Shown: in pieces, positions 1 through 64,000 of the stretch
Numbering within the stretch: position 1 is the stretch's first letter
How the letters are laid out: every line of letters starts with the position of its first letter
From: Thermofilum uzonense
GTDB taxonomy: Archaea; Thermoproteota; Thermoprotei; Thermofilales; Thermofilaceae
Direction: 5' to 3'
DNA length: 64,000 nucleotides
Assembly: GCF_000993805.1 (NCBI RefSeq)
Contig: NZ_CP009961.1
Coordinates: forward strand, 738,714 to 802,713
The notes under the pieces: model-generated
The model's input: only the letters and a program-made list of their open reading frames with translations
Databases searched by the model: none
What the model was told of the DNA's origin: nothing
Program-made: the position numbers and the translations under genes

Positions 1-2483
1 AGGTTCTGGATTAGCGGCTCGGTGCAGCCCCTGTCAAGCATCACGCACATTGTGCAACCATCAATGCACTGAACAAATCCCATGTCTTCGTATACTATGT
101 TCTCCAGGAACCTCTCCAGGAGTTCCTGAACCTCATCCTGGCTAAGTCCTATTTCATTTGCGATCTTCTCGCTCTGAGATTCATCGTTTAGCTGCAGGTG
201 ATATGCAAAGGTGGGTAGATCCATTACAACGCCGTGCTGTATGAGCTGGGAATACCGCACCCTTATAGCCTTCGCCACCTTGCGTAGATCCTGCTTATCG
301 GGGTACTTGGCTGATGCTGCTCCTCCCTTGAACGCATTCATCAGGTCTTTCTCGTGTCCATCTAGATGCCATAACGCCTTCTCGAGGAACTCTTGAACCA
401 GCTTCTCCACGGAACCGAAACGAGCTTCCACGTGGCCTGGTAGGTCTATCGCGCCGTGGGGGCTGTTCTCGGCCACAAGAACCACTATGTAGTCATCCTG
501 AACGCCGTACACGTAGATCAAGTCCTGCGACTCAATTTCGAGCTCGCTGGACACAAATGCATACAGAAGGTGAGCAAGGGTATGCGCGAAGACATTGGTG
601 AGGTACTTTATTAGCTCTTTTTTCAACTTTTCATTTGATCGAAGCTCGTTATAGAACTTTTCAAATGTCTTAATTATTGACTCTGTTTTCATTTCTAAGA
701 GGCTTAACTGGCGACGACCCCCATCTGTAAGCCTATAAAATGCGAATTTCGAGATGAGAAGCTTGTCCAAACCTATCTCCTTTATCTTGTCGCCCGTTAC
801 TGAAAGCCTCACGCTCGGCTTTGGCTTTACCTCCTCGCTTATCAGCTCTGACAAGGCCGCCTCGACAAGTCCGCGAGGTAGCTTAAAGCCCACGACGTTC
901 GTCCTAGTAAGCTTCCTAATAATGGGCTTCTCGAACTCTACCTCGACCAGGGCTCCGTAGGCCACCGGGCTAGGCATGAACCACTGCGCGCTGGTGAAGC
1001 GCTCGACTATCGTTGCCTCTCGAACGCTAACCGGTATGAAAGGTGTCGCAGCGTCCTGGTGCTCCGATGAGCTCCTGGGCAGCCTAGGGAGGCTCCTTTC
1101 TGCCTTAACGTAAACTTTTGGGAAGAGCCTTCTGCTGTAGTGCCAGTTGGGACACCTATCCCCCTTACTGCGTAACGTTCTACCTATGTGGCAGTCATTC
1201 TCGAAGGGACAATTTCGGAAATCATAGGGATCTGTCGAAAGCGCTAGCCCAAGCTTACAGTACCAGACGTAGCCGAGGTCGTTAACCCTGTAAGCTTTGT
1301 CCCCTGCTTTGCTTTTTGTAATCAACTTTCTGTAATCTTCCTGGACGACATCAATACTCTTCTTCTCGAGCTCTCTGAACAGCCTTCCCGAACCATACTT
1401 AACGAATACCCTCTTGGTAGTCTTTCCAATGGGAACTCTTATCTCAATAAAGATATTATTATCATGGACCCTTCTCAGATTCACTGGCCTGATTTTCGTG
1501 AGTCTAAGCCATCCTCCCCCCTCCTGCACTTTACCATATAGGACTTTTTCTTCACTTATTATTCTATTCAGCTTATGATCACGGAAGGTTACATTCTTAG
1601 CCTTTATGAACCACACATTACTGCCAAATACTCCGTCTACCTCGACGTGTATGGGCTCAAAGGGTGGATACCTTGCAAGAAAGTCGTCAAGCGGGAGCCT
1701 CGATTCTCCTCCCTCCTCACTCCCTCTGGTGTAGCCTTCAATTTCGAAGTCTACTTCCTCGGCTGATGAGATGCCAGCTAGACTTCTCAAGCCAGTGAGC
1801 TTTGAAATCATGTCGTGAACCCATAACCCCTTTGCTCTGAGAATCTCACGAAGAATTCTTGCTATCTCGAGAGCTACAGAGTGCCCACCACCGCGGTACT
1901 GCCCAGCATCGGTCAGCTGATCAACCAATATTCGATTTACTTTTAGTAGATCACGGATGAGGCCCTCTAGGTTTTCTAGCTTATCGATCAAGCTGCGAAG
2001 AATCTTTTCTGTTTGTGTACTCTTTCGCCCTTCAAATGACTCAGAAATTTTTTCAATGCTTTTACGCACTTCTCTGCGAATGTTACTTACATATGCATAA
2101 AGCCTGTCTACTTCGTCCTCGATGTCTATCATAGACTTCTTAAAGTTGTTCAGAGAATCCCGGTTTTCTAGTAATGGAGCCACATCCAAGCCTGGGCAGT
2201 ATTCTTCGATTAGGTGTCGAAACTTTTCTAGAAGCTTCTCGACCTCGCGTGAGAGACTGAGAAGCTTATCAAGAAGCCCCATCTTCTCAAGTTCTTCTCT
2301 GTACTCCTTAATGTCGTTTTCTAATTCCTCAGATAACTCCTTCACTTTATTCCATTGATAGTCTAGCTCTCTTAGCGAATTTTCAATAGATTCGAAGATG
2401 TCTACTTGGTCTGTCCCTAAGGATTCCTTGATGTGAGATATGATCTGAGATAATGTCTCGATAATTCTCCCTGTGCTAGCCAT
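1..2483 (-). CDS. DUF1998-like (DrmB-like) protein, 3' end beyond the window
   Basis: An uninterrupted minus-strand frame begins at ATG 2483 and runs past the left edge (at least 827 codons). The first ~150 residues are rich in E, K and L with heptad character, probably coiled coil. Near residues 426-446 there is a Cys/His cluster (NCPFENDCHIG, then RCPNWH). Near residue 630 comes THTLAHLL-like text (here NVFAHTLAHLLYAF), and close to the edge CIDGCTMCVMLDRGC. That H...C-x3-C-x2-C...LDRG pattern is what DUF1998 domains show; such domains occur in DISARM DrmB and at the C-terminus of some DEAD helicases. The ATG lies 5 nt after the stop of the upstream helicase gene, so the two are co-transcribed and probably act together. 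The role in DNA defence is inferred from context. The family call is moderate because the last conserved part is cut off. Confidence 0.72.
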   Translation of the reverse strand, partial: MASTGRIIETLSQIISHIKESLGTDQVDIFESIENSLRELDYQWNKVKELSEELENDIKEYREELEKMGLLDKLLSLSREVEKLLEKFRHLIEEYCPGLDVAPLLENRDSLNNFKKSMIDIEDEVDRLYAYVSNIRREVRKSIEKISESFEGRKSTQTEKILRSLIDKLENLEGLIRDLLKVNRILVDQLTDAGQYRGGGHSVALEIARILREILRAKGLWVHDMISKLTGLRSLAGISSAEEVDFEIEGYTRGSEEGGESRLPLDDFLARYPPFEPIHVEVDGVFGSNVWFIKAKNVTFRDHKLNRIISEEKVLYGKVQEGGGWLRLTKIRPVNLRRVHDNNIFIEIRVPIGKTTKRVFVKYGSGRLFRELEKKSIDVVQEDYRKLITKSKAGDKAYRVNDLGYVWYCKLGLALSTDPYDFRNCPFENDCHIGRTLRSKGDRCPNWHYSRRLFPKVYVKAERSLPRLPRSSSEHQDAATPFIPVSVREATIVERFTSAQWFMPSPVAYGALVEVEFEKPIIRKLTRTNVVGFKLPRGLVEAALSELISEEVKPKPSVRLSVTGDKIKEIGLDKLLISKFAFYRLTDGGRRQLSLLEMKTESIIKTFEKFYNELRSNEKLKKELIKYLTNVFAHTLAHLLYAFVSSELEIESQDLIYVYGVQDDYIVVLVAENSPHGAIDLPGHVEARFGSVEKLVQEFLEKALWHLDGHEKDLMNAFKGGAASAKYPDKQDLRKVAKAIRVRYSQLIQHGVVMDLPTFAYHLQLNDESQSEKIANEIGLSQDEVQELLERFLENIVYEDMGFVQCIDGCTMCVMLDRGCTEPLIQN

Positions 2484-2488
2484 GTTTC

Positions 2489-4708
2489 TCACTCTCTATT
2501 TTTTTCGAGGCAGTTCAGTATCTTCTCGAGGAAGTCTATTAGCTCCTCTTCATTACCGATGGCTTTTTTACTGGCATAGGTGCTCTCACCCTCTAGAGCC
2601 AGCTTCGCCACACACTTCATAATCAATTCTCTCTCCTGGACGCGTGGGTTACTGGTGGTTACTCGTAGCTTGTACTTATCGCCTGCTACGCTTAGCGAAG
2701 CCAATGTTTCGCGATAATCCTTGCTGGAAAGGAGGAATGCCTCCGTTATGATTGGCCTGCCCAGGATGATCCCTGCGACCGTCCTTAGGGTCCTGTCGCT
2801 CCTGCCGCCTCTGCCGATTCTCTGGACGAGTGAGATGGGGTTTTCGAGGCCTGCGTTGAGGATAAACGCGACGCCCTCATAGTCGACTCCTATCTCAAGC
2901 GAGGATGTCGACAGAACGGTGAGCCCCTCTTGGCCCTTCAGTCTCCTTATCACTGAGGCCCTCTCCTGCTCGCCCAGCTCGCTGTAGATCTCCGCTAGAC
3001 GCTTTTCGAGATGCTTTTGCAGATCTCCGCTTCCTGCTGCCTGCCTTAACTGATCTCTGGCTCCTGCGGGAGCATAGTGCCAATAGCAGAAGGGATTCGT
3101 TGGTTCCTCCACGCGTTGCGGGTCCAAGTGGTCCCTAGGCTCTCCCAGCGAGAGATTGTTAAGGTATCCGCTTTTAACCCGCCTCAGTTCCTTGATGTTG
3201 TTGACGAAGATCACGGACTGCAGGGTGGGCACGTCTGCAGCGTGCTTTCGCTGCTCATACGAGTGACTCAGGAAGGTCGTCAGCACGGCCCAAAGCTGGC
3301 AGTACGTGTTCCATGAGTACTGTGGCTTCATAGAGAAGAGACCTAGAATCACTAATCTTCTTCCTGAGATCGCGCTTGGATACTCTCCCAGAACTGTTTC
3401 GTAGGTGAGCACGCGCACTTTGCTGACAGGTACTCCGGTGAGTTTTGAGGCGAACTCCTCCGGCGACGGTATCGTCGCCGACGACACGATTATCCTGAGG
3501 CCTCGCCCTCCATCAGTTTGCTCCCTTATGAACCTCAGAAGATTAATCAGTGCCGCGAAGATTCCGCCTCTTATGCCGGTGTACTCGTGAGCCTCGTCTA
3601 CCACAACAAGGCCTACGTCCCTTAGCGCATGCGCGTTGAGGTCGTTAGGATTGCCGTCGAGGGTCCTCACCTCGAGTGCCCAGGGGTTCGTTGCAATGAT
3701 ATCCGCGTCCTTTACCTCCTCGCGAACTGCCTTCACGAAGCTGAAGGGCCCGCAGTTATCGCACTTCACTTGCCCTTGCGACGTTAACTTGAGGGGGTCG
3801 CCGCACTTCGGGCACTTGATCCCACGAAAATTAATCTCTTCCTTTAAATTGGCCTTCCTAGGAGTATCGCCGTCACTTATACCAACCCTGAGCTGAAGGC
3901 CGAGGCTCACAGCCTTGTCGAGAAGGCTGATCACTCGAAAAGCCTGGTCTACGGTTAGCGCCTTCCTTGGGTAGATCAGCAGCACTTTGTCCTTGCTCTT
4001 TTCGATGTAGTGCTTTCTGAGTAACCAGGCTAGTGCAAAGAGAAGGAACACTTCCGTCTTGCCACTTCCCGTGGGAGCCGAGATAACGAAGACATCGTCT
4101 TTCTCACCTGAGGCTAGGAGCTCTCTGAGCGCATACACCTGGTAAGCATCTAGGCCTTGCACGTGCTCATGGAGAGCCCTGAAGAACATCTCTGTAAGGG
4201 AATCATCACCATTAAAGAAGCGCAGCGCTGCCTCGTAGAGGTCGCGGCTCAGCCCGTTAGAAAAGTCCCGCTTCGCGGATACTTGGATCTGCCTGTCGGT
4301 CTGGCTAGGCATCGGCGTGAAAACAAGCGCAAAACGCGTCGATAATAGGTAACGGCTAGCCCAAGGGGCGGTTCTAATCTCGGAACTCCTGACCAGAACG
4401 TCCATATGGAGGCTTCTATAACCTATTGTTTCTCTTCCATCGTAGGAGTTTAACTCTACCAGGAAGCCCCTTGCTAAGAGCTCGTTGAATATCGTTTGGG
4501 CTTTCCCTTGTTCGTAGCCATTCGCGAGCAAGAACTCTGTGACTTCGTCCTTTGTGAGAATGTATTCAACGTCGTTTATAGGGTACCATTGACCTGTATT
4601 GATAGGACGATCAACACCGGCAATCTTTGGAGCTTCAAGCCCCTCAATAATAGCGTGATATGCATTCACAAGCTCATCTGTAGCTATGAGAGCGTTTCTC
4701 ATATTCAA
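2489..4708 (-). CDS. DEAH-box superfamily 2 helicase with zinc-ribbon insert (DrmA-like)
   Basis: A 739-residue SF2 helicase. Walker A is SAPTGSGKTE near residue 208, DEAH is in VVVDEAHEYTG near 371, motif III is VSSATIP near 409, and the C-terminal RecA domain carries STSSLEIGVDYEG (near 600) and QRIGRGGRSDR (near 630). Between Walker A and DEAH a CPKC...CDNC zinc ribbon is inserted near residues 299-322. The first ~190 residues look like a winged-helix or accessory domain and match nothing I know. A Walker A plus GRGGR helicase placed directly before a DUF1998 gene is the DrmA-DrmB pairing of DISARM, also seen in other archaeal defence islands. The upstream 470-aa gene ends 14 nt before this start and the DUF1998 gene starts 5 nt after its stop, so this is the middle gene of an operon. 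Defence function is inference. Confidence 0.8.
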   Translation of the reverse strand: MNMRNALIATDELVNAYHAIIEGLEAPKIAGVDRPINTGQWYPINDVEYILTKDEVTEFLLANGYEQGKAQTIFNELLARGFLVELNSYDGRETIGYRSLHMDVLVRSSEIRTAPWASRYLLSTRFALVFTPMPSQTDRQIQVSAKRDFSNGLSRDLYEAALRFFNGDDSLTEMFFRALHEHVQGLDAYQVYALRELLASGEKDDVFVISAPTGSGKTEVFLLFALAWLLRKHYIEKSKDKVLLIYPRKALTVDQAFRVISLLDKAVSLGLQLRVGISDGDTPRKANLKEEINFRGIKCPKCGDPLKLTSQGQVKCDNCGPFSFVKAVREEVKDADIIATNPWALEVRTLDGNPNDLNAHALRDVGLVVVDEAHEYTGIRGGIFAALINLLRFIREQTDGGRGLRIIVSSATIPSPEEFASKLTGVPVSKVRVLTYETVLGEYPSAISGRRLVILGLFSMKPQYSWNTYCQLWAVLTTFLSHSYEQRKHAADVPTLQSVIFVNNIKELRRVKSGYLNNLSLGEPRDHLDPQRVEEPTNPFCYWHYAPAGARDQLRQAAGSGDLQKHLEKRLAEIYSELGEQERASVIRRLKGQEGLTVLSTSSLEIGVDYEGVAFILNAGLENPISLVQRIGRGGRSDRTLRTVAGIILGRPIITEAFLLSSKDYRETLASLSVAGDKYKLRVTTSNPRVQERELIMKCVAKLALEGESTYASKKAIGNEEELIDFLEKILNCLEKNRE

Positions 4709-4722
4709 AGCACGTCCATTTT

Positions 4723-6135
4723 TTATAATAGAAACTTCAATTTATGTTTTTTTGCAAAATCAATGTATTCAGAGTATAGTTTCCGCCATTTGTTTGAGTA
4801 TAGACCCGCTTCAAGAATGACTTTTAGCTCGTGAATCCCACTCTTTTCGCTGAAGGGATTAGTAATTTCCCATAAATCCTGGAGTTGTAATTCAACAGTC
4901 TCTTTAACTTTAACCAATAAATTCTTTGCATCTAAGGGTATATTTTCGTGAACAAGTTTTGAGATGAAAGGAGGCGTTAAATAAAAAAGTTCATTGGATG
5001 TAGGTTCTTTGTAAAAAAACTTATCGTGTTCTACATGATCTGAAATAGTCGGCTTATTTATAGGCTCTACGGCATTCGAGCCTGTTAGTTTACGTTCAAA
5101 GCTATGAAATTTACTTCGAGCCTCTTGGAGCGCTTTTGAGTTGATAGAGATGAAAGGGTAGATTATTTTTTCCTTCATAATCTCCATTTTCACATCAGAC
5201 TTCTTTGGCGAGTGGATTGGCGTTTTTATTTTAAATTCTAGTACTTTTCCCAGAATGCCTAGAATTTTAGAGTCAAAATTAAACGGAGCCTCCTCCAGAG
5301 CCAAGAAATAAGCATTGGGTTCTGAACCTGGGATCATATAAGGTGGAGAACGTTTAAAAAAGAAAATTCCTTTGAAATTCTTTACTGCCTTCGCCTGATA
5401 CATATCTTTTGTTTCGTTATAAGTTAACGGGATCAGGATCCTAAAGGGTCCTATTCTATAAAAGAAAGATCCATCAAAACTGAACATGAAGCCGTTAGTC
5501 ATTATTCCGTTAACATACTTATTAAATAACTCAATTCTTGTTTTTTGAACCTTTTCGTCAAGCTGAACAATAACAGATGCTGGAGATAAGTATACAAGAG
5601 AACTCTTATGAGAGTTATGCTCTTCATAAGCTATCAAGGATAGAGGGGAAGGAATTATGGCGGTTCTATGTCCCTCATCTAGTACGAGCGGTCTTATAAA
5701 TCCCATGAGAAGACTTATGTAAATTTGCAGTTCGACCAGTTTAACATTTTCTATGTTACCATAAGTTATAAAGGTGCCTGTAAGTTCCTCTCCAATCTTT
5801 GACCTATCATCTTTCTTTCGCTCAAGCCTTTCTACACGAAATGATTCGTTAACGTTTAACCTTTGAACTCTACCGGAAAACCTTATAGCCCTTACTGAAC
5901 CTATTTCTGATAAAAGAACTATATAGTAATCGTAATAAGTCGTATAAACATCATATCCTAACTTCCTAGTTATAATACTATCATGTTTGAGTGTTGGTAC
6001 AAAACCTGGGAAAACTTGAACACAGTGATATGAAAACGGAGGATCACTCTCAATGATTCTGTCTAGATTCCGAGTGAGTTGTAAGCTCTCCGTAGATACT
6101 TTTATAATTTGGTTAAAGTAATCGGGTGAAAGCAT
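4723..6135 (-). CDS. Unknown 470-aa protein, first gene of the helicase/DUF1998 operon
   Basis: I do not recognise this protein. It is rich in K, I, F, Y and S, markedly more A/T-rich than the helicase beneath it, and lacks Cys motifs, Walker motifs, a signal peptide or clear membrane spans. Hydrophobic and beta-rich stretches (for example YTTYYDYYIVLLSEIG and FRILIPLTYNETK) suggest a globular mixed fold. The last ~70 residues are charged and helical (ETVELQLQDLWEITNPF). The stop is 14 nt ahead of the helicase start, so it belongs to the same transcript. By position it could be the sensor or effector of the defence module, the place held by a variable partner in DISARM-like systems. Its A/T-rich composition suggests separate acquisition. 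Confidence 0.75.
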   Translation of the reverse strand: MLSPDYFNQIIKVSTESLQLTRNLDRIIESDPPFSYHCVQVFPGFVPTLKHDSIITRKLGYDVYTTYYDYYIVLLSEIGSVRAIRFSGRVQRLNVNESFRVERLERKKDDRSKIGEELTGTFITYGNIENVKLVELQIYISLLMGFIRPLVLDEGHRTAIIPSPLSLIAYEEHNSHKSSLVYLSPASVIVQLDEKVQKTRIELFNKYVNGIMTNGFMFSFDGSFFYRIGPFRILIPLTYNETKDMYQAKAVKNFKGIFFFKRSPPYMIPGSEPNAYFLALEEAPFNFDSKILGILGKVLEFKIKTPIHSPKKSDVKMEIMKEKIIYPFISINSKALQEARSKFHSFERKLTGSNAVEPINKPTISDHVEHDKFFYKEPTSNELFYLTPPFISKLVHENIPLDAKNLLVKVKETVELQLQDLWEITNPFSEKSGIHELKVILEAGLYSNKWRKLYSEYIDFAKKHKLKFLL

Positions 6136-6314
6136 CTACAATTTATTTTCAGAAAGTTATTATTATATATTTCTTTATGGAACACTCTGAAACGTTTTAA
6201 AGGGTCGATGCAAGAATCAGATAATATCACTGTGTTTAGAGCTTGAACCATTTTATGACTCTTTGTCGCGAAGTTATAAGTTAATTTTATCTTGTTGTTA
6301 TTGGGGTTAAGGTT
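6136..6314. promoter_or_regulatory. Divergent promoter region between defence operon and methyltransferase
   Basis: This 179-nt A/T-rich interval separates the leftward three-gene operon from the rightward methyltransferase. A TATA-like stretch (TTATAAGTTAATTTTATC, about 6273-6292) lies upstream of the methyltransferase; leftward candidates occur in the TATTATTATATATTTC stretch near 6157-6172, just in front of ATG 6135. A shared control region would allow coordinated expression of methylase and helicase genes. Promoter positions are read by eye. Confidence 0.45.
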
Positions 6315-8153
6315 GTGCTTTTAGACTCGCTTCCTCCGAGGCTTATCAGTCTGGCCTTAGAGGCGTGTTTGCACGAGAAGGGTCGCCGTATACCCATACA
6401 TGGTATTCATAAATGGTGGTCACGTAGATACTCTGCGGTATATAGGCTAATACTTGCCTCTTACGTGTTCGAGGATTCTTCTTATGTAGAGAGAGCACTA
6501 GTTAAGCCTGAGCTTATGAGGCCGTTTACCAGGGGGAAAGTGTTCTTTGAACCGTTAGCGGGTGGAGGGACTGGTCTAGCAGAGGCCGCTTTGGCCGGGT
6601 GGGATGTATATGGTTTTGATGTTAATCCTGTCGCGGCTTTGGCGGCGGGTACCAGTGTTGGAATCGTTAGTAGTGGTGTTCCAAGTGGGTTTAAGGATAA
6701 GGCTTTATGGCTCCTAGATGAATCTTTGAGAAGGGTTTCACAGTTATGGTTCTTCGAGGGAGGACTTGTCACGCATATATTTGTCTCCAGGAGTAGAATC
6801 CCGGTGTTACTCTCAAGGATGAGCAACACATACGTCACTATTTGTCCGAGGTGCTTTACCATAAATGAGAGTAAGGACGAGGTTGTTAAATGCGGGAGGT
6901 GCGGTCACACGTACAAGGTAAGCCATAAGCCTACGATAAAGCCTCGCCTCAGCCTCCCAGAGGAGATAACAGGCTGGAAGGCCTTCGCCGTTGAGGTTAG
7001 ATGGATAAGCAACGGCAAATACACTCGAAAGTACATAAGCGTGCCTGAAAACCCCTCCCTTAAAAGATGGCTGGAGTCGACTAGAGAGCATGCCGAGAAA
7101 TCTAACGAGGATGTCGTGGATGCTCTGAATGAAAAAATAGATGTTTTAGAGTCGAAACGCCTGGTAAAAGCCGGTATTAAGACCGCCAAGGAGCTTTTCT
7201 CTGGTAGACAGTTGGCTTCCTTCAGGATTTTTCTCGAGCTTTCCAGGGAAAAAATAAAGGATACCTTTGAAAAGAAGTTAGTCACAGCTGCCCTGAGCCA
7301 AGCCACCCAGAGTTCTAATCTCCTGGCTAGATGGTACCCGAAACTCGGCGAGATTGTACCCTCAGGAGGGATTAAGGCTCTCTGGGTCCCAGAATATACA
7401 GCGGTTGTGAATCCTCTAGCTCACATGCCGGGAAAACTGAGGACTCTAGCCAGAGGGACCATCGCGTCGGCGATCAATGCCCAGTTAAAGGCATGGAACT
7501 ACGTGCAGGCTCACGGCGGTCCCAGCTATTCGAATTGGAGGGTCGAAGTAGGCGATGCACGTTCAATGATTCCCCCCGTGGGTGTAGATCTAGTGGTGGT
7601 GGATCCTCCCTATGGACGAATAAAGAGCTATGCAGCCCTAAGCCTCCCGCATTATTTCGCCTTGAAGCTCTATACAGCCCTGGAGGGCTCACAGCTCGCA
7701 AACAACGGGGACTTGAAGGAAGTAGAGGCATCAGAGGTGACTCCTTACAAGAAAAAGGAGTTTTTTGAGGGAATGTATCGTGTGATATGTAACTCCTCTA
7801 AAGCCTTGTCTCAGAATGGGCGCCTCGTCTTAATGTATAACTCCACAGAGCTAGATGAGTGGCGTGCGTTTTTCAAGATTTTCAAAGAGTGCAGCTTGTC
7901 ACCAACAGCTGTGTATTGGGTTTTAGGAGAAACACCGAGTGGATTAACCGCGTCGAGTATTAAAGGAATGTTTTTAATAGTATTGAAAAAAGATCTGGGG
8001 GAATCAGCCACCGTTATTTTTGAGAATGCTGTGAAACATTCAATTAGGTTAGGCTTTAAAATAGATAAAGAGATTGAGAGGAAAGCTTTCGAAAGCCTAA
8101 CAAACGGGCTCATCGAAGCATATCCAGACCTCGAACTTAATATAGTCTATTGA
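6315..8153 (+). CDS. DUF1156/COG1743-type DNA methyltransferase with zinc ribbon
   Basis: Probable adenine-type DNA methyltransferase using S-adenosylmethionine (612 aa). The N-terminal signature HGIHKWWSRR (residues ~29-38) is characteristic of the DUF1156/COG1743 family. The SAM-binding motif I is FEPLAGGGTGLAEAA followed by GFDVNP (~78-105). A zinc ribbon uses C177, C180, C193 and C196. The catalytic motif IV is DPPYG at residues 430-434. It starts at GTG 6315 just after TTAAGG. It is divergent from the helicase/DUF1998 operon across a 179-nt gap, which suggests it modifies host DNA to protect it from that module. Target sequence and base are not readable from the gene; the family is usually annotated as adenine-specific. 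Confidence 0.85.
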   Translation: MLLDSLPPRLISLALEACLHEKGRRIPIHGIHKWWSRRYSAVYRLILASYVFEDSSYVERALVKPELMRPFTRGKVFFEPLAGGGTGLAEAALAGWDVYGFDVNPVAALAAGTSVGIVSSGVPSGFKDKALWLLDESLRRVSQLWFFEGGLVTHIFVSRSRIPVLLSRMSNTYVTICPRCFTINESKDEVVKCGRCGHTYKVSHKPTIKPRLSLPEEITGWKAFAVEVRWISNGKYTRKYISVPENPSLKRWLESTREHAEKSNEDVVDALNEKIDVLESKRLVKAGIKTAKELFSGRQLASFRIFLELSREKIKDTFEKKLVTAALSQATQSSNLLARWYPKLGEIVPSGGIKALWVPEYTAVVNPLAHMPGKLRTLARGTIASAINAQLKAWNYVQAHGGPSYSNWRVEVGDARSMIPPVGVDLVVVDPPYGRIKSYAALSLPHYFALKLYTALEGSQLANNGDLKEVEASEVTPYKKKEFFEGMYRVICNSSKALSQNGRLVLMYNSTELDEWRAFFKIFKECSLSPTAVYWVLGETPSGLTASSIKGMFLIVLKKDLGESATVIFENAVKHSIRLGFKIDKEIERKAFESLTNGLIEAYPDLELNIVY

Positions 8154-8415
8154 AATACAAGAGTGAGTGTTCTAGTGTGTCGAAAGTCCAAAGGGCTGTA
8201 AACGGCTCAGGCATTTTTATTGTCTTTATTAGAGTTAGCCTATTCTGACCTCTAGGGATTCCTGTCCATAAAGAAGATAGTCTCCCCTACAAGCATCTAT
8301 CTAACGTCTTGGAAAATACGGGCGTGATTTCGTTGCGGAGTGCTTTCACAGAGAATTTTTCAGTTTTCTTCCTAGTGCCGTCCCCTCCTGGCTTTACACG
8401 GAGACACTGATGTGT

Positions 8416-8646
8416 TTAACGGGTGTCCCTGTCTTCTCTTATCAGCCTGGCTACCTCTTCGTCTGGGATCTTGTCGAGTAACTCTGAGAACTTCTCAAGC
8501 CTGGTGTCGATTTCCTCCAAGATCCTCCTCTTGACAGCCTCCTCCAAAGCCTTCCTGATGATTGGACCTGGTCTTATCCCATACCTTCTCATAGCCTCTA
8601 CAACCTTTCTTGGTATCTTTGCGGAGACTGTTAGATGTCTGCTCAT
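8416..8646 (-). CDS. VapB-like antitoxin without a VapC partner
   Basis: A 76-residue protein with an N-terminal ribbon-helix-helix-like segment (TVSAKIPRKVVEAMRR) and a charged helical tail ending EEVARLIREDRDTR. The same organisation and ending (AAEFIREERDAH) are seen in the VapB at 16555-16788, where vapC overlaps the stop. Here the following 262 nt (8154-8415) up to the methyltransferase stop carry no PIN-domain reading frame in any frame I checked. It is therefore an orphan antitoxin, left after loss of the toxin or kept as a regulator or anti-addiction gene. Confidence 0.65.
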   Translation of the reverse strand: MSRHLTVSAKIPRKVVEAMRRYGIRPGPIIRKALEEAVKRRILEEIDTRLEKFSELLDKIPDEEVARLIREDRDTR

Positions 8647-8850
8647 CTAACGGAATCGGCAAACCTAATGTAAAGTTCACCCATACGGATAGCTTAGGAC
8701 TCTCCTTATGGAAGTAGCAGAGGATTTTTCGGGAGGCCTATACGCTCAGGTGTGACGCGTGAAGCTTGCTCGGTGGCCGCGAGACCACAGCACATTGTGA
8801 GCTTTCAGTCTGAGCTCTGGGAAGCTAGGGGAAAGGTTGGGGGGCTAGCT

Positions 8851-9339
8851 TTATTTTCTCTCGGCGAGGACGCGGTCTAGCGCTATGATTCCTGCTGGGT
8901 TGTCCTTGATCAACTTCACCTTGGCTAGTAGTTCGCTGGCGATTTTCTCCTCTTCTACTTGTTCGCTTACGAACCACTGGAGTAGGTTTTCGGCGGCCTT
9001 GTCGCCGGCTTGGCGGGCGTGGTCGACCATTCTCCATATGCTCTGCGTGTTTTCTTGCTCGGCTTTGAGGAAGTCTTCGACTGCCTCGAGTATGCTGCTC
9101 CACCTTGTCTTGGGCTTGGGTATGTCTTCGAGTTCTACCTCCCATCCCCTGTCTATGATGAACTGGTATAGCTTCATCGCGTGCTCTAGCTCCTCCCTCG
9201 CCTGTACCTTGAAGTAGTTGGCGAAGCCGTTTAGGGAGAGGGAGTCGAAGTAGGCGGCCATTGACAGGTAGAGGTACGCATTCCTAAGCTCCTGGTTCAT
9301 CTGCCTGTTAAACTCGGATTTAATGTTGACCGTACTCAT
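8851..9339 (-). CDS. ftn: Ferritin (iron storage, ferroxidase)
   Basis: A 162-residue four-helix ferritin of the bacterial/archaeal type that oxidises Fe(II) and stores iron in a 24-subunit shell. Ferroxidase ligands are visible: E17 in NQELRNAYLY, E50 and H53 in REELEH, E94-region residues in KAEQENTQSIW, and Q/E in SEQVEEEK. Length is normal for the family. It has its own TATA box 25-30 nt upstream of the ATG, consistent with a leaderless monocistronic mRNA. It would limit Fenton chemistry and buffer iron for the many FeS enzymes of this genome. Confidence 0.93.
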   Translation of the reverse strand: MSTVNIKSEFNRQMNQELRNAYLYLSMAAYFDSLSLNGFANYFKVQAREELEHAMKLYQFIIDRGWEVELEDIPKPKTRWSSILEAVEDFLKAEQENTQSIWRMVDHARQAGDKAAENLLQWFVSEQVEEEKIASELLAKVKLIKDNPAGIIALDRVLAERK

Positions 9340-9359
9340 AGGTTAAAGAGTCAAACTCT

Positions 9360-9372
9360 GCTATAATAGCTT
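9360..9372 (-). promoter_or_regulatory. TATA box of the ferritin gene
   Basis: On the minus strand the sequence AAAGCTATTATAGCAG centres about 27 nt upstream of the ferritin ATG at 9339. This is the spacing expected for an archaeal TATA box giving a leaderless transcript. Confidence 0.5.
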
Positions 9373-9423
9373 TACTCCTTAAGGACGCGCGTCATGCCAG
9401 ACGTTACAATGCTGTATATGTTA

Positions 9424-9576
9424 TTAAATACCCATGCTCTCTAACCTTAACCGGCTTAGGCCCGTGAAACCCCGATTACAATCGTCGCACCAGAATAGTG
9501 GCGGCCTTAAAAGCTTCCCACAGCTCGAGCAGAAGACGACGGGGTGTCCCGTAATGCCTGAGGACTGGGAAGGCAA
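9424..9576 (-). CDS. Small zinc-ribbon protein (50 aa)
   Basis: Minus strand, TTG 9576 to TAA 9424, 50 codons. It contains FCSSCGKLLRPP then FWCDDCNRGF, two CxxC knuckles 10 residues apart, ideal for one zinc. A purine-rich GGGG sits about 7 nt upstream of the TTG, just after the stop of the EVE gene. The frame is the same as that of the EVE gene, separated only by its TAG stop and three codons, so it could also be read as a C-terminal zinc domain lost by a nonsense mutation or reached by readthrough. The product is unknown; the paired Cys knuckles argue that the frame is or was coding. Confidence 0.45.
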   Translation of the reverse strand: MPSQSSGITGHPVVFCSSCGKLLRPPLFWCDDCNRGFTGLSRLRLESMGI

Positions 9577-9585
9577 CGGGAACCC

Positions 9586-9945
9586 CTAGTGTATTGCCTC
9601 GTTGAATGCTTGTTCTGTTAGCTTGTTGATGGCGAAGGCCACGAACATGTTTTTGGGCCTTGGTTTAGGCTTCTCAAATTTTTCCTCGATTTTTATCGTG
9701 AGCCTGTAGGGCCAGAGGGCTCGGCCTTCCTGTTTTTCGCGCGGCCAGAGGGGGTCGTTGCTGATGAATTTTTGCTGTACTGTCCCGTAGCCGAGTATTC
9801 CCGTCTTGACGGCGTAGAAGACTACCTTGTCTCCTGGCTGTACTCGCTGCCAGAGGGGTTTTGCTTTCTCGCTTACTCCCCATACTCCTTTCTGGAGGGC
9901 TAGCTCCCAGTTTTCGATGGTTCCTACCAGGGCCCAGTAGCCCAT
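9586..9945 (-). CDS. EVE (PUA-like) domain protein
   Basis: A 119-residue EVE-domain protein: WALVGTIENWELAL at the N-terminus, WQRVQPGDKVVFYAV near residues 33-48 and GYGTVQQKF follow the pattern of the EVE/PUA-like beta barrel that binds modified bases in DNA or RNA. EVE domains are enriched in restriction and defence contexts and recognise modified cytosine or adenine. Here it lies about 1.4 kb from a predicted DNA methyltransferase, so a modified-base reader role is possible but only inferred. It is slightly short compared with the usual ~140-150 residues, and the small zinc-ribbon frame continues directly after its TAG. Confidence 0.75.
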   Translation of the reverse strand: MGYWALVGTIENWELALQKGVWGVSEKAKPLWQRVQPGDKVVFYAVKTGILGYGTVQQKFISNDPLWPREKQEGRALWPYRLTIKIEEKFEKPKPRPKNMFVAFAINKLTEQAFNEAIH

Positions 9946-10102
9946 ATTTAAGATTTTTAAGTTGAGACATAAAAAATTTTTGAATGATGCCGCCTTGCTG
10001 CATTGCCTTAAAATTTTTTATGGTTTAATTTTTCATGGTTTTTCTGATATTTCATAATAGGTAACAATGAGACCTGCCATGGTTAGTAATCATAGGGCGG
10101 GA

Positions 10103-10121
10103 CCTGCTTTCACCTAGCAGG
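10103..10121. repeat. Perfect inverted repeat downstream of the MNT gene
   Basis: CCTGCT and AGCAGG (6 bp each) are separated by 7 nt in the intergenic region between the MNT nucleotidyltransferase stop (10199) and the start of the EVE gene. It could form a hairpin in the MNT transcript. There is no flanking T-run, so a terminator role is uncertain. Confidence 0.35.
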
Positions 10122-10198
10122 ATTACACGACTGGCACGTGGAACTGCTACGATAAGCCTGGCTTCAGGCGTCTATTCGTGGGGATCTGTTTTACAGGC

Positions 10199-10606
10199 TC
10201 AGGGTGGGAATCTTATTGTTGTATTTGTCCTGGAGAGGCCCCGCTGCTTGAGTTCCTCCAGCTTGTCTTTGAGTTTGTGGAGTGTGGGGCTCGAGTAGAG
10301 CACTATTCCCTCCTCTAGAGCGTCGACTATGAGGGGGTTTCCTTTTTCGAGCATTGATAGTGCCTCGTCGGGGGTGTAGGGGTGTAGCTCGACCGGAAGC
10401 TCGGTGTCGGCTACAGCTTCTAGTACTTCAGCCATCCGTCTTAGGTACGGCTGGTCGAACTCCGCTATTAAAAGGAAGTCGTAGTCGCTCCAAGGCCCCC
10501 AGTCCCCCCTAGCGCGTGACCCGAAGAGTATGACTGCATGTAGCTTGTACTTTGCCCGTAGTCTCTCCACGATGTTTTCAAGCTCCTCAGCGTCCTCTGA
10601 CTTCAT
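10199..10606 (-). CDS. MNT nucleotidyltransferase antitoxin of a HEPN/MNT pair
   Basis: A 135-residue minimal nucleotidyltransferase. The signature LFGSRARGDWGPWSDYDFLL (residues ~27-46) has GSxARG plus DxD, the metal and nucleotide-binding core. In known HEPN/MNT systems (for example HepT/MntA) MntA AMPylates and silences the HEPN ribonuclease. The gene overlaps the end of the upstream HEPN frame by 20 nt, typical of such pairs. The C-terminal ~35 residues (LEELKQRGLSRTNTTIRFPP) form a charged tail beyond the catalytic domain. Confidence 0.85.
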   Translation of the reverse strand: MKSEDAEELENIVERLRAKYKLHAVILFGSRARGDWGPWSDYDFLLIAEFDQPYLRRMAEVLEAVADTELPVELHPYTPDEALSMLEKGNPLIVDALEEGIVLYSSPTLHKLKDKLEELKQRGLSRTNTTIRFPP

Positions 10607-10811
10607 GTTCGGCCACCTTTAATATGTGTTCGGCTGCCCTTAAAGCTCTCGAGGATACTTCCTCGTCGTATGCTTCGTGGTGTGTCCCGGCTGGGTGAGC
10701 ATTAGGGTATCTTGAAGGCACGTAATGGATGTCGAGTTCCCGTGCTAGCGCGAGTAGCTCCTCGCGTCTCTTTATCTTCCTTTTAAGGACCCCCATGTGT
10801 CCTAAGTCCAC
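10587..10811 (-). CDS. HEPN-domain protein, N-terminally shortened toxin partner of MNT
   Basis: A 74-residue frame carrying the C-terminal half of a HEPN domain: ARELDIHYVPSRYPNAHPAG followed by a Tyr-containing helix (YDEEVSSRALRAAEHILK). The usual first two helices with the QAAEKALKALL-type motif are missing, and no in-frame extension exists before the stop upstream. Overlap with the MNT gene shows it is the toxin position of the operon. With only half the domain it may be inactive, or the pair may survive as an antitoxin remnant. An intact ancestor probably resembled the decayed HEPN frame just upstream. Confidence 0.6.
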   Translation of the reverse strand: MDLGHMGVLKRKIKRREELLALARELDIHYVPSRYPNAHPAGTHHEAYDEEVSSRALRAAEHILKVAEHEVRGR

Positions 10812-10825
10812 TTAAGAGGCTCTTC

Positions 10826-11180
10826 CTACATCCTGAGGGTTTTTAGAAACTCTTTTTCCGTGAAGTGCTCATCACGGAACCCCGCTCCAGCGTGCGGATA
10901 CTTTGTCGGTATCTAGTACTTGTTGAGCCTAGAGGAAAGCTCAGGGAACGATTCTGGAATAATACCCTGAATCTCTTGTAGCTTCATTGCGAGGGATGGG
11001 GGTGCCCTGTCGTTGGGGCTCATATTTCCCATAGGAGGGCTTTAAGGGCCTTCTCGGCTCCTTGGTGGGATTTGAAGCGGGACCAGTGGTGGGATCCGTG
11101 TTCATGGTCTATCCTGGTGGATTCCAATGTTCTGAGGGCACTATCGATCTATCTCTTGGATTTTTCTTCATCCAGCGTTG
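10826..11180 (-). pseudogene. HEPN-domain gene broken by frameshifts and an amber codon
   Basis: Minus-strand reading shows pieces of one HEPN protein in order. First, around 11175-11060, HHWSRFKSHQGAEKALKALL, the conserved second-helix motif, ending at a TGA. Then, in the next codons, TTGHPHPS (the GHS motif). After a frame change comes LAMKLQEIQGIIPESFPELS, then SRLNKY, an amber codon at 10913-10915, and IPTKYPHAGAGFRDEHFT to a stop at 10826. The expected family text is Y-I-P-T-R-Y-P, so the amber replaces a tyrosine by one base. At least two frame changes and the nonsense codon mark it as dead. It sits directly ahead of the shortened HEPN of the HEPN/MNT pair. Confidence 0.7.
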
Positions 11181-11232
11181 GATTCCTGTGGAGAGATGTA
11201 CACGCGGGCGTAAAAGACGTGCTATGGGCTGG

Positions 11233-11748
11233 CTATATAGTGGCTGGGGCCTTGTCCCCGAGGATTTCGTGGAGCCTTTGCCTTAGCCTGATGTACCACT
11301 CGGGAAGCTTTAGGTCGGCTATCCTTCTGCCCTCATCGTAGGGCTTGATGTCGAGAACCGGGGTGCCGTCGAAGAGGTCCAGGTTTTCGACGATTAGCCT
11401 GTTGCCCTGGACTGATTTCAGCTTTAGTATTGACAGGGCTAGGGGGTTTGGCCTGTGAGGGCTGTCTGTCGCGAAGACCCCCACTTCGGGCAGCTCCTCG
11501 AGCGGGATGCCGAATCTTATCAGCCTCCTGGGTCTGACGCGTAAGACTTTCCTCTGCTCGTCCTTGACGTCGTGGAGGTAGGATATCACGATGATGTGCG
11601 AGAAGCCTTCCAGGCCTGCTAGTCCCTCGGCGTACTCGGGTAGCAGCTCGATGTAGCCCTCTACGCCCGTCCAGGTGCTTTTGACTTCTTCCTGTGTGTG
11701 GGCGTGCCTAACGTAGCCTATGGGCTTGAGCTTTATCTCGGCTGACAC
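11233..11748 (-). CDS. trmO: TrmO/TsaA family tRNA methyltransferase
   Basis: Member of the TsaA/TrmO family (COG1720), which N6-methylates t6A37 of certain tRNAs using SAM. Seen motifs: LKPIGYVRH at the start, LEGFSHIIVISYLHD, and the hallmark FATDSPHRPNPLALS, then LDLFDGTPVLDIKPY. The frame is open upstream to a TTG at 11829, but the 27 extra residues do not fit the family, which begins shortly before the PIG motif; GTG 11748 is therefore preferred. The protein then has 171 residues, normal for a compact archaeal form. Confidence 0.83.
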   Translation of the reverse strand: MSAEIKLKPIGYVRHAHTQEEVKSTWTGVEGYIELLPEYAEGLAGLEGFSHIIVISYLHDVKDEQRKVLRVRPRRLIRFGIPLEELPEVGVFATDSPHRPNPLALSILKLKSVQGNRLIVENLDLFDGTPVLDIKPYDEGRRIADLKLPEWYIRLRQRLHEILGDKAPATI

Positions 11749-12004
11749 ATCTAGATCTATCGCCTTTCTAGTAATTATTAGTTTAGCTAGACAATTCTCT
11801 ATAGAGACTCGGGGGCAGGCTGGCCACAAGAATCATAGAACTACAACTTGTTTATATGGGAGCCTCTACCTTTCCACCTAGCCTGCCTAAACGTAACACG
11901 ACATCCGAGCGATCGGTTTGCCGTTTGCTAGAGTTTTGAAGCTGGAAGTGCTAGATGACCTGAGAATGCGGAGGCCCATTCAAAAACCCTTGATCAAAAC
12001 CGGG

Positions 12005-14113
12005 TCATTCGAGCCTTGTGAGCCTCTCCTCGCTCGGTATAGTGAAGTATCCGGTTAGCCTTATGTCCCGGCTGGAGGAGCCCACCCTTACCTCATAGGT
12101 TCCCTTCTCGAGGAGCCAGCGGCTGCCGTCGAAGCTTGCTAGATGGGACAGCTTCACCGTTACCTCTACTAGCTCTGACTCGCCGGGGTTTAAGAGCCTG
12201 GTCTTCTTGAAGCCCTTAAGCTCCTGGAACGGCTTGTCGAGCCTGCCCTTGGGCGCCCTTACGTAGACCTGTGCTACTTCCTTCCCGGGAAGCTTCCCCG
12301 TGTTTGTGACTTGGAAGCGTATCCTCACCTCGCCCCGTGTGAGCGTGACGTCAAGGTCCTTGTACGCGAAGGTGGTATAGCTCAACCCGTGGCCGAAGGG
12401 GTATGCGGGCTCGACGCCGAAGGTGTCGTAGTACCTGTAGCCAACGTATATTCCCTCCTCGTATACTACTCTCTTCGGGTTGTCTGGTGGCTCCCCTGGG
12501 AAGGTCCAGGATGGCACGTGAGCGTAGTCTCTAGGAAAAGTTACTGGGAGTTTCCCTGATGGGTTTATCCGCCCCGTTAGAGCGTCCACTATGACCCTGC
12601 CAGCCTCCTGCCCCGGCTGCCATGCAAGCAGTATGGCGTCGGCTAGACCGCGCCAGCTCGCGACCTCTACGGGGTTACCGATGTTGAGGACCACGATGAC
12701 CTTCTTGCCGGCACTCCTGAACGCATTGGAGACTTTCTCCAGCAGCCATCGCTCGTCGCTGCTTAGGTAGAACTCTTCCGGGGTTAGGTCGTAGCCTTCC
12801 CCTGAGACTCGTGAGAAGACTACGACTGCGGCGTCGCTCCTCGCGGCTGAGGCCTCTATGATACTCTCCGAGAGGAAGTTCTCGGAGAGCGTGGGCTTGT
12901 CGGGCTCGTCCTTGAAGCTTTGCTCGATATTCGGCATTTCATCCTTCAAGGCCTCCTCGTAAGTCTTTGCGACCTCCTCGTCTATCCTGAGCCCCCTCTC
13001 CCTAGCCGCGTTGAGGACGGTGGACACGTAGGGTGGATGAGTGTGCCCGCTGCCCTGGCCACCCTTAACCGTTGCCACGTGTCCCGTACCGAAGAACGCT
13101 ATCCGGGCATCGGCTGGGAGCGGGAGGGCTTGGTTGTTTTCCAGGAGTACTAGGCCCTCGGCGGCGGCCTCGTATGCTATCCTAGCGTGCTCCTCTAGGT
13201 CTGGTTTCATCGAGGGCTTGTAGCCCTTGAAGGCTGGGGAGTCTGCGAGTACTCTTAGAACCCTTTCGAGGCTCCTATCAACCACCTCCATGCCTAGCTT
13301 ACCCGATCTAACCGCCTCCAAGAGCTCCTTCACCTTATCCTCCCCGCCGGGCATTATCATGTCGTTCCCAGCCCGTAGCTGTCTCGAGACGTCTTCGCCC
13401 GCGCCCCAGTCCGTCATAACGAAGCCCTGGAATCCCCACTCCTCCCTGAGAACCCTCGTCAAAAGCCACTCGTTTTCAGAGCAGTGAACACCGTTTAGCT
13501 TGTTGTACGCGCTCATAACAGCCCAGGGCCTCCCCTCCTTTACGGCTATCTCGAAAGCCCTGAGGTATATCTCCCGCAGCGCACGCTCTGAGACAACAGT
13601 GTCTAGGCCCCAACGCCCAGTCTCCTGCTCGTTCGCGACGAAGTGCTTAACGCATGCACCCACGCCCGTGGACTGTACCCCCCTCACGTAGGCGGCCGCC
13701 ATCACGCCGGAGAGGAGAGGATCCTCGGAAAAGTACTCGAAAAGCCTGCCACCAAGAGGGTTCCTGTGTATGTTAAGCGCCGGCGCTAGGAGCACGTCCA
13801 CGCCGTAGGCGAGGGCCTCCTCGCCGATCGCCCGGCCAACCTTCTCGACGATCTCGGGACTCCATGTTGACGCCAGCATGACCGCGACGGGGAAAGCGGT
13901 TGCGGTGCAGCATCCCCCCTCTATCCTGACGCCCGCGGGCCCGTCGGCAAGCACGAAGCCTGGAATCCCGACTCTCGGCACAGGGTGTGTCTCGCCTGCC
14001 GCACCAGGGACCCGTGAGCCGGGAAACATGTGCGTGCCTCCTACTCCCACGAGAACACCGGCCTTCTCCTCTAGCGTCAACTTGTTTAGAAATTCTCGAA
14101 TGCCCACATTCAT
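12005..14113 (-). CDS. Glycoside hydrolase family 3 beta-glucosidase/xylosidase
   Basis: A 702-residue GH3 enzyme hydrolysing terminal beta-linked sugars with retention. The N-terminal TIM barrel holds GFVLADGPAGVR, CVKHFVANEQETGR and the nucleophile segment GFVMTDWGAG (Asp near residue 236). The alpha/beta sandwich domain follows (SRVSGEGYDL, VVLNIGNPVEV), and a fibronectin III-like domain ends the protein (VTNTGKLPGKEVAQVYV). No signal peptide is present, so it acts inside the cell on imported oligosaccharides. A sugar ABC importer lies about 15 kb away. The A/T-rich leader just upstream (TTTTTAATA on the minus strand) is a TATA candidate. Substrate preference cannot be read from the sequence. 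Confidence 0.92.
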   Translation of the reverse strand: MNVGIREFLNKLTLEEKAGVLVGVGGTHMFPGSRVPGAAGETHPVPRVGIPGFVLADGPAGVRIEGGCCTATAFPVAVMLASTWSPEIVEKVGRAIGEEALAYGVDVLLAPALNIHRNPLGGRLFEYFSEDPLLSGVMAAAYVRGVQSTGVGACVKHFVANEQETGRWGLDTVVSERALREIYLRAFEIAVKEGRPWAVMSAYNKLNGVHCSENEWLLTRVLREEWGFQGFVMTDWGAGEDVSRQLRAGNDMIMPGGEDKVKELLEAVRSGKLGMEVVDRSLERVLRVLADSPAFKGYKPSMKPDLEEHARIAYEAAAEGLVLLENNQALPLPADARIAFFGTGHVATVKGGQGSGHTHPPYVSTVLNAARERGLRIDEEVAKTYEEALKDEMPNIEQSFKDEPDKPTLSENFLSESIIEASAARSDAAVVVFSRVSGEGYDLTPEEFYLSSDERWLLEKVSNAFRSAGKKVIVVLNIGNPVEVASWRGLADAILLAWQPGQEAGRVIVDALTGRINPSGKLPVTFPRDYAHVPSWTFPGEPPDNPKRVVYEEGIYVGYRYYDTFGVEPAYPFGHGLSYTTFAYKDLDVTLTRGEVRIRFQVTNTGKLPGKEVAQVYVRAPKGRLDKPFQELKGFKKTRLLNPGESELVEVTVKLSHLASFDGSRWLLEKGTYEVRVGSSSRDIRLTGYFTIPSEERLTRLE

Positions 14114-14410
14114 GAGGGGGTGTCTCCGTATTAAAAAGTTACCAGTCTGTCTGGCTAACGCAGAGGGCCGGGCGTTAACGCTTCATATTCTAGAATTAGT
14201 CGAGGAGCGCGCCGTGGATTAGGCATATGTTCTGATCTCTGGACGGCAAGATAACCTGATTAAGTTTATAGGGCTTCTATGAGCGTCGGTTGCTTGACAT
14301 GGAGGGTCTCCCGGGTGAATATGACAGCGTTGCTCGATTTCTAGTTATAAACGTTTCTTATGAAAATTAAATTTATTTATTTAAAGCTTTATACTACTAT
14401 CCAGTTATAT
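14114..14410. other. Intergenic region without a confident gene
   Basis: This holds the likely GH3 promoter at its left end and an A/T-rich stretch (about 14340-14400) that probably served as promoter of the decayed HAD gene. A short frame around 14150-14222 reads EGRALTLHILELVEERAVD before a stop; it is too short to assign. Nothing else is recognisable. Confidence 0.4.
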
Positions 14411-14925
14411 ATGATTGTAGCAGTGCTCTGGGACTTTGACGGTGTTGTGGTGCTTACCCCCACGAGAAGGCGTGGAGGCTTGCATGCGAGAAGTACCGGA
14501 TAGAGGGGTTCACGAGTGAGTTTTACCACGAATACGTGTCTGGGAGGCCGCGTTACGAGGGGCGCGTGCAATACTCCAGGCTTTTGGAATGTTGAGAGGT
14601 CTCGGCGAGGAGGAAAGGGAGAGGCTAGCGTTGGAGTTTGGTGACCTGAAGAATAAGCGGTACTGGGAGCTCTTAGAGCGGGGTGAGTACGTGGTGAATG
14701 AGGAAGTTGTTGACTTTATCGAGAAGACCCGGAGGATTACGGGACACTCCTTCAGGCATGTCTTGGCCTCGGCGTCCAAAAAACGTTTCACGTCTAGCAA
14801 GCACTGTCAGGGTGGGGGGGGGGAGTGCTGTCCTTGTTCTTCAACTTTGATGTGAGTGGTTCTGGTTCTACTAAGAGCGAAGTGTTTAGGAATGGCTTAA
14901 GGGCCGCTGGAGAGTTCGACTGCTA
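14411..14925 (+). pseudogene. Frameshifted HAD-family phosphatase (beta-phosphoglucomutase-like)
   Basis: It begins at ATG 14411 with MIVAVLWDFDGVVV, the DxD nucleophile motif of HAD hydrolases. The frame then breaks after LTPT; HEKAWRLACEKYRIEGF and FYHEYVSGRPRYEG continue in a second frame, and ARAILQAFGMLRGLGEEERE in a third (from about 14563). The motif II-like LASASK (about 14768) is followed by another break in an A6 run and a G10 run, and FFNFDVSGSGSTKSEVFRNG continues in yet another frame. All pieces are in family order, so this was a beta-PGM-like or sugar-phosphate phosphatase, now non-functional. Confidence 0.75.
14814..14823 (+). repeat. Ten-G homopolymer tract inside the HAD pseudogene
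   Basis: A run of ten G residues interrupts the HAD pseudogene close to an A6 run at about 14777. It is the longest mononucleotide run I noticed and coincides with a reading-frame change. It may be a slippage site, a mutation scar or an assembly error. Confidence 0.8.
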
Positions 14926-15611
14926 ATAAAGGAATCAGTATTAAATACACCATATCCGGCCTGAAGCTACCTAACTATCCGAGGGCGACGCAGCACTTCA
15001 CGCAGCACCTTAGCCGCCTGCTGAGAAGGGATGACTATAGGGCTAGCCTGCCTCCCTGGGCGATCTTCAGGGTAGGCCAGGAGAAGTTTAGGGAGTATCG
15101 AATTGCGTGGCAGGAGATCGCGAGATACATAGAGGCTTGCCACCTGCCCGTCTGGGTCAGGATAAGCCTGTGCGGGAAGGAGGTGGATAGGCTGCTGGTG
15201 CCTTCCATAACGGTATATTTCCTGGTAGAGGAGAACATCCACAGAGCTGCTAAGCTTCTCCTATACCTTAACAGTAGATTGGCGAGAAACCTGATCAAGC
15301 TGTGGGCTTGGACTGCTAGAGGCGGGTATTATAGGCATCACGCATACCACATGGGGCACCTGCCGATACCAAATCTAGCTGGCATCTGGAGGTTTATTGA
15401 TGGAATGCATCTGCAGGGAAACAGCGATCTGAATGAGCTGGCAAGGAGGATAGCCAGCGAATATAAAGATCATCTGGAAAGAGAGCTCATAGAGGCTCTT
15501 GGCATCTCGGAAGAGGACTATAGAAGGCTTGTGGAGCATGGAGAGTGGCTGAACGAATACGTAGCAGAAGCTATTACTCCAGAAGGAGGGGTGGGAGAAA
15601 CGGAAGAATAA
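14925..15611 (+). pseudogene. C-terminal fragment of a type IIG restriction-modification enzyme
   Basis: An open frame without a proper start (continuous from about 14901) reads like the specificity part of Eco57I/TaqI-type restriction-methyltransferases: VGQEKFREYRIAWQEIARYI, then LLVPSITVYFLV, AKLLLYLNSRLARNLI, ARGGYYRHHAYHMGHLPIPN and a helical tail EEDYRRLVEHGEWLNEYV. The order (re-entry strand, YLNS helix, LPIP motif) is the usual TaqI_C order. The methylase core with NPPY and the nuclease domain are absent, and the preceding HAD fragment abuts it, so this is a truncated relic. A GTG at 15183 could still start a 142-aa product. Confidence 0.62.
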
Positions 15612-15653
15612 AACAGAATCTCGCTATACCTATAAACACAAATAATGCAATAA

Positions 15654-15884
15654 GTTAGTGCGTACGTTCTAAGACAACAGGTAGCCCTGGAGGCCGGGGA
15701 TGTAGCGAGGATACCTGTTCTCAACATGAAGGCCCTCCCTGGAGGGGACTTGGAGGAGCTATGGAGATACGGGTGGGAGATGATGGAGAGGCGGGTGAAG
15801 GGGGTTGAAAGAGTTGTGAGGCCTTGGGCTCAGAGTCTTCGTTTTGCATCTAAAGCCATTTATAACAGGGGTGCGCCGGGTTAG
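15654..15884 (+). pseudogene. Second restriction-modification-like fragment
   Basis: An open frame with no start codon follows a TAA at 15651. It reads YVLRQQVALEAGDVARIPVL, then ELWRYGWEMMERRVKG, ending at TAG 15882-15884. The pattern of an A/G-D-x-x-R-I-P-V strand followed by a charged helix resembles the extreme C-terminus of N6 DNA methylases that end with a P-V/I-P motif. It may be the tail of another copy of the preceding relic. Assignment is tentative. Confidence 0.35.
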
Positions 15885-15893
15885 GAGAGGGTA

Positions 15894-16416
15894 ATGCTTC
15901 CCGTCGTGATTGTGGCTGCGGGGGTTGCGAGTAGGCTTCGTCCTTTCTCGTTGGAGAGGCCTAAAAGTTTAATGGAGCTGGAGCCTGGCTTGACAATTAT
16001 AACAGTTTATAATTGACAGGTTCTCGAGGGCAGGGTTGTCACCCATATATATTGTGGCGAGAAAGGAGAGAGGGGAAGAGTTCGGCAAGTCGGTGAAAGG
16101 GGTAAGGATTCTAACAGTGGATTTAGAGGAGTTTGGGAACTTGTACACGGTCTATACAGCTATGCGAGAAGTCGGACCGCCTTTCCTTGTCTCGATGTCT
16201 GACCGCATCTTCGAATACGAGATCCTCGAGAGAATAATTTTCGAGTCCTCGGACAAGGCCTTCGTTATCTGCCTCGACCTTAAGCCCTCAGCAGCCGAGG
16301 CGCTCGAGGGGTTGAAGGTCAGGCTCAAGGGCGGAGAAATAGTGGAGGTCGGCAAGGGTATCGAGACCAGGCATGGTATAGATACTGGTCTAATCCTGGT
16401 CAGAGACAAGTCTTAA
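15894..16416 (+). pseudogene. Frameshifted sugar/inositol-phosphate nucleotidyltransferase
   Basis: It starts at ATG 15894 after a GAGAGGG ribosome-binding sequence. The first piece, PVVIVAAGVASRLRPFSLER then PKSLMELEP, is the nucleotide-binding loop and K-P-L segment of NTP transferases. That frame stops at TGA near 16013. The following text continues one frame over: RAGLSPIYIVARKERGEEFG, then GPPFLVSMSDRIFEYEIL, a metal-binding S/D region like that of inositol-1-phosphate cytidylyltransferases (MSDHLF). The rest runs to TAA 16416. A single frameshift near 16000 therefore splits the gene. The C-terminal domain expected after the NTP transferase core is also missing. Confidence 0.65.
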
Positions 16417-16525
16417 GTGCTGATCCTTGCCCCAATTTCAAAAGCTTTTCTTCCCAATTTTTGAGCTTGGCCTGACCGTAAAGGTCCAAAGTAATGCCTC
16501 TCTCTTGTAGCGAAGAATTCGTAAA

Positions 16526-16534
16526 CTTTAAATT
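16526..16534 (+). promoter_or_regulatory. TATA box of vapBC
   Basis: CTTTAAATT is centred about 25 nt before the VapB ATG at 16555, so the transcript would be leaderless. GTAAAC-type hexamers flank it (16521 and 16549), which could serve autoregulation by the VapBC complex; that is a guess. Confidence 0.4.
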
Positions 16535-16554
16535 GTCTACACAAAAATGTAAAC

Positions 16555-16788
16555 ATGAGGAGGATGAGCGCTGTAATCAGCTTTAGAGTCCCTAGGAGGC
16601 TAAAGGAGGAGATCGAGAAGCTAGGTTTAGATTATGCCAGCGAGCTACGCGCCTACCTTGAGGAGCTTGTTAGGAGGAAAAAAGCTGAGGCTTTGAGGCG
16701 GGAGATGGACAGTCTGAGGGAGGACATTGGGAGGATTGAGGGCAATCTCGCGGCTGAGTTCATAAGAGAGGAACGGGATGCCCACTAG
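16555..16788 (+). CDS. vapB: VapB antitoxin
   Basis: A 77-residue antitoxin. The N-terminal strand-helix-helix VISFRVPRRLKEEIEKLG is the ribbon-helix-helix DNA-binding part. It is followed by a charged coiled helix and a VapC-binding tail (AAEFIREERDAH). Its end overlaps the vapC start by 11 nt, so translation is coupled. It neutralises the neighbouring PIN ribonuclease and probably represses the operon. Confidence 0.88.
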   Translation: MRRMSAVISFRVPRRLKEEIEKLGLDYASELRAYLEELVRRKKAEALRREMDSLREDIGRIEGNLAAEFIREERDAH

Positions 16789-17233
16789 GCTTGTAGTGGC
16801 TGATGCGAGTGTAGCTGTCAAGTGGGTTATTTTGGAGGCTTACAGTGATCATGCGTTCAAGCTGAGGGACGACTTGTTGGATGGGCTAGTGGAGGTGCAT
16901 GCTCCCGCCTTCTTCCTGGTCGAGGTGGCGAGCGCGCTGAGGAAATACGTTATCCGCGGCTTAGTCCGGAGAAGCCAGGCTGAGAGGGCTTTTGGGCTTA
17001 TAGCGGAGAGCGGGGTGGTGCTACACAATCTAGAGCCTGGTTTTATCGCCAGGAGCTTGCAGGCAAGCCTTGACCTTGGGGTGACTGTGTATGACGCCGC
17101 CTACATAGTCTTAGCCGACTCTCTGGGTGCCTTGATGTACACCGCGGACGAGAGGCTTCTCGGCAACCACGCTGTTCGAGGGCTCGGAGTGGTGAGACAT
17201 GTAAAGGATTACGAGGGTTCTCAAAGAACTTGA
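16778..17233 (+). CDS. vapC: VapC PIN-domain ribonuclease toxin
   Basis: A 151-residue PIN-domain protein. The acidic quartet expected for Mg-dependent RNA cleavage is visible: D in VADASVAVKW, E in FFLVEVASALRKY, D in GVTVYDAAYIVLA and D in MYTADERLL. Length and spacing are typical for VapC. It overlaps vapB, confirming a complete toxin-antitoxin module, unlike the orphan VapB at 8416-8646. Confidence 0.92.
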   Translation: MPTRLVVADASVAVKWVILEAYSDHAFKLRDDLLDGLVEVHAPAFFLVEVASALRKYVIRGLVRRSQAERAFGLIAESGVVLHNLEPGFIARSLQASLDLGVTVYDAAYIVLADSLGALMYTADERLLGNHAVRGLGVVRHVKDYEGSQRT

Positions 17234-17349
17234 AGCAAGGAGCTACTTGTATACTCTCGAATTAGAGGATATAGTCTAGAAGATCTGCTCGGGGAATAAT
17301 TACTCGGATTGCTCGATTCGGATCGGGAGGTAGTTCTGGTAGAGTTTAA

Positions 17350-18312
17350 CTATTTCAGCTTTTCCAGCTTTTTAGCAACTTTTGTCTTTAGATCCTCGAT
17401 GCTGGTGTAGCCCTCGACGTTGCTGGTTTGTGATCCGAGCTTGCTTATCAGCCCTGAGGGCGCGAGAACCACGTGGTCGTCACGCATATCCTGGGCCTTG
17501 GCGACTGACGCCAGCACCTCTGACATAGACTCTGGCGACTCGGGCACGATGTCGAATGATATGTTTTTCTTGCCATCTGTGACTAGAATATCCACGCGGT
17601 GGGTGAAACCCGTTCTACCTGGGACGGCTTGGGAGAGTTTAGCCGTGAGACCCATTTTTTCCGCGACGCTTTTAACCTCCATCATCATGAGGCTCTTTAA
17701 TGCCTGTTGGATTCCATCCTTCCTGACTTTGTAGGCGTAGACTGGGAGGACGATTGCGTCCCTGTGGTCGAATAGTGCTCCGCAAGCCCTGCACTTGAAG
17801 AGCGGGTGTGGAACCTCGAAGCGTGCCCCGCACTCGCTGCAGTTATACATTATTCCTAGGAGTACAACGTTGTCCTTTGATAATGGTTCACCGCATTTTT
17901 TACATGCGGATCCCTCTATCTTCTCAACGACGTTTACGGTGCCGCACTTCACGTGGCTGACAGCTATCGTCTTGATAAGCCTCTCCGAGCCGCATTGTGG
18001 GCATTTGAGCTTAGGAGCCACCATGTGGGACCGGCACTTGGGGCAAAGGATTGCCTGTTCCTGGTACTCTCTCTCGACCACGCCCATCCTCGCGAGTTCC
18101 TCGAGGAGCTCCGAGTCCTGAACCTTGTACCTTACAGCTACGCGGAGGATATCAGGATAGTGATAGCCGAGCTCGCTGGAATATGAGGGTTTTATCTCAT
18201 CGATCCTCTCTTGGAGGATAAGGGATAGCAAGGCTACAACTGCCTCTCGGGGCACGCCTCTAGATCCTAAAGATGTGGAGTGGGGTGTGCCCTCCTGTTC
18301 CTTCCTCAGCAT
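17350..18312 (-). CDS. Multi-zinc-ribbon protein of the TackOD1 type
   Basis: A 320-residue soluble protein. Cys/His ligands form successive knuckles at C90/C93, C104/C107, H120/C123, C137/C140, C158/C161 and C174/C177. This H-x2-C...CxxC...YxCxxCG...CxxCG layout corresponds to the TackOD1 (thaumarchaeal output domain 1) pattern as I remember it. The N-terminal ~85 residues look like a winged-helix region, and the C-terminal ~120 residues (HRVDILVTDGKKN then ISFDIV) resemble a nuclease-like or NTPase-like alpha/beta fold without clear catalytic motifs. It is divergent from the pilus ATPase gene, so it may relate to control of surface structures, but function is not known. Confidence 0.6.
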   Translation of the reverse strand: MLRKEQEGTPHSTSLGSRGVPREAVVALLSLILQERIDEIKPSYSSELGYHYPDILRVAVRYKVQDSELLEELARMGVVEREYQEQAILCPKCRSHMVAPKLKCPQCGSERLIKTIAVSHVKCGTVNVVEKIEGSACKKCGEPLSKDNVVLLGIMYNCSECGARFEVPHPLFKCRACGALFDHRDAIVLPVYAYKVRKDGIQQALKSLMMMEVKSVAEKMGLTAKLSQAVPGRTGFTHRVDILVTDGKKNISFDIVPESPESMSEVLASVAKAQDMRDDHVVLAPSGLISKLGSQTSNVEGYTSIEDLKTKVAKKLEKLK

Positions 18313-18486
18313 GTATAATCAACTTAAATAACATTATTTAATATCACTTTGATATTCTTAACGTCTTATTTAGGAAACTTAGATTAATGTTTTTGTACCA
18401 AAGTATAATAGCAATAAGTATTGATGGGAAACCAAGCTTCTTTCATATAAGTTAATGTTTTTAACACGTACGACATATAATAATTT

Positions 18487-19998
18487 GTGTCGAGTACTGA
18501 ATCCGGGTCGGCTCCACGTGCCATAATTGTACCGCCTGAGGAGATTATCCTGGACTTCTACGAGGTTGTCCCGCCGCTAGGCTACGCAGTTATAACTAGA
18601 AACCAGAGGACTGGGCGGTTAATGTATAGGGTTGTAGAGCCGGTTTTAACTAGGGAGGATCAGGCTGTGATAGAAGAGCTCAAGAGGATTCTTGTGGAGG
18701 AGCAGAGGCCTAGCCTGGAGGAGCTCAGGAAGCGTGGAGCAGAAGAGGTGTTGCGTGAGCGCGTTGAAAGGATTATAAAGAGGTATAGGCTTCCGATACC
18801 AAGGGAGGCCTTCGACAAGGTCTTCTACTATGTGAGAAGAGACATGCTAGGGTACGGCAAGATAGACTTGCTGATACGGGACCCGCAGATAGAGGATATC
18901 TCGTGCGACGGTATAGGCTTGCCTGTCTTCGTGTGGCACAGCAGGTTCGAATCCCTTCCAACAAACATCGTCTTCGCGGATGCATCCGAGATGGAGAGCG
19001 TCCTGGTAAGACTGGCCCTGAAGGCCGGGAAACAAATATCGGTGGCTCAGCCAATAGTTGAGGGCTCGCTGCCTGAGGGCTATAGGCTTCACGCTGCTCT
19101 CTCGGAGGTGGCGCGCAGGGGAGGCACGTTCACCGTGAGGAAGTTTAGGGAGGTGCCTTTCTCGATCGTGGACCTCGTGGTGAGCGGTACATTGTCTCCA
19201 GAGCTTGCAGCCTTCCTATGGCTCCTGGTCGAGCACAAGAAGAGCCTTATCGTAGTAGGGGCCACAGCGGGTGGGAAGACCACTCTGTTAAATGCCATTG
19301 CCACCTTTATACGTCCAGAGGCTAAGATAGTCTCCATCGAGGAGACCCCGGAGCTGAACCTCCCTCATGAGAACTGGGTTCCACTCGTCGCGAGGCCTGC
19401 TTCCGACCCTTGGGCCCGTGATGTGACTCTCTTCGACCTGTTGAAGTCAGCTTTGAGGATGCGCCCGGACTACGTGATCGTGGGGGAGGTTAGAGGCGAG
19501 GAGGCCTTCACGCTGTTCCAAGCTATCGCGACGGGGCATGCGGGAATGTGCACCATGCATGCGGAGAACGCGGACTACGCGGTGAAGCGGCTTACATCTG
19601 AGCCCATGAACGTACCTGTCCCGCTCATCCCCTTGATGAATGTCTTCGTTACGGTTAGGAGGTTTGTCACGGAGGATAAGATCTTCAGGAGGGTTGTGGA
19701 GGTCAGCGAGATCCTAACGGGGGATAAACTTGCCTGGAACCCTGTTTACAGGTATGACCAGGTCAGCGACAAGATTATGAGGGTTGGCGAAAGCACCGTC
19801 TTGGCGAGGATAGCCGAGGAAGAGGGTGTCCCGTTAAGCTTGCTGGTCGAGGAGCTGAAGAGGAGAGAAGAGATAATCAAATGGCTCGTTGAGAGGAAGA
19901 TAACCGACTTCCAGCGTGTCAGCAGGCTTGTGAGGGACTATGCCCTGCGTCCCACGACTGTCTACACCGCTATCGAGAGAGGGGTGTACACGCTTTGA
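18487..19998 (+). CDS. Type IV pilus/Tad secretion ATPase (GspE/VirB11/TadA family)
   Basis: A 503-residue hexameric ATPase that powers pilus assembly at the inner face of the membrane. Walker A is GATAGGKTT near residues 258-266; the Asp box region follows with VSIEETPELNLPHENW; the Walker B/RGEE region is DYVIVGEVRGEEAF near 327-340, and the His box is GHAGMCTMHAEN near 352-363. The N-terminal ~120 residues form the usual helical domain (YGKIDLLIRDPQIEDIS precedes the core). It starts at GTG 18487, behind an A/T-rich promoter (TTTCATATAAG near 18440-18450). Two membrane platform genes follow with overlap, then the pilins. Confidence 0.93.
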   Translation: MSSTESGSAPRAIIVPPEEIILDFYEVVPPLGYAVITRNQRTGRLMYRVVEPVLTREDQAVIEELKRILVEEQRPSLEELRKRGAEEVLRERVERIIKRYRLPIPREAFDKVFYYVRRDMLGYGKIDLLIRDPQIEDISCDGIGLPVFVWHSRFESLPTNIVFADASEMESVLVRLALKAGKQISVAQPIVEGSLPEGYRLHAALSEVARRGGTFTVRKFREVPFSIVDLVVSGTLSPELAAFLWLLVEHKKSLIVVGATAGGKTTLLNAIATFIRPEAKIVSIEETPELNLPHENWVPLVARPASDPWARDVTLFDLLKSALRMRPDYVIVGEVRGEEAFTLFQAIATGHAGMCTMHAENADYAVKRLTSEPMNVPVPLIPLMNVFVTVRRFVTEDKIFRRVVEVSEILTGDKLAWNPVYRYDQVSDKIMRVGESTVLARIAEEEGVPLSLLVEELKRREEIIKWLVERKITDFQRVSRLVRDYALRPTTVYTAIERGVYTL

Positions 19999-20858
19999 GC
20001 CTACCCTACCTTCTAGGTAAAACCATTACCCGGTTGACTGGTGAAAGGCTAAAAGCCTTCAGGGACATATACTACACTGCAGGCTTCACTGACGTATGGG
20101 AAGTATACCTGGGGAAGTGGCTCCTAGCATACCTTCTTTCGACACCATTTGCGATGACTATCTCCCTGTTTATCCACGAGTACATTCTCCGATATTCCTT
20201 ACCTGTAGCCTTTCTCCTTACGCTGGTGCTCCTCATCCCCTACACTTTGATATTCCTTGCATTCACCCTCTACTACCCCCTGTACAGGAGGCACTCGAGG
20301 GGCTGGACTATAACGGCGAGGCTACCTTACACGCTTGCTAATTTCGCGGTGCTTGCTTCCTCAGGCCTCACGTTTACCGAGGCACTCAGGACTGTAAGGG
20401 AGCTCGAGGAGAACAAGGAGATAAGACGGGAGATAGACCTCCTCCTCACAGACCTGGAGCTTCTCGGCTATGATGTCCTGACAGCCCTGGAGAGAGCGGC
20501 GAGGCGTAGTCCTTCAGCTGCGCTATCACTGTTTCTCTCAGGCTTAAGGGATGCATACATCACAGGGGGCAACTTGTACAGCTATGCGTCCTTCTCTACT
20601 CAGAGGCTCCTCGAGCTTAAGAGAAGCGAGCTACGCAGGGTTACGAATACAGTGGCAGCGATCTCAGAGACCTATGTAACCCTAATGGTAGCCGCCCCCC
20701 TAATGTTCATAGTTATGCTGGCAATTATAGGGATGCTTGGAGGAACAATTGCAGGCCTACCAGTAAACCTTCTCATCTCTGTCCTCGTGCTGATCGGCAC
20801 TCCAACGTTCGCTGCAGCTACACTAGTCATGCTGGACTCTGCGTTATCAAAGGTGTAG
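19995..20858 (+). CDS. Pilus platform membrane protein (TadC/FlaJ, T2SSF domain), first copy
   Basis: A 287-residue membrane protein overlapping the ATPase stop by 4 nt. Two hydrophobic spans lie near residues 45-90, a cytoplasmic T2SSF-like segment in the middle (LTFTEALRTVRELEENKEIR), and two spans at the C-terminus (MVAAPLMFIVMLAIIGM onward). It is half the size of FlaJ, as is usual for Tad-type systems where two TadB/TadC-like halves pair. It anchors the ATPase to the membrane and acts with the next gene. Confidence 0.87.
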   Translation: MSLPYLLGKTITRLTGERLKAFRDIYYTAGFTDVWEVYLGKWLLAYLLSTPFAMTISLFIHEYILRYSLPVAFLLTLVLLIPYTLIFLAFTLYYPLYRRHSRGWTITARLPYTLANFAVLASSGLTFTEALRTVRELEENKEIRREIDLLLTDLELLGYDVLTALERAARRSPSAALSLFLSGLRDAYITGGNLYSYASFSTQRLLELKRSELRRVTNTVAAISETYVTLMVAAPLMFIVMLAIIGMLGGTIAGLPVNLLISVLVLIGTPTFAAATLVMLDSALSKV

Positions 20859-20861
20859 CCT

Positions 20862-21773
20862 ATGCCCTACCTACCCCTACGCGGAAGAAGACTTGCCATC
20901 ATCGCACTCCTCTCGCTAACGCTAGGCTCCCTTCCGCTCATTGTACTTGCAACGCTTTGGGGAAATGTTGGCCGGGAGCTCGTCTATGTTGAGCTTACGC
21001 GGGAAATTGTCCTGCCCTGGTCTATAACGCTCTACACCTTAATAGGCATCTCAGTTCCGCTCGGCCTGGCGCCCGTCGCAGTCATCCTCTGGCTTAACCT
21101 CAGGTATGTTGACTCCCTTAACAGGCAGCTCCCCACCTTCTTTAAAGGCGCGGCCGACGGGGTTAGGGCAGGCATGCCTCTCCCAAGAGCACTCGAGGTC
21201 GCCGCAAGGGCTGTGGGAAACCCCCTCGGTAGAGAGATACTTGACGCGCTCTCCGTATCAGCTCTAGGCTTAAGCCTACAGGAGGCCCTAGAACGTTTAA
21301 CTGTGAAGATCCCGGAGCCAGCCCTTAAAAGGGCTACAAGCCTGCTGGTGGTGGCTCAGAGGTCGGGTGGCCGTGTAGCGGACGTACTGGACGCTGCAGC
21401 CGAGATGAACGGGGTTCTGAACAGCTACGAGGAGGAGAGGAGGGCTAACATGTCGCCGTACGTCTGGGTCTCCTATGTCGCTCTCGTCGTCTTCCTTTTA
21501 ACAGCCACTATAATAACCTCGGTATTCGTCGAGCCGCTCTACAGGGTAAGGCTACCAGGCTTCGTGTCTCCGCCTCCACCCGAGCTCTTCAAGAGCATCT
21601 TCTATATCTCGGCTTGCATGCAAGCTTTTGCAGGAGGGATCGTCTCGGGTAAAATCGCTAGGGGGACTGTCAAGGCTAGCCTGCTCCATATAGTAGTGAT
21701 GCTCACAATTGTCGTACTCTACTTTTTCCTACAGGAGCTATACTTTGCCCCAGCTATAACCCCGAGAATCTAG
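20862..21773 (+). CDS. Pilus platform membrane protein (TadC/FlaJ, T2SSF domain), second copy
   Basis: A 303-residue partner of the preceding gene, starting 3 nt after its stop. Hydrophobic segments occur near residues 12-32, 50-78, 203-225 and 270-298; the central cytoplasmic domain contains LPTFFKGAADGVRAGMPLPR and a run of helices typical of T2SSF. Together the two proteins would form the platform through which pilin subunits are assembled. The gene ends 4 nt inside the convergent small membrane gene. Confidence 0.86.
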   Translation: MPYLPLRGRRLAIIALLSLTLGSLPLIVLATLWGNVGRELVYVELTREIVLPWSITLYTLIGISVPLGLAPVAVILWLNLRYVDSLNRQLPTFFKGAADGVRAGMPLPRALEVAARAVGNPLGREILDALSVSALGLSLQEALERLTVKIPEPALKRATSLLVVAQRSGGRVADVLDAAAEMNGVLNSYEEERRANMSPYVWVSYVALVVFLLTATIITSVFVEPLYRVRLPGFVSPPPPELFKSIFYISACMQAFAGGIVSGKIARGTVKASLLHIVVMLTIVVLYFFLQELYFAPAITPRI

Positions 21774-21970
21774 GGCCACTCCACTAGGAGGCGCGCCACA
21801 TGGAGAAAAGATAAGGCCTTCTCCGTAAATGAGTGAATAAAGGCCAACACCGTGAGGAGCAAGACAATCATCAGTAATCCAAGAGCCAAGTAGACGAGTG
21901 CCTCCGCAACACCCCTCAAAAGGTACAAGGCCCTAATCCTCCTTGCAAACTCGCTTATAATGCCCTCCAA
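21770..21970 (-). CDS. Small single- or double-span membrane protein
   Basis: A 66-residue protein with a strong hydrophobic span (ALVYLALGLLMIVLLLTVLA, residues ~24-43) and an amphipathic tail. It begins 3 nt after the stop of the pilin-like gene at 21974-22795, so it is translated from the same leftward transcript. Its end overlaps the convergent TadC-like gene by 4 nt. Possibly an accessory membrane component of the pilus; no family is recognised. Confidence 0.6.
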   Translation of the reverse strand: MEGIISEFARRIRALYLLRGVAEALVYLALGLLMIVLLLTVLAFIHSFTEKALSFLHVARLLVEWP

Positions 21971-21973
21971 GGC

Positions 21974-22795
21974 TTACCCCCCAACCCGTATCCTTGCAAT
22001 GTAAGTTCGAAGCTTGGATACTACCCGAACCTCGTACTCGTAGCCGGGCACCAACCCAGAGCTCAGCTGGAAAACCTGAACCCCTCCAGGCGGGATAACC
22101 ACGCGCTGCTGAACCACGGGTAGGGGCCCCGTTGGCCCGTTGACGTAGACCGCGTAGACCTCGAGGGGCAGGTACCCGGTATTAGAAACAACAACCTGGG
22201 CCTGCTGGAGCAGTTGGAGGGAGTAGCCCTTGACATTGCTAAACGTAACGCTGAAACTCCTTGTAGAGTTATAGTCGTATGCGAATACCAGGGTCGTGTT
22301 CTTGAAGCTCACCTCCACGCTGCTGCTGTTCAAGAAGAATCTTTCAGTCATCCTCCAAGACCCGCCTACTCTCTCGAATAATTCCACGAAGCATGGACCT
22401 TGAGAGCTGAGCGAGAAGTTTCCCACGGATCCCAGGACGCCTGAAGTTGCACTGACATTGACGAGGGCGACACAAGCATTTCTAGGAAAAGGGAAGACCA
22501 CGCCCCCGGGAATACTACGAGAGGAGAGGTTAAGGCATGAAACAGTTAACACAGGGCCAGACTGTGTAGTATCCCCGACAATGACTCTTATACTAGTAGT
22601 CGTGTCTACTAGGCCTGCGTATTTCAGGCTTATGCTGGGCTGTCCCTCCGCGAGCTGCTCGGAGCTCTGCGAGGCTATCTCGCTCAGGGTTGATGTGAAC
22701 GTCGTGTACATACGGAACATTAGTGCTAGGAACATCGAGGCTATGATTATGAAGAATATGGTTCCAAGGGCAGTTGAGATCCCGCTACGCAGCAC
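21974..22795 (-). CDS. Pilin-like secreted protein with class III-type signal
   Basis: A 273-residue protein. Its N-terminus MLRSGISTALGTIFFIIIAS has the short basic leader and hydrophobic helix used by archaeal prepilin peptidase substrates. The remainder is beta-rich, with Ser/Thr/Val and many N-x-S/T sequons (SLNLSSR-like text near residue 88), as expected of an extracellular, glycosylated protein. Its end contains EYEVRVVSKLRTYIARIRV. It is transcribed opposite to the main pilin at 22889 from a shared ~90-nt region. It may be a minor pilin. Confidence 0.7.
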   Translation of the reverse strand: MLRSGISTALGTIFFIIIASMFLALMFRMYTTFTSTLSEIASQSSEQLAEGQPSISLKYAGLVDTTTSIRVIVGDTTQSGPVLTVSCLNLSSRSIPGGVVFPFPRNACVALVNVSATSGVLGSVGNFSLSSQGPCFVELFERVGGSWRMTERFFLNSSSVEVSFKNTTLVFAYDYNSTRSFSVTFSNVKGYSLQLLQQAQVVVSNTGYLPLEVYAVYVNGPTGPLPVVQQRVVIPPGGVQVFQLSSGLVPGYEYEVRVVSKLRTYIARIRVGG

Positions 22796-22856
22796 AAATA
22801 ATATGGTGTGTTCAGGGTTTTTAACTGAATCGGTCGCTTATCATAATAAACGTTAA

Positions 22857-22866
22857 TTTTATATCC
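22857..22866 (+). promoter_or_regulatory. TATA box of the main pilin gene
   Basis: GTTAATTTTATATCC ends about 25 nt before ATG 22889. The spacing supports a leaderless mRNA starting at 22889, and argues against the open-frame TTG at 22868 as start. Confidence 0.45.
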
Positions 22867-22888
22867 ATTGATTAAATTATATAAATTG

Positions 22889-23314
22889 ATGGGTATGAAA
22901 AGGAGGGCTATAAGCCCTGTGATAGCAACGCTCCTTTTAATAGTTATTGCTGTAGCAGCGGCAGTCCTGACTTATATCTGGCTGACAGGATACATGGGCA
23001 CAATAACCCCCCACCAGGCACCAACACAGCTACAGGAAAGAGTAAAGATTGACGCCGTCAAAGTTAATACTACTGGGGTCTACATATACGTGGCTAATGT
23101 AGGTGACGTAGACACAAGTATTGTGGGAGCCTACGTCCTTACATTAAACTATACAGTTGTCTGTGGTGGAAGTAACAACTATGCTTTGCCTAAAGGTTCA
23201 ACCACACAGGTACCAGTACAAGGAACATGCACTCTCACATCTGGTAAAACATATATAGCAAAGGTTACGGCTAAGCAAGGCTCAGAGGCCACATACACAT
23301 TTGTCGCACCTTAA
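22889..23314 (+). CDS. Archaeal type IV pilin (DUF1628-type)
   Basis: A 141-residue pilin. The leader MGMKRRAISPVIATLLLIVI is a textbook class III signal: basic residues, cleavage just before the ISPVIATLL helix, then a ~20-residue hydrophobic assembly helix. The rest is a small beta domain with one Cys pair candidate (VVCGG and GTCTLTSG). Cleaved subunits would polymerise through the N-terminal helix using the ATPase and platform encoded upstream. ATG 22889 is chosen over the open-frame TTG because of the TATA position. Confidence 0.9.
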   Translation: MGMKRRAISPVIATLLLIVIAVAAAVLTYIWLTGYMGTITPHQAPTQLQERVKIDAVKVNTTGVYIYVANVGDVDTSIVGAYVLTLNYTVVCGGSNNYALPKGSTTQVPVQGTCTLTSGKTYIAKVTAKQGSEATYTFVAP

Positions 23315-23385
23315 ATTTTTATCTCTCTTATAAAAATACTATTTTTGTAAATAAGGATTTAATAGCAGGTACCTCGAAATTAAAT

Positions 23386-25014
23386 ATGGTTAAGGCTACC
23401 ATGCTGGGACAGGCGGAAATCATCGCAGCCTTACTTCTAACCGTCATCGTATTGGCAGGATTCGCGATTACTTGGACTTATCTTTTCCCCAGCTACCTTT
23501 CCTGGGAGCATGAGGCTTCAAACACGGCCCTGGAGTCTAGGCTTGCGGCCTCTGAGAAAATCGTGATTGGAAACGCAGTTTTCTCCTCCTCGACGGTCAA
23601 GCTAACTCTCGTGAATACAGGTAGTGTCGGGATACGCGTGAGGGCTATATACGTGAATGAGACCCCCGCGTGGCAGGGACAGCTCGATTTAGCCCCAGGC
23701 CAGCCGGCCGAGATAAGCTTGTCTGTGCCGGGGGACAACCTATTGTTATGGGTAAAGGTGTGCTCTGCGAGAGGAAACTGCTGGATCTTCCCAGTGTTCA
23801 ACTCATCCCTTACTACTCCTACAACCCCACCGCCGCCACCTCCACCTCCTCCACCCTCCGGAGGGGCTCCGGTATTCGTGATAACTAGTTATAACAGTAC
23901 AATCTACGGACAGCCAGGCAGCACTGCGAGCCTCGTAGTGGGGGTCTCCAACACTGAGAACTCGAGCGGGGCATGTAGGGTCGAGGTCTACGACCAGGCT
24001 GGTAGCCTTGCAGCCTCCACCACTACAACCATACAAGCAGGCTCAACAGTAACCGTGAGGCTGGCTCTAACTCTTCCCGGAACCAAGGGAACATATACCT
24101 GGACCATAAAGGCATACAACAGCTACACGGGCAGGTACGACGACTCTAAGACATTCACGGTGCGCGCCCTAGACATCCTCCCGGACACGAGCGCCGTTCT
24201 CTTCTATACACCATTCGAGACACCGCCCAGCGGCTGGCAAGCAATGGGAGGCAAATGGAGAATAGCCACAGGTCAGGGTTGGGCTGGCTCCAACGCTCTG
24301 CAGGGAGTAGACGACAACAAAGGTCCTTCCCGTACCTCCATTTATAGTTGGTCGCAGGCGATAGGCGGCTACTCACATATAAGGACTCTCGTCGTGCTTG
24401 GAGGGGTAAACCAAAACGACGGGATTGATAGGGGCTTCGCCTTTCTCGATATCTCCCAGACTACCAGAGGGTTCTATGGCGTTGTTATCCAGCCTAGCAA
24501 AGGGAACGTGATACTGAAGGTGGAGCTCGGAACCACAAGTGGAATATCCGATCTCAACCAAGTCTCGGCAGGCTACTCTTCGAGCTGGTACATCCTGTAC
24601 TGCGGGTATTCGCGGAGCGGCGGCGTTAATTCCTTTAGCGCAACACTCTATGATCAGAGTGGCGTTGGGCTAGCGACTCTTCAGGTAAGCGATTCATCCC
24701 TGTCTCCGAACTACTTCGGCTTATTAGTTGACGGCGGCACGGCGTTCTTCGACGACCTCGTTCTCGCGACTGGGGATCCGAGGTACGTTAATGTCACGGG
24801 CCTTGATCCAGGCTGGTCTGTTGAGATTTGGAGGGGCTCTACACTCGTGGCTAGTGGTGTGGCCGACGCCACTGGCGTTGCAAGGCTGGACGTGAAGTTG
24901 TATCCGATAGTTCAGCCTGCCACCCTCGTGGTAAAGGATGGATCGGGGGCAATCGTTCTGAGCAGGACTTATGACGTTGTCGTGGGAGGGTACGTTTTTC
25001 GGGTTGATCCTTAA
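23386..25014 (+). CDS. Large pilin-like adhesin with polyproline linker
   Basis: A 542-residue surface protein. Its N-terminus (GQAEIIAALLLTVIVLAGFA) resembles a prepilin leader plus assembly helix. A beta domain of ~100 residues follows, then a TTPTTP and uninterrupted 10-proline linker near residues 145-156. Next is a CARDB/BACON-like beta domain (EVYDQAGSLAAS), and the C-terminal part from ~residue 265 resembles a concanavalin-like (LamG) jelly roll (FYTPFETPPSGWQAMGGKW). A pilin helix with a long adhesive head would place it at the pilus tip or along the filament, for attachment to surfaces or polysaccharide. The adhesin role is inference. Confidence 0.65.
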   Translation: MVKATMLGQAEIIAALLLTVIVLAGFAITWTYLFPSYLSWEHEASNTALESRLAASEKIVIGNAVFSSSTVKLTLVNTGSVGIRVRAIYVNETPAWQGQLDLAPGQPAEISLSVPGDNLLLWVKVCSARGNCWIFPVFNSSLTTPTTPPPPPPPPPPSGGAPVFVITSYNSTIYGQPGSTASLVVGVSNTENSSGACRVEVYDQAGSLAASTTTTIQAGSTVTVRLALTLPGTKGTYTWTIKAYNSYTGRYDDSKTFTVRALDILPDTSAVLFYTPFETPPSGWQAMGGKWRIATGQGWAGSNALQGVDDNKGPSRTSIYSWSQAIGGYSHIRTLVVLGGVNQNDGIDRGFAFLDISQTTRGFYGVVIQPSKGNVILKVELGTTSGISDLNQVSAGYSSSWYILYCGYSRSGGVNSFSATLYDQSGVGLATLQVSDSSLSPNYFGLLVDGGTAFFDDLVLATGDPRYVNVTGLDPGWSVEIWRGSTLVASGVADATGVARLDVKLYPIVQPATLVVKDGSGAIVLSRTYDVVVGGYVFRVDP

Positions 25015-25164
25015 TGTTTTTACGGTAGTGATGGCTATCCTATTGCTCAGCAGGGGCGAATTCCACTAAGTAAGTTATAGAATCCCTCTAAGGGGGCAGA
25101 GATATAAAGAAAAAGGTATTGATAATGTTTTTATTTTTTGATTGGATAATACTCATTTTAAAAA

Positions 25165-25180
25165 GTTAAGTATATAAAAA
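25165..25180 (+). promoter_or_regulatory. TATA box of the V4R gene
   Basis: AAGTATATAAAAATATG lies about 30-40 nt upstream of ATG 25207 in an A/T-rich intergenic region. The rest of the 190-nt gap after the adhesin gene holds no gene. Confidence 0.4.
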
Positions 25181-25206
25181 TATGAATTATAATTAAATTC
25201 GAAATT

Positions 25207-26019
25207 ATGCTTAACAAAACGTTACCTTATGAGATGGGCCGATATGCTATCGAGCCTGGTACGCGGCCTTACATCTACCACTTGATACTTAGTCCTGAGG
25301 CTTTGAAGGCTACAGGGCTGCTCGAGGAAGTCTCAATGATATTTGCTTCCAGGAATATCCCGATCCTAGAGTTGAAGGTTTCCACTCCGCCCAGGTTGAA
25401 GGTCAGGATCATTGTTATAGTTGATTTAAAAGGCCGGGAAGACCTCGCAGAGGGCTTGAGAGGCGAACTGTCAAGGCTGAGGTTTGTTGAAGAAGTTACG
25501 TATACACCTCCCATAGCGGAGGGCGTTGTTTTCGACACCTTTAGCTTCCCGTTAACCTTTATGGGCGAACGCTCGATTATAATGCGGAGAGCTGTCTATG
25601 AAGGGTTTATAAAGGGGGGATGGGAGAGGTTTGGCTCTGCCTTCGCCGCTATGCTCTACCTTATGGGTTTCGAGGCTGGACGGAAAGCTTTCGTAGACTA
25701 TTATAGTATTTTCCGTGATCCTAACACCCAGCTCAAGGCTGTGAGCGCGGTGTTCCAGATGCTTGGCTACGGTGTCCTAGAGTTTGTCAGGGTTGACGAC
25801 AATGCCCATAGGGCTGTCGTCAGGGTTTATGATAGCTTTGAGTGCGAGTTGTTCAAGGGGGCTGGTGATATAAGGAGTGGTTTTGTCAGGGGCATTATAG
25901 CAGGCTTCCTAGCGGGTCGGTGGAATGTGAAGGAGGTTTCTGCCAGGGAGGTGAAGTGTATAGCTAGGGGAGACCCCTATTGCGAGTTTCATGTTGAAGT
26001 GGAAGAGGGCAGTAGATAG
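25207..26019 (+). CDS. V4R-domain protein with N-terminal ACT-like domain
   Basis: A 270-residue cytoplasmic protein. The C-terminal ~160 residues carry the 4-vinyl-reductase (V4R) pattern: GGWERFGSAFAAMLYLMG, a central FECELFKG segment and the closing KCIARGDPYCEFHVE, with Cys pairs that may bind a metal or ligand. V4R domains sense small hydrophobic ligands and often sit in regulators. The first ~90 residues (LELKVSTPPRLKVRIIVIVD) look like an ACT-type ligand-binding fold. No DNA-binding or output domain is visible. The gene has its own promoter behind the pilus cluster, so it may regulate a nearby process through protein contact. Confidence 0.75.
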   Translation: MLNKTLPYEMGRYAIEPGTRPYIYHLILSPEALKATGLLEEVSMIFASRNIPILELKVSTPPRLKVRIIVIVDLKGREDLAEGLRGELSRLRFVEEVTYTPPIAEGVVFDTFSFPLTFMGERSIIMRRAVYEGFIKGGWERFGSAFAAMLYLMGFEAGRKAFVDYYSIFRDPNTQLKAVSAVFQMLGYGVLEFVRVDDNAHRAVVRVYDSFECELFKGAGDIRSGFVRGIIAGFLAGRWNVKEVSAREVKCIARGDPYCEFHVEVEEGSR

Positions 26020-26121
26020 GAGTCTGGACACATGGGTTAATGAAGCTTTATTGCACAGTGTCCGTGTGTTTGCTGATTACGAGTCATAAGGTTTTTTATT
26101 CTGGCTTAGAATTACACCATT

Positions 26122-26742
26122 ATGGCTCAGAATATTGACAAAGAGCTTGCGGATGGGCTTAGGGGTCTTGCTGAGGGCTCGCTTTTAATGCTTGTAGCTT
26201 ATATTGTTTTTCTGGGCCTTGCCTGGCTTGCAGGTTTTTGGATGTTTATGCCTTTCTACATGCCCATGCATATGCGTGAAGTTCCATATGAGGTTTCATA
26301 TCCACGGCTTATAGCTCTCGTGGTAATGCTGGTCTTCCTAGTTATAGCTATTTATGGGCTTGTCTCGAAGATTCAGCCTGGGCTTGCGTCTCTTGGCCGG
26401 TGGAGGCAGGACTTGAGTGGTCTTGTGCCTTTGGCTGTCTGGGGCTTGGCTTTTGGTTACGTGTTGCTCGGGGTTTTCGCCTTGTTAACTGTTTTGCAGC
26501 TTCCGGGGAGGTTTATCGCTCTATGGCTTTCCTTTATATTGGGTGTGATGGGGTATATTGGATTGGGTATTACAGCCTTGAAGCTTGGAACATACTTGGG
26601 TTCCGGCGTGTTCACCTTGGGAGGAGCTTTCGCTCTTATCTCGTCTCTTATCCCGGTGTTCGCGCCTATAACGTGGCTTGTATTGTATATTGAGGCTAGC
26701 GGTCAAGCATATAGGGTTGCGCAGGGAGGACTGAAGTCTTAA
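26122..26742 (+). CDS. DUF996-type multispanning membrane protein
   Basis: A 206-residue membrane protein with about five hydrophobic spans (for example LLMLVAYIVFLGLAWLAGF and LIALVVMLVFLVIAIYGLV). The arrangement, with a Gly-rich loop after LADGLRGLAEGSLLM at the start, is like the DUF996 family common in archaea. Function is unknown. It has its own upstream TATA-like sequence (GGTTTTTTATTC near 26091) about 25 nt before ATG 26122. Confidence 0.65.
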   Translation: MAQNIDKELADGLRGLAEGSLLMLVAYIVFLGLAWLAGFWMFMPFYMPMHMREVPYEVSYPRLIALVVMLVFLVIAIYGLVSKIQPGLASLGRWRQDLSGLVPLAVWGLAFGYVLLGVFALLTVLQLPGRFIALWLSFILGVMGYIGLGITALKLGTYLGSGVFTLGGAFALISSLIPVFAPITWLVLYIEASGQAYRVAQGGLKS

Positions 26743-26815
26743 CGCGTAAAACATGCACTGGCGTTAAAGTCGTCTGGACTGTTAGGATTTATAAAAGGCT
26801 TTTTCCAAGATTTAA

Positions 26816-27292
26816 GTGATGAGCGAGAAGCTTGTCAAAAGCCTGGGGAAGAGCATAGAGCTTGAGAACAAGAATGCCTCGGATCTCGAGAGTGGTGTTA
26901 AGGGTTTGAAGAGCGAGGTTATCAGGACTATTCTGGGGAGTATAGCTTTTGACTCTCGCAAGCACGCCGAGATGTATAAGGGTATACTTAACATCCTGAC
27001 TAATGTCTCGCCTGCTATCAGCGAGGAGGACTTTGAGAAGTTGAGGGTTATTGTTCAGACACACATAAAGCTGGAGGAGGAGATGATAAAGGAGCTTAAA
27101 ACCTATATGGGTGAGTTGAAGGATCCTAGGGTTGAGAATATATTCCGCTACATCCTGAATGACGAGTACAAGCATCACAGAATGCTTGTAAACATTCTCG
27201 AGATTATTGTTAAGAGAGAGGTCATAAAAGAGTCTGAGATATGGGATATGCTTTGGAAGGAGGTACCATTCCACGGGACGCCCGGAGGTTAA
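26816..27292 (+). CDS. Ferritin-like di-iron helical protein
   Basis: A 158-residue all-helical protein. It shows the paired motifs of ferritin-like/rubrerythrin families: E-rich first helix (SIELENKNASDLESG), DSRKHAEMYKGIL (D/ExxxH), EEEMIKELKTYMG and DEYKHHRMLVNIL (ExxxH). There is no rubredoxin domain. Members store or oxidise iron, or reduce peroxide. The tail WDMLWKEVPFHGTPGG is unusual. It is independent of the ferritin at 8851-9339. Confidence 0.72.
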   Translation: MMSEKLVKSLGKSIELENKNASDLESGVKGLKSEVIRTILGSIAFDSRKHAEMYKGILNILTNVSPAISEEDFEKLRVIVQTHIKLEEEMIKELKTYMGELKDPRVENIFRYILNDEYKHHRMLVNILEIIVKREVIKESEIWDMLWKEVPFHGTPGG

Positions 27293-27469
27293 AGAGGAGA
27301 AAAATGGATTTTATTTGGAATTCGAGAATTTTTTGGTTTTAGTGTTTTTTCCCTTATCATTTTCAGATTTCTGTTTACTTTTAGACTTGCACGGCATGGT
27401 TGCTCAAATAATGCTTAATGATGTCTATTAAAAATTTAACGCTTAGATTTGAGGGTTTAACTCAAGGCT

Positions 27470-29812
27470 TTATTTATCAAGCCTCTTTTTCTTGCGGAAT
27501 AGGATGACCGCTATACTTGAGAAGGTTAAAGCGAGCAGAATGGGCCATAATGGCACTACGATTGACGATACGCTGCAGTCAGCTGTAGAGGTCTCAGGTA
27601 TAACGACGCGTAACCGGTATACGAGTAGGGAGGAGTTCCGGGACGACTTTAAAGCACAGCTGAGGCTTGCTTCAGCGTAGAGTGCCGGGAAGCCTAGGCT
27701 TGATACGTCCAGATCTGCTACGGCTTCGTAAAGAGCCTTGATGTTTAAAGGCCTGTCAACCACGACTTCTTTTCTACTTGTTTTCTCACCGTCTATGATG
27801 AACGTAGTTGGCACGTAAAGTACGCCGTTTATGACGGTGGGTGAGGCGTGCAGGAGGATTGTGGAGCCCTGGTCGACCCATTCGGCTGTGACGCCTGCTA
27901 GGAGGGATATTGTGCAGAAGTATTGCCTCGTATAGGTGACTTCATATGTTCCGGGACCTATGATCTTGGCTTCGCTCAGATTCCAGGTGTTTGCCTTGTA
28001 TCTTACCGCGGGCTTTGCGAGCCTAGTATTATTCCCTAGATTAATAACTTCAGGTAACATGGCCTTGAGTGGTGTTCCTTCATCAACCCATAGGGTGGTC
28101 TCGTTGAGGGATTTTATTGTTACTAGGAATTGTTTACGATAGTAGCCTATGAGCTCGCCCGGCCTCTTGATCTCGTAGCTACTGTTGACCTCGGCGCCCG
28201 AGAATGTTATCTTCTCGAGCTTGTACCTTACTCCTTCTCCAGCATCAATAACCTCTGGAATCAGGGAGGCGACCCTTGTTCCATCGTAGACCCAGAGCTC
28301 ACTCCTCTTGTGTGGAAGTGTTAGATAAACTAGATGTTGTATAAGATACTTGATCTCAACGACAGCCCCAGGCCAAACCCTTGTGGCGTTGAAGGGCTTA
28401 CCCTCGACGAAAACTGTGGGCTGGACGAGCCTGGTACCGTTGCCCAGGTCTATTATGGGCTTTATGAAACGCGAGATATCGGTGCTGGTTGAGAAGTTTA
28501 ACCCTAGGGGTGTTTTGACGAGTACAAGGGAGGACCAGAGGAGCTTGGCTTCGGTAGATCCTGGCTTCACAATCATTATTCCCGGCCTTACAAGCGATGC
28601 TGAGGCAACTGATTTCTCGTACGTGTTTCCCCCGGTTGACCAGGCTGTGAGGGGGGTTGACCACTGGCTATCGCGTAGGTATTCTAGTTTTAGGGTTACT
28701 TGGCCAGAGTTGAGCAGGGCTAAGGGATAGTCTGCTGACTTTCCCGCGAATACAAGCTCAGCGTCTATTGGGCTCCACTCCCATAGGAGGGGTTTTACTG
28801 TAAGGCTTGCCTTATAGGCACCAGAGTAGGGTGTTAAGGACACTTGGTCGACTAATACTCCATCTCTCAGGAACATGATTGTGATTGTACCTGTTGTTCT
28901 CGCAAGGCTGACTTCGAGGCTTGTAGGGCCCAAGGGTTTGGTTGTCGGCTCTGCGTAAGCGTAAAGGTAGCCTTCGCAGCCCCCAGATCCGCCGCTATAA
29001 AAGCGGACTGTGCCCTTACCGGTAATAGCTGTTGCGAGCAACGGGGATAGTGTACACGTGGCGTCCTTATGCACCATCGTTATGTTCCATATGTTTATGT
29101 TGACGTAGACCTTATTCCCTTCAATTACAAGCACCTCCTGTAACCAGTACCTTTGCAGAGAACCTGAAAGTGTAACCACTTCAAGGTTCAGGTTGAGCTG
29201 GACGCTAGCACCGGGGCTTGTACCTGAGGTGCTGAAGCTGGTTGCGGCGAAGCCGTCTGTGAAGCCGATCTCAGCTCTTGCCGCGGTGAAATTGTAGGCA
29301 TAGGCTGTGTATGTTCCGTTTATAAAGGATATCCCCGTGTCTATTATTCCTATGGGGGCTGCCGCTCCGAGGCTGGTCTGGGATGTGGAAGTCATGCGTT
29401 CGAGGGCCCAGGCTAGGGCTGGCGCGCCGCAAAGGTGAACTGTGAGCCTGCCGCTTATCCTTGCTGTTAAACTTGACGGGTTTAGTATTGCAAGCCCTAT
29501 CCTTCTGGGCGTGGTTGTTCTCGCCGAGAGCATCTGGGATAGAAACGTTTGAGGGTTCGTGGACGCTATCTGGCTGTTTTGCTCCGTGTCCAGAACGACC
29601 ATCTGTACAGGGGCAGTCGAGGTTAGCTCAGGATACATTGTTATGTCGACGATCCCGGGGCGAGAAAAGTAGACCTCATAGAAGTGATAGGTGTTCGGGG
29701 GTATGGCGTCGTGAATCATGTATGATAAGCTTACGCAGTTGTCCTGTGCAAGCAAGGTTTTGAGTGAAAAAAGGAATATAAAGAGCGTTAACAGGAGTAA
29801 GACTCTACGCAT
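27470..29812 (-). CDS. Membrane-anchored surface protein with four tandem ~75-aa repeats
   Basis: A 780-residue exported protein: signal peptide VLLLLTLFIFLFSLKTLLAQ at the start, and a C-terminal anchor (LWPILLALTFSSIAVILF followed by RKKKR). The middle is beta-rich with many N-x-S/T sequons. Residues ~430-690 hold a repeated unit with landmarks of the form LW/F-V-D-x-G-T...P-E-V-I-N-x-G...TRL..P, e.g. WVDEGTPLKAMLPEVINLG and DISRFIKPIIDLGNGTRLVQ. The gene lies 51 nt before the stop of the sugar importer ATPase in the same orientation, so it could share that operon. It may be a cell-surface polymer-binding or S-layer-associated protein. No enzyme motif was found. Confidence 0.7.
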   Translation of the reverse strand: MRRVLLLLTLFIFLFSLKTLLAQDNCVSLSYMIHDAIPPNTYHFYEVYFSRPGIVDITMYPELTSTAPVQMVVLDTEQNSQIASTNPQTFLSQMLSARTTTPRRIGLAILNPSSLTARISGRLTVHLCGAPALAWALERMTSTSQTSLGAAAPIGIIDTGISFINGTYTAYAYNFTAARAEIGFTDGFAATSFSTSGTSPGASVQLNLNLEVVTLSGSLQRYWLQEVLVIEGNKVYVNINIWNITMVHKDATCTLSPLLATAITGKGTVRFYSGGSGGCEGYLYAYAEPTTKPLGPTSLEVSLARTTGTITIMFLRDGVLVDQVSLTPYSGAYKASLTVKPLLWEWSPIDAELVFAGKSADYPLALLNSGQVTLKLEYLRDSQWSTPLTAWSTGGNTYEKSVASASLVRPGIMIVKPGSTEAKLLWSSLVLVKTPLGLNFSTSTDISRFIKPIIDLGNGTRLVQPTVFVEGKPFNATRVWPGAVVEIKYLIQHLVYLTLPHKRSELWVYDGTRVASLIPEVIDAGEGVRYKLEKITFSGAEVNSSYEIKRPGELIGYYRKQFLVTIKSLNETTLWVDEGTPLKAMLPEVINLGNNTRLAKPAVRYKANTWNLSEAKIIGPGTYEVTYTRQYFCTISLLAGVTAEWVDQGSTILLHASPTVINGVLYVPTTFIIDGEKTSRKEVVVDRPLNIKALYEAVADLDVSSLGFPALYAEASLSCALKSSRNSSLLVYRLRVVIPETSTADCSVSSIVVPLWPILLALTFSSIAVILFRKKKRLDK

Positions 29813-29863
29813 CGTATAAAGGTATTTTTTATCAAAAAATAAAGGTTATTTTTCGAGGACGTG

Positions 29864-30937
29864 TTAGATTATCAACTCGCCGCTCCGCCTATAAAAGTGT
29901 ACCTTTCCGTAGTCGAAGGATACCTCGACGCCGTCCCCTATGTTGAAACGTTCCTCGGGTGGGAGGACAGCTCTTATCAGTGTCCCGTCCGGGGCTGAGA
30001 GGAAAGCGAACTCTTCCCGTCCTAGCCACTCCACCGAGTAGACAGTAAAGGTTTTACCTTTACGTACGACGAGGTGTTCTGGTCTAACCATTAGGGTTAC
30101 TTTTGTCTCGCCCTTCTCGCGTAGAACTTGTGCTATGTCTTGTGGCAGTGGAAATACGGCTCCAGCAACCTCTAGCCTTGGCTGTGGCTCGAAGACTACG
30201 TCGGCCTGGAGCAGGTTCGCTGGCGGGCTTCCGATAAAGCCTGCCACAAAGGTGTTCGCCGGGTTCCTGTATAGCTCCTCGGGGGTCGAGTACTGTTGGA
30301 GCTCACCCTTGTTGAGGACTGCAACCCTGTCTGCTAGGCTCATTGCCTCTGCCTGGTCGTGGGTGACGTATATCGTGGTTATGCCTAAATCCCTTTGGAG
30401 CCTCTTGAGCTCCGCCCTTACTTCTACCCTTATCTTGGCGTCGAGGTTGCTTAGGGGCTCGTCCATCAGGAAAAGCTGTGGACGCTTCACTATTGCCCTT
30501 GCTAGAGCGACGCGCTGCTGTTGGCCACCGCTGAGCTGTCCAGGCTTCCTGTTAAGGAGATCCTCGATGTGGAGTGTCTTTGCGACCTCCTTTACTCTCT
30601 CATCGATCTCTTGCTTTGATAGTTTCTTGAGTTTCAGGGGGAAAGCTATGTTCTCGTAGACTGTCATGTGCGGATAGAGCGCGTAGCTCTGGAAAACCAT
30701 TCCTATGTTCCTGTCCTTTGGTTCAAGGTCGTTCACCACTACGTCATCAAAGTAGATGTAGCCTGTTGTGGGCTTGTAGACTCCTGCTATCATCAGGAGT
30801 GTCGTCGTCTTTCCGCAGCCGCTTGGCCCAAGCAGGACAACGAACTCTTTGTCTTTGACTTCTAGGTTTAGGTTTTTAACTGCGTCGACGCCTCCCTTAA
30901 AGATCTTGGACACGTTTTCCAGTCTTACCCTAACCAT
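29864..30937 (-). CDS. Carbohydrate ABC importer ATPase (MalK/MsmK type)
   Basis: A 357-residue ABC ATPase: Walker A GPSGCGKTTT (near residue 36), Q-loop VFQSYALYPHM, signature LSGGQQQRVALARA, Walker B LFLMDEPLSNLDAK and H-loop YVTHDQ. The C-terminal TOBE domain (~235-357) is typical of sugar and glycerol-3-phosphate importers. It is the last gene of a four-gene operon: binding protein, two permeases, ATPase. One ATPase dimer drives both permease subunits. Confidence 0.95.
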   Translation of the reverse strand: MVRVRLENVSKIFKGGVDAVKNLNLEVKDKEFVVLLGPSGCGKTTTLLMIAGVYKPTTGYIYFDDVVVNDLEPKDRNIGMVFQSYALYPHMTVYENIAFPLKLKKLSKQEIDERVKEVAKTLHIEDLLNRKPGQLSGGQQQRVALARAIVKRPQLFLMDEPLSNLDAKIRVEVRAELKRLQRDLGITTIYVTHDQAEAMSLADRVAVLNKGELQQYSTPEELYRNPANTFVAGFIGSPPANLLQADVVFEPQPRLEVAGAVFPLPQDIAQVLREKGETKVTLMVRPEHLVVRKGKTFTVYSVEWLGREEFAFLSAPDGTLIRAVLPPEERFNIGDGVEVSFDYGKVHFYRRSGELII

Positions 30938-30943
30938 TCAAAC

Positions 30944-31795
30944 TCACCCCTTTACACCACCTATTGTGACCCTAACCAAATACTTTTCACCAACGACGTA
31001 GAGCACGATCACGGGTATGAGGTAGAACACTGAGAGCGCGGCTATGAGCGCGAGGTTTATGCCGCCCATCTCCCCCACCAGGCTCCTTATGAGAAGGGAG
31101 AGGGTCCAGTTTGTCTGGGACTGTATGAACGTGTACACGAAAATGTACTCGCCCCACCCGCTCAGGAAAGAGAAGAGGGCTACAGCGAAGATTCCCGGTG
31201 TGACCAGTGGTAGCATTACACGGTAGAAGGCGCCCAGCCTGCTGGTCCCGTCTACAAGGCTTGCTATCTCAATGTCCCATGGTATGCTGTCGTAGAAGCC
31301 CTTTAAAACCCACACACCTAAGGGTAGGTCGACGGACATCCTGACCAATATAACCCCTGCTAGGGTGTTGAGGAGGTTAAGCTGGCGCAATAGGAAGTAG
31401 AGGGCGATTAAGAGAACCGATGCGGGGACGCCGTGAATCACGAGGAAGGTTCCTAGAAGGGTGCTCCTGCCCCGGAAACTGTAGCGCGAAATAACGTATG
31501 CCGCCATGGAGGATATCAATACTACGAGGAGCATGTTTCCGAATGCAAGTATCATTGTGTTAACTGTAACGGTGTACACGTTGGGGTAGAGCTTACTATA
31601 GACAGGGTTCTCTTGGAATAATATTCCGTTCCTTATGAAGTTGAAGTTGTCTAGCGTGAATCCCTCTATCGTAACTTGGCTCTTGCTGAAGGCTAATCCT
31701 ATGAGTAGAGCTAAAGGTACAATTATTATGAGTGTTAATACTATAGCCGTAAAATACAGGAGTACAGTTGATAATTTCAACCTCACATCCACCAC
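30944..31795 (-). CDS. Carbohydrate ABC importer permease (MalG type)
   Basis: A 283-residue permease with about six spans. The EAA-loop motif is DGTSRLGAFYRVMLPLVTPG, which docks into the ATPase. It starts right after the stop of the MalF-type gene and ends 6 nt before the ATPase gene. Length is normal for the MalG group. Confidence 0.93.
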   Translation of the reverse strand: MVDVRLKLSTVLLYFTAIVLTLIIIVPLALLIGLAFSKSQVTIEGFTLDNFNFIRNGILFQENPVYSKLYPNVYTVTVNTMILAFGNMLLVVLISSMAAYVISRYSFRGRSTLLGTFLVIHGVPASVLLIALYFLLRQLNLLNTLAGVILVRMSVDLPLGVWVLKGFYDSIPWDIEIASLVDGTSRLGAFYRVMLPLVTPGIFAVALFSFLSGWGEYIFVYTFIQSQTNWTLSLLIRSLVGEMGGINLALIAALSVFYLIPVIVLYVVGEKYLVRVTIGGVKG

Positions 31796-32719
31796 CTACT
31801 CCATCTTAGGCTCCGCCATCAACTCCCTTAGCCTGAAAACCTTCCAGTAAACCACCGAAAGTATTAGGCCGATGACAAGCAGTATGGTGACAAAGACCGT
31901 CGCATAGCCGTACCTCATACTCGCAAGGTATTGACCAAAGGCGAGATGATACGCTTGAAGTATCATCACCTCTGTGGAGTAGTATCCAGGGCCGCCGTCA
32001 AGGGTGAGCAGTATGTATTCGAAGGACGCGAGTAGCGAGAGAGTCTGGTAGGCTACTACGAATGCTATCTGCCACTTGATAAGGGGGAGTATTATCCTCC
32101 TAACAATTGTGAGCTGTGAGGCCCCGTCAACCTTGGCCGCGATGATGTAGTCTTGAGGTATGGATTTTATAGCGGAGCTGAATATAACCATTCCGAAGCT
32201 ACAGCCTATGAAGCCGTTAACTATTATAAGGAAGGGCCAGTAGTAGTGGAAGGTCCACGCCACTGGACGCTCTCCCAAACCCCTCAGTATTGTGTTTAGG
32301 AAGCCGGTATCCATGGGAGAGAAGATCCACATCATTATAAACGCGTAGATGACGGAGGGCATAACCCTGGGAAGGTACCATAATGCTCTCATGAGGGTTC
32401 CCAGGGTGTCGTGGACGTGTGTGGATACTAGGGCGAGGAATAGTCCAACTAGAACGTTAAAAGTCAAGGTCCCTGTCACGAATATTATAGTGTTCTTTAC
32501 AAATATTGGAGTGTTGATGTCAGTTATAAACTTCTGGTAGTTTGCGAGGCCGATCCACTCCCATATAAAGCGGTAGTCAAGGTTTGTTAGAGATATAAGC
32601 ACTGTGAGAACGGCCGGGATAAGCATGAAAAGCACGATGACGATTGTAGCCGGCACCAGCATTAATGCTAGAACCGCGATTCGAACCCAGCGTCTACCAA
32701 AAGCCATGTAGAGAACCAC
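31796..32719 (-). CDS. Carbohydrate ABC importer permease (MalF type)
   Basis: A 307-residue permease with six or seven spans. EAA loop: VDGASQLTIVRRIILPLIKW. It lies between the binding-protein gene (23-nt gap) and the MalG-type gene (adjacent). A T-arm-like string in its 5' end (about 32677-32690) is coding sequence, not a tRNA. Confidence 0.93.
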   Translation of the reverse strand: MVLYMAFGRRWVRIAVLALMLVPATIVIVLFMLIPAVLTVLISLTNLDYRFIWEWIGLANYQKFITDINTPIFVKNTIIFVTGTLTFNVLVGLFLALVSTHVHDTLGTLMRALWYLPRVMPSVIYAFIMMWIFSPMDTGFLNTILRGLGERPVAWTFHYYWPFLIIVNGFIGCSFGMVIFSSAIKSIPQDYIIAAKVDGASQLTIVRRIILPLIKWQIAFVVAYQTLSLLASFEYILLTLDGGPGYYSTEVMILQAYHLAFGQYLASMRYGYATVFVTILLVIGLILSVVYWKVFRLRELMAEPKME

Positions 32720-32742
32720 CCAGAAAAAAATATTTTTATTTT

Positions 32743-34254
32743 TTAATCCCTAATGATTACACTGTCACCTAGAGTATTCTGTAGGTTCTGTCTGAAGACC
32801 TGGAGAGCCTGATCAGAGTTGAACTGCCCTGTCTCTATTCCCTTTATGACGTTAAAGATTATGGTGTTGTAGTCGCTCCACTTCGGGTGTAAAGGCTGGT
32901 ATTTGGCGTATTGTACCATGTAACCCGTTGCGGCTAGGAACTTGTCCTTAGTGTATACGGGATCTGAGAGCTGGTCGTATAGTATCGCTAGGTGTGCACT
33001 TTTAACCGCATGCAGCGAGTTCAGGTATGGATCGGTGGCGAGGGTGATTATAAGGAAGGCTATCTCGGGGTATTTGCAGGACTTTGATACGAAGTAGGCT
33101 TGAGGCTGTGAGAGTGTTACCGGCTTTAAGCCTGGCTCACCGGCGGGGTACAAGGCAAAGCCGAACATTTGCCAGAATCTATCCTCTGATAAGTTGAAGG
33201 AGCCTACCCACTGTGCCTTGTTCCATATGCCTCCCATCCAGAAGAGGACCTTCCCAGAGACTATTGTGGGGTGAATGTCCCTGTTGAAGTCTAGGGAAGT
33301 TATCTTGTCTGAAATAGCCTTGCCCTTCTGCATGGAGGCCTCGTAGAACCAGTCGAAGGTCTTCTTCCAAGCCTTCATGTCAGCGACAAGCTTGCCCGTG
33401 GTGGGGTCTTGGAGCGTGCCTCCGAATGCCAAGTATACTATAGGCCAGTCGGGTCCAGCGCTGGGCCTATGCCATATGGCGTAGCCTGGCTGTACCACGC
33501 CCTTCTGGACAGCCTCCTCAGCTACGCGCAGTAGGTCTTGTAGAGTAAACTGTCCGCTCTTGATCTTGTCGGGGAGTGAGTTTATCTGGTCATCGGTCCA
33601 GCCGAGCTGTTTTAGTAGTAGCTTGTTGTAGAAGATTGGTCGGGCTTCGGTGTCCTGAGGTATACCCCATATGTGCCCTTTGTATGTAACGGCGTCCCAT
33701 AGACCGCTTATTATGTCATAGTATGTCCAGTTCCAGTACTTCTTGACATAGTCGTCTAAAGGAATAATCCAGCCATTTTCGCTAAGCAAGGCTGAGTAGT
33801 GATGCTCCATCTGGAAGATACAGGGACCAGTGCCACCTTGCAACGCGAGGAAAACCTTGTTCCTGTAGTCCGTCCAGCTCGCTGTAGAGAAGTCGCCCTC
33901 CACCTTTACAGTGGCTGGGACGCCGACGACCTTGAATATAGTGTTAAGCCTGTTTGCTGCCTCTACCAGGTTCAGCTGACGATATATTGATTCTCGCTCA
34001 GGTCCCTGCGTCCATGCTGTTATCACTATCTCTACGGGTTTGCCGCCTTGTTGCTGCTGTAGTTGTTGCAGCTGGTTTTTCAGAGTCTGTAGCTCTTGGT
34101 TTAGCTTGTCATACTCACTTTTAGGGACTACCTCTCCTGCCGGAGCGGATGGCTGTGGAGCTGTAGCCCAGTGGACAAGATAGCCGACAGCGAAACCAAG
34201 GACGAGAACTACTATGAGAAGCAGTGCAATTGATTTCTGAGTTTTTGCTTGCAT
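32743..34254 (-). CDS. Carbohydrate ABC importer substrate-binding protein, membrane-anchored
   Basis: A 503-residue extracytoplasmic binding protein of the sugar family (cluster B). It has an N-terminal hydrophobic anchor (IALLLIVVLVLGFAVGYLV) but no lipobox Cys. A Q/L-rich coiled coil (KNQLQQLQQQQ, residues ~50-75) forms a stalk, and the solute-binding fold begins with VEIVITAWTQGPERESIYR. It is the first gene of the importer operon. Conserved texture includes CIFQMEHHYSALLSENGWI and a C-terminal KWSDYNTIIFNVIKGIETGQ. The sugar cannot be told from sequence. Confidence 0.9.
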   Translation of the reverse strand: MQAKTQKSIALLLIVVLVLGFAVGYLVHWATAPQPSAPAGEVVPKSEYDKLNQELQTLKNQLQQLQQQQGGKPVEIVITAWTQGPERESIYRQLNLVEAANRLNTIFKVVGVPATVKVEGDFSTASWTDYRNKVFLALQGGTGPCIFQMEHHYSALLSENGWIIPLDDYVKKYWNWTYYDIISGLWDAVTYKGHIWGIPQDTEARPIFYNKLLLKQLGWTDDQINSLPDKIKSGQFTLQDLLRVAEEAVQKGVVQPGYAIWHRPSAGPDWPIVYLAFGGTLQDPTTGKLVADMKAWKKTFDWFYEASMQKGKAISDKITSLDFNRDIHPTIVSGKVLFWMGGIWNKAQWVGSFNLSEDRFWQMFGFALYPAGEPGLKPVTLSQPQAYFVSKSCKYPEIAFLIITLATDPYLNSLHAVKSAHLAILYDQLSDPVYTKDKFLAATGYMVQYAKYQPLHPKWSDYNTIIFNVIKGIETGQFNSDQALQVFRQNLQNTLGDSVIIRD

Positions 34255-34282
34255 GCTTGCTCATTTTTTTCTGAACTTTATA

Positions 34283-34293
34283 CTCTATAAATC
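34283..34293 (-). promoter_or_regulatory. TATA box of the sugar importer operon
   Basis: On the minus strand GATTTATAGAG lies about 30 nt upstream of the binding protein ATG at 34254, followed by a short leader. An A/T-rich tract of ~120 nt precedes it and has no gene. Confidence 0.45.
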
Positions 34294-34415
34294 TTTTTCC
34301 CGTAAGCTTTAAAGGTTTATGTAAAATAAGAATAAAAAGTCTAAATACATAAACATAAGATTAAAAGAAAGTATTGATTTCTATAAGAAGAATATATAGC
34401 TGTAAAGCTTTAGTT

Positions 34416-35738
34416 TTATATGCTAGTACGTTTCTTTCTGAGCTTAGCTGTGACTTGCTCAACGGCAGACTGTATTCTCGAGAGAGTCTCTAGGGAGAGG
34501 ATGTGTGAAGTTAGGTAGACGAGAAGTATGGTGAGGATTATGGAGAGGACTAGGTAGAGAGGAGTCTGTGCGGGTGGAACTGAGGCCACGATATCCTTGG
34601 CTAGTATTGTTGGCTGGGTTAGTGGGAAGATATAGAGTATTGCCTTAACAACGGGGCCTAGCATTTGGGATGGAGCGAATATAACAAAGTATCCTGGGAG
34701 GAAGATTAGCATGGAGAGAGGCCCTAGGATTGTGTTGGCTATTCTAACGTCTTTGCTTAGGGCGCCTATTACTACTCCTAGGGCTGCTGCAAAGAATAGT
34801 GAAATAAGTAAGCTGGGTACCAGGAGGACTAGGCTCCCTGAGGGTAGTAAATCAATGGCAGCTGGGGAATATGGAGGAGCAGCTTGCTGAGCCGTGATTT
34901 GTGGTTCCGTAGGAAAGCTTGTAAGCACTATTAAAAAGTAAAGGCCTATCCCTATCATCTCAAAGAGTGAGCCTAAGAGAGAGACTACGAACATTCCGAG
35001 CAGTTTCGCCGTTAGTATGTCCCGCGCAGGTACGGGCATCGTAAGAAGGGTTTCTAGAGTCTTTTCCTCGTTTTCTACGGCCATGGAGGTCGCTGACATC
35101 TGCATGACCACCATGGCTATGGACATAACTATTATAGGAATGAAGAGGGCTGCCATTACTAGCCCAAAGAGAGATCCAGGATCGGCTGGTAGGAATAATT
35201 TCTTGCTTGAGATGTAGGTCTGGGGTACCGACTCGACGGGATTCTGGAGAAGCTGAGGATTGATCCCTGAGTTGTTCGCCAGTAGTTCGAGGTAGAAGGA
35301 TTTCAAAGATTCGAGTAGACGCCCGGTTTGGATACCCGAGGTAAAGGAGATCTCGTCTACTATCGCGATAAGCGTGACGTTTAGAGGCTTTTCGTTCTCA
35401 ATTGACGATGAAAACGAGTTAGGGATTACTAGTATAAGCTTTAGTCCTTTGGCTGACGCCTCCGAATATATGTTGTTACCCCCTTTTTCAAGGTAGGTTA
35501 TAGTGTAGCCCTTGCGTGATAACCACTCGAGGAGCAGTCTCGAGTAGTACCCGTTGTCAAGGTTTAAGACACCTATGTTCTGAGTCATCTGTACTGCTTC
35601 CTGCACTGCCGTACGCATTGGAACCATGATCACAAGGCCCACCACTGGCATTATTAGGGCGCTTAGGATGAAAGGTACTAAGATTCTAGGGTCGCGAAGC
35701 GTGTCCTTTACCTCTTTGATAAGAAGGGGCCTGATCAC
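34416..35738 (-). CDS. ABC-2 type transporter permease (NatB-like)
   Basis: A 440-residue ABC-2 membrane protein. One span is near residues 20-40, followed by a large external domain (~60-180), then five or six C-terminal spans (from SLFGLVMAALFIPIIVM onward). The segment VENEEKTLETLLTMPVPARD is the characteristic coupling helix region of this family. Its start overlaps the stop of the upstream ATPase by 4 nt, so the two form an exporter, for example of ions, drugs or a polymer. Confidence 0.87.
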   Translation of the reverse strand: MIRPLLIKEVKDTLRDPRILVPFILSALIMPVVGLVIMVPMRTAVQEAVQMTQNIGVLNLDNGYYSRLLLEWLSRKGYTITYLEKGGNNIYSEASAKGLKLILVIPNSFSSSIENEKPLNVTLIAIVDEISFTSGIQTGRLLESLKSFYLELLANNSGINPQLLQNPVESVPQTYISSKKLFLPADPGSLFGLVMAALFIPIIVMSIAMVVMQMSATSMAVENEEKTLETLLTMPVPARDILTAKLLGMFVVSLLGSLFEMIGIGLYFLIVLTSFPTEPQITAQQAAPPYSPAAIDLLPSGSLVLLVPSLLISLFFAAALGVVIGALSKDVRIANTILGPLSMLIFLPGYFVIFAPSQMLGPVVKAILYIFPLTQPTILAKDIVASVPPAQTPLYLVLSIILTILLVYLTSHILSLETLSRIQSAVEQVTAKLRKKRTSI

Positions 35739-36460
35739 GTGACACCACCTGCTAGCTTGAAGAACACTTCTTCTAGATTCCTGACCCCGTGCTTGGAGAT
35801 GAGCTCCTTAACGGGACCCTCCTCTATTATGAGGCCCTTGTTAAGCATTGCCACGCGTGAGCAGACGTCCTCTACTTCAAGCATGTTGTGGCTTGAGAGA
35901 AGTATAGTGACGCCGAAGCTCTTAGCGTTCTCCTTGATGAGGTCGCGTATCTCTTTTGCCTGAATCACGTCTAGGCCCGCGGTAGGCTCATCCATTATGG
36001 CTAGTTTAGGCCTCAGCATCAATACCCGTGCAACTTGTACACGCCTCTTCATACCCTTGCTGTAGGTCTTCATTTTCTCGTGTATTTTCTCACCTAGACC
36101 CGAGATCTTAATCCCGAGTTCAACAGCCTCCTCCGCTTCCCTTGTTCTCCCATAATAGAGCTCTGCGACGAGCCTTAGGAACTCGTAGCCTGTGAGATTC
36201 CTGTATGAGCCTGCGTCCTCGGGGAGGTATGCTATTTGCCTCTTAACCTTCAATGTCCCGGGCTTCTCGCCGAGGACTAGAACCTCACCGGAGGTGGGTT
36301 GGAGCAGGCCTGCAAGTATCCTGAACGTGGTTGTCTTGCCGGCGCCATTGGGACCTATGAGGCCGAAGACTTCGCCTTCTTGGACTTCAAAGCTTATACC
36401 ATTGAGAGCCCTGAAGGAGCCATAATCCTTCACGAGTCCTTTGACCAGGACGGCATGCAT
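35735..36460 (-). CDS. ABC-2 exporter ATPase (NatA/CcmA-like)
   Basis: A 241-residue ABC ATPase with Walker A GPNGAGKTTTF, signature YSKGMKRRVQVARVLM, Walker B LAIMDEPTAGLDV and H-loop LSSHNMLEV. It overlaps the downstream permease gene by 4 nt. Energises export by the partner permease. Confidence 0.92.
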   Translation of the reverse strand: MHAVLVKGLVKDYGSFRALNGISFEVQEGEVFGLIGPNGAGKTTTFRILAGLLQPTSGEVLVLGEKPGTLKVKRQIAYLPEDAGSYRNLTGYEFLRLVAELYYGRTREAEEAVELGIKISGLGEKIHEKMKTYSKGMKRRVQVARVLMLRPKLAIMDEPTAGLDVIQAKEIRDLIKENAKSFGVTILLSSHNMLEVEDVCSRVAMLNKGLIIEEGPVKELISKHGVRNLEEVFFKLAGGVT

Positions 36461-36525
36461 GAACAGGTCACACTTTAAATGAAAAAATATATAGGAAAAT
36501 ATAAGATTTGTTAGGGGGCAAGAGC

Positions 36526-37287
36526 TTGGAAGACCCTAAAAAATTCTGCTGGAACACCCTTATATGCTTCATATCTGTTCTATCGGCTACAGCCATAGCC
36601 TTCTACGTCGGGCTTGTCCTAGCTAGATTTAATCCGATCCTGCTACCTCTAATTCTTACTCTAGCGGTATACCCAGGCTTTGCCTACCAAGTGTATAAGG
36701 GAAAGTTGTGGACGGCAAGCCTGCTAGTGTTCTCCTGGGCCATACTAGCCTCTCTTCTGATGATACACTACGCTTATTCGAATGGGCTTGAGGGAGCAGG
36801 GCTTGTGGCCAAGGGGGCTGACTATGTTAAAGAAATGTTTTCCTGGATAGCAACGGGTAAGGGAGCCGAAGGTGACCCCTCGTTGTTCATCGTTCCTAAG
36901 ATAATAGAGATCGTAGTGTTTTCAATGGCATCCTTTCTAACGGTTGGCTTTGCAGGGCTCTTCATGGGAGCCTACCTTCTAGACTACATGAACTTCTATG
37001 TGGGTATACTGCTGCTCCATGCTATGCCTGGACACTTCCTTGAAGTTGCTTTACTTTCCTGGCAGATCTACGCGATACTACGCGTTGTTGGGTACGTCCT
37101 ATTAGGGACGAGCCTCTCTAGAATTTCCTTCCTGTTTTTCAAGAAGCGGAAGTTGATCATTGAGGATGATGTGAAGAAGATGCTACTGTATTCTCTGGCG
37201 TTCATTGCGCTAGACTTCCTATTGAAGGGAGTTGTCGCAAACGCGTTTTACCAACCCATGTTAAAGCTCTACATTAGCCTACCATAG
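36526..37287 (+). CDS. Unknown polytopic membrane protein
   Basis: About 253 residues with several hydrophobic spans (ALSVLSATAIAFYVGLVLA-like text at the start, FLTVGFAGLFMGAYLLDYM and GILLLHAMPGHFLEVALLSW later). The HAMPGHFLEVALL segment is reminiscent of stage II sporulation M-like (SpoIIM/DUF95) proteins, which contain a conserved G-H-E-x-x-A helix; here it reads G-H-F-L-E, so the link is weak. TTG 36526 is chosen because an AGGGGG ribosome-binding sequence precedes it by 7 nt; the frame is also open from TTG 36508. Confidence 0.6.
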   Translation: MEDPKKFCWNTLICFISVLSATAIAFYVGLVLARFNPILLPLILTLAVYPGFAYQVYKGKLWTASLLVFSWAILASLLMIHYAYSNGLEGAGLVAKGADYVKEMFSWIATGKGAEGDPSLFIVPKIIEIVVFSMASFLTVGFAGLFMGAYLLDYMNFYVGILLLHAMPGHFLEVALLSWQIYAILRVVGYVLLGTSLSRISFLFFKKRKLIIEDDVKKMLLYSLAFIALDFLLKGVVANAFYQPMLKLYISLP

Positions 37288-37326
37288 TAAAATAGATATA
37301 TTCAAAATTTATTTGAATCCGCATGT

Positions 37327-37761
37327 ATGACAAACATCTATCCCTATCCTGGTCCCGCAACGCCAAACGGTCTCTACCTTTACTCGACTACCGAGAAGAG
37401 ATGGATCCAGCTTGAAAGGTTCTGGTTGAGCGAGAACGGTGTACACGTTATATATTTCGACAATACCCTCTGCCCCGCATGCAGAAAGTTCGACAAGACC
37501 TGGTTCACCTTTGTAGAACAGAACGCGGAAAAAGCAAGGGACACTTATTTCATGATAGCCCTCTGTGACTGGTTTGCCGGGCAGTGTGGCTCTGAGCCCG
37601 CAAGGAGGCTCTTTGAGATCTTCGATGTACACGTTTCACCTACGATAGTCTTTCTAATCAGGAAGGGCGGAGAGTTGAAGAAGAGTCTAAAGCATGAAGG
37701 CGCGATGAGCATGGAAAAACTTACGATGACATTTGCCGTTCTCTTAAGCCTTAACGTGTAA
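37327..37761 (+). CDS. Thioredoxin-fold protein with CPAC motif
   Basis: A 144-residue cytoplasmic protein of the thioredoxin fold. The active-site pair is C49/C52 in NTLCPACRKFDKTW, and cis-Pro appears in HVSPTIVFLIRKGG (residues ~104-117). It lacks a signal peptide. A second Cys pair (ALCDWFAGQCGSEP) is a lineage feature. It could reduce disulfides or act with the peroxiredoxin 3 kb away, but substrates are unknown. A TATA candidate (AAATTTATTTG, 37302-37312) precedes the ATG. Confidence 0.8.
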   Translation: MTNIYPYPGPATPNGLYLYSTTEKRWIQLERFWLSENGVHVIYFDNTLCPACRKFDKTWFTFVEQNAEKARDTYFMIALCDWFAGQCGSEPARRLFEIFDVHVSPTIVFLIRKGGELKKSLKHEGAMSMEKLTMTFAVLLSLNV

Positions 37762-38704
37762 GCTCCACTATTGCCGCCTTGGCGGCTTTTCTGACCGCCT
37801 CACTGCTATTGAATTTTGGAGCCCAGCCCAGGGCCTTGAGCTTTCTAATATCGAGGTGCATGTATTTCACATCCCCCACCCATCCTCTGCCACCATCTAC
37901 ACCCCCCGTGATCTTGTATTTGACATTCGTCAGACCCATTTCCTTCACTACAATAGCTGCCACGTCGAGAACGGTTATTGAGTCCTCGCTCCCAACATTG
38001 TACGCCTCAAACCCCCTAAGGGTCTTCTGCCAAGCGGTAATTGTTCCTTCTACCGCGTCGTCGATCCAGATGTAGCTTTTACGCTGGGTCCCATCCCCAA
38101 GGATCTCAAGTTCATGGGGATTCGCTTTGAGCTTCGCCACAAAGTCCTTTACGACTCCCCTCTTTGCCCTTGGGCCTACTACGTTAGCATATCTCAGAGC
38201 GACGGCTGTAAAGCCATAAGTGTAAGTATAGGCCGAGATCATTGACTCGCAGGCAAGCTTGGACGCCCCGTAGAGCGAGATAGGCTTCATGGGGGAGTAG
38301 TCCTCGGGCGTTGGAAGCCTAGCTGCGTCACCGTAGACTGTGCTTGTGGAAGCAAACACTATGCGCTTGACGTCTCTCCTCCTCATCGCCTCCAGGAGAT
38401 TGTATGTTGCAAGAATGTTGTTCTCGTAGTGTTCCTTTGGGTCTCCAACCCTAACCTCCGGATTCGCCGCAAAGTGGAAGACGGTGTCCACTTCGTCTCT
38501 TATTGCCTCCTCAGAGACCTCTGGTAGGCGGAGATCACCCCTGATTAATCTGATCTCTGAAGAAATGCCTGAGAGGTTTTCGATATGGCCCGAGGAGAAG
38601 TTGTCTACAACTGTCACTTGGTAACCTAGGCTCAGCAGCTTCTCTACGAGGTGGCTACCTATAAAGCCGGCCCCACCGGTCACCACAACGCTCATAGCAA
38701 CCAC
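37751..38704 (-). CDS. NAD-dependent sugar epimerase/dehydratase (GalE-like)
   Basis: A 317-residue extended short-chain dehydrogenase. The NAD-binding GGAGFIGSHLVEKLL motif is at residues ~9-23, with the acidic VVDNFSSGH. The catalytic Ser/Thr is in ASTSTVYGDA and the YxxxK pair is in LYGASKLACESM. These are the hallmarks of UDP-glucose 4-epimerase and related nucleotide-sugar enzymes; exact substrate is not certain. The start overlaps the stop of the 128-aa gene upstream, giving a two-gene operon. It probably makes sugars for S-layer or pilin glycans. Confidence 0.87.
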   Translation of the reverse strand: MVAMSVVVTGGAGFIGSHLVEKLLSLGYQVTVVDNFSSGHIENLSGISSEIRLIRGDLRLPEVSEEAIRDEVDTVFHFAANPEVRVGDPKEHYENNILATYNLLEAMRRRDVKRIVFASTSTVYGDAARLPTPEDYSPMKPISLYGASKLACESMISAYTYTYGFTAVALRYANVVGPRAKRGVVKDFVAKLKANPHELEILGDGTQRKSYIWIDDAVEGTITAWQKTLRGFEAYNVGSEDSITVLDVAAIVVKEMGLTNVKYKITGGVDGGRGWVGDVKYMHLDIRKLKALGWAPKFNSSEAVRKAAKAAIVELTR

Positions 38705-39090
38705 TATGCTAAGCCTATCAATCTCGGACCTCTAATGCTTACATCCGGGTTCAACGCCTTTATAAGCCTAGCCGCAAACTCGTAGTGATCCTCGGGACTT
38801 GTGTTTGAAAAGCTTCTGGCTGACTTCTCGTATATCTCGATTTCAAAGCTGGAGCCGTCTTCCCGTTCTAGCCTCATGTAAGCCAGGTCGAGGACTTCTC
38901 CTTTATAGTTAAGTGTACCAGTTGCCAAGCTAAACGAGGTGAAGACGGTGTTCATTTCTTCCTCAAGCTCTCTCTTCAACCTATCACTGTCCTTTCCCAG
39001 CACTTTTCCGAGAATCTCCTCGTGAGATTCGAACTCTATTACTCCGTAAGAATATTCTACGTCTCGCACCGAGAATATACTCAGCTTCAC
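38704..39090 (-). CDS. Unknown 128-aa protein in operon with the epimerase
   Basis: The frame is open to an ATG at 39165, but the minus-strand TATA box TTTTTATTTGG (39111-39121) is 27 nt upstream of GTG 39090. A leaderless start there gives a 128-residue product beginning VKLSIFSVRDVEYSYG. It has beta strands (LATGTLNYKGEVLDLAYM) and a helical tail (FAARLIKALNPDVSIRG). The pattern is compatible with a small ligand-binding fold. No known family was recognised. It lies just upstream of, and overlaps, the epimerase gene. Confidence 0.6.
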   Translation of the reverse strand: MKLSIFSVRDVEYSYGVIEFESHEEILGKVLGKDSDRLKRELEEEMNTVFTSFSLATGTLNYKGEVLDLAYMRLEREDGSSFEIEIYEKSARSFSNTSPEDHYEFAARLIKALNPDVSIRGPRLIGLA

Positions 39091-39110
39091 AAGATTGTAG
39101 GTAGAGGGGC

Positions 39111-39121
39111 CCAAATAAAAA
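39111..39121 (-). promoter_or_regulatory. TATA box setting the start of the 128-aa gene
   Basis: TTTTTATTTGG on the minus strand is 27 nt upstream of GTG 39090. This argues for the shorter start. Confidence 0.4.
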
Positions 39122-39207
39122 CTAGCTGTTCGATACGAGAGAAAACTGCACACGCCAATATACAAGTCTTATTTTTATAGTTGAATCCGTGTTTTTAGGA
39201 AATCAGT

Positions 39208-40122
39208 ATGAGACTTGAAAGAAGAATACTCTCCCTTATCATCCTCATCTTAATCGTCATACTCTCTGTGAGGCTCTTTGAGAGCCTACTAGGCTCTCTC
39301 TTTAAAGATATTGCTCCCATCTACCAGGCTCACCGCCACCTTGTATACGCGGCCATAGCCACCCTTGTGGGCGCAGCTATAATACAGTCAGTCGCTACGG
39401 CTACTCTAGGCTGGTTCAAGGAAAAGCATCGACCCGAAGCCTATTACGTCCGGAACGTTACAATCCTATTTGGATATATTATTCTAGGCTTCGTCGACGC
39501 CGCGCTTCTAGGCGTCAGTGGCGAGTCACTGCTTGCGAGCGCGACATTCACCGGCTTGATAATAGGTCTCGCATTGCAGCCGGTGCTCTCAAACTTTTTC
39601 TCAGGAATCCTGATACTAGCCTCTGGTTTTCTGAAGCCTGGTCAGAGCGTTAGGATTACGGGGCCAGTTACGATTTCGGTGCTTGCCTTTCCCGCGTATA
39701 AGTTTTTCAGCAGAGACCAGCTTCTTCCAAGCCTTAAGGGCACAATAATCGAGGTAGGGTTCATGTTCACAAAGATGCTCGATACTGACGGGCAACTCGT
39801 AAAGATACCTAACTCTATTCTACTAAACTCGAGCATCGTAGCGGAAGAGCTGGAGGAGAGTAAAACGATACAAGTAAGATACGAGTTTCCCATATATTGT
39901 GATCCGGATACTGTCTTATCAGAGCTCAGAAGCGCGATATCTCCGTTTGTAAAGGAGTTCAACCTGTACATTGAGGAGCAATCAGACAAGCAGTACTACA
40001 TCGTCCTCATCGTGGCTCACACTCCAACCAGTTCCAAGACGAGAGAGTTCCGATCCAGGGTTTTGAGGGAGGTGGTGAAGGTCCACCGGAAACTTGGGAA
40101 CTGTCAGAGCCCTGACAAATGA
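39208..40122 (+). CDS. MscS-family mechanosensitive channel
   Basis: A 304-residue small-conductance mechanosensitive channel that releases solutes on osmotic downshock. Three N-terminal spans (LSLIILILIVILSVRLFE; VYAAIATLVGAAIIQSVAT; TILFGYIILGFVDAALLG) are followed by the pore helix (TGLIIGLALQPVLSNFFSGI, residues ~112-131). The beta domain and cytoplasmic cage follow, with VKIPNSILLNSSI, the family's IPN motif. Length is normal for small MscS homologues. Confidence 0.9.
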   Translation: MRLERRILSLIILILIVILSVRLFESLLGSLFKDIAPIYQAHRHLVYAAIATLVGAAIIQSVATATLGWFKEKHRPEAYYVRNVTILFGYIILGFVDAALLGVSGESLLASATFTGLIIGLALQPVLSNFFSGILILASGFLKPGQSVRITGPVTISVLAFPAYKFFSRDQLLPSLKGTIIEVGFMFTKMLDTDGQLVKIPNSILLNSSIVAEELEESKTIQVRYEFPIYCDPDTVLSELRSAISPFVKEFNLYIEEQSDKQYYIVLIVAHTPTSSKTREFRSRVLREVVKVHRKLGNCQSPDK

Positions 40123-40217
40123 GTACAGGGTTCCTTGCATAAAAATGTAAAAATGACTTTCACGCCAATCCAAGTAACATTTATCTGACGCCTCTACGGT
40201 TTTTTCCCGGGTTTGTC

Positions 40218-40655
40218 ATGCCTTTAAATGTAGGTGATTATGTTCCGGACTTCACTGCCCAGTCGACCAGGGGAGAGATTAGATTCTCAAACCTCAAAGG
40301 ACGAAAAGTAGTAATATTCTTCTTTCCAAAGGCGTTTACCCCTGGATGTACACGCGAGGTTGAAGCCTTTAACAAAGCTCTTAATGAGTTTACCAGTAGA
40401 GGCGTTGAAGTGATAGGCGTTAGCGCCGACAAGCTGTCCACTCTGCAGCGGTTCGCCGAGAAATACTCCCTGCAATACCCGCTTATCTCCGACTCGAGTC
40501 TAGAAATCATAAAGCTATTTGGAGTCCTCGGCAAGTCTGGGAAGACCGCGCAACGAGTTACCTTCGTCATAGACCACGATGGGAAGATAAAGGCGATCGT
40601 AAAAGGCCTGAAGAGGGCTGAGGATCACCCCACCGAGGCACTAAAATACCTGTAG
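40218..40655 (+). CDS. bcp: Peroxiredoxin of the BCP/PrxQ group
   Basis: A 145-residue thiol peroxidase reducing H2O2 and organic peroxides. The peroxidatic Cys is C44 in AFTPGCTREVEAF. No other cysteine is present, so it is a 1-Cys form that needs an external reductant. The rest fits the family (GVEVIGVSADKLSTLQRF, RVTFVIDHDGKIKAIV). Confidence 0.9.
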   Translation: MPLNVGDYVPDFTAQSTRGEIRFSNLKGRKVVIFFFPKAFTPGCTREVEAFNKALNEFTSRGVEVIGVSADKLSTLQRFAEKYSLQYPLISDSSLEIIKLFGVLGKSGKTAQRVTFVIDHDGKIKAIVKGLKRAEDHPTEALKYL

Positions 40656-40672
40656 ATAAAAAGCCTATCTCA

Positions 40673-40688
40673 CCAAGTTTATTCTTGG
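40673..40688 (+). terminator. Possible hairpin after the peroxiredoxin gene
   Basis: CCAAG and CTTGG are separated by a TTTATT loop, 18 nt after the stop. A/T-rich surroundings allow a terminator role; archaeal terminators usually need only a T-rich stretch, so this is weak. Confidence 0.3.
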
Positions 40689-40789
40689 CTGGTTATTCTA
40701 GCGGAGCCACCCGTTTCAATAAACCACAGTCACCTGGAGTTCAAGTCATTTTACGCTCTAACAATTCTACTTAGCATTCTTCCAGCCTG

Positions 40790-41018
40790 CTATGGGATCC
40801 GCACTTCTAGATGTCCTTTCTTTCTGGCGAGCTCGGCTGCCTTCTTTCCATCATTGTATTGAGCATCAAGATCCGCGCTCCAAAACATCTTAACCAATTC
40901 AGGGTCGCCTCCACTAGCCGCATAGCGTAGAGGCGTCGGTCGAGAGCCTGTCCCTGCATCGACGTCAACATAGCTCCCAAAGTTTATCCTTTGTCCATAA
41001 TTAAACTGTAGGCGTGTT
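40790..41018 (-). pseudogene. Ankyrin-repeat protein fragment
   Basis: A minus-strand frame without a start codon encodes DVDAGTGSRPTPLRYAASGG, DPELVKMF and then KKAAELARKKGHLEVRIP before a stop at 40790. The TPL-x-x-A-A-S-G-G-x-x-x-x-V-K-x-x-x text is one ankyrin repeat, and AAELARKKGHLEV the start of the next helix pair. It lacks the rest of the protein and is probably a relic. The surrounding 740 nt between the peroxiredoxin and YbjQ genes also holds a C/D box RNA, and an untranslated remnant around 41250-41360 reads LARSLKRVDEDRFLEEVLRR. Confidence 0.55.
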
Positions 41019-41094
41019 TTTCAGTAAGGCAGTGCTCGGTACTCTTGCAATACTCCACCTGCACCATAAGAGAAAAACTGTTATTTAAACGGTA

Positions 41095-41104
41095 CATAAA
41101 TATA
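41095..41104 (+). promoter_or_regulatory. TATA box of the C/D box sRNA
   Basis: CATAAATATA lies about 25 nt upstream of the expected 5' end (around 41125) of the sRNA at 41129-41179. It supports independent transcription of the RNA. Confidence 0.5.
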
Positions 41105-41128
41105 GGGCCCTTTAACCCTTTATCCTCA

Positions 41129-41179
41129 ATGATGACCAACCGGAGCTCCCTGATGCGTGAGGAGAGCGGCCGTAGCTGA
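41129..41179 (+). ncRNA. C/D box guide sRNA (2'-O-methylation)
   Basis: All four boxes are present in canonical order and spacing: box C ATGATGA at 41129-41135; a 14-nt guide; box D' CTGA at 41150-41153; 3 nt; box C' GTGAGGA at 41157-41163; a 12-nt guide GAGCGGCCGTAG at 41164-41175; and box D CTGA at 41176-41179. This is the layout of archaeal C/D RNAs that direct fibrillarin-dependent 2'-O-methylation, where the nucleotide paired to the fifth guide base before D or D' is modified. The second guide can pair with TACGGCCGC, part of the conserved 16S rRNA segment GTACGGCCGCAAGG; I infer this as a possible target. The first guide target was not identified. A TATA box lies ~25 nt upstream. Confidence 0.7.
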
Positions 41180-41398
41180 ATCTCCCTTGAACCGATAAAG
41201 TTCCCGTGATTTGGGGCTGAGCCTCCGGGATCAGTTTATGCGGTTGTTAAGCTAGTCCAGGGGTAAATCTCCACACTCTTCATCTTGGCAAGGTCGTTAA
41301 AGCGTGTTGATGAGGATAGGTTCTTGGAGGAAGTGTTGAGAAGGTCGTCGATTCTATTATTGTAGCAAAGTATAAGCCAGGCCCTGTGATTATTATTC

Positions 41399-41746
41399 GT
41401 GTCATCGGATAGGCAAGTTATAATTGTAACGACTCCGGGCATCCCGGGTTACAGGGTTTTGCGTGTCTTGGGGCTTGTTACAGGGATTAGTGTCAGGACA
41501 AGGGGGGCTCTGGGGCGTTTTGCTGCTGAGCTTGAGGCGGTGGTAGGGGGTCGTGGAGAGTCATATATAGGTGAGCTCAGGAGGGCTAGAGAGGAGGCTG
41601 TCCAGGACCTTGTTAGAGAGGCTTTGAAGCTAGGAGCTAACGCTGTCATCGGGGTTGATTTCGAGACTAGTGAGATTTTGGAGGGCTTCATCGTTGTTAC
41701 TGCTACAGGCACTGCGGTTCTGGTTGAGCCTGAGGACAAAGCGTAA
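41399..41746 (+). CDS. YbjQ/UPF0145 family protein
   Basis: A 115-residue protein. The motif order YRVLRVLGLVTGISVR, then the ALKLGANAVIGVDFETSE helix-strand and the closing FIVVTATGTAVLVE matches the YbjQ (DUF74) family, proposed to bind heavy metals or act as pentamers. GTG 41399 begins the frame. No neighbour gives further clues; it is separated from the sRNA by about 220 nt that carry only a decayed fragment. Confidence 0.8.
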   Translation: MSSDRQVIIVTTPGIPGYRVLRVLGLVTGISVRTRGALGRFAAELEAVVGGRGESYIGELRRAREEAVQDLVREALKLGANAVIGVDFETSEILEGFIVVTATGTAVLVEPEDKA

Positions 41747-41808
41747 AATCACTAGGTCAGAGAGCTTTGGAGTATTCGTACTACTATTTTTCTGAACGGT
41801 TGAGGGTC

Positions 41809-42138
41809 TTAAATGTTCTCGAGGGCTTTTCTCACAGCCTCTTCAGCCCTTAAATAGAGCTCTAGCAGGCGTTTGCCCTCTGGGGTCAGGGTGGCTCCTC
41901 CTTTTTCTTCTCCACCCCTTGTCTTTTCGACAACTTTTAGTCCTGTCCTCTGCTCTATCTTCTTGAGATAGGTCCATGCAAAGCTGTATGAGTATCCTAA
42001 GGCGTTTGCCGCTGCGTTTATTGACCCTGTCTCTAGAATAGCCTTGAGGAGGCTGGCCCCACCGCTCCCAATTACGGGTTTACCGTCCTTTGCGAGCCAG
42101 ACCTTGTATTTAACCTCAAGGTCGTCGATCTTAACCAT
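41809..42138 (-). CDS. ModE-like winged-helix regulator (DNA-binding domain only)
   Basis: A 109-residue regulator. The segment LLKAILETGSINAAANALGY then SYSFAWTYLKKIEQRTG is the ModE-type winged helix that recognises molybdate-responsive operators. The two C-terminal molbindin domains of full-length ModE are missing, as in several archaeal homologues (COG2005). Start is set at ATG 42138, preceded on the minus strand by AAAAATATTAG at 30 nt. It lies downstream of a molybdopterin enzyme operon, so control of that operon or of molybdate supply is likely. It may bind molybdenum indirectly or via a partner. Confidence 0.8.
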   Translation of the reverse strand: MVKIDDLEVKYKVWLAKDGKPVIGSGGASLLKAILETGSINAAANALGYSYSFAWTYLKKIEQRTGLKVVEKTRGGEEKGGATLTPEGKRLLELYLRAEEAVRKALENI

Positions 42139-42256
42139 GATAGTTATTCTATTCCACAAAGACTAATATTTTTCGAAAGTAGCTCAACTGTTCTGATAGG
42201 ATATGGGTGATGGGCAGATAGGTTTCGACTTTTGAGCTAAACGGACAACAGATGAG

Positions 42257-42901
42257 TCAGGCCTCCTCGCAGAACGAGTGGTTTTTAAAGAGAGTCTCTT
42301 CGAGGTTTATGAAGTCTCTAAGGAGGAGTGCAGTGGCCTTATAGCAGTTAAGACGTGCCGTTCTTTCTAGGCATTCCGCGTAGGGCTTGCCCCACAGCTG
42401 TATATGGTTTTGGAACATTTTTTCCTGTAAGCAGAGGAATTGCTCCTGGGTTAGGCTTGAGGATACAAGGTAGTGCATTAGCTCAAGTTGGAGTGCCACG
42501 TGCTCGATGGGCAGCTTTACTCCAGGCTGTGGCTCGAGTCCTGCAGTTTTATAGATCTCCTCTAGGTCCTTTATCGTGGGGCCGTATATTACGCGCTCGC
42601 CTGTGACCCAGAAGGTCTCGTATGGGGGACACTTGAGCTCGGGGTAGTCGTTTGTGAAGAGCCTTGTATACTCTTCTAGGAGCTTCTCGCGAGGCATGTT
42701 CCAGGCTTCTAGCCAGGAGTTCCTAAAGCCGTTTACGGCATCCTTGAGGTTCTGAAGGCTCGTGATGCTGCTAAGCTGGCCTACTGCGAGCCGTAACTCT
42801 TCCTGTGCTTCCTGGTCTAGAGGGGTGTAGAGCGCCAGGCTTAAAACACGGTAGATTAGCCCTCTTTCTTTAAAGAGAATGTCATGTATCAATCTTAACA
42901 C
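42257..42901 (-). CDS. TorD/DmsD-family chaperone for molybdoenzyme assembly
   Basis: A 214-residue all-helical protein of the TorD/NarJ group that binds the Tat leader of the catalytic subunit and helps cofactor insertion before export. Typical features are the E-Y-x-R-L-F motif (EEYTRLFTNDYPELKCPPYE) and the H-x-x-x-x-L-E-L-M helix (HVALQLELMHYL). It follows the NrfD-type membrane subunit with a 36-nt gap, so it is the fourth gene of the operon. Confidence 0.83.
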   Translation of the reverse strand: MLRLIHDILFKERGLIYRVLSLALYTPLDQEAQEELRLAVGQLSSITSLQNLKDAVNGFRNSWLEAWNMPREKLLEEYTRLFTNDYPELKCPPYETFWVTGERVIYGPTIKDLEEIYKTAGLEPQPGVKLPIEHVALQLELMHYLVSSSLTQEQFLCLQEKMFQNHIQLWGKPYAECLERTARLNCYKATALLLRDFINLEETLFKNHSFCEEA

Positions 42902-42937
42902 CTAGAGTTAAAAAAATAATTTTTATTTCTTTTTTCT

Positions 42938-43792
42938 TCACCAGGGTAGCTCCATAGCGCCCGTGTATACGAGTAGTAGCCTGGCTAGCAAGCTTTGTAG
43001 GATTAGGAGTAGAGCGATAGATATAAGGAGTGTCTTGGAGGGTTTGCCTTTGTAAAGCAGGTAGAGGACAAGGGGTGCTGCGTAGCCCACAAGGTAGAGA
43101 AGCAGTGTTACTGGGAGGAACTCGGTGAGCATTAGATGCACGGAGAACTTGTAGGCCTCGCTTGATATGTCTGCGAGAAGGATGTATAGTGTCGTGGTCA
43201 CTAGTGCTAGGAGGGTGGTGAGGGCTGAGAAGTCCAACAGTATTGGGGGTGCTTCTTTCTTCAAAGTATGTGATACCAGGAAGTATAGACCGGCTCCGCT
43301 GGAAAGAGAGAGAAGTATGAATAAGAGGGGTGTGGCTGGGCTTCTCCACAGGTGGATCGAGGACCTCGCGAGTAGAGTTCCTGTGTAAGACATCACTAGG
43401 AACGAGAATATTGACCCTATCGCTCCTAGCGTAGTCATTATTTTCTCGTTTGAGGAGTATGGGAGCTTGACTACTGCGGGTAGTGCGAATAAACCGCCGA
43501 AGACTAGTGCTAAAATGTTAAAGAATACTCCCCAGGTCATTACTGAGTAGAGGTTTGGTGAGATCATCGTGTATATGGCTGCCTCCGGTTTTCCAAGGTG
43601 GGTTACGAGTATGAGGAGACCCAGAACGAGTGATGCCATCCCAGCGAATGCTGCTTTGAGGCTGAACTCTTTCTCGCCCTTGAGGTATGATAGGAAGGCG
43701 TAGATGAACGTGGCTACTCCCATGCCTCCAAGCGTTAGGTCAAGGACGATCCTTATATCCCACGCGTGTTGTACCTCTATCACGCCTATCAC
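42938..43792 (-). CDS. psrC: NrfD/PsrC-type quinone-interacting membrane subunit
   Basis: A 284-residue protein with about eight spans (examples: LTLGGMGVATFIYAFLSYL and MASLVLGLLILVTHLGKPE). The G-x-x-x-A motif and H-L-G-K-P segment are typical of NrfD/PsrC, which exchange electrons with menaquinone. Its ATG overlaps the stop of the iron-sulfur subunit by 4 nt. Anchors the complex in the membrane. Confidence 0.87.
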   Translation of the reverse strand: MIGVIEVQHAWDIRIVLDLTLGGMGVATFIYAFLSYLKGEKEFSLKAAFAGMASLVLGLLILVTHLGKPEAAIYTMISPNLYSVMTWGVFFNILALVFGGLFALPAVVKLPYSSNEKIMTTLGAIGSIFSFLVMSYTGTLLARSSIHLWRSPATPLLFILLSLSSGAGLYFLVSHTLKKEAPPILLDFSALTTLLALVTTTLYILLADISSEAYKFSVHLMLTEFLPVTLLLYLVGYAAPLVLYLLYKGKPSKTLLISIALLLILQSLLARLLLVYTGAMELPW

Positions 43793-44385
43793 CTCTTCCT
43801 AATAGGGAATATGTAGAAGACTTTGGGCTTCGTTCCTTCTTCGCTCTTGAGTGGAACCGCGGCCCCCGAGCTTACAAGCTTGGAGACCTCGCTTGCAGGG
43901 TCGTCTAGGTCTCCGAACACCCTTGCGTTGGTTGGACATGTTGAAACACATGCTGGTTCTTGACCAGCGGATACCCTGTGAATGCAGAAGGTGCACTTGT
44001 CTATCGAGCGCTTGTACTCGTCCCAGAACCTGGCCCCGTAAGGGCAGGCCTGAACGCAGTACTCGCAGCCTATACACTTTTGGCTGTCAACCAGCACAAC
44101 GCCATCTGGGGTCTTGTAGCTTGCTCCTGTAGGGCATACGGAGACACATGGCGGGTTCTCGCAGTGCTGGCAAATCATGTGGGTGTAGTACACGCTGACG
44201 TTGGGAAATGTCCCTTGTATGTAGGTGTTGACGTATGTCCTCTTCTTGAAGTTTTCGAGAGCTGTGAGTCCCTCGCTTATAGCCCTCATCGCCTGCTCAC
44301 GCCTGTTCTCAGCTATGCATGCAGCAACACAAGCACCGCAACCGATGCATCGGTTCAGATCTATAACCATACTATACCTTACCAT
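43789..44385 (-). CDS. psrB: Tetra-[4Fe-4S] ferredoxin-like electron-transfer subunit (DmsB/PsrB)
   Basis: A 198-residue protein with four Cys clusters: RCIGCGACVAACIAENR; CQHCENPPCVSVCPTGA; KCIGCEYCVQACPYGAR; and CTFCIHRVSAG followed by ACVSTCPTNAR. It shuttles electrons between the membrane quinone subunit and the molybdopterin subunit. It ends 4 nt inside the NrfD start and starts 13 nt after the catalytic gene's stop. Confidence 0.92.
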   Translation of the reverse strand: MVRYSMVIDLNRCIGCGACVAACIAENRREQAMRAISEGLTALENFKKRTYVNTYIQGTFPNVSVYYTHMICQHCENPPCVSVCPTGASYKTPDGVVLVDSQKCIGCEYCVQACPYGARFWDEYKRSIDKCTFCIHRVSAGQEPACVSTCPTNARVFGDLDDPASEVSKLVSSGAAVPLKSEEGTKPKVFYIFPIRKR

Positions 44386-44398
44386 CTTTTCTCACCCT

Positions 44399-46909
44399 CT
44401 AAGCCTTCTCAACTTTGACAATCACCTCTTGCGACATCACGCCGCCCGCAACGGGGTCGGCCTTCACAGAGGTGAGGAAGTGATAGGGGACGCCAAACTT
44501 AGTGTAGTGCAAGGCCTCGCTAGTATGTCCGAAATCGCTTGAGACCCATATCGTGTCTTCCCTGACGAGATCCGTTGGGAAAGCCACGGCCTCCACGGAC
44601 ACGCCGTTCGCTATGCTAACCAGCTTTATCTTGTCGCCCTTCTTGATCCCGAGGCTCTCGGCGACCTTCCTGTTTATCCAGGCCATTCGCTTGTAGTCGG
44701 GTGTAAGGACGGATAACAATGGCTCGTCCGCTGTGGAGGTGTGGGTCATTGTTGGGACGCGGCCATAGGTTAGGTAGAAGGTCTGCCTCCCATCGGCCTT
44801 GCCTAGTACCTCAGGCTCGGCCCAGGCTACGATCGGATCCCAGTAGGGCTGGTAGCCTTTCTTTGCCTTTATGTTGTTCAAAGCGAAGCTGAATATTTCT
44901 ATCCTCCCGGTAGGGGTGAGAAGCTGACCTGCAAGAGCCTTGTTTATCATTTCTTTTCGAAGAGTCGATGAGTCTTTCAAGACTATGAGTCCATCAGACT
45001 CGAGTTTCGCTGGGTCGAGGTTCCTCGCAGAGGCTTGTACCGCGCGTATTCCGCGTACCCCGTTCTTCTCGTAGGCGTCCTTCAGCTTTGCAGCCATGGC
45101 GTTGGGATCTGCCGCACCGAGAGCCTTTGCGAGGTTGACCCAGAACTTGGTGTAGTAGTCGTCTCCAAGCTTCCTCAAGATCCCGACGATTATGTCCACG
45201 AGGTGTTTAGTGTCGTAAACGGGCTGTACAGCTGCGACTCGCGTCTGGAATCCGAGGGCAGGAGCGTAGGCTATGGCGTATAAGGGGTCGTCGCGCTCCA
45301 AGAACGTGGACTCGGGTAGGACTATGTCAGCGTAGAGAACCGCGTCAACAGGGTATATGTCGATGGCGACGACTTTCTCTAGCTTCTTCATAGCTTCACG
45401 CCACTTTGTAGCGTCGGGTCCCGTCAGTGCGATGTTGGTTGAGAACATGAAGAGCATCGATACCTTGTAGGGGTCACCATTCAAGATAGCATCCAGGAAT
45501 CCCTGGAAGGTGAAGCCCTTCGAGGCCATAGCCACGCCCTGCTTCGTACCCCAGATCCTCATCACGCTCTCCTCGCTTACATCGGGTGGAGGCGTCGCTA
45601 TGCTCCCAGCACCGGTTATAAGTATGCCATCCTTTACAAGTCCTCCTACAAGAGCGTTGAGTATGGCGGCGGCCCTCCACGTCATTACGCTGTTCTTGTA
45701 CTTAGGGTCGTGCCACCCGGTATCCACCGCGGCTGGCCTTGTCTTGCCGAATTCTATTCCAATAGATCTTATGGTAGCGGCTGGTACACCCGTTATACTC
45801 TCAGCCCACTCAGGAGTATATGCCTCCACCTTCTCTTTGAGGAGCTGGAAGACAGGTTTTACCTTCTTCCCGTCTAGGTTGTATTCTCCCTCGAGTGCCG
45901 GTAGGATGGCTTCCTCGTGCTTAACGGGCTTACCTTGGGCGAGATCCCAGACAAGGTATTTCGTCTTGCCGCCCTCGGTTCCAGCTGTTAGCGGTGACCC
46001 GTCTTCAGCAACCAGCATAGGTGCATTTGTGAATTTGCGAAGGAATTCTGCATCATAGAGCCCCTCCTTTATCACTACGTGGATCAACGCAAGGAGGAAG
46101 GCTAGATCCGTCCCGGGTTTTATAGGTATCCAAACATCAGCCTTTGCTGCAGTCTCACTAAACCTCGGGTCGACCACCACTAGCTTGTAGTTCCCTAGCT
46201 TTCTCCCTGCTCGCGTGCCGTGAACGACGCTTAGACTGCCGAAGAAGTTCCTCCTAATCACTATAAGGTACTTTACATTCTCATAGTCCGTTAAGATCTG
46301 TGAATGAGCCCCGACACCAAGTGCTGTGCTCCATCCGAATGCCTTTGGGAAGTAACAGGCACCCCCTGGTATGCCGATAGCGTTCGGTGTTCCAATAGTG
46401 TCGGCGAAGGCCTTCATATATGGTTCCAGGTATAGGCATGTAGGCCAGCCTCCCAGCATGAATATCTCCTTGACCCTTCCCTCGCTTATCAGCTTCTTAA
46501 CTTGAGAAGCCACTGCCTCGAAAGCCTGATCCCAGGAGGCCTCCCGGAAACCTTGAAACGTCCCCCTTTGTGCAGGGTTGTCTCGTAGGAGAGGTTTTTT
46601 AAGCCTGTCAGGGTTGTAAACCCTGAAGAGCCCTGCCTGACCCCTAGCGCATATCTTCCCAAGGTTTGTAGGCCCCTTGGGATTACCCTCTATCTTCACT
46701 ATTTTTCCATCCTTTACCCGGACCAGGATCTGGCAGGCGGCGGGACACATCATGCATATGTTTGGGACAATCTTCTCTTGCTCGGCTTGAAGCTCAGTCT
46801 GGGGCTGCGAGGGCCTTAGCAGCCTCAGCGTGGGTGAGGACGCTGCAACTGTGAGCCCGGCGAGCCCTGCGGCTTTAATAAAATCTCTGCGGCTGAGGGG
46901 TGTATTCAT
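44399..46909 (-). CDS. psrA: Molybdopterin oxidoreductase catalytic subunit (PsrA/PhsA-like), Tat-exported
   Basis: An 836-residue enzyme of the DMSO reductase family (Mo or W bis-MGD). Start at ATG 46909 places the Tat signal LSRRDFIKAAGLAG at the N-terminus; an ATG at 46933 would only add 8 residues. The first cluster motif is CMMCPAACQILVRV with a distant CARGQAG. The likely metal-ligating Cys is in IPGGACYFPKAFGW (near residue 175). C-terminal motifs such as TSTADEPLLSVLTPDYKRMA and NPVA-type text fit thiosulfate/polysulfide reductases; tetrathionate or arsenate specificity is possible. First gene of the operon psrA-psrB-psrC-torD. Family is firm, substrate is not. Confidence 0.87.
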   Translation of the reverse strand: MNTPLSRRDFIKAAGLAGLTVAASSPTLRLLRPSQPQTELQAEQEKIVPNICMMCPAACQILVRVKDGKIVKIEGNPKGPTNLGKICARGQAGLFRVYNPDRLKKPLLRDNPAQRGTFQGFREASWDQAFEAVASQVKKLISEGRVKEIFMLGGWPTCLYLEPYMKAFADTIGTPNAIGIPGGACYFPKAFGWSTALGVGAHSQILTDYENVKYLIVIRRNFFGSLSVVHGTRAGRKLGNYKLVVVDPRFSETAAKADVWIPIKPGTDLAFLLALIHVVIKEGLYDAEFLRKFTNAPMLVAEDGSPLTAGTEGGKTKYLVWDLAQGKPVKHEEAILPALEGEYNLDGKKVKPVFQLLKEKVEAYTPEWAESITGVPAATIRSIGIEFGKTRPAAVDTGWHDPKYKNSVMTWRAAAILNALVGGLVKDGILITGAGSIATPPPDVSEESVMRIWGTKQGVAMASKGFTFQGFLDAILNGDPYKVSMLFMFSTNIALTGPDATKWREAMKKLEKVVAIDIYPVDAVLYADIVLPESTFLERDDPLYAIAYAPALGFQTRVAAVQPVYDTKHLVDIIVGILRKLGDDYYTKFWVNLAKALGAADPNAMAAKLKDAYEKNGVRGIRAVQASARNLDPAKLESDGLIVLKDSSTLRKEMINKALAGQLLTPTGRIEIFSFALNNIKAKKGYQPYWDPIVAWAEPEVLGKADGRQTFYLTYGRVPTMTHTSTADEPLLSVLTPDYKRMAWINRKVAESLGIKKGDKIKLVSIANGVSVEAVAFPTDLVREDTIWVSSDFGHTSEALHYTKFGVPYHFLTSVKADPVAGGVMSQEVIVKVEKA

Positions 46910-46933
46910 GTTTTTCAATATAGTTATATGCAA

Positions 46934-47109
46934 TATTATTTATTAGCATTTATGTATAAGTCTTAATATTTTTAAGTGAAAATATCGATGTATCTAGAAA
47001 AATATAATGATGAGTTCGGGCAAAAGCGTTATAGAGGCGCTTTACACCTCCTACAGTAAAAAGCAGTCTTAAGGGGTTACGGCTTCAGATTTCGAGTGCC
47101 GCATTCCAG
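46934..47109. other. A/T-rich promoter and non-coding gap upstream of the molybdoenzyme operon
   Basis: The minus-strand sequence ATTGCATATAACTATATTG lies within 25 nt of the catalytic gene start, fitting a TATA box. An ATGATGA (near 47007-47013) is not followed by CTGA boxes. Beyond that only short decayed pieces are seen. Confidence 0.4.
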
Positions 47110-47420
47110 GTTCCTAGGTGTTTCCTCTAAGTATAACTCTCCTGTCACGTGTTTCATTCAACAAGTAAAGCACTAGTTGCCCGCTCCTCGTGTATGGCTC
47201 GAATAGAAGTGTCCCGTCTGACAATGCTCTTATAGTGGAGGTGAACTTGCCCAGGTAATAGAATTAAGTAACAGTGACCCGTACTCTGGTAGCCCCGTTC
47301 TCCAATAGAGTCTACCAAGCTGACCCGTGAAGTAGATAGACCTGTACCCCTTTTCTCTTACAATGATTGAAGGATTATTTGTTGTGAATGGAAGCGGTGG
47401 GTGTGACCTTGCCATTCTCG
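47110..47420 (-). pseudogene. C-terminal remnant of a beta-galactosidase-like glycosidase
   Basis: On the minus strand, IIVREKGYRSIYFTGQLGRL then YWRTGLPEYGSLLLNSITW (about 47360-47240) follow the pattern of the trimerisation-like domain of GH42 and related glycosidases (G-K-G-R-x-x-Y-F-x-G-x-L-x-R-L-Y...LLLNAVxW). After a frame change the next stretch, FTSTIRALSDGTLLFEPYTR and SGQLVLYLLNET, matches the domain that follows in those enzymes. No catalytic domain is present. It is therefore the decayed tail of a glycosidase. Confidence 0.5.
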
Positions 47421-47463
47421 GCTTGTTTTCCTTTCAATATCCCTAGTATGTCTTCTCTGTCTC

Positions 47464-47676
47464 CTATTCCTCGAGGAGGCCTTCGATCCTGCTTTGATGT
47501 TCTTCTAGCTCCCTGAGCATTGCATCAATGCCGTTGAGTGTCTTCCTGTATTCTGGGAGGATGTCAGCGTAGATCCTTAGAGGGGCGATGTGTGTGCGTC
47601 GAAGGTTTACCTCCTCGACCGCCTCGCTTAGGGCCTGGTACGCCCTCCCCGCGTGGTCAACCTGCCAGGCCTGCAT
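47464..47676 (-). CDS. Unknown 70-aa helical protein, possibly a gene remnant
   Basis: ATG 47676 to stop 47464. The sequence is wholly helical with heptads (QALSEAVEEVNLRR, DAMLRELEEHQSRIEGLLEE) and could form a coiled coil. Upstream in another frame HGEALEAYSRALSLAGGLN reads like a TPR-type helix, so it may be the tail of a larger decayed TPR protein. No family is assigned. It overlaps no confident gene. Confidence 0.35.
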   Translation of the reverse strand: MQAWQVDHAGRAYQALSEAVEEVNLRRTHIAPLRIYADILPEYRKTLNGIDAMLRELEEHQSRIEGLLEE

Positions 47677-47738
47677 AGCCCTGGACTCCCCCCGGGTGTA
47701 GGTTGAGGCCCCCGGCGAGGGACAACGCCCGGCTGTAA

Positions 47739-47939
47739 GCCTCCAAGGCCTCCCCGTGCCATCGATGCGGCCTCGAGGCCAACGCGGACATAAACGCAGC
47801 GCTAAACATTGCCCACAAGGCAGGATACACCCCGCCGACACCGACGAGAATCGAGACCTACATCCCCACACACCAAGGAGTCATACCACTCACCGAGAAG
47901 AAAAAACACAGCCACCAGGCCAGAAACAATAACCCCTAA
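47739..47939 (+). pseudogene. tnpB: TnpB (IS200/IS605) C-terminal remnant
   Basis: An open frame without a start encodes SPCHRCGLEANADINAALNI, then AHKAGYTPPTP and the tail to TAA 47937. The CxxCG...DxNAAxNI text is the zinc-finger and RuvC-III end of TnpB of IS200/IS605-family elements (the ancestor of Cas12). The first CxxC pair and all upstream RuvC motifs are missing, and no TnpA or element ends were found. It is a 5'-truncated relic. Confidence 0.75.
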
Positions 47940-47964
47940 GAAGGGTAACCGGGAGCCCGCCCCA

Positions 47965-48339
47965 ATGACGCAGAGCGGGTTACACGTGTCTATCATATCG
48001 ATAATAGAGCTCCTCACTTATCTATCGCATGAGAGGAAGGTTGAGATAACAGGAATTCTTCCCAAGTTGCGCAAGATATACACGGTCATAGACCAATTCG
48101 AGGATAAAGTCTCTGAGATGATCGCGCAGATACAGAGCGATTTGCTTCACTATAACCTAACTCCTTATTTTGAAGACATCGTCAACGTAGCAATAGCTTC
48201 CGAGAAGAAGTTTATCATCCTAACGGCTGACCCTGAGCGATATAACCAGCTACGCAAGTATGGAGTCAGCATTATGACTCTAGAACAGCTTTTCGAGAAG
48301 ACTAAGCTCTATGCAAGAGTACGAGAAAAAACAGCATAG
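47965..48339 (+). CDS. N-terminally truncated PIN-domain protein
   Basis: A 124-residue frame carrying most of a PIN domain: VSIISIIELLTYLSHERK (second acidic E in S-I-I-E), PYFEDIVNVAIASEKKFIIL (acidic E-D near ~80) and TADPERYNQLRKYGVSIMTL. The first strand with the catalytic LDTNV/LDANV is missing. The coding frame starts at ATG 47965, just after the TnpB tail and out of frame with it. The missing strand was probably removed during decay or by insertion, so the nuclease is likely inactive. Confidence 0.6.
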   Translation: MTQSGLHVSIISIIELLTYLSHERKVEITGILPKLRKIYTVIDQFEDKVSEMIAQIQSDLLHYNLTPYFEDIVNVAIASEKKFIILTADPERYNQLRKYGVSIMTLEQLFEKTKLYARVREKTA

Positions 48340-48425
48340 AATGACAAGCTAGAATTCTAACAGATATAAGGAACCCCAGTTACTAGAAATCCTTTTAATC
48401 TTTTAAAGGCTAAATTGCTTGGCGA

Positions 48426-49097
48426 ATGAGCGGAGTCGTTCTCCTCAGTCCTAGGATCAGGCTGGGGAGATTTAAGCTAGCTAACAAGCTTTTAGAGGAA
48501 GAGCTCAGTCCTGAAGTACTGCAATTACCATACCCAAAAGAGCTTGAACGCGTACTGAACTTATATGTTAAAGGTGTTCTAGGAGTACACAGGGTTTTCG
48601 AGTATGTTCGCGAGGTTTTAGGGGAGTTTGCCTCAAGCTGGTTATGGATTGAGGAACCCCTCATCCTAAGCCTGCCTAGAATAGGTGTGAAGCGCATACT
48701 CTGCTATCTACGCGACGCGGCCGATGCTATTGCTAACGCCTCCCAGCTTGTCTCTCTTGCTTTTCGGGTCAGGGTTGGCGGGAAAATAAATCTCGAAGAG
48801 TGGAGGAAGACTCTGACAGATAGCTATGTGGAGACGAGGGAAGGTTGGGTAACTGTAGCGAACTCTTTTAAAGTGGCTCCTAGAGCTGTGGACACATGGG
48901 GTCTGCCCTATCCTCCTCCTGAAAGGCTTGACCCCGACAACATAACAGAGGAAGATGTTAGGGAATATGTTGAGTACATCTTCAATTATATAGTTAATTC
49001 GAGGAACGTGGACGAGGCCTATCTTAGATGGCTCAACGAGAAAAAGGGTCTTCAAACGCCTGAGCTCTGGCGACTTCTGAGGCTAATTTCGCAGTGA
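48426..49097 (+). CDS. Unknown 223-aa protein
   Basis: A mostly helical cytoplasmic protein not recognised. It has an N-terminal region (LLSPRIRLGRFKLANKLLEE), a long helical middle and TWGLPYPPPERLDPDNITEE near residues 158-175. The text ends in QTPELWRLLRLISQ. No Cys pairs, nucleotide motifs or membrane spans occur. It stands alone between the truncated PIN gene and the convergent phosphodiesterase gene. Confidence 0.65.
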   Translation: MSGVVLLSPRIRLGRFKLANKLLEEELSPEVLQLPYPKELERVLNLYVKGVLGVHRVFEYVREVLGEFASSWLWIEEPLILSLPRIGVKRILCYLRDAADAIANASQLVSLAFRVRVGGKINLEEWRKTLTDSYVETREGWVTVANSFKVAPRAVDTWGLPYPPPERLDPDNITEEDVREYVEYIFNYIVNSRNVDEAYLRWLNEKKGLQTPELWRLLRLISQ

Positions 49098-49120
49098 ATC
49101 CTGACAAAATGCCTGAGATG

Positions 49121-49840
49121 CTATTTACTCGCCAACCGCCCTGACAGTACAATGTCTCGGAGAGAGCAGGGATCATCGGTTATTATGCCGTCAACGCCCA
49201 GGCTCAAAAGATTCTGAGCTATTGAGGTTTCGTTCACTGTCCAGGTTATGATGGCATATCCTTTAGATTTAATGCTTTTGGCGAGCTCAGGTGTGATGAT
49301 CTCGTATGCGGGTAGGATGGCAGTAGCCCCTAGTTTTTGGGCGATCTCAAAGTACTCGTCGTCCCATTCCTCGAGGAGGACACCGACCTCTATGCGGGGG
49401 TCAAGCTGTTTTATCTTCTCGAGTGTTGAGGGTAGGAAGGATGTTACTATGGCGTCCTGAACCATGTCTAGCTCTCTTAGAGCTTCTACAACCTCTTCCT
49501 CGACGCCGGGGACCTTGATCTCTATGTCGACGTAGAGTCTACCCTTTGCCAGCGCTAGGACCTCGCGTAGCGTGGGGATCCTTGCCTTCCCGTGGACCTT
49601 AAGCTTTGAAAGCTCCTGGAAGGTGAGCTGGCTGACCTTTGCCTTGACTCCCGTGAGGTGGTCGACTTCATCGTCGTGGATTATAACTGGTATGTTGTCC
49701 AATGTTTTCCTGACGTCAAACTCTATCCCTGTCGCCCCGCACTCAAGGGCTTTCAGGAAGCTGGGGAGAGTGTTTTCAGGCGCGAGTGCCCGAGCACCTC
49801 TATGTCCACTTAGAATAAACTTTCTTCTTAGGTCTTGCAC
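49121..49840 (-). CDS. ugpQ: Glycerophosphodiester phosphodiesterase
   Basis: About 239 residues of the GDPD family, hydrolysing glycerophosphodiesters from lipid turnover. The conserved metal and catalytic residues occur in GHRGARALAPENTLPSF (H, R, E, N), GIEFDVRKT (E-x-D), VIIHDDEVDHLTG (H) and VDIEIKVPG (E-x-K). An N-terminal frame continues to 50089, but it would overlap the divergent gene at 49928; GTG 49840, preceded by GAAGAAGG, gives the family length. Confidence 0.87.
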   Translation of the reverse strand: MQDLRRKFILSGHRGARALAPENTLPSFLKALECGATGIEFDVRKTLDNIPVIIHDDEVDHLTGVKAKVSQLTFQELSKLKVHGKARIPTLREVLALAKGRLYVDIEIKVPGVEEEVVEALRELDMVQDAIVTSFLPSTLEKIKQLDPRIEVGVLLEEWDDEYFEIAQKLGATAILPAYEIITPELAKSIKSKGYAIITWTVNETSIAQNLLSLGVDGIITDDPCSLRDIVLSGRLASK

Positions 49841-49927
49841 ACCTTCTTCACCGGGTAGTTGATTTAAAACTTTTTTGGAAAATAAAGATTTATTAAGATT
49901 GTAGACGCCTGATAATTGGTTGAGAAA

Positions 49928-50287
49928 ATGGGTTATATACCTAAAGCCCTTCTCAGGCGGCTTTACGTTAAGGGGAGCATGAAGGTTTCTGATGGTGTCT
50001 TGTCGTTTAAACTTCGGAACAATCTTGCAACCGCGCAGGTAGACTCTCCTATAAAGGTTCAGGTGGACGGCAAGGTTGTTGAGAAACAAAGCGTTGAAAT
50101 CCTCCTTAACGGTAAACCTGTGACCTCAGATCCTACCCCCCAGGCCCCCCTGGAGGTCCCGGTGGGCAGCGAGCTCGAGGTGCGGGTAAGAGGCCCCTAC
50201 GAGAAGGGCAGACACAAAGTCAGCGTGGAAGTCTCGATAAAGGGGTACGGAGTGGGTGCTATAGAGTTCGAGGACGAGGCGCAGTAA
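49928..50287 (+). CDS. Unknown 119-aa beta-rich protein
   Basis: It begins at ATG 49928 with MGYIPKALLRRLYVKGSMKV and continues as alternating strands (SFKLRNNLATAQVDSPIKVQ, VRVRGPYEKGRHKVSVEVSI). It looks like a small all-beta protein and I could not tie it to a named family. Small conserved archaeal proteins with a MGYIPKALLRRLYVKGS-like start seem familiar to me, but I cannot assign a role. It faces the phosphodiesterase gene divergently across ~87 nt. Confidence 0.6.
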   Translation: MGYIPKALLRRLYVKGSMKVSDGVLSFKLRNNLATAQVDSPIKVQVDGKVVEKQSVEILLNGKPVTSDPTPQAPLEVPVGSELEVRVRGPYEKGRHKVSVEVSIKGYGVGAIEFEDEAQ

Positions 50288-50338
50288 AGAGAACACTGCC
50301 TAAATGTTTCTCTTCTCTAAAATTGATTTCATAATTTT

Positions 50339-51085
50339 TTATTTATGATATATTTGCTTCAACACCTCATCAGGAAAGACAGGGCCATCCCTGCATACAC
50401 GTAGACCGACTGGTTCCAATACACAGGAGCCACATACACCTACCGCGCAGCGCATATAACGTTCCATTGAGGCTTCGAAGGGGATGTTCTTCGATGATGA
50501 GAGCGTGAGAGCCTTTTCTATTAATGGTTCGGGCCCGCATGCATAAGCACGGTCGAAGCTCTCATAGTCGAGTAGCCTTTCTGTAGCCTCGGTCGCGAGG
50601 CCCTTGATTCCAAGTGTACCATCATCGGTCGTGACAATTGTCCTGCAGTTGCGCCTAAAGGATTCGACGAGTAGCGCCTCTCTAAGCGTTTTGAAGCCTA
50701 TTACCGCTGTACAGTTTACGTGGCTTTCAGCTAGTCTCTTTGCAAGGAAGTGAATGGGTGCTATACCGCTACCGCCGGCCACTAGAAGTGCTCTGGTTCC
50801 ACTTGGTGGGAGAGTGAAGGGCTTGCCATAGGGGCCTCTAACGAAAAGCCTTTCACCTACCTTCACATTCTCGTAGATATGACCTGTCACTTTCCCTCTT
50901 CGAGTTATGGCTAGGAGTAGCTCCCCTGCTTCATAGTCCGCCACGCTTAGCGGTATTTCCCCTATGTTTGGAACCCACAGCATTATGAACTGGCCTGGGC
51001 TTGGAACGGCAAGGTTAACGCGAAGCCTTAGGATTACATTGTTCCCTTTGTGCTCAGCTTCAACGACTTCGGCTGGGATGTGCAC
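50339..51085 (-). CDS. pyrK: Dihydroorotate dehydrogenase electron-transfer subunit
   Basis: A 248-residue FAD and [2Fe-2S] protein that lets the class 1B dihydroorotate dehydrogenase pass electrons to NAD+. Features: FAD-binding barrel (GQFIMLWVPNIGEIPLS), NAD-binding ALLVAGGSGIAPIHFLAKRL, and the C-terminal cluster CAVGVCGSCVLEP with later VCRDGPVF. It is the last gene of the leftward pyr cluster; pyrD is in the other cluster at 56269. Confidence 0.92.
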   Translation of the reverse strand: MHIPAEVVEAEHKGNNVILRLRVNLAVPSPGQFIMLWVPNIGEIPLSVADYEAGELLLAITRRGKVTGHIYENVKVGERLFVRGPYGKPFTLPPSGTRALLVAGGSGIAPIHFLAKRLAESHVNCTAVIGFKTLREALLVESFRRNCRTIVTTDDGTLGIKGLATEATERLLDYESFDRAYACGPEPLIEKALTLSSSKNIPFEASMERYMRCAVGVCGSCVLEPVGLRVCRDGPVFPDEVLKQIYHK

Positions 51086-51555
51086 TACTTGGACACCAGT
51101 TGCTCTAGGGCTTCTTCCCCGAATACTTCATCGCAGTAGACGCATCTTAGCTTGAGGGGCTGCTTGGACTCAACCTTGAGCCTTGGAGTCACGGGCTCCC
51201 TGGCATTGCTTATGCAGAGAGGGTTTATGCACTTTAGGAGGCCTACTATCTCGTCCGGTATCTGGACGTCTCTCTTCTCGACGACCTGGTAGTCCTTTAT
51301 TATATTGATTGTAGCTGTCGGGGCCACTAGAGCTATCTTGTCTACCTCTTCCCGTTTGAGGAAGCGTTTTTCAATCTTCACTATATCTTTCTTCCCGAGC
51401 TTCTTGCTCTCAACGTTCATGACTAGGGCTACTGTCACATCCTCTTTACCCTTTATACCGAGTATCTTTAAGACGTCGAAGGCCCTGCCAGCCGGTATGT
51501 GGTCGATGACGGTGCCGTCCTTAATCTTCCTCACGATTAGCCTATCCTCCAACAT
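51085..51555 (-). CDS. pyrI: Aspartate carbamoyltransferase regulatory chain
   Basis: A 156-residue allosteric subunit binding CTP/ATP. The N-terminal nucleotide-binding domain ([20 protein letters not shown]) is followed by a zinc domain with C109, C114, C138 and C141 in CINPLCISN and CVYCDEVF. Its start is 3 nt after pyrB and its stop overlaps the pyrK start by 1 nt. It allows CTP made by PyrG to feed back on the pathway. Confidence 0.95.
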
Positions 51556-51558
51556 CGA

Positions 51559-52476
51559 TCACCCCTTCAATATGAGTTTGAGTAGAGCCATGCGCACCCA
51601 CACTCCGAGCTCCGCCTGCCTAAAGTAGAGCGCGTGCCTCGTATTGTCGACATCATAGGCTATCTCGTCGACGCGTGGGAGCGGGTGCATAACAATCAGA
51701 TCCCTTTTTGCCTTCTCAAGCATCTTCGCCGTAACAATGTAGCTCCCCCTGACCTTTTCATACTCAGCTGGATCGGGAAAGCGCTCCTTCTGGACACGGG
51801 TCACATAGAGGACGTCAAGCTCGGGTAACACGGCTTCAAGGTCATTCACCTCCTCAAAACTAATTTTTGAGGATACCAGTGTTTCCAGGACCTCGCGGCG
51901 TGCCCGGAGGATTTCTGGAGATATAAGGTATAATTTCCTAGGTTTGAATATTGATAGCGCCAGTATGAAGCTTGCCGCAGCACGCCCGAACCGTAGGTCC
52001 CCAAGGACGCCGTAGTTTAAACCGTCGATGACGCCTTTCGCCCTACGGATGGTGTAGAGGTCGAGCATGGCCTGTGTAGGGTGGTGTTTCCTGCCGTCAC
52101 CAGCGTTTATAACTGGGGCCTCGGCTATCTCTGCCGCGAGTCTGGCAGCCCCCTCCAGCCTGTGGCGGACAACTATGATGTCGGCATAAGAGTCTAGCAT
52201 CCTGATAGTGTCCGCCAGGTTTTCACCTTTCGCAACTGAGCTACGCTCCAGCTCGCCCAGGTCTATGTAGCTACCACCTAGCCTGAGCATAGCCGTATGG
52301 AAGCTTAGCCTTGTACGCGTACTGGGCTCAAAAAAGGCTGTAGCCATGATGAACCCCTTTAGTTCATTTTCGTAGCTGTGGGGGCTGGCTAGGATTTTGT
52401 CAGTCTCGGCGAACAACTCTTCCAGATCTGTCCTCGTGAAGTCAAGTATTGATAAGACATCCCGGCCCTTAAACAC
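51559..52476 (-). CDS. pyrB: Aspartate carbamoyltransferase catalytic chain
   Basis: A 305-residue enzyme making carbamoyl aspartate. Carbamoyl phosphate loop [14 protein letters not shown], catalytic-loop region [13 protein letters not shown] and [12 protein letters not shown] are all present; RVQKERFPD is the 240s-loop region. It overlaps pyrE by 8 nt at its start and pyrI follows 3 nt later. Confidence 0.95.
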
Positions 52477-52999
52477 TCCCAGCCACCTCTAATATTCTTT
52501 TAAGAGTCGTAAGACTGTAAAGCTCGATCCCTTCACTCCTCAAGGCCTCCCGTGCCCCTTCCTCTCGGTCGACGACAACCAGGGCCTCTGCAACCTCGAG
52601 ACCCGAGGATCTTAAAATACGTGCAGCCTCTATAAGTGAGCCACCAGTAGTCGCAACATCGTCGATTAGCAGAACCCTTTGCCCCTGGTTATAGTCACCC
52701 TCGAGCTGTTTCATCGTGCCATGATCCTTCCTATCCTTTCTCACGTATATTAAGGGCCTACCCAATCTTAAAGCTACACCAGTTGCAAGCGGCAGGCCAC
52801 CCACAGCTATCCCACAGATTACTTTGTGTTCAAGCATGCATGCTTTACGGGCCATCTCATCGACGACAAGATGAAACTCCGAGGGATGCGATGGAAGCTT
52901 CCGGAGATCAATATATACGTTGCTCGTCCTACCAGAGGATAACTTAAAAACACCCCTCTGCACGGCACCTATCCTCAACAACGCCTCTTCAACCTTCAT
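52469..52999 (-). CDS. pyrE: Orotate phosphoribosyltransferase
   Basis: A 176-residue type I phosphoribosyltransferase converting orotate and PRPP to OMP. Orotate-binding segment [12 protein letters not shown] near residues 84-95, and PRPP loop [14 protein letters not shown] near 110-123, are both seen. It overlaps pyrF (11 nt) and pyrB (8 nt), so translation is coupled. Confidence 0.95.
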
Positions 53000-53675
53000 G
53001 CCTCACCAACCTCAGAGCCCTCACTACTTTCTCTAGCTCCGAGAGGGGGTCTACCGAATAAATTACGAACCTCCCTATTATCTCGAAGTCCGCTCCGGCG
53101 GCGAGAGCGGAGCCCGGAGCCGCGCCCTGAACTCCCACACCCGGGGAAAGTATCACAGCGTCCTGGAGCATCTTCCTGACGCGCTTTATCGATTCTGGCT
53201 TCGTAGCTCCAACGACCACCCCCTTAAGCCCCAGCTTGGTGGCGTAGCCGGTGAGCTCATCGAGGTGGTGATCTACCAGGCTTTCCTTGCAGCTCATAGA
53301 GACGAGGCCAAAGACTTCCAGTTGGGTATGCAGGGGTTCTTCGATGCAGCGGGGGAATAAGTGGATAATAGCCCCGTCAAAACCAAGGTTTTCAATCAGC
53401 CTGAGCTCCTCCTGGACAACCTCATGTATGTCCGCGAGCTTGAAGTCGGCCAGGAAGTATAGCTTTCCTTTGAACTCTTCTATGAGTTGTTTTGTGCCGT
53501 CGGGACCTATCCTTAGAAAGGCAGGGAGACCTAGCTTGACCCCTGCAAGAAGATGCATCGTTTTTTCGATAAGCGCCTGCCACTCGGATAGGGGGTCAGC
53601 ACGGGGAGCGTAGTCTAGCGCTAGAATAACCCATGACTGCTTGTTTTTCCCAAAGTCCCTCAGATCCCTGGGCAA
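52989..53675 (-). CDS. pyrF: Orotidine 5'-phosphate decarboxylase
   Basis: A 228-residue TIM-barrel decarboxylase giving UMP. Conserved: ALDYAPRADPL (first strand), the D-x-K-x-x-D catalytic array in LADFKLADIHEV (K near residue 83), and phosphate loop ILSPGVGVQGAAPGSAL followed by EIIGRFV. The start is TTG at 53675, which lies in the palindrome GGGCA-AA-TGCCC. It is the first gene of the leftward pyr cluster. Confidence 0.94.
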   Translation of the reverse strand: MPRDLRDFGKNKQSWVILALDYAPRADPLSEWQALIEKTMHLLAGVKLGLPAFLRIGPDGTKQLIEEFKGKLYFLADFKLADIHEVVQEELRLIENLGFDGAIIHLFPRCIEEPLHTQLEVFGLVSMSCKESLVDHHLDELTGYATKLGLKGVVVGATKPESIKRVRKMLQDAVILSPGVGVQGAAPGSALAAGADFEIIGRFVIYSVDPLSELEKVVRALRLVRHEG

Positions 53676-53681
53676 ATGCCC
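53670..53681. promoter_or_regulatory. Palindrome over the pyrF start codon
   Basis: GGGCAAATGCCC: 5-bp arms (GGGCA/TGCCC) flanking AA, with the TTG start codon inside. The TATA candidate (AATTTATTAGC, minus strand, ~53708-53718) lies ~38 nt upstream. It could be an operator or a translation-limiting structure. Confidence 0.4.
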
Positions 53682-53853
53682 GCTACAGCTTACTCTGTCA
53701 AAGCTAATAAATTTTTTCTGGGAGGGATTGCCCTCATGGCAAACATGAATACAATCGGTAGACGCATTGTTATCGGTGGGGAAGGAGGGAAAGCCATCAC
53801 AAACACATAGCTAAAGCTTTTATCCTTACAAGTTAAAATTCCTAGGATCACGC

Positions 53854-54312
53854 TTGACGATAAGAGCGACGCTAACATTCATCTTTAATTCCGGTAGGCT
53901 CCTCCTGATAAGGAAGAAGGCAGGCTTCGGCGCAGGGAAAATAAACGGAATCGGAGGAAAGATAAATGACGGTGAATCCCCCTATGAGGCTGCTACCAGG
54001 GAGGTACTAGAAGAAGTCGGGGTCAGCGTCTATGATCTAAGACACGCTGGTGTCCTCTATTTTTACTCGACCAGCCCTACACCGGACTGGGAAGTCTTTG
54101 TCTACACCACCAACAACTTTGAGGGACAACCCATTGAGACCGATGAGGCCTTGCCCCTATGGGTCTCCCTGAAATCCATACCCTTTGAGGAGATGTGGGA
54201 GGACGACAGACACTGGCTCCCCCACGTACTCGCTGGAAATAAAATTGAAGGACACTTTTTCTTCAATCAAGACTACTCGAGGTTAAAGGGGTTTAGAATT
54301 TTAGTCTATTAA
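53854..54312 (+). CDS. Nudix hydrolase
   Basis: A 152-residue Nudix protein with a perfect box: GKINDGESPYEAATREVLEE followed by VGV (residues ~35-57), and a C-terminal EMWEDDRHWLPHVLAG. It probably hydrolyses a nucleoside diphosphate derivative; MutT/8-oxo-dGTPase-type function is possible. TTG 53854 begins the frame. Confidence 0.87.
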   Translation: MTIRATLTFIFNSGRLLLIRKKAGFGAGKINGIGGKINDGESPYEAATREVLEEVGVSVYDLRHAGVLYFYSTSPTPDWEVFVYTTNNFEGQPIETDEALPLWVSLKSIPFEEMWEDDRHWLPHVLAGNKIEGHFFFNQDYSRLKGFRILVY

Positions 54313-54445
54313 GGTTAGCCTCTCATCTACGATAAAAAGGCAAGACCAGACAAAAGTGTAACCGAGAAATATGTACTGGCAACGTCACTCAGTCTTCTTT
54401 TCTAAATAAAGTTTATCTGTTATTACCCGACCTTGAGAAGTGGAT

Positions 54446-54799
54446 ATGGGTATAGTTTACGTTGAGGGCATAGTTAAGTGGGAGGGTAAAGAGGAGAAGG
54501 TCAGGTTTCTTGTCGATTCCGGCGCAACTTACACTGTTCTCCAACGTAGCGTATGGGAACGATTAGGACTTACTCCAAAAAGATCAGTTGAGCTTGTCCT
54601 AGCCGATGGCTCGACAATATCTCGTCAGCTCTCCGAGGTTATAATAGAGCTTCCTCCCTACGGGGAATACTACACACCCGTAATTCTGGGCGAATCTGAA
54701 GATGAAAACTTGCTTGGCACAGTGACGCTCGCAATATTTGGATTGATGCTCGACCCCCTGAAAAGAGTTCTAAGACCAATTAGAGCAATTCTTAAATAA
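54446..54799 (+). CDS. Single-domain retropepsin-like aspartic protease
   Basis: About 117 residues. The active-site motif is VRFLVDSGATYTVL (D-S-G-A), followed by the flap-like region and hydrophobic psi-loop ending GTVTLAIFGLMLDP. This is a clan AA (retropepsin/SpoIIGA-like) single-domain protease, active as a dimer. The frame also allows GTG 54440, two residues longer. It stands alone between the Nudix gene and pyrC. Substrate unknown. Confidence 0.78.
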   Translation: MGIVYVEGIVKWEGKEEKVRFLVDSGATYTVLQRSVWERLGLTPKRSVELVLADGSTISRQLSEVIIELPPYGEYYTPVILGESEDENLLGTVTLAIFGLMLDPLKRVLRPIRAILK

Positions 54800-55007
54800 G
54801 TTACATAATGAATTTAGAGAAACTATCTATCCACTCAGAGAACCTTCGAACAGTGATTACCGCTTTCTTGTTTCAGGTGCTAGAACGCGACTAGACACGG
54901 CTTACAAGAAAATCAGAGAACTGGGAATACGCTAAGATGGTTTCTCTTCAAGTTTACTTGGAAGTTTTCTCGCATATTAATTTATTAGTGAGGATTGTTA
55001 CAGCTGG

Positions 55008-56297
55008 ATGATGCGCATCTCAGGGGATACTACTGTCGATTTGGTTCTCATAGGTAAAGCGTTGATTGAAGGATCTTTTTTGGAGGCTGCGGTTGCGATT
55101 GACGATGGTGTTATAGTGGGGATTTCGAAGCCTAGCCTGGCTCCGAACAGCGTGTCGCGAGTGGAGTTCGGGGAGAAGTTCCTGTTACTGCCGGGGATGG
55201 TTGATATTCATGTCCACATGCGAGAGCCTGGGCTCGAGTACAAGGAGGATTGGGGGAGTGGTTCAAGGGCTGCGGTGAAGGGGGGTGTTACGATGGTTGT
55301 TGATATGCCTAACAATGTGCCCCCTGCTAATAACTGCAGCGTCTTGCAGGAGAAGCTGCAGCGTGCCTCTGCTCGCTCGCTAGTCGACTTCGCATTCTAT
55401 GCAGGCTTTAACCCCTTGGTAGAGGAACTCGAACGGTGTAGGGGCTTATTTGTCGGTTTCAAGCTTTACCCTGAGGACTTGTACTCTCCTGGCGCGCGTA
55501 ACGTCTTTTCATACGCTAGCCGGTACGGCTTACCCGTTGTTGTTCACGCCGAAAACCCCTCTCTTTTCAGGGAGTCAAAGCTGCACAGCGATGCTAGGCC
55601 TCCCGAGGCCGAGGAGTCAGCTGTAAAGCATGCCTTGATGCTGAGCAGAGAAAGTAATGCATGGCTCCACGTGACACATCTTAGCACGAGTGGAGCTCTT
55701 ATGAGTGTTTTAGAGGCTAAGGTTACGCCTGGAGGCCGTGTAACATTCGATGTTACGCCTCATCATTGCTTGTTATCGGATGAGCTCTACAGGGGAGAAA
55801 AAAGAGGAATCGCAGTGGTAAATCCTCCTCTGAGGCCTGAGGGTGAAAGAGCCTCCATTTACACTAGCCTGAGGAACATGCTCCCAGATGCAATCGTCAC
55901 AGATCACGCGCCTCATAGGATAGAGGAGAAGACTAGCGAGAAGCCATCCCCAGGCTTCCCAGGACTTGAGACGGCGCTACACCTGCTATTCAGGGAGATC
56001 CTTGAGGGACGCCTGGGACTCGAAGTCCTAGAACTCTACTCGAGGAGGCCGGCGAGACTTCTAGGGGTTAAGAAGGGTGTGCTAGGGGAGGGCTTCGAGG
56101 GGGACGTTGTCGTTGTCTCGAAGGAGGAGTGGGTTGTCAGGGGAGAAGATTTCGAGTCGAAGGCCAAGTATTCTCCTTTCGAGGGCTGGCGTCTCCCCAC
56201 GAAGACTTACGCGGTGTATATCCGAGGGGAACCCGTATATATCGCCGGTCAGTTCATGACATCTAAGGGTGGAAGGCTTGCTGTCCCTAGAGGTTGA
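55008..56297 (+). CDS. pyrC: Dihydroorotase
   Basis: A 429-residue class I-type dihydroorotase (amidohydrolase fold). Metal ligands: VDIHVHMREPGLEYKEDW (HxH), VVHAEN (His), LHVTHLSTSGA and VTDHAPHRIEEK (Asp). TATA candidate ATTAATTTATTAG lies ~30 nt upstream (54974-54986). pyrD overlaps its 3' end by 29 nt. Confidence 0.94.
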   Translation: MMRISGDTTVDLVLIGKALIEGSFLEAAVAIDDGVIVGISKPSLAPNSVSRVEFGEKFLLLPGMVDIHVHMREPGLEYKEDWGSGSRAAVKGGVTMVVDMPNNVPPANNCSVLQEKLQRASARSLVDFAFYAGFNPLVEELERCRGLFVGFKLYPEDLYSPGARNVFSYASRYGLPVVVHAENPSLFRESKLHSDARPPEAEESAVKHALMLSRESNAWLHVTHLSTSGALMSVLEAKVTPGGRVTFDVTPHHCLLSDELYRGEKRGIAVVNPPLRPEGERASIYTSLRNMLPDAIVTDHAPHRIEEKTSEKPSPGFPGLETALHLLFREILEGRLGLEVLELYSRRPARLLGVKKGVLGEGFEGDVVVVSKEEWVVRGEDFESKAKYSPFEGWRLPTKTYAVYIRGEPVYIAGQFMTSKGGRLAVPRG

Positions 56298-57192
56298 GGT
56301 CGCGGGTCTCAGGCTCTTAAACCCGACGGTTTTAGCGTCGGGCATCCTTGGGACAAGTGCGGCACTAGCAAGGCGCGTGGAAGAGGCCGGAGCAGGGGGG
56401 ATAACCACTAAGACTATTACGCCTGAGCCTAGGAAGGGGTACGAGAATCCTACCTTTGTCGAGCTTGAGCACGGCTACCTGAACGCCATTGGACTGGCTA
56501 ATCCGGGAATAGAGGACTTCTGTTCAGAGCTGAGGCTCATGCGTGAAAAACTCAAGGTACCCTTTATCCTGAGCGTTGGCGGTAGCAGCCTGGAGGATTT
56601 CCTGCGTGTGGCTGTGAAAGGTGTCGAGTGTGGAGCCCCGGCGCTCGAGCTGAACGTTTCCTGTCCACACGTAAAGGGGATGGGTGCAGAGATAGGGGAG
56701 AATCCCCAGCTAGTCGCGGATATCGTCAGGGCTATCAAGGGGGTGATCAAGGCACCAGTTTTAGTCAAGCTCTCCCCTCACCACAACTACCTGGAAGTGG
56801 CACGGCTAGCTGTAAAGGCGGGAGCCGACGGTTTGACGGCCATTAACACTGTCAGGGGAATGATTATCGACATTTACGCTCGGAAGCCTGTCCTAAGCAA
56901 CAGGTTTGGGGGTTACTCAGGGCCAGGTATAAGGCCTATAGCTGTAAAGGTCGTATATGACGTTTATAGGTATGTGGGAGAAGTACCCATTATAGGCGTC
57001 GGCGGAGTTGACTCGTGGCGTGCGGCCGTAGAGATGCTTCTTGCAGGCGCTAGCGCTGTCGGCATAGGCTCGATCATTGCATCGAAGGACCTAGCTATCT
57101 TCCGCGAGGTGGTAAAGGGTATCGAGGAGTACATGGTGGCGGAGGGGTTCGAGAAGGTCACCGATCTAGTAGGCTTGGCGCATGGATCGTGA
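56269..57192 (+). CDS. pyrD: Dihydroorotate dehydrogenase, class 1B catalytic subunit
   Basis: A 307-residue FMN TIM-barrel enzyme. FMN and substrate motifs: NPTVLASGILGTSAALARR at the start, ALELNVSCPHVKG (catalytic Cys, class 1B), LVKLSPHHNYLEVARLAVKA and IGVGGVDSWRAAVEMLLAGA. It starts at GTG 56269 (or TTG 56278) inside pyrC. It pairs with PyrK encoded at 50339-51085. Confidence 0.94.
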   Translation: MEGLLSLEVEVAGLRLLNPTVLASGILGTSAALARRVEEAGAGGITTKTITPEPRKGYENPTFVELEHGYLNAIGLANPGIEDFCSELRLMREKLKVPFILSVGGSSLEDFLRVAVKGVECGAPALELNVSCPHVKGMGAEIGENPQLVADIVRAIKGVIKAPVLVKLSPHHNYLEVARLAVKAGADGLTAINTVRGMIIDIYARKPVLSNRFGGYSGPGIRPIAVKVVYDVYRYVGEVPIIGVGGVDSWRAAVEMLLAGASAVGIGSIIASKDLAIFREVVKGIEEYMVAEGFEKVTDLVGLAHGS

Positions 57193-57273
57193 GCTGGCCT
57201 TGGAGGGCTTCCCGGATCATGGAAGTTTTAATTTTCCCGCAATAAACACTTAGAGAGTTGTAATTTAGAGGAT

Positions 57274-60118
<2,845 letters not shown>

Positions 60119-60120
60119 CT

Positions 60121-60423
60121 CTAGTCTGCAGGGGGAGATTCTGCTAGCGCTTCATCGGATATTAGAGAAGCAGCTAAAACATGGTTAGCGTGCTTTTCGA
60201 TTTCTTCAGCTGGAACTGTAGTCTTGCAGGTTAAACAATAAGCCCAACCCTGTTGGGTTAAGGCTTCATTTAGTTCCTCGGTGGTCACCTCCTTGGCCAT
60301 TTGGCAATCTGGATCGACATTCCTTGAATATACAATCATGTTCCTAGCGGAGCAATAACCCAAGTCGTCAAAGGCCGAGTGGGGCTTAAAGTATAAACAC
60401 CTCATACAGGGGACTACCCGCAT
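60121..60423 (-). CDS. Small Cys-rich putative zinc protein of the oxidoreductase operon
   Basis: A 100-residue protein: CMRCLYFKPHSAFDDLGYC near the start, then C in PDCQMAKEVTTEELNEAL and a CLTCKTTVPAEEIEKHANH knuckle near residues 63-81 (CxxC...HxxxH-like). The pattern suggests two zinc-binding sites. It lies 2 nt before the korA start and 9 nt after the ferredoxin gene, so it is in the operon. I do not recognise a family; an assembly or electron-transfer accessory role is a guess. Confidence 0.65.
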   Translation of the reverse strand: MRVVPCMRCLYFKPHSAFDDLGYCSARNMIVYSRNVDPDCQMAKEVTTEELNEALTQQGWAYCLTCKTTVPAEEIEKHANHVLAASLISDEALAESPPAD

Positions 60424-60432
60424 CCCCTGTGC

Positions 60433-60678
60433 TCACCCAATATCCTCAATTGATATAGCGTTGACGGGGCACACGTCAGCACCCGAGCGAGCGCAGTCGT
60501 AGAGATCCTCGGGTATCTCTCCAACAGAGATGTTCTCGTCAGTATTAACACTATATTTGGCTACTACTCTGTTTTTCCCATTATCGTCCCCAAGCTCGAA
60601 GACCTCGGGACAAGCAGCGGGAGCAGCACCACAAGAAATGCATGCAGCTCTATTAACTACAACACGATATTTCTTCAT
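60433..60678 (-). CDS. Ferredoxin with atypical cluster ligands
   Basis: An 81-residue small ferredoxin like the single-cluster Pyrococcus/Thermococcus type (CxxC/DxxC...CP and a distant CP). Here the first motif is C13-I-S-C16-G-A-A-P-A-A-C23-P: the third expected cluster Cys (position 19) is Ala, while the second position (often Asp) is Cys. The closing motif is DCARSGADVCPVNAI. Ligands could be C13, C16, C70 and one of C23/C62, giving a non-standard or [3Fe-4S]-type site. It is the probable electron acceptor of the adjacent oxidoreductase. Confidence 0.8.
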   Translation of the reverse strand: MKKYRVVVNRAACISCGAAPAACPEVFELGDDNGKNRVVAKYSVNTDENISVGEIPEDLYDCARSGADVCPVNAISIEDIG

Positions 60679-60706
60679 GTGTTTCGTTTTAATTTTTTGA
60701 CTATCC

Positions 60707-60719
60707 TGTATAAATAAAT
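60707..60719 (-). promoter_or_regulatory. TATA box of the ferredoxin/oxidoreductase operon
   Basis: AATTTATTTATACAGG on the minus strand is about 30-35 nt upstream of ATG 60678. The remaining ~140 nt to the P-type ATPase stop has no gene. Confidence 0.45.
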
Positions 60720-60858
60720 TCTGTCCTATTCTTAGAAATTAACAATTATATCTTTTAGTATTCTTCATTTGTTAAAATACCGTACTTTTAAGCTTTTTCT
60801 AGAAAATACATGCATACTTCGTAGGATGCATATCAAATGTAGAGGAAAAGGCCTACTA

Positions 60859-61626
60859 TCATTTTCCCGAGTGAGGCCTCCATTTCATCAGGGTGAGCGC
60901 ATTAGATATGACTGTTATGTCGCTTAAAATCATGGCTGCTGCAGCAAGCTCTGGTCGAATCATTATGCCGAGACTCTTGTATAAGACGCCTGCAGCTACA
61001 GGTATTAGCGTAGCATTGTATGCAAAAGCCCACGCGAGGTTCTGGACTGCTTTTTTCCGAGCATGGATGCTTAGACTGTATAGATCTGCAAGTGCTTCCA
61101 GATTCCCGTTTATTAAAAATACGTCTCCAGCTTCTTTTGATGTGTCTGCACCGCCACCCATTGCTACCCCCAGGAATGCCCTTCCGATCGCCGGTGCATC
61201 GTTGACCCCGTCTCCCGCAAAGAGGGCTCTGCGCCCAGAGCCCTGGAGCTTGTCAACAAGGTCGGCCTTGTCCTCTGGTCTAAGCTCGGCGTAAACCTCG
61301 TCTACACCCAGCTGAGAGGCTACGTATCGTGCCGCGTTTTCTGCATCTCCTGTAGCTAAGACAGTCCTTATTCCTTTCTCTTTAAAAAAGGAGATTACTT
61401 TGCTTGCCTCCTTTCTGAGCTCGTCGCTGACAATTACCGCTGCGGATAGCTTACTATTTATCGCTACAAGGAATGTTGTAGAACCTTTGCCCGTCTCTTC
61501 AATGTATAACTTTTCGACCTCTGAGGAAGTCTTGATTGAAAACGATTCGATAATTTTTTGTATTGCATAGACGCAGGCGGCACAGTCAACTCCTACCACT
61601 TTGATTCTCTCCTTGGTATACGGCAC
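60859..61626 (-). CDS. Internally deleted metal P-type ATPase: HMA domain fused to P domain and tail
   Basis: A 255-residue frame. Residues 1-25 are the start of a heavy-metal-binding domain (VGVDCAACVYAIQKI; C15/C18). From about residue 29 the sequence matches the end of the N-domain and the P-domain of a P1B ATPase: IVSDELRKEAS, TVLATGDAENAARYVASQLG, GDGVNDAPA at 138-146 and DVFLINGNLEALADLYSL, then the last two membrane spans (NLAWAFAYNATLIPVAAG; AAAAMILSDITVISNALTLM). The A-domain, the CPC/TPC span, the DKTGT phosphorylation site and most of the N-domain are missing, in frame. It cannot pump by the normal mechanism. It may be a decayed gene or a small regulator or metal-binding protein. 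Confidence 0.8.
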   Translation of the reverse strand: MPYTKERIKVVGVDCAACVYAIQKIIESFSIKTSSEVEKLYIEETGKGSTTFLVAINSKLSAAVIVSDELRKEASKVISFFKEKGIRTVLATGDAENAARYVASQLGVDEVYAELRPEDKADLVDKLQGSGRRALFAGDGVNDAPAIGRAFLGVAMGGGADTSKEAGDVFLINGNLEALADLYSLSIHARKKAVQNLAWAFAYNATLIPVAAGVLYKSLGIMIRPELAAAAMILSDITVISNALTLMKWRPHSGK

Positions 61627-61641
61627 AAGAAAACACCGGGC

Positions 61642-61815
61642 TTAATCAGGGTGTCCGGTAGGGCCGTGCTCAATATAATATTCGGGATTACTCGCAAAGG
61701 CTCTTTTGCATGCACTGCTGCAAAAATAGTATATCTTACCCTTGTAGATCGTCTTATACTTAGCTTTCTTAGAATTCACCTGCATTCCACATACTATATC
61801 AATTTCAAAACTCAT
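61642..61815 (-). CDS. YHS-domain protein, upstream of the P-type ATPase
   Basis: A 57-residue protein, ATG 61815 to TAA 61642. DIVCGMQVNSKKAKYKTIYK followed by YYFCSSACKRAFASNPEYYI is the YHS domain (C-G-M...Y-x-F-C-S-x-x-C), found beside or inside copper-transporting ATPases and proposed to deliver metal. The stop is 15 nt before the P-type ATPase start, so the two form an operon. Cysteines at positions 9, 32 and 36 would be the metal ligands. Confidence 0.85.
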   Translation of the reverse strand: MSFEIDIVCGMQVNSKKAKYKTIYKGKIYYFCSSACKRAFASNPEYYIEHGPTGHPD

Positions 61816-61853
61816 AATGTTTTGTCTTACATTAAGCTTTCACATAATAAAAA

Positions 61854-61881
61854 TGTAAATGTTTTAATAATTATGTTTACA
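61854..61881. promoter_or_regulatory. Inverted repeat upstream of the YHS/P-type ATPase operon
   Basis: TGTAAA (61854-61859) and TTTACA (61876-61881) are separated by 16 nt, with A/T-rich spacing. They sit 39-66 nt upstream of ATG 61815, next to a TATA-like TTTTTATTA. A metal-responsive repressor or activator site is possible. Confidence 0.4.
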
Positions 61882-62093
61882 ATTCGATATTTTTGATTAG
61901 ATATCTTTGCCATTATGTGAAAAATAGAAACCTCTGAAGACTCAGATTCACCTAATCCTCACATGGTTTTTTATAGGTGGTTACAGATAAGATTTATCTA
62001 TCCTATAAAGATAAGTATAGCCTCAGCTCATAGGCCTTTCGCTTTGACGCCACTAACCTGGAAAAGTTAATAAGCTACGTTTCTTCCTATTGT

Positions 62094-63761
62094 ATGCATA
62101 CAAGGTTTGTCTTCGTAACGGGAGGTGTTGTAAGCGGCCTTGGGAAAGGAGTTGTAACAGCTTCAATAGGGAAGCTTTTCCAAATGCGTGGGCTCAGGGT
62201 GGACGTGATTAAGGCTGATCCATACCTGAACGTTGACCCTGGTACCCTAAACCCCATCGAGCACGGCGAGGTTTTTGTCTGCGAGGATGTGTGGGAGTTT
62301 GAGCCGGCCCCGGGATATAAGTTCAGGATCGCTGAGATTGACCAGGACTTTGGGACATATGAGCGGTTCCTGGACGTGAACATGCACCCCTCAAACAATA
62401 TAACCTCGGGGCAGGTCTACCTATCAGTCATATTGAAGGAGCGGGCTGGAATATATCTGGGCAGGACTATACAGGTTATTCCACAGATTACAGACGAAAT
62501 CAAGTCTCGTATAAGGGCTGTGGCTGAGCGCAGCAAGCCCGATGTATTGATCGTCGAGGTTGGGGGTACTGTTGGCGACATCGAGGCAATGCCCTTCCTA
62601 GAGGCTATAAGGCAGTTTCGGCTTGAACAACCACCTGGAACCACAGCGCTTGTGCACGTCACTTTGGTTCCGTACCTCTCGAGCCTGGGCCAGCTAAAGA
62701 CGAAGCCAACACAGCACAGTGTAAAGGAGCTGCAGAGCATGGGGCTTCAACCCGACGTGATAATAGGGAGGTCTGACCGAGAGCTTCCCGAGGACGTTAG
62801 GAAGAAAATAAGCCTGTATTGCAACGTACCCCCCGAGGCTGTGTACTCCGACCCGGATCTTGAGAACATTTATAAGCTTCCACTCCTGCTGGAGGAACAG
62901 GGGCTGGGAAGATACCTGGGCAAGATTCTAGGCCTCCCAAGGGATCCTATTCCGGGTAAAATGAAAGAGTGGATAGGGGTAAGCGAGCAGTTCAGCAGTT
63001 TCAAGGATGAGGTTATAGTGGCGATGCCTGGGAAGTACACGATGATTCAGGACAGCTATATTAGTATTAACGAGGCTCTTAACCATGCGGGAGCCTCTCT
63101 CGGTGTAAGAGTTAAAAGGATATATATAGAAGGAGAGGAGTTTGAGAAAAATCCCGGGAAGGTCGAAGAGATACTTGGGAAGGCTGACGGAATACTTCTC
63201 ACCCCTGGTTTTGGCACTAGGGGCGTTGACGGGATGATTTACTCTGCAAGGTTCGCATTGGAGCGGAGAAAGCCCTTCCTAGGTATATGCTTTGGGGCCC
63301 AGTTGATGTTTATAGCTTTTATGAGGTACGTTGTAGGCTTGAAGGAGGCTCATTCCACGGAGATAGACCCGAACACCCGCTACCCAGTGGTGCATTTGCT
63401 TCCCGAGCAGAAGGAGGCAACTCTTAAGGGCGGGACTATGAGGCTTGGTGCACACCCAGTAAAGATAAGGAAGGGGTCTATGCTCTATGAGGCTTATGGC
63501 GAGGAATTGGTTTATGAAAGATTCAGGCATAGGTTTCATATCAACCCTGCCTTTACGGGACTGGCAGAAGAGAGAGGACTCGTGGTTTCCTCTACAGATC
63601 CTTCTGGACGTATTGTGAACTCGATTGAGTACCCGCAAGGGGGGTGGATCGTCGGAGTCCAGTTTCATCCAGAGTTCAAAAGTAGGCCTGGTAAGCCGTC
63701 TCCCGTATATAAGGCCTTTATAAAAGCCGTTCTGGAATACAAGAAGTCGAGGAAAGCATGA
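62094..63761 (+). CDS. pyrG: CTP synthase
   Basis: A 555-residue enzyme aminating UTP to CTP with glutamine. Synthetase domain: TGGVVSGLGKGVVTASIGKL (phosphate loop, residues ~9-28), KADPYLNVDPGTLNPIEHGE. Glutaminase domain: FLGICFGAQL (Cys nucleophile, near residue 398) and the VQFHPEFKSRP His/Glu pair near 528. A TATA candidate (GTTAATAAGC, 62065-62075) lies ~25 nt upstream, so the mRNA would be leaderless. It completes pyrimidine supply with the pyr clusters. Confidence 0.96.
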   Translation: MHTRFVFVTGGVVSGLGKGVVTASIGKLFQMRGLRVDVIKADPYLNVDPGTLNPIEHGEVFVCEDVWEFEPAPGYKFRIAEIDQDFGTYERFLDVNMHPSNNITSGQVYLSVILKERAGIYLGRTIQVIPQITDEIKSRIRAVAERSKPDVLIVEVGGTVGDIEAMPFLEAIRQFRLEQPPGTTALVHVTLVPYLSSLGQLKTKPTQHSVKELQSMGLQPDVIIGRSDRELPEDVRKKISLYCNVPPEAVYSDPDLENIYKLPLLLEEQGLGRYLGKILGLPRDPIPGKMKEWIGVSEQFSSFKDEVIVAMPGKYTMIQDSYISINEALNHAGASLGVRVKRIYIEGEEFEKNPGKVEEILGKADGILLTPGFGTRGVDGMIYSARFALERRKPFLGICFGAQLMFIAFMRYVVGLKEAHSTEIDPNTRYPVVHLLPEQKEATLKGGTMRLGAHPVKIRKGSMLYEAYGEELVYERFRHRFHINPAFTGLAEERGLVVSSTDPSGRIVNSIEYPQGGWIVGVQFHPEFKSRPGKPSPVYKAFIKAVLEYKKSRKA

Positions 63762-63814
63762 TTTAATAATTTTTCTACTATGCAATAAATAAGGTTTTAA
63801 CTCCTTTATTTTTC

Positions 63815-64000
63815 ATGGACACGAATATCTACGACTATCGGTCAGCGTTTAGACGAGAGGAACTCCCTGAGACCCCACCGGTGTCTGACCAAGTTTCGCT
63901 CGCAGTCTACGTGGCTCTAAGGGGTTACCCGGATCTCGGCGCTGACAACCTTTTGAACCCGAGGCTTGCAACGCTTTACTCACGGGTTATAGGTGAAGTA
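63815..64000 (+). CDS. Unknown protein, 3' end beyond the window
   Basis: An open frame from ATG 63815 to the window edge (62 codons). It begins MDTNIYDYRSAFRREELPET and continues with SLAVYVALRGYPDLG and LLNPRLATLYSRVIGEV. It is helical, starts 54 nt after pyrG, and may be co-transcribed. I could not identify it from this piece. Confidence 0.6.
   Translation, partial: MDTNIYDYRSAFRREELPETPPVSDQVSLAVYVALRGYPDLGADNLLNPRLATLYSRVIGEV

Follow-up and report, generated by a model that had tools for sequence, protein, structure and literature searches.

A Thermofilum uzonense type IV pilus locus with a modular pilin-adhesin and TackOD1 as its candidate regulator

Introduction

The closest described relatives of the locus presented here are the archaeal type IV pili of clade 4, the Aap, Ups and bindosome kind, in the survey of Makarova et al. 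2016 (PMC4858521). As set out in the main text of that survey, clade 4 pili share with our locus an ATPase, one or two TadC-like proteins and PilA-family pilins. Some clade 4 loci also encode a large secreted protein, described as "either a minor pilin or an adhesin", and double-Zn-ribbon proteins (arCOG06883) are placed there mostly in the type IV pilus loci of Thaumarchaea. In our analysis the large protein resolves as a modular pilin, and the zinc protein, TackOD1, which ends in a degenerate PD-(D/E)XK fold, tracks a part of the ATPase tree that extends past Thaumarchaea and takes in Thermofilales. The term "V4R" is absent from the main text of the survey.

TackOD1 (PF18551) was described by Galperin et al. 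2018 (PMC5847659) as having five CXXC and one HXXC motifs, a stand-alone form and a link to type IV pilus loci. Our protein has the same ligands, form and link; it differs in coming from Thermofilales and in that the full-length proteins carry a further PD-(D/E)XK-like domain, which is not described in the TackOD1 sections of that paper. For the adhesin there is a bacterial precedent, since PilC of Streptococcus sanguinis (PMC9934059) is a minor pilin in which the pilin module is followed by an Ig-like and then a ConA-like module, and it has been modeled at the tip. The adhesin of our locus shares this modular design but has an archaeal pilin fold and putative signal, a Pro-10 linker and an extra C-terminal Ig-like part; its head is not proven to be a lectin, and in one family its cassette is carried by several pilin scaffolds. 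An InterPro survey counts more than 1,200 modular pilins (PMC9934059, PMC8179133), and the view of an earlier note on this DNA that a pilin helix joined to a lectin-like domain is a rare fusion is not supported. The pilus locus of Ca. Nitrosocaldus cavascurensis (PMC5797428) likewise belongs to a TACK archaeon and has a putative adhesin gene between prepilin genes, but in the text of that report consulted the adhesin is not described as a pilin fusion and the word "zinc" does not occur.

The species description of Thermofilum uzonense gives the cells as non-motile, and its main text does not contain the word "pili". Here we propose that the locus probably serves to assemble and control a single adhesive type IV pilus of the archaeal kind, with TackOD1 as a dedicated regulator, a proposal drawn from sequence comparison and structure models.

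Results

We analyzed a 64,000-nucleotide stretch of the T. uzonense genome (the window), in which all the genes described between 17350 and 25014 are open at these coordinates:

17350..18312, minus strand: TackOD1 protein, 320 aa (PF18551, E 5.5e-22, 78.7 bits against a cut-off of 32)
18313..18486, no strand: divergent intergenic region with two copies of TAATGTTTTT (18385 and 18453), role putative
18487..19998, plus strand: pilus assembly ATPase of the VirB11/TadA/FlaI superfamily, 503 aa, GTG start (T2SSE, E 1.5e-33)
19995..20858, plus strand: TadC-like platform half 1, 287 aa (one T2SSF domain, E 7.1e-12)
20862..21773, plus strand: TadC-like platform half 2, 303 aa (one T2SSF domain, E 5e-14)
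21770..21970, minus strand: small hydrophobic partner, 66 aa, 3 bases after the minor pilin gene
21974..22795, minus strand: divergent minor pilin of 273 aa (sub-cut-off match to the Arch_flagellin N-terminus, E 0.0072)
22895..23314, plus strand: PilA-type pilin of 139 aa with the ATG at 22895 as its start (TIGR02537, 35.2 bits, cut-off 20)
23386..25014, plus strand: modular pilin-adhesin, 542 aa (pilin fold, Pro-10, CARDB, all-beta head and Ig-like end; homologues)
25207..26019, plus strand: 270-aa protein with a V4R domain (PF02830, 39.4 bits against a cut-off of 31), a locus-linked candidate ligand sensor

Judged by its gene content, the locus at 17350-25014 encodes an archaeal type IV pilus and is not a bacterial Tad locus. 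The secretion ATPase of VirB11/TadA type matched T2SSE over the cut-off, both platform halves matched T2SSF over theirs, and a pilin with a class III signal was found, TIGR02537 exceeding its cut-off for the 148-aa ORF, which carries the motif KRRA^ISPV. The start of this pilin at 22895 is likelier than the first-listed one at 22868, which gives the 148-aa ORF, because relatives align from the ATG at 22895; identity was 63% and 60% to the pilins of two related loci, L024 and L026. A genome search with the prepilin peptidase family PF01478 gave one match, outside the window (G000:C1:1053348), with 27.8 bits against a cut-off of 26.5. The ATPase scored 382.7 bits with the archaellum ATPase model, under the cut-off of 550. 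The TadA equivalog TIGR03819 gave 203.4 bits, under its cut-off of 373.15, and no Pfam match to a secretin or TadZ was found among the ten locus proteins scanned. Since the TadA score is below cut-off and these Tad genes are absent at the locus, we reject the label "Tad-type" of the earlier note in its bacterial sense.

The gene content described in that note is confirmed. ORFs and family matches agree with a compact pilus cluster of one ATPase, two half-size platform proteins (one T2SSF domain each), a canonical pilin, a divergent pilin-like protein with a small membrane partner, a 542-aa pilin-adhesin with a run of ten prolines, and TackOD1. The 273-aa minor pilin has homologues in L024 (38% identity) and L026 (27%), which contain the strict prepilin motif that is absent from the window protein. 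Weak matches to the 66-aa partner adjoin these homologues (E 0.002 in L024 and 0.009 in L026), so that the pair is found again in both loci. The locus probably also takes in the V4R gene at 25207-26019, beyond the boundary that the note had drawn; five family genomes have a V4R gene at their pilus locus, and these are the five whose locus has a cassette adhesin.

The TackOD1 gene is divergent from the ATPase gene. We searched 17 genomes of the family, and TackOD1 adjoined the orthologous (best-match) ATPase in all 12 that had a TackOD1 over the cut-off, which upholds the association of the zinc protein with pilus ATPases against the possibility, named in the earlier note, that it lies elsewhere in all relatives. 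Outside the family, a pilus core gene was present in 42 of 79 TackOD1 regions, picked by hand among the matches listed with the aim of one per genus (some genera were repeated and many regions were cut by contig ends), as compared to 1 of 20 control regions that were also placed by hand. One of 80 regions (L111, a 100-base stretch of G019) had been left out to give the 79. The other 37 regions, some cut by contig ends, had no pilus core gene; TackOD1 is therefore not solely a pilus protein.

On an ATPase tree of 81 rows all 17 TackOD1-linked rows fell within one set of 37, in which 10 of the 27 called rows had no TackOD1 nearby and 10 rows were not called, while none of the 24 called among the other 44 rows was linked. 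The linked label required 6 changes (5 without the uncalled rows) as compared to 15.8 for shuffled labels, and 0 of 500 shuffles were as low. The named genomes on this tree were sampled through the ATPase alignment and so cover TackOD1 genes near an ATPase, and 30 of the 80 named loci, those without TackOD1 whose flank on a side was under 4 kb, were not called. We classed layouts by how the core gene closest to the best TackOD1 match was oriented, and found that divergent, convergent and co-directional layouts all keep TackOD1 near ATPase or TadC genes. In the samples examined it thus keeps to a single part of the ATPase tree in Thermofilales, Nitrososphaerales and some Bathyarchaeota alike, despite three gene arrangements. 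Since gene order varies between lineages, one shared promoter is not the general reason for the link between TackOD1 and the pilus.

This pattern bears on where TackOD1 acts. In place of acting on DNA, it could act post-translationally, gating assembly by docking on either the ATPase or the TadC platform, and its tracking of part of the ATPase tree rather than of one promoter arrangement speaks for such docking. On the other hand, the protein consists of a winged-helix-like region at ~20-89, a Cys/His ligand region at 90-177 and a PD-(D/E)XK-like domain at ~198-317, and its ligands, 11 Cys and one His in five CXXC and one HXXC motifs, were all invariant in the 12 aligned proteins. Winged helices and zinc ribbons are commonest in nucleic-acid binders, and the winged-helix-like N-terminus of the model together with the zinc ribbons argues against docking. 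Other transcription regulators are also found in pilus loci according to the main text of the survey (PMC4858521). We regard post-translational action as a real possibility, though not the one we expect, and favor TackOD1 as a regulator of expression of the locus.

The intergenic word TAATGTTTTT occurs 14 times in the genome, 4 of them at this locus. Its second intergenic copy (18453) precedes the ATPase start by ~25 bases, the place expected for a core promoter, and another copy starts at the adhesin stop codon. The word was picked by eye, and with one copy perhaps serving as the core promoter of the ATPase gene and another at a stop codon, it is only noted here as a locus-specific operator.

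The structure model of the 542-aa protein (pLDDT 67.8) comprised a pilin fold (1-140), the Pro-10 linker, a CARDB domain (~160-264), an all-beta head (~265-466) and an Ig-like part (~463-542). In VIA-align on the model, residues 13-140 matched the pilin 8fk7_A (Z 10.1, 125 aligned), indicating that the N-terminal ~140 residues are a complete pilin fold as modeled, and residues 157-264 matched the CARDB domain 3idu (Z 11.7). The whole-model rows of VIA-align mostly concerned the CARDB domain, and Foldseek with the whole model put large multi-Ig proteins at the top, such as complement C3. Model confidence was low in the head (mean pLDDT 24-34 over 271-330). The window head had no Pfam match at E 0.1; among 13 aligned heads Laminin_G_3 matched one weakly (E 0.04) and SO2946-like_C matched three (best E 0.0063), and the head profile gave a single weak match among PDB sequences, again SO2946 (E 0.41). 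A LamG identity of the head, which the earlier note called LamG-like, is thus unproven and only weakly supported by these sequence matches.

It could be argued that the 542-aa protein is not part of the pilus and that its N-terminal helix stays uncleaved, making it a membrane-anchored surface protein associated with the S-layer. We applied a strict prepilin motif with a hydrophobicity condition added in this analysis, which 18 of 24 pilin-like proteins passed. At the cleavage site whose prediction in the adhesin the earlier note had suggested as a check, the window protein failed at position -2 (Leu-Gly^Gln), whereas its same-locus orthologues in L024 and L026 passed and keep K/R-G^Q-x-E. Surface proteins in general often carry CARDB and Ig repeats, and the head also occurs in proteins of other families (L126, L127 and L129), with no pilin module detected there by BLAST. 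The grafted modules are accordingly not specific to pili, as the CARDB fold of residues 157-264 and these heads indicate. Against a surface anchor, the match of residues 13-140 extends over an entire archaeal pilin subunit, and the N-terminal module stands alone as proteins of 140-160 aa in L214, L218, L221 and L222. The same cassette is moreover carried by two other pilin types in relatives, the PilA type (L215, L216 and L217) and the type of the 273-aa minor pilin (L214), in addition to the GQxE type of the window, L024 and L026. A cassette tree of 11 rows did not follow scaffold type, with 3 changes each for GQxE and PilA, and at least 2 of the scaffold changes were forced by starred branches. 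We therefore consider an anchored surface protein unlikely and take the 542-aa protein as a putative modular pilin.

The AlphaFold2 model of TackOD1 (pLDDT 88.5) had the order alpha-beta-beta-beta-alpha-beta in the C-terminal domain. This domain matched Bax1 (Z 10.1, 110 aligned, rmsd 3.5) and AF1548 (Z 9.1, 109 aligned, rmsd 4.1) in VIA-align, whose own note rates Z values of 8-10 to REase-fold chains as moderate. Profile comparison also matched AF1548 (PDB 1y88; E 1.4e-4 over 95 profile positions), and Mrr_cat was found in 6 of 48 TackOD1 members (best E 7.9e-4). The catalytic D...(D/E)xK of the PD-(D/E)XK superfamily was not found in TackOD1: position 256, that of the usual lysine, was K in 1 of 89 rows and is Val in the window protein, which has D-x-hydrophobic at the third strand where AF1548 keeps E-C-K. 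Model and alignment together indicate that the C-terminal domain is a degenerate PD-(D/E)XK fold in which the usual catalytic lysine is missing. That TackOD1 is an active nuclease whose lysine has moved to the neighboring helix (K272), the pilus then being a DNA-handling system, is improbable. K272 was present in 77 of 89 rows and D275 in 87 of 88, position 254 was D or E in 69 of 89, and the fold neighbors include Can2, Bax1 and restriction enzymes, all of which an active enzyme would fit; but D241 was kept in only 48 of 90 rows, some rows lacked both acids, the usual lysine position is nearly always lost, and the scan of ten locus proteins named no gene for DNA uptake. No REC domain was found at E 0.001 in the five long TackOD1 proteins scanned, and a signaling role of TackOD1 therefore rests on the literature. 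That the gene neighborhood is mere chance and TackOD1 unrelated to the pilus is very hard to believe, since the 37 regions without a core gene are set against its constancy in the family, its excess over controls and its clustering on the ATPase tree.

Discussion

Under the reading that we favor, that of one adhesive pilus with a dedicated regulator, the pilins would be matured by a prepilin peptidase, and the PilA-type pilin would be polymerized by the ATPase and the platform. The modular pilin would enter the filament via its N-terminal helix, probably at the tip, with its head held outwards and binding polysaccharide or the surface of a partner cell. TackOD1, lacking catalytic activity, would be dedicated to regulating the pilus locus and would switch its expression, possibly informed by the V4R protein.

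A broader scheme, which we put forward as tentative and rather doubtful, is that Thermofilales possess an exchangeable adhesion cassette (CARDB repeats, a jelly-roll-like head and an Ig end) recombined onto at least three pilin scaffolds. The locus that holds the cassette would be governed by its own pseudo-nuclease regulator, TackOD1, representing a class of regulators in which a winged helix and three zinc sites are joined to an inactivated restriction-enzyme fold. This class would be bound to one part of the motor tree, and the V4R ligand sensor might be its input in lineages without two-component systems. If the swapping of the cassette is true, archaea graft adhesins onto pili by the same strategy as bacteria do, and in addition related species place one binding head on different pilins.

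Little is known about the regulation of archaeal pili apart from the archaellum. TackOD1 has stayed with one group of pilus motors in all three gene arrangements, which makes it a concrete regulator candidate that can be tested, and it would be unexpected for a regulator of pili to have a degenerate nuclease fold.

Results

The genome of T. uzonense is a single contig of 1,611,988 bases and its nearest named relatives are Thermofilaceae, including Thermofilum sp. NZ13. Open reading frames and family profiles confirmed that all the genes of the cluster described in the earlier note are present in the window. The genes that concern us, with their neighbors, are as follows.

12005-14113 (-), family 3 glycoside hydrolase, flanking the locus region
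16555-17233, PIN-domain gene (PF01850, E 1.2e-6) and an overlapping small ORF, adjoining the TackOD1 gene
17350-18312 (-), TackOD1 zinc protein
23386-25014 (+), 542-aa adhesin
25207-26019, V4R gene (PF02830)
26816-27292, rubrerythrin-like protein, flanking the locus region
27470-29812 (-), protein of 780 aa carrying a thermopsin protease domain (PF05317, E 2e-27)

The small ORF at 16555-17233 gave no Pfam match, and together with the PIN gene it is probably a VapBC-type pair. For the PilA-type pilin, ATG 22895 is a likelier start than TTG 22868, because the alignment of its relatives begins there. The ATPase fits the archaellum/VirB11/TadA superfamily. The label "Tad-type" did not hold, as the ATPase scored 203 bits against a TadA equivalog cut-off of 373; the system is properly named an archaeal type IV pilus, its platform proteins being TadC-like as in those of Makarova et al. 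2016 (PMC4858521). One PF01478 match, a prepilin peptidase, was found in the genome. A second pilus-type locus (C1:1288000-1306000) encodes an ATPase of 661 aa (43% identical) and, in a single gene, a TadC of 628 aa, and BLAST of this fetched locus found no TackOD1.

We found TackOD1 over cut-off in 12 of 17 family genomes. The proposed conservation of the zinc protein beside the pilus ATPase was borne out, since in all 12 TackOD1 adjoined whichever gene best matched the window's ATPase. Among the other five, the ATPase match begins 170 bases from a contig end in G010, is cut by a contig end in G007 and reaches just 44-45% in G015 and G006, while no match to the window's ATPase was found in G005. 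The two genes are divergent in 11 of the 12 genomes, window counted (locus L025, whose stop-to-stop frames overlap, was scored by strands), and in G003 TackOD1 is co-directional with a pilin in between. Phylum-wide, TackOD1 was over cut-off in 222 of 398 genomes. In 79 further hand-picked, non-family TackOD1 regions, a pilus core gene (ATPase or TadC, E 1e-10 or better) was present in 42, convergent in 34 and co-directional in 8, and lay within 1 kb of TackOD1 in 26 of them; none was found in the other 37, some of which end at contig ends. As a control, 20 regions were placed by hand in genomes from this set, and one had a core gene. Because the genes are divergent or co-directional in the family and convergent or co-directional outside it, at 42/79 against 1/20, the link of TackOD1 to the pilus persists across three gene arrangements.

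TackOD1, called at E 1e-6, occurred in the fetched flank of 16 of the best 80 ATPase loci from named genomes. On an 81-row ATPase tree, built by a quick method, limited by long branches and with clustering inflated by near-copies, the TackOD1-linked label took 6 changes (5 without uncalled rows) against 15.8 when shuffled, and none of 500 shuffles was as low. A starred set of 37 rows, which mixes Thermofilales, Nitrososphaerales, some Bathyarchaeota and others, also holds 10 rows without TackOD1 and 10 uncalled rows. Since all 17 linked rows (window counted) fall in this mixed set and none of the 24 called among the remaining 44 rows (Bathyarchaeota and Desulfurococcales included) is linked, TackOD1 appears to track a portion of the motor tree more closely than it does taxonomy, within the limits of the quick method and the long branches.

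The twelve ligands of TackOD1 (five CXXC, one HXXC) were invariant in 12 aligned proteins, a set matching that in the published TackOD1 description (PMC5847659), and we infer three zinc sites. In the literature search the family appeared as arCOG06883 in two papers and as TackOD1 in one. An AlphaFold2 model (pLDDT 88.5) showed helix-three strands-helix-strand C-terminal to the ribbons. N-terminal to them the order was helix-strand-helix-helix-strand-strand, which we take to be that of a winged helix. The top Foldseek rows were Can2 nucleases (best E 4.2e-4) and Bax1. By VIA-align, in which unrelated proteins often give a best Z of 7 to 8, the last part of TackOD1 matched PD-(D/E)XK proteins, with Bax1 at Z 10.1 (110 aligned, rmsd 3.5), AF1548 at Z 9.1 (109 aligned, 4.1) and many restriction enzymes lower down; the weak row for Tk-TIP26 (Z 7.1, 93 aligned) may, as a lead only, offer a precedent, an archaeal protein linked to transcription that has an REase-like fold. 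Independently, a sequence profile from 48 relatives matched AF1548 (E 1.4e-4). Mrr_cat was matched by 6 of the 48 (best E 7.9e-4) and not by the window's C-terminal domain alone. In an alignment of 95 proteins the catalytic lysine position was K in 1 of 89 rows, and at the PD-(D/E)XK acid positions the first was D in 48/90 and the second D or E in 69/89. We therefore read the C-terminal domain as a putatively inactivated nuclease fold retained for binding. That the lysine was relocated instead of lost is a minor alternative, favored by K272 (77/89) and D275 (87/88) as against the usual position. In five loci (L044, L062, L063, L101, L102) the TackOD1 frame extends some 160-250 residues ahead of the domain (read from stop to stop, start not fixed), and no other N-terminal Pfam family was found there at E 0.001.

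In the adhesin model, residues 13-140 matched 8fk7, a pilus subunit of Pyrobaculum calidifontis (Z 10.1, 125 aligned); the match of residues 157-264 was to the CARDB domain 3idu (Z 11.7, 105 aligned). The N-terminal module stands alone in relatives as 140-160-aa proteins. On the model, the adhesin is a modular pilin. Its head was modelled as all-beta with poor quality, and LamG is no more than a reasonable guess because a family search of 13 heads gave Laminin_G_3 in one (at 0.04) and SO2946-like_C in three. A strict prepilin motif, combined with a hydrophobicity condition set in this analysis, was passed by 18 of 24 pilin-like proteins. Both same-locus orthologues of the adhesin passed (RRG^QTEV, AKG^QVEV), and the window adhesin did not, its MLG^QAEI failing at -2. 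The window's 273-aa minor pilin also fails while both its homologues pass; L222, L213, L215 and L219 were the further failures. For the two window proteins, either cleavage tolerates a deviant motif or both are poorly processed.

The part of the adhesin comprising CARDB, head and Ig (cassette) was found on several kinds of N-terminus.

Scaffolds carrying the cassette (L numbers, loci fetched from relatives)
GQxE-type pilin: window, L024, L026
PilA-type pilin: L215, L216, L217 (L217 broken by a stop)
273-type minor pilin: L214
Other class-III-like N-terminus: L210-L212, each after a separate small GQxE-type pilin
Further hydrophobic N-terminus, pilin nature putative: L219

A cassette tree of only 11 rows, with 4 of 8 inner branches open, was at odds with scaffold type: GQxE and PilA took 3 changes each for 3 rows, at least 2 being forced by starred branches. 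Judged from these sequences, the adhesion cassette has switched pilin carrier. The cassette adhesin lay inside the TackOD1 pilus locus in five family genomes (G000, the window's own, G016, G002, G009 and G008) on three scaffolds, with V4R present as well. Both were absent from the fetched loci of G001, G003, G004 and G011-G014, which extend <3 kb past TackOD1 on the far side; among the matches listed, those of these seven genomes were on other contigs or >40 kb off. In more distant species of the genus (L210-L213), CARDB lies in a large frame of its own, whose start is overlapped by the gene of a small GQxE-type pilin; the large frame also has head and Ig end in L210-L212, and in L213 it matched CARDB only. 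This arrangement sits apart from the fetched ATPase loci.

In the window and in G009 the adhesin gene is followed by the V4R gene; in G002 and G009 V4R directly adjoins TackOD1. Among the matches listed, V4R-TackOD1 tandems occurred in four genomes of other families (G120, G143, G101, G204). V4R genes also adjoin pilus ATPases in two Desulfurococcales loci (L194, L204); V4R is a large family, and a genome often has several members.

Among words chosen by eye, TAATGTTTTT has 4 copies in the window (18385, 18453, 25012, 25123; 0.15 expected), all on the plus strand and in the pilus locus, and 14 genome-wide, while TTAATGTTTTTA has just two genome-wide, both in the pilus locus. Of the TAATGTTTTT copies, one may be the core promoter of the ATPase gene, and another overlaps the stop codon of the adhesin.

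Discussion

The locus is a known machine with two notable features, a pseudo-nuclease zinc protein and a cassette with a changed pilin carrier; the earlier observation is confirmed and its interpretation partly supported. Of known designs, S. sanguinis PilC comes nearest: it joins a pilin to an Ig-like module and a ConA-like lectin, and has been modelled at the tip of the pilus (PMC9934059). A modular pilin survey concerns bacteria, the word archaea being absent from its main text (PMC8179133), and our literature search of titles and abstract openings, with subscription journals mostly outside its scope, found no description of an archaeal modular pilin.

Because Crenarchaeota showed no two-component systems in the published survey (PMC5847659), the V4R protein as input to the TackOD1 system is reasonable but unproven. 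The prepilin peptidase would process the pilins, the PilA-type pilin would polymerise into the filament and the modular pilin would sit at its tip, where its head may bind a polysaccharide or a partner cell. Either ligand is plausible because starch and glucomannan support growth of T. uzonense, which also requires culture broth of other Crenarchaeota (PMC4673724). TackOD1 would switch the pilus locus, and is probably a regulator attached to one group of motors.

Follow-up and report, generated by a model that had tools for sequence, protein, structure and literature searches.

P1B-type copper ATPases (CopA; TIGR01525/TIGR01511; PDB entries 3rfu/4bbj and 3j09) are the described proteins against which we compare an open reading frame (ORF) of 255 aa with a GTG start (60859..61626, minus strand). 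It lies in a stretch of 64,000 nucleotides of Thermofilum uzonense DNA, referred to here as the window. The ORF shares with these pumps the last third of the protein, the GDGVNDAP and FxYN motifs and a YHS gene as genomic partner, but differs from them in having no A-domain, CPC helix, DKTGT motif, second HMA domain or six of the membrane helices, and only half of the first HMA domain. The motif-I Asp, which is essential for every P-type ATPase, is missing from it.

Two kinds of shortened gene product offer a further comparison. According to the account of Meydan 2017 given in PMC10187127, a copper chaperone of E. coli arises from copA by programmed frameshifting. Like the ORF described here, it is a short copA-derived protein with an N-terminal HMA region, yet as described there its HMA domain is complete and the full ATPase is made as well, whereas in T. 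uzonense the HMA domain is halved and no ATPase is left. Ordinary internal-deletion pseudogenes resemble the ORF in their clean deletion, lost functional core and intact relatives; unlike in those, the frame happens to be open and the sequence shows no secondary decay so far. A published counterpart of a collapsed archaeal CopA was not found in the literature. The ORF most probably is what a recent in-frame deletion within copA has left behind, and we refer to it as the remnant.

Composition of the remnant

Judged by its sequence, the remnant is a P1B-type ATPase by descent without DKTGT, CPC and actuator domain. Its C-terminal part is 59% identical to a full-length homologue of 811 aa (L114), and it matches TIGR01525 over positions 343-560 of 560 with 199 bits, under the family cut-off of 346. 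The ORF opens with VPYTKERIKVVGVDCAACVYAIQK, corresponding to the HMA start of relatives such as VRVVGVDCPTCVLAIQK. This HMA beginning comprises the first ~24 residues with GVDCAAC (CxxC; 61555..61626, minus strand), as seen in the alignment to the HMA domains of relatives and in a weak PF00403 match that covers profile positions 2-23 only and scores 14.2 bits, below the Pfam cut-off of 24.8. The second half is gone, so that the complete CxxC-bearing fold of an HMA domain or CopZ-like chaperone is absent. At K24/I25 (61552..61557, minus strand) the HMA residues ...AIQK are fused to IIESF..., where alignment places the tail of the nucleotide-binding N-domain (residues 25-67; 61426..61554, minus strand). 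The P domain that follows the N-domain insertion (residues 68-176; 61099..61425, minus strand) is recognized by PF00702, TIGR01525 and the AlphaFold2 (AF2) model and contains TGD, K120 and GDGVNDAPA. PF00702 aligns residues 37-150 with profile positions 68-190 of 191; the HAD motif I Asp and the first Rossmann strand are deleted. With this central strand and the nucleophile both lost from the HAD fold, the remnant would not be expected to show HAD catalysis. Two C-terminal transmembrane helices (residues 177-211 and 225-247; 60886..61098, minus strand) with the conserved FxYN and MxxS motifs are supported by the AF2 secondary structure, conserved columns and a Foldseek match to CopA (4bbj/3rfu). 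Within the ORF there is no match to the actuator domain (PF00122), no CPC-type metal-binding membrane helix and no DKTGT phospho-acceptor motif, the latter being present in all six close relatives. A preliminary description of the locus as HMA plus P domain therefore holds in so far as both are traceable, but the HMA domain is limited to its first half, the catalytic strand is missing from the P domain and the two C-terminal membrane helices are kept in addition.

Extent of the deletion

Within the family, six genomes (G002, G003, G009, G012, G014 and G016) encode full-length homologues (~800 aa) with CPC and DKTGT. Their frames measure 757-819 residues, the one of 757 ending at a contig end, and have two HMA-like domains ahead of the membrane part; identity to the remnant over the retained part is 47-59%. 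Compared with these, the remnant misses 538 codons (~1.61 kb), which is the length of the segment separating the junction flanks in five of the six relatives; in the remaining one this segment measures 537 codons. The middle two thirds of the gene have been lost in frame, with most of the first HMA domain, the second HMA domain, the first six membrane helices including CPC, the actuator domain, DKTGT and most of the N-domain. The alignment thus bears out the preliminary description of an open frame that runs from the start of a metal-binding domain into the end of the N-domain and on to a normal end, skipping the A-domain, the metal-binding membrane span and DKTGT. The loss is larger than the ~1.2 kb given there, and the codon-level comparison moves the junction from residues ~26-32 to 24/25.

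The junction DNA is found once in the genome, and no repeat or mobile element was seen. Because the relatives are only ~60% identical, microhomology at the breakpoint is not exactly definable; in some relatives, both ancestral breakpoint sites have an AAG/AGG-type codon ahead of hydrophobic residues. The probability that the frame stays open across such a junction by chance is one in three.

A wider survey of 109 homologous loci yielded no second collapsed form. DKTGT lies in the same open frame at 104 of them, and the other five comprise two frames of 701 residues in which CPC is present and the exact DKTGT string is not, two frameshifted full genes and one contig end. Three of the loci had been considered as further short forms and were rejected: in L025 and L026 a frameshift spreads a full gene over adjacent frames, and L054 runs off its contig. 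The former two (G044:C26 and G052:C46) are P1B-type ATPase genes of Thermoprotei split by frameshifts, possibly through sequencing errors or decay.

Genomic context

An intact YHS-domain gene of 57 aa (61642..61815, minus strand; PF04945, 60.4 bits) is located 15 bp upstream of the remnant, confirming the coupling that had been noted from the sequence. In all six relatives with full-length homologues the YHS gene directly precedes copA, which makes it the ancestral copA partner and the coupling in the window ancestral. Still intact, the YHS gene may go on serving in metal binding or may be the next to be lost. Neither a YHS gene nor a close homologue of the remnant occurs in G001, G004 and G006, i.e., in three of the six sampled species of the genus, so loss is common. 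In a fourth genome of the genus, G005, a frame of 688 aa that contains a YHS match lies immediately ahead of a more distant P1B match; the two probably represent one gene with a fused YHS part.

The remnant is followed in the window by genes for a small ferredoxin (60433-60678, minus strand) and for a protein of 100 aa that contains cysteine and has no Pfam match (60121-60423, minus strand). In G003, G012 and G015, similar ferredoxins adjoin the YHS-copA pair. Between G002 (L114) and G003 (L115), CTP synthase is 86% identical and the retained copA region only 55%. Given this much lower identity, the latter gene has probably undergone exchange or replacement between Thermofilaceae.

Searches of the genome, a single contig of 1,611,988 bases, used two profiles, PF00122 and TIGR01525, and a relative's copy of the missing segment; no full-length P1B-type ATPase was detected elsewhere. 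Three PF00122 genes lie away from the remnant and are by sequence of P2/P3 type; TIGR01525 gave nothing above its cut-off, and the missing segment matched only the same three genes, at 27-31% identity. The presence of a full-length CopA elsewhere, a check proposed in the preliminary description, is thus answered in the negative, with P2/P3-type ATPases as the only finds. Outside the window, a separate protein of ~95 aa (G000:C1:711939-712031, L129) has an HMA-like start (SGIGCASC...) and could be a metal chaperone; a similar small protein is encoded near copA in G003 (L115, around 1524-2021).

Conservation and predicted structure

The C-terminal 227 residues of the remnant were compared with 27 homologues in which a larger part of the gene is present. 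In the remnant, each of the 38 columns with at least 95% conservation is unchanged (38/38), and there is no stop. At the 83 columns with at least 70% conservation, the remnant departs at 15, compared with 15-21 departures in functional copies. Relative-rate tests against L114 with four outgroups gave chi2 values of 0.3, 0.9, 2.3 and 5.3, and the branch of the remnant measures 0.40 versus 0.24 for L114. There is thus no decay at the 38 invariant sites and at most a mild acceleration, which fits either recency or selection. When neutral substitution was simulated, the first stop or loss of an invariant residue came at a median of 0.7% substitutions per site (95% limit, 2.7%). A deletion followed by strict neutrality could be no older than about 0.03 substitutions per site. 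As the remnant shows neither event, it is either young or still constrained. Youth is favored because the residues of the phosphorylation cycle (GDGxND, TGD) are kept though the phospho-acceptor is gone.

The AF2 model of the remnant has a mean pLDDT of 84 and is confident from residue ~20 on, whereas residues 1-15 (<50) are predicted to be disordered, including most of the CxxC motif. In the model, the HMA piece VYAI (about residues 18-21) replaces a strand of the N-domain. Foldseek relates the model to copper ATPases (4bbj, TM-score 0.82 by query; 3rfu). Because the input alignment is rich in intact relatives, a good model is no proof that the fragment is stable.

Origin of the remnant

Taken together, these observations argue that the remnant probably represents a recent in-frame internal deletion of copA that abolished transport and left an inert membrane-anchored stub. 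In the ancestral state, copA would have encoded a copper-type P1B-ATPase as the second gene of a YHS-copA operon. A single in-frame internal deletion of ~1.61 kb would then have occurred in the T. uzonense lineage, so recently that decay of the rest of the gene has yet to begin. Any protein made from the remnant would be a P-domain fragment anchored by a hairpin. Since it would neither bind metal in the membrane nor form an aspartyl-phosphate, it could not transport. The remnant has intact orthologues in relatives and has lost essential residues, as a pseudogene formed by internal deletion would, and the fresh deletion proposed in the preliminary description gains support from the close relatives, which are all full length, from the undecayed retained part and from the lack of any other short form. 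Recency is probable from the sequence comparisons, even though one of the four relative-rate comparisons favors faster change in the remnant lineage (chi2 5.3) and L114 has the shorter branch.

What speaks against a stub is that the frame remains open across the junction and that the gene has preserved its start, its operon spacing and both membrane helices, a pattern expected of a selected protein. Selection may have retained the short form as a new mini-protein. Anchored in the membrane, this P-domain fragment with its CxxC tail would buffer or sense metal or would partner the YHS protein. We consider this reading unlikely. The open frame, ancestral operon position, complete set of invariant residues and confident model with VYAI as N-domain strand would all suit such a protein, but an in-frame join is a one-in-three chance, the short form is found in no relative and most of the CxxC motif falls in the disordered start. 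Furthermore, residues of the ATPase cycle are kept without a phospho-acceptor, which recency explains better than a new role. The small metal-sensing or HAD-like protein envisaged earlier likewise finds no positive support, given the incomplete HMA fold, the lost motif I Asp and the absence of the short form from relatives. The specific version in which the deletion itself created a selected membrane-anchored P-domain mini-protein, using the HMA piece as an N-domain strand and handling metal with the YHS protein after loss of the pump, appears very unlikely.

An assembly collapse or misjoin in an organism that carries a full-length copA is improbable too. The assembly drew on short reads from Illumina and Ion Torrent and on GapFiller to close gaps, three problem regions had to be corrected by PCR (PMC4673724), and restoring the missing piece would give an ordinary gene. 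Yet the junction DNA is unique and offers no repeat to drive a collapse; direct repeats nearby are pairs of 11-17 nt, shorter than the 64-nt assembly word (PMC4673724). Illumina coverage is 180x, and 2.4 kb mate pairs, validation by read mapping and Sanger correction at three places are reported (PMC4673724). The unique junction, the lack of a long repeat nearby and the published coverage and mapping validation make an assembly error unlikely. Finally, it is very unlikely that the deletion is peculiar to the sequenced isolate, as a polymorphism or a mutation acquired in laboratory culture, instead of being a trait of the species, although every retained invariant residue is undecayed and a neutral stub would be expected to lose one or gain a stop within the simulated median.

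Implications

The remnant most likely records the recent loss of a gene rather than the rise of a new kind of protein. A recent deletion of this kind would provide a snapshot of a hyperthermophilic archaeon with a small genome that has lost its sole heavy-metal P1B-type ATPase, taken before decay. It also calls for caution, as an open, conserved C-terminal frame and a confident structure model do not amount to evidence of function. For the organism itself, the prediction is that T. uzonense would live without P1B-type metal efflux.
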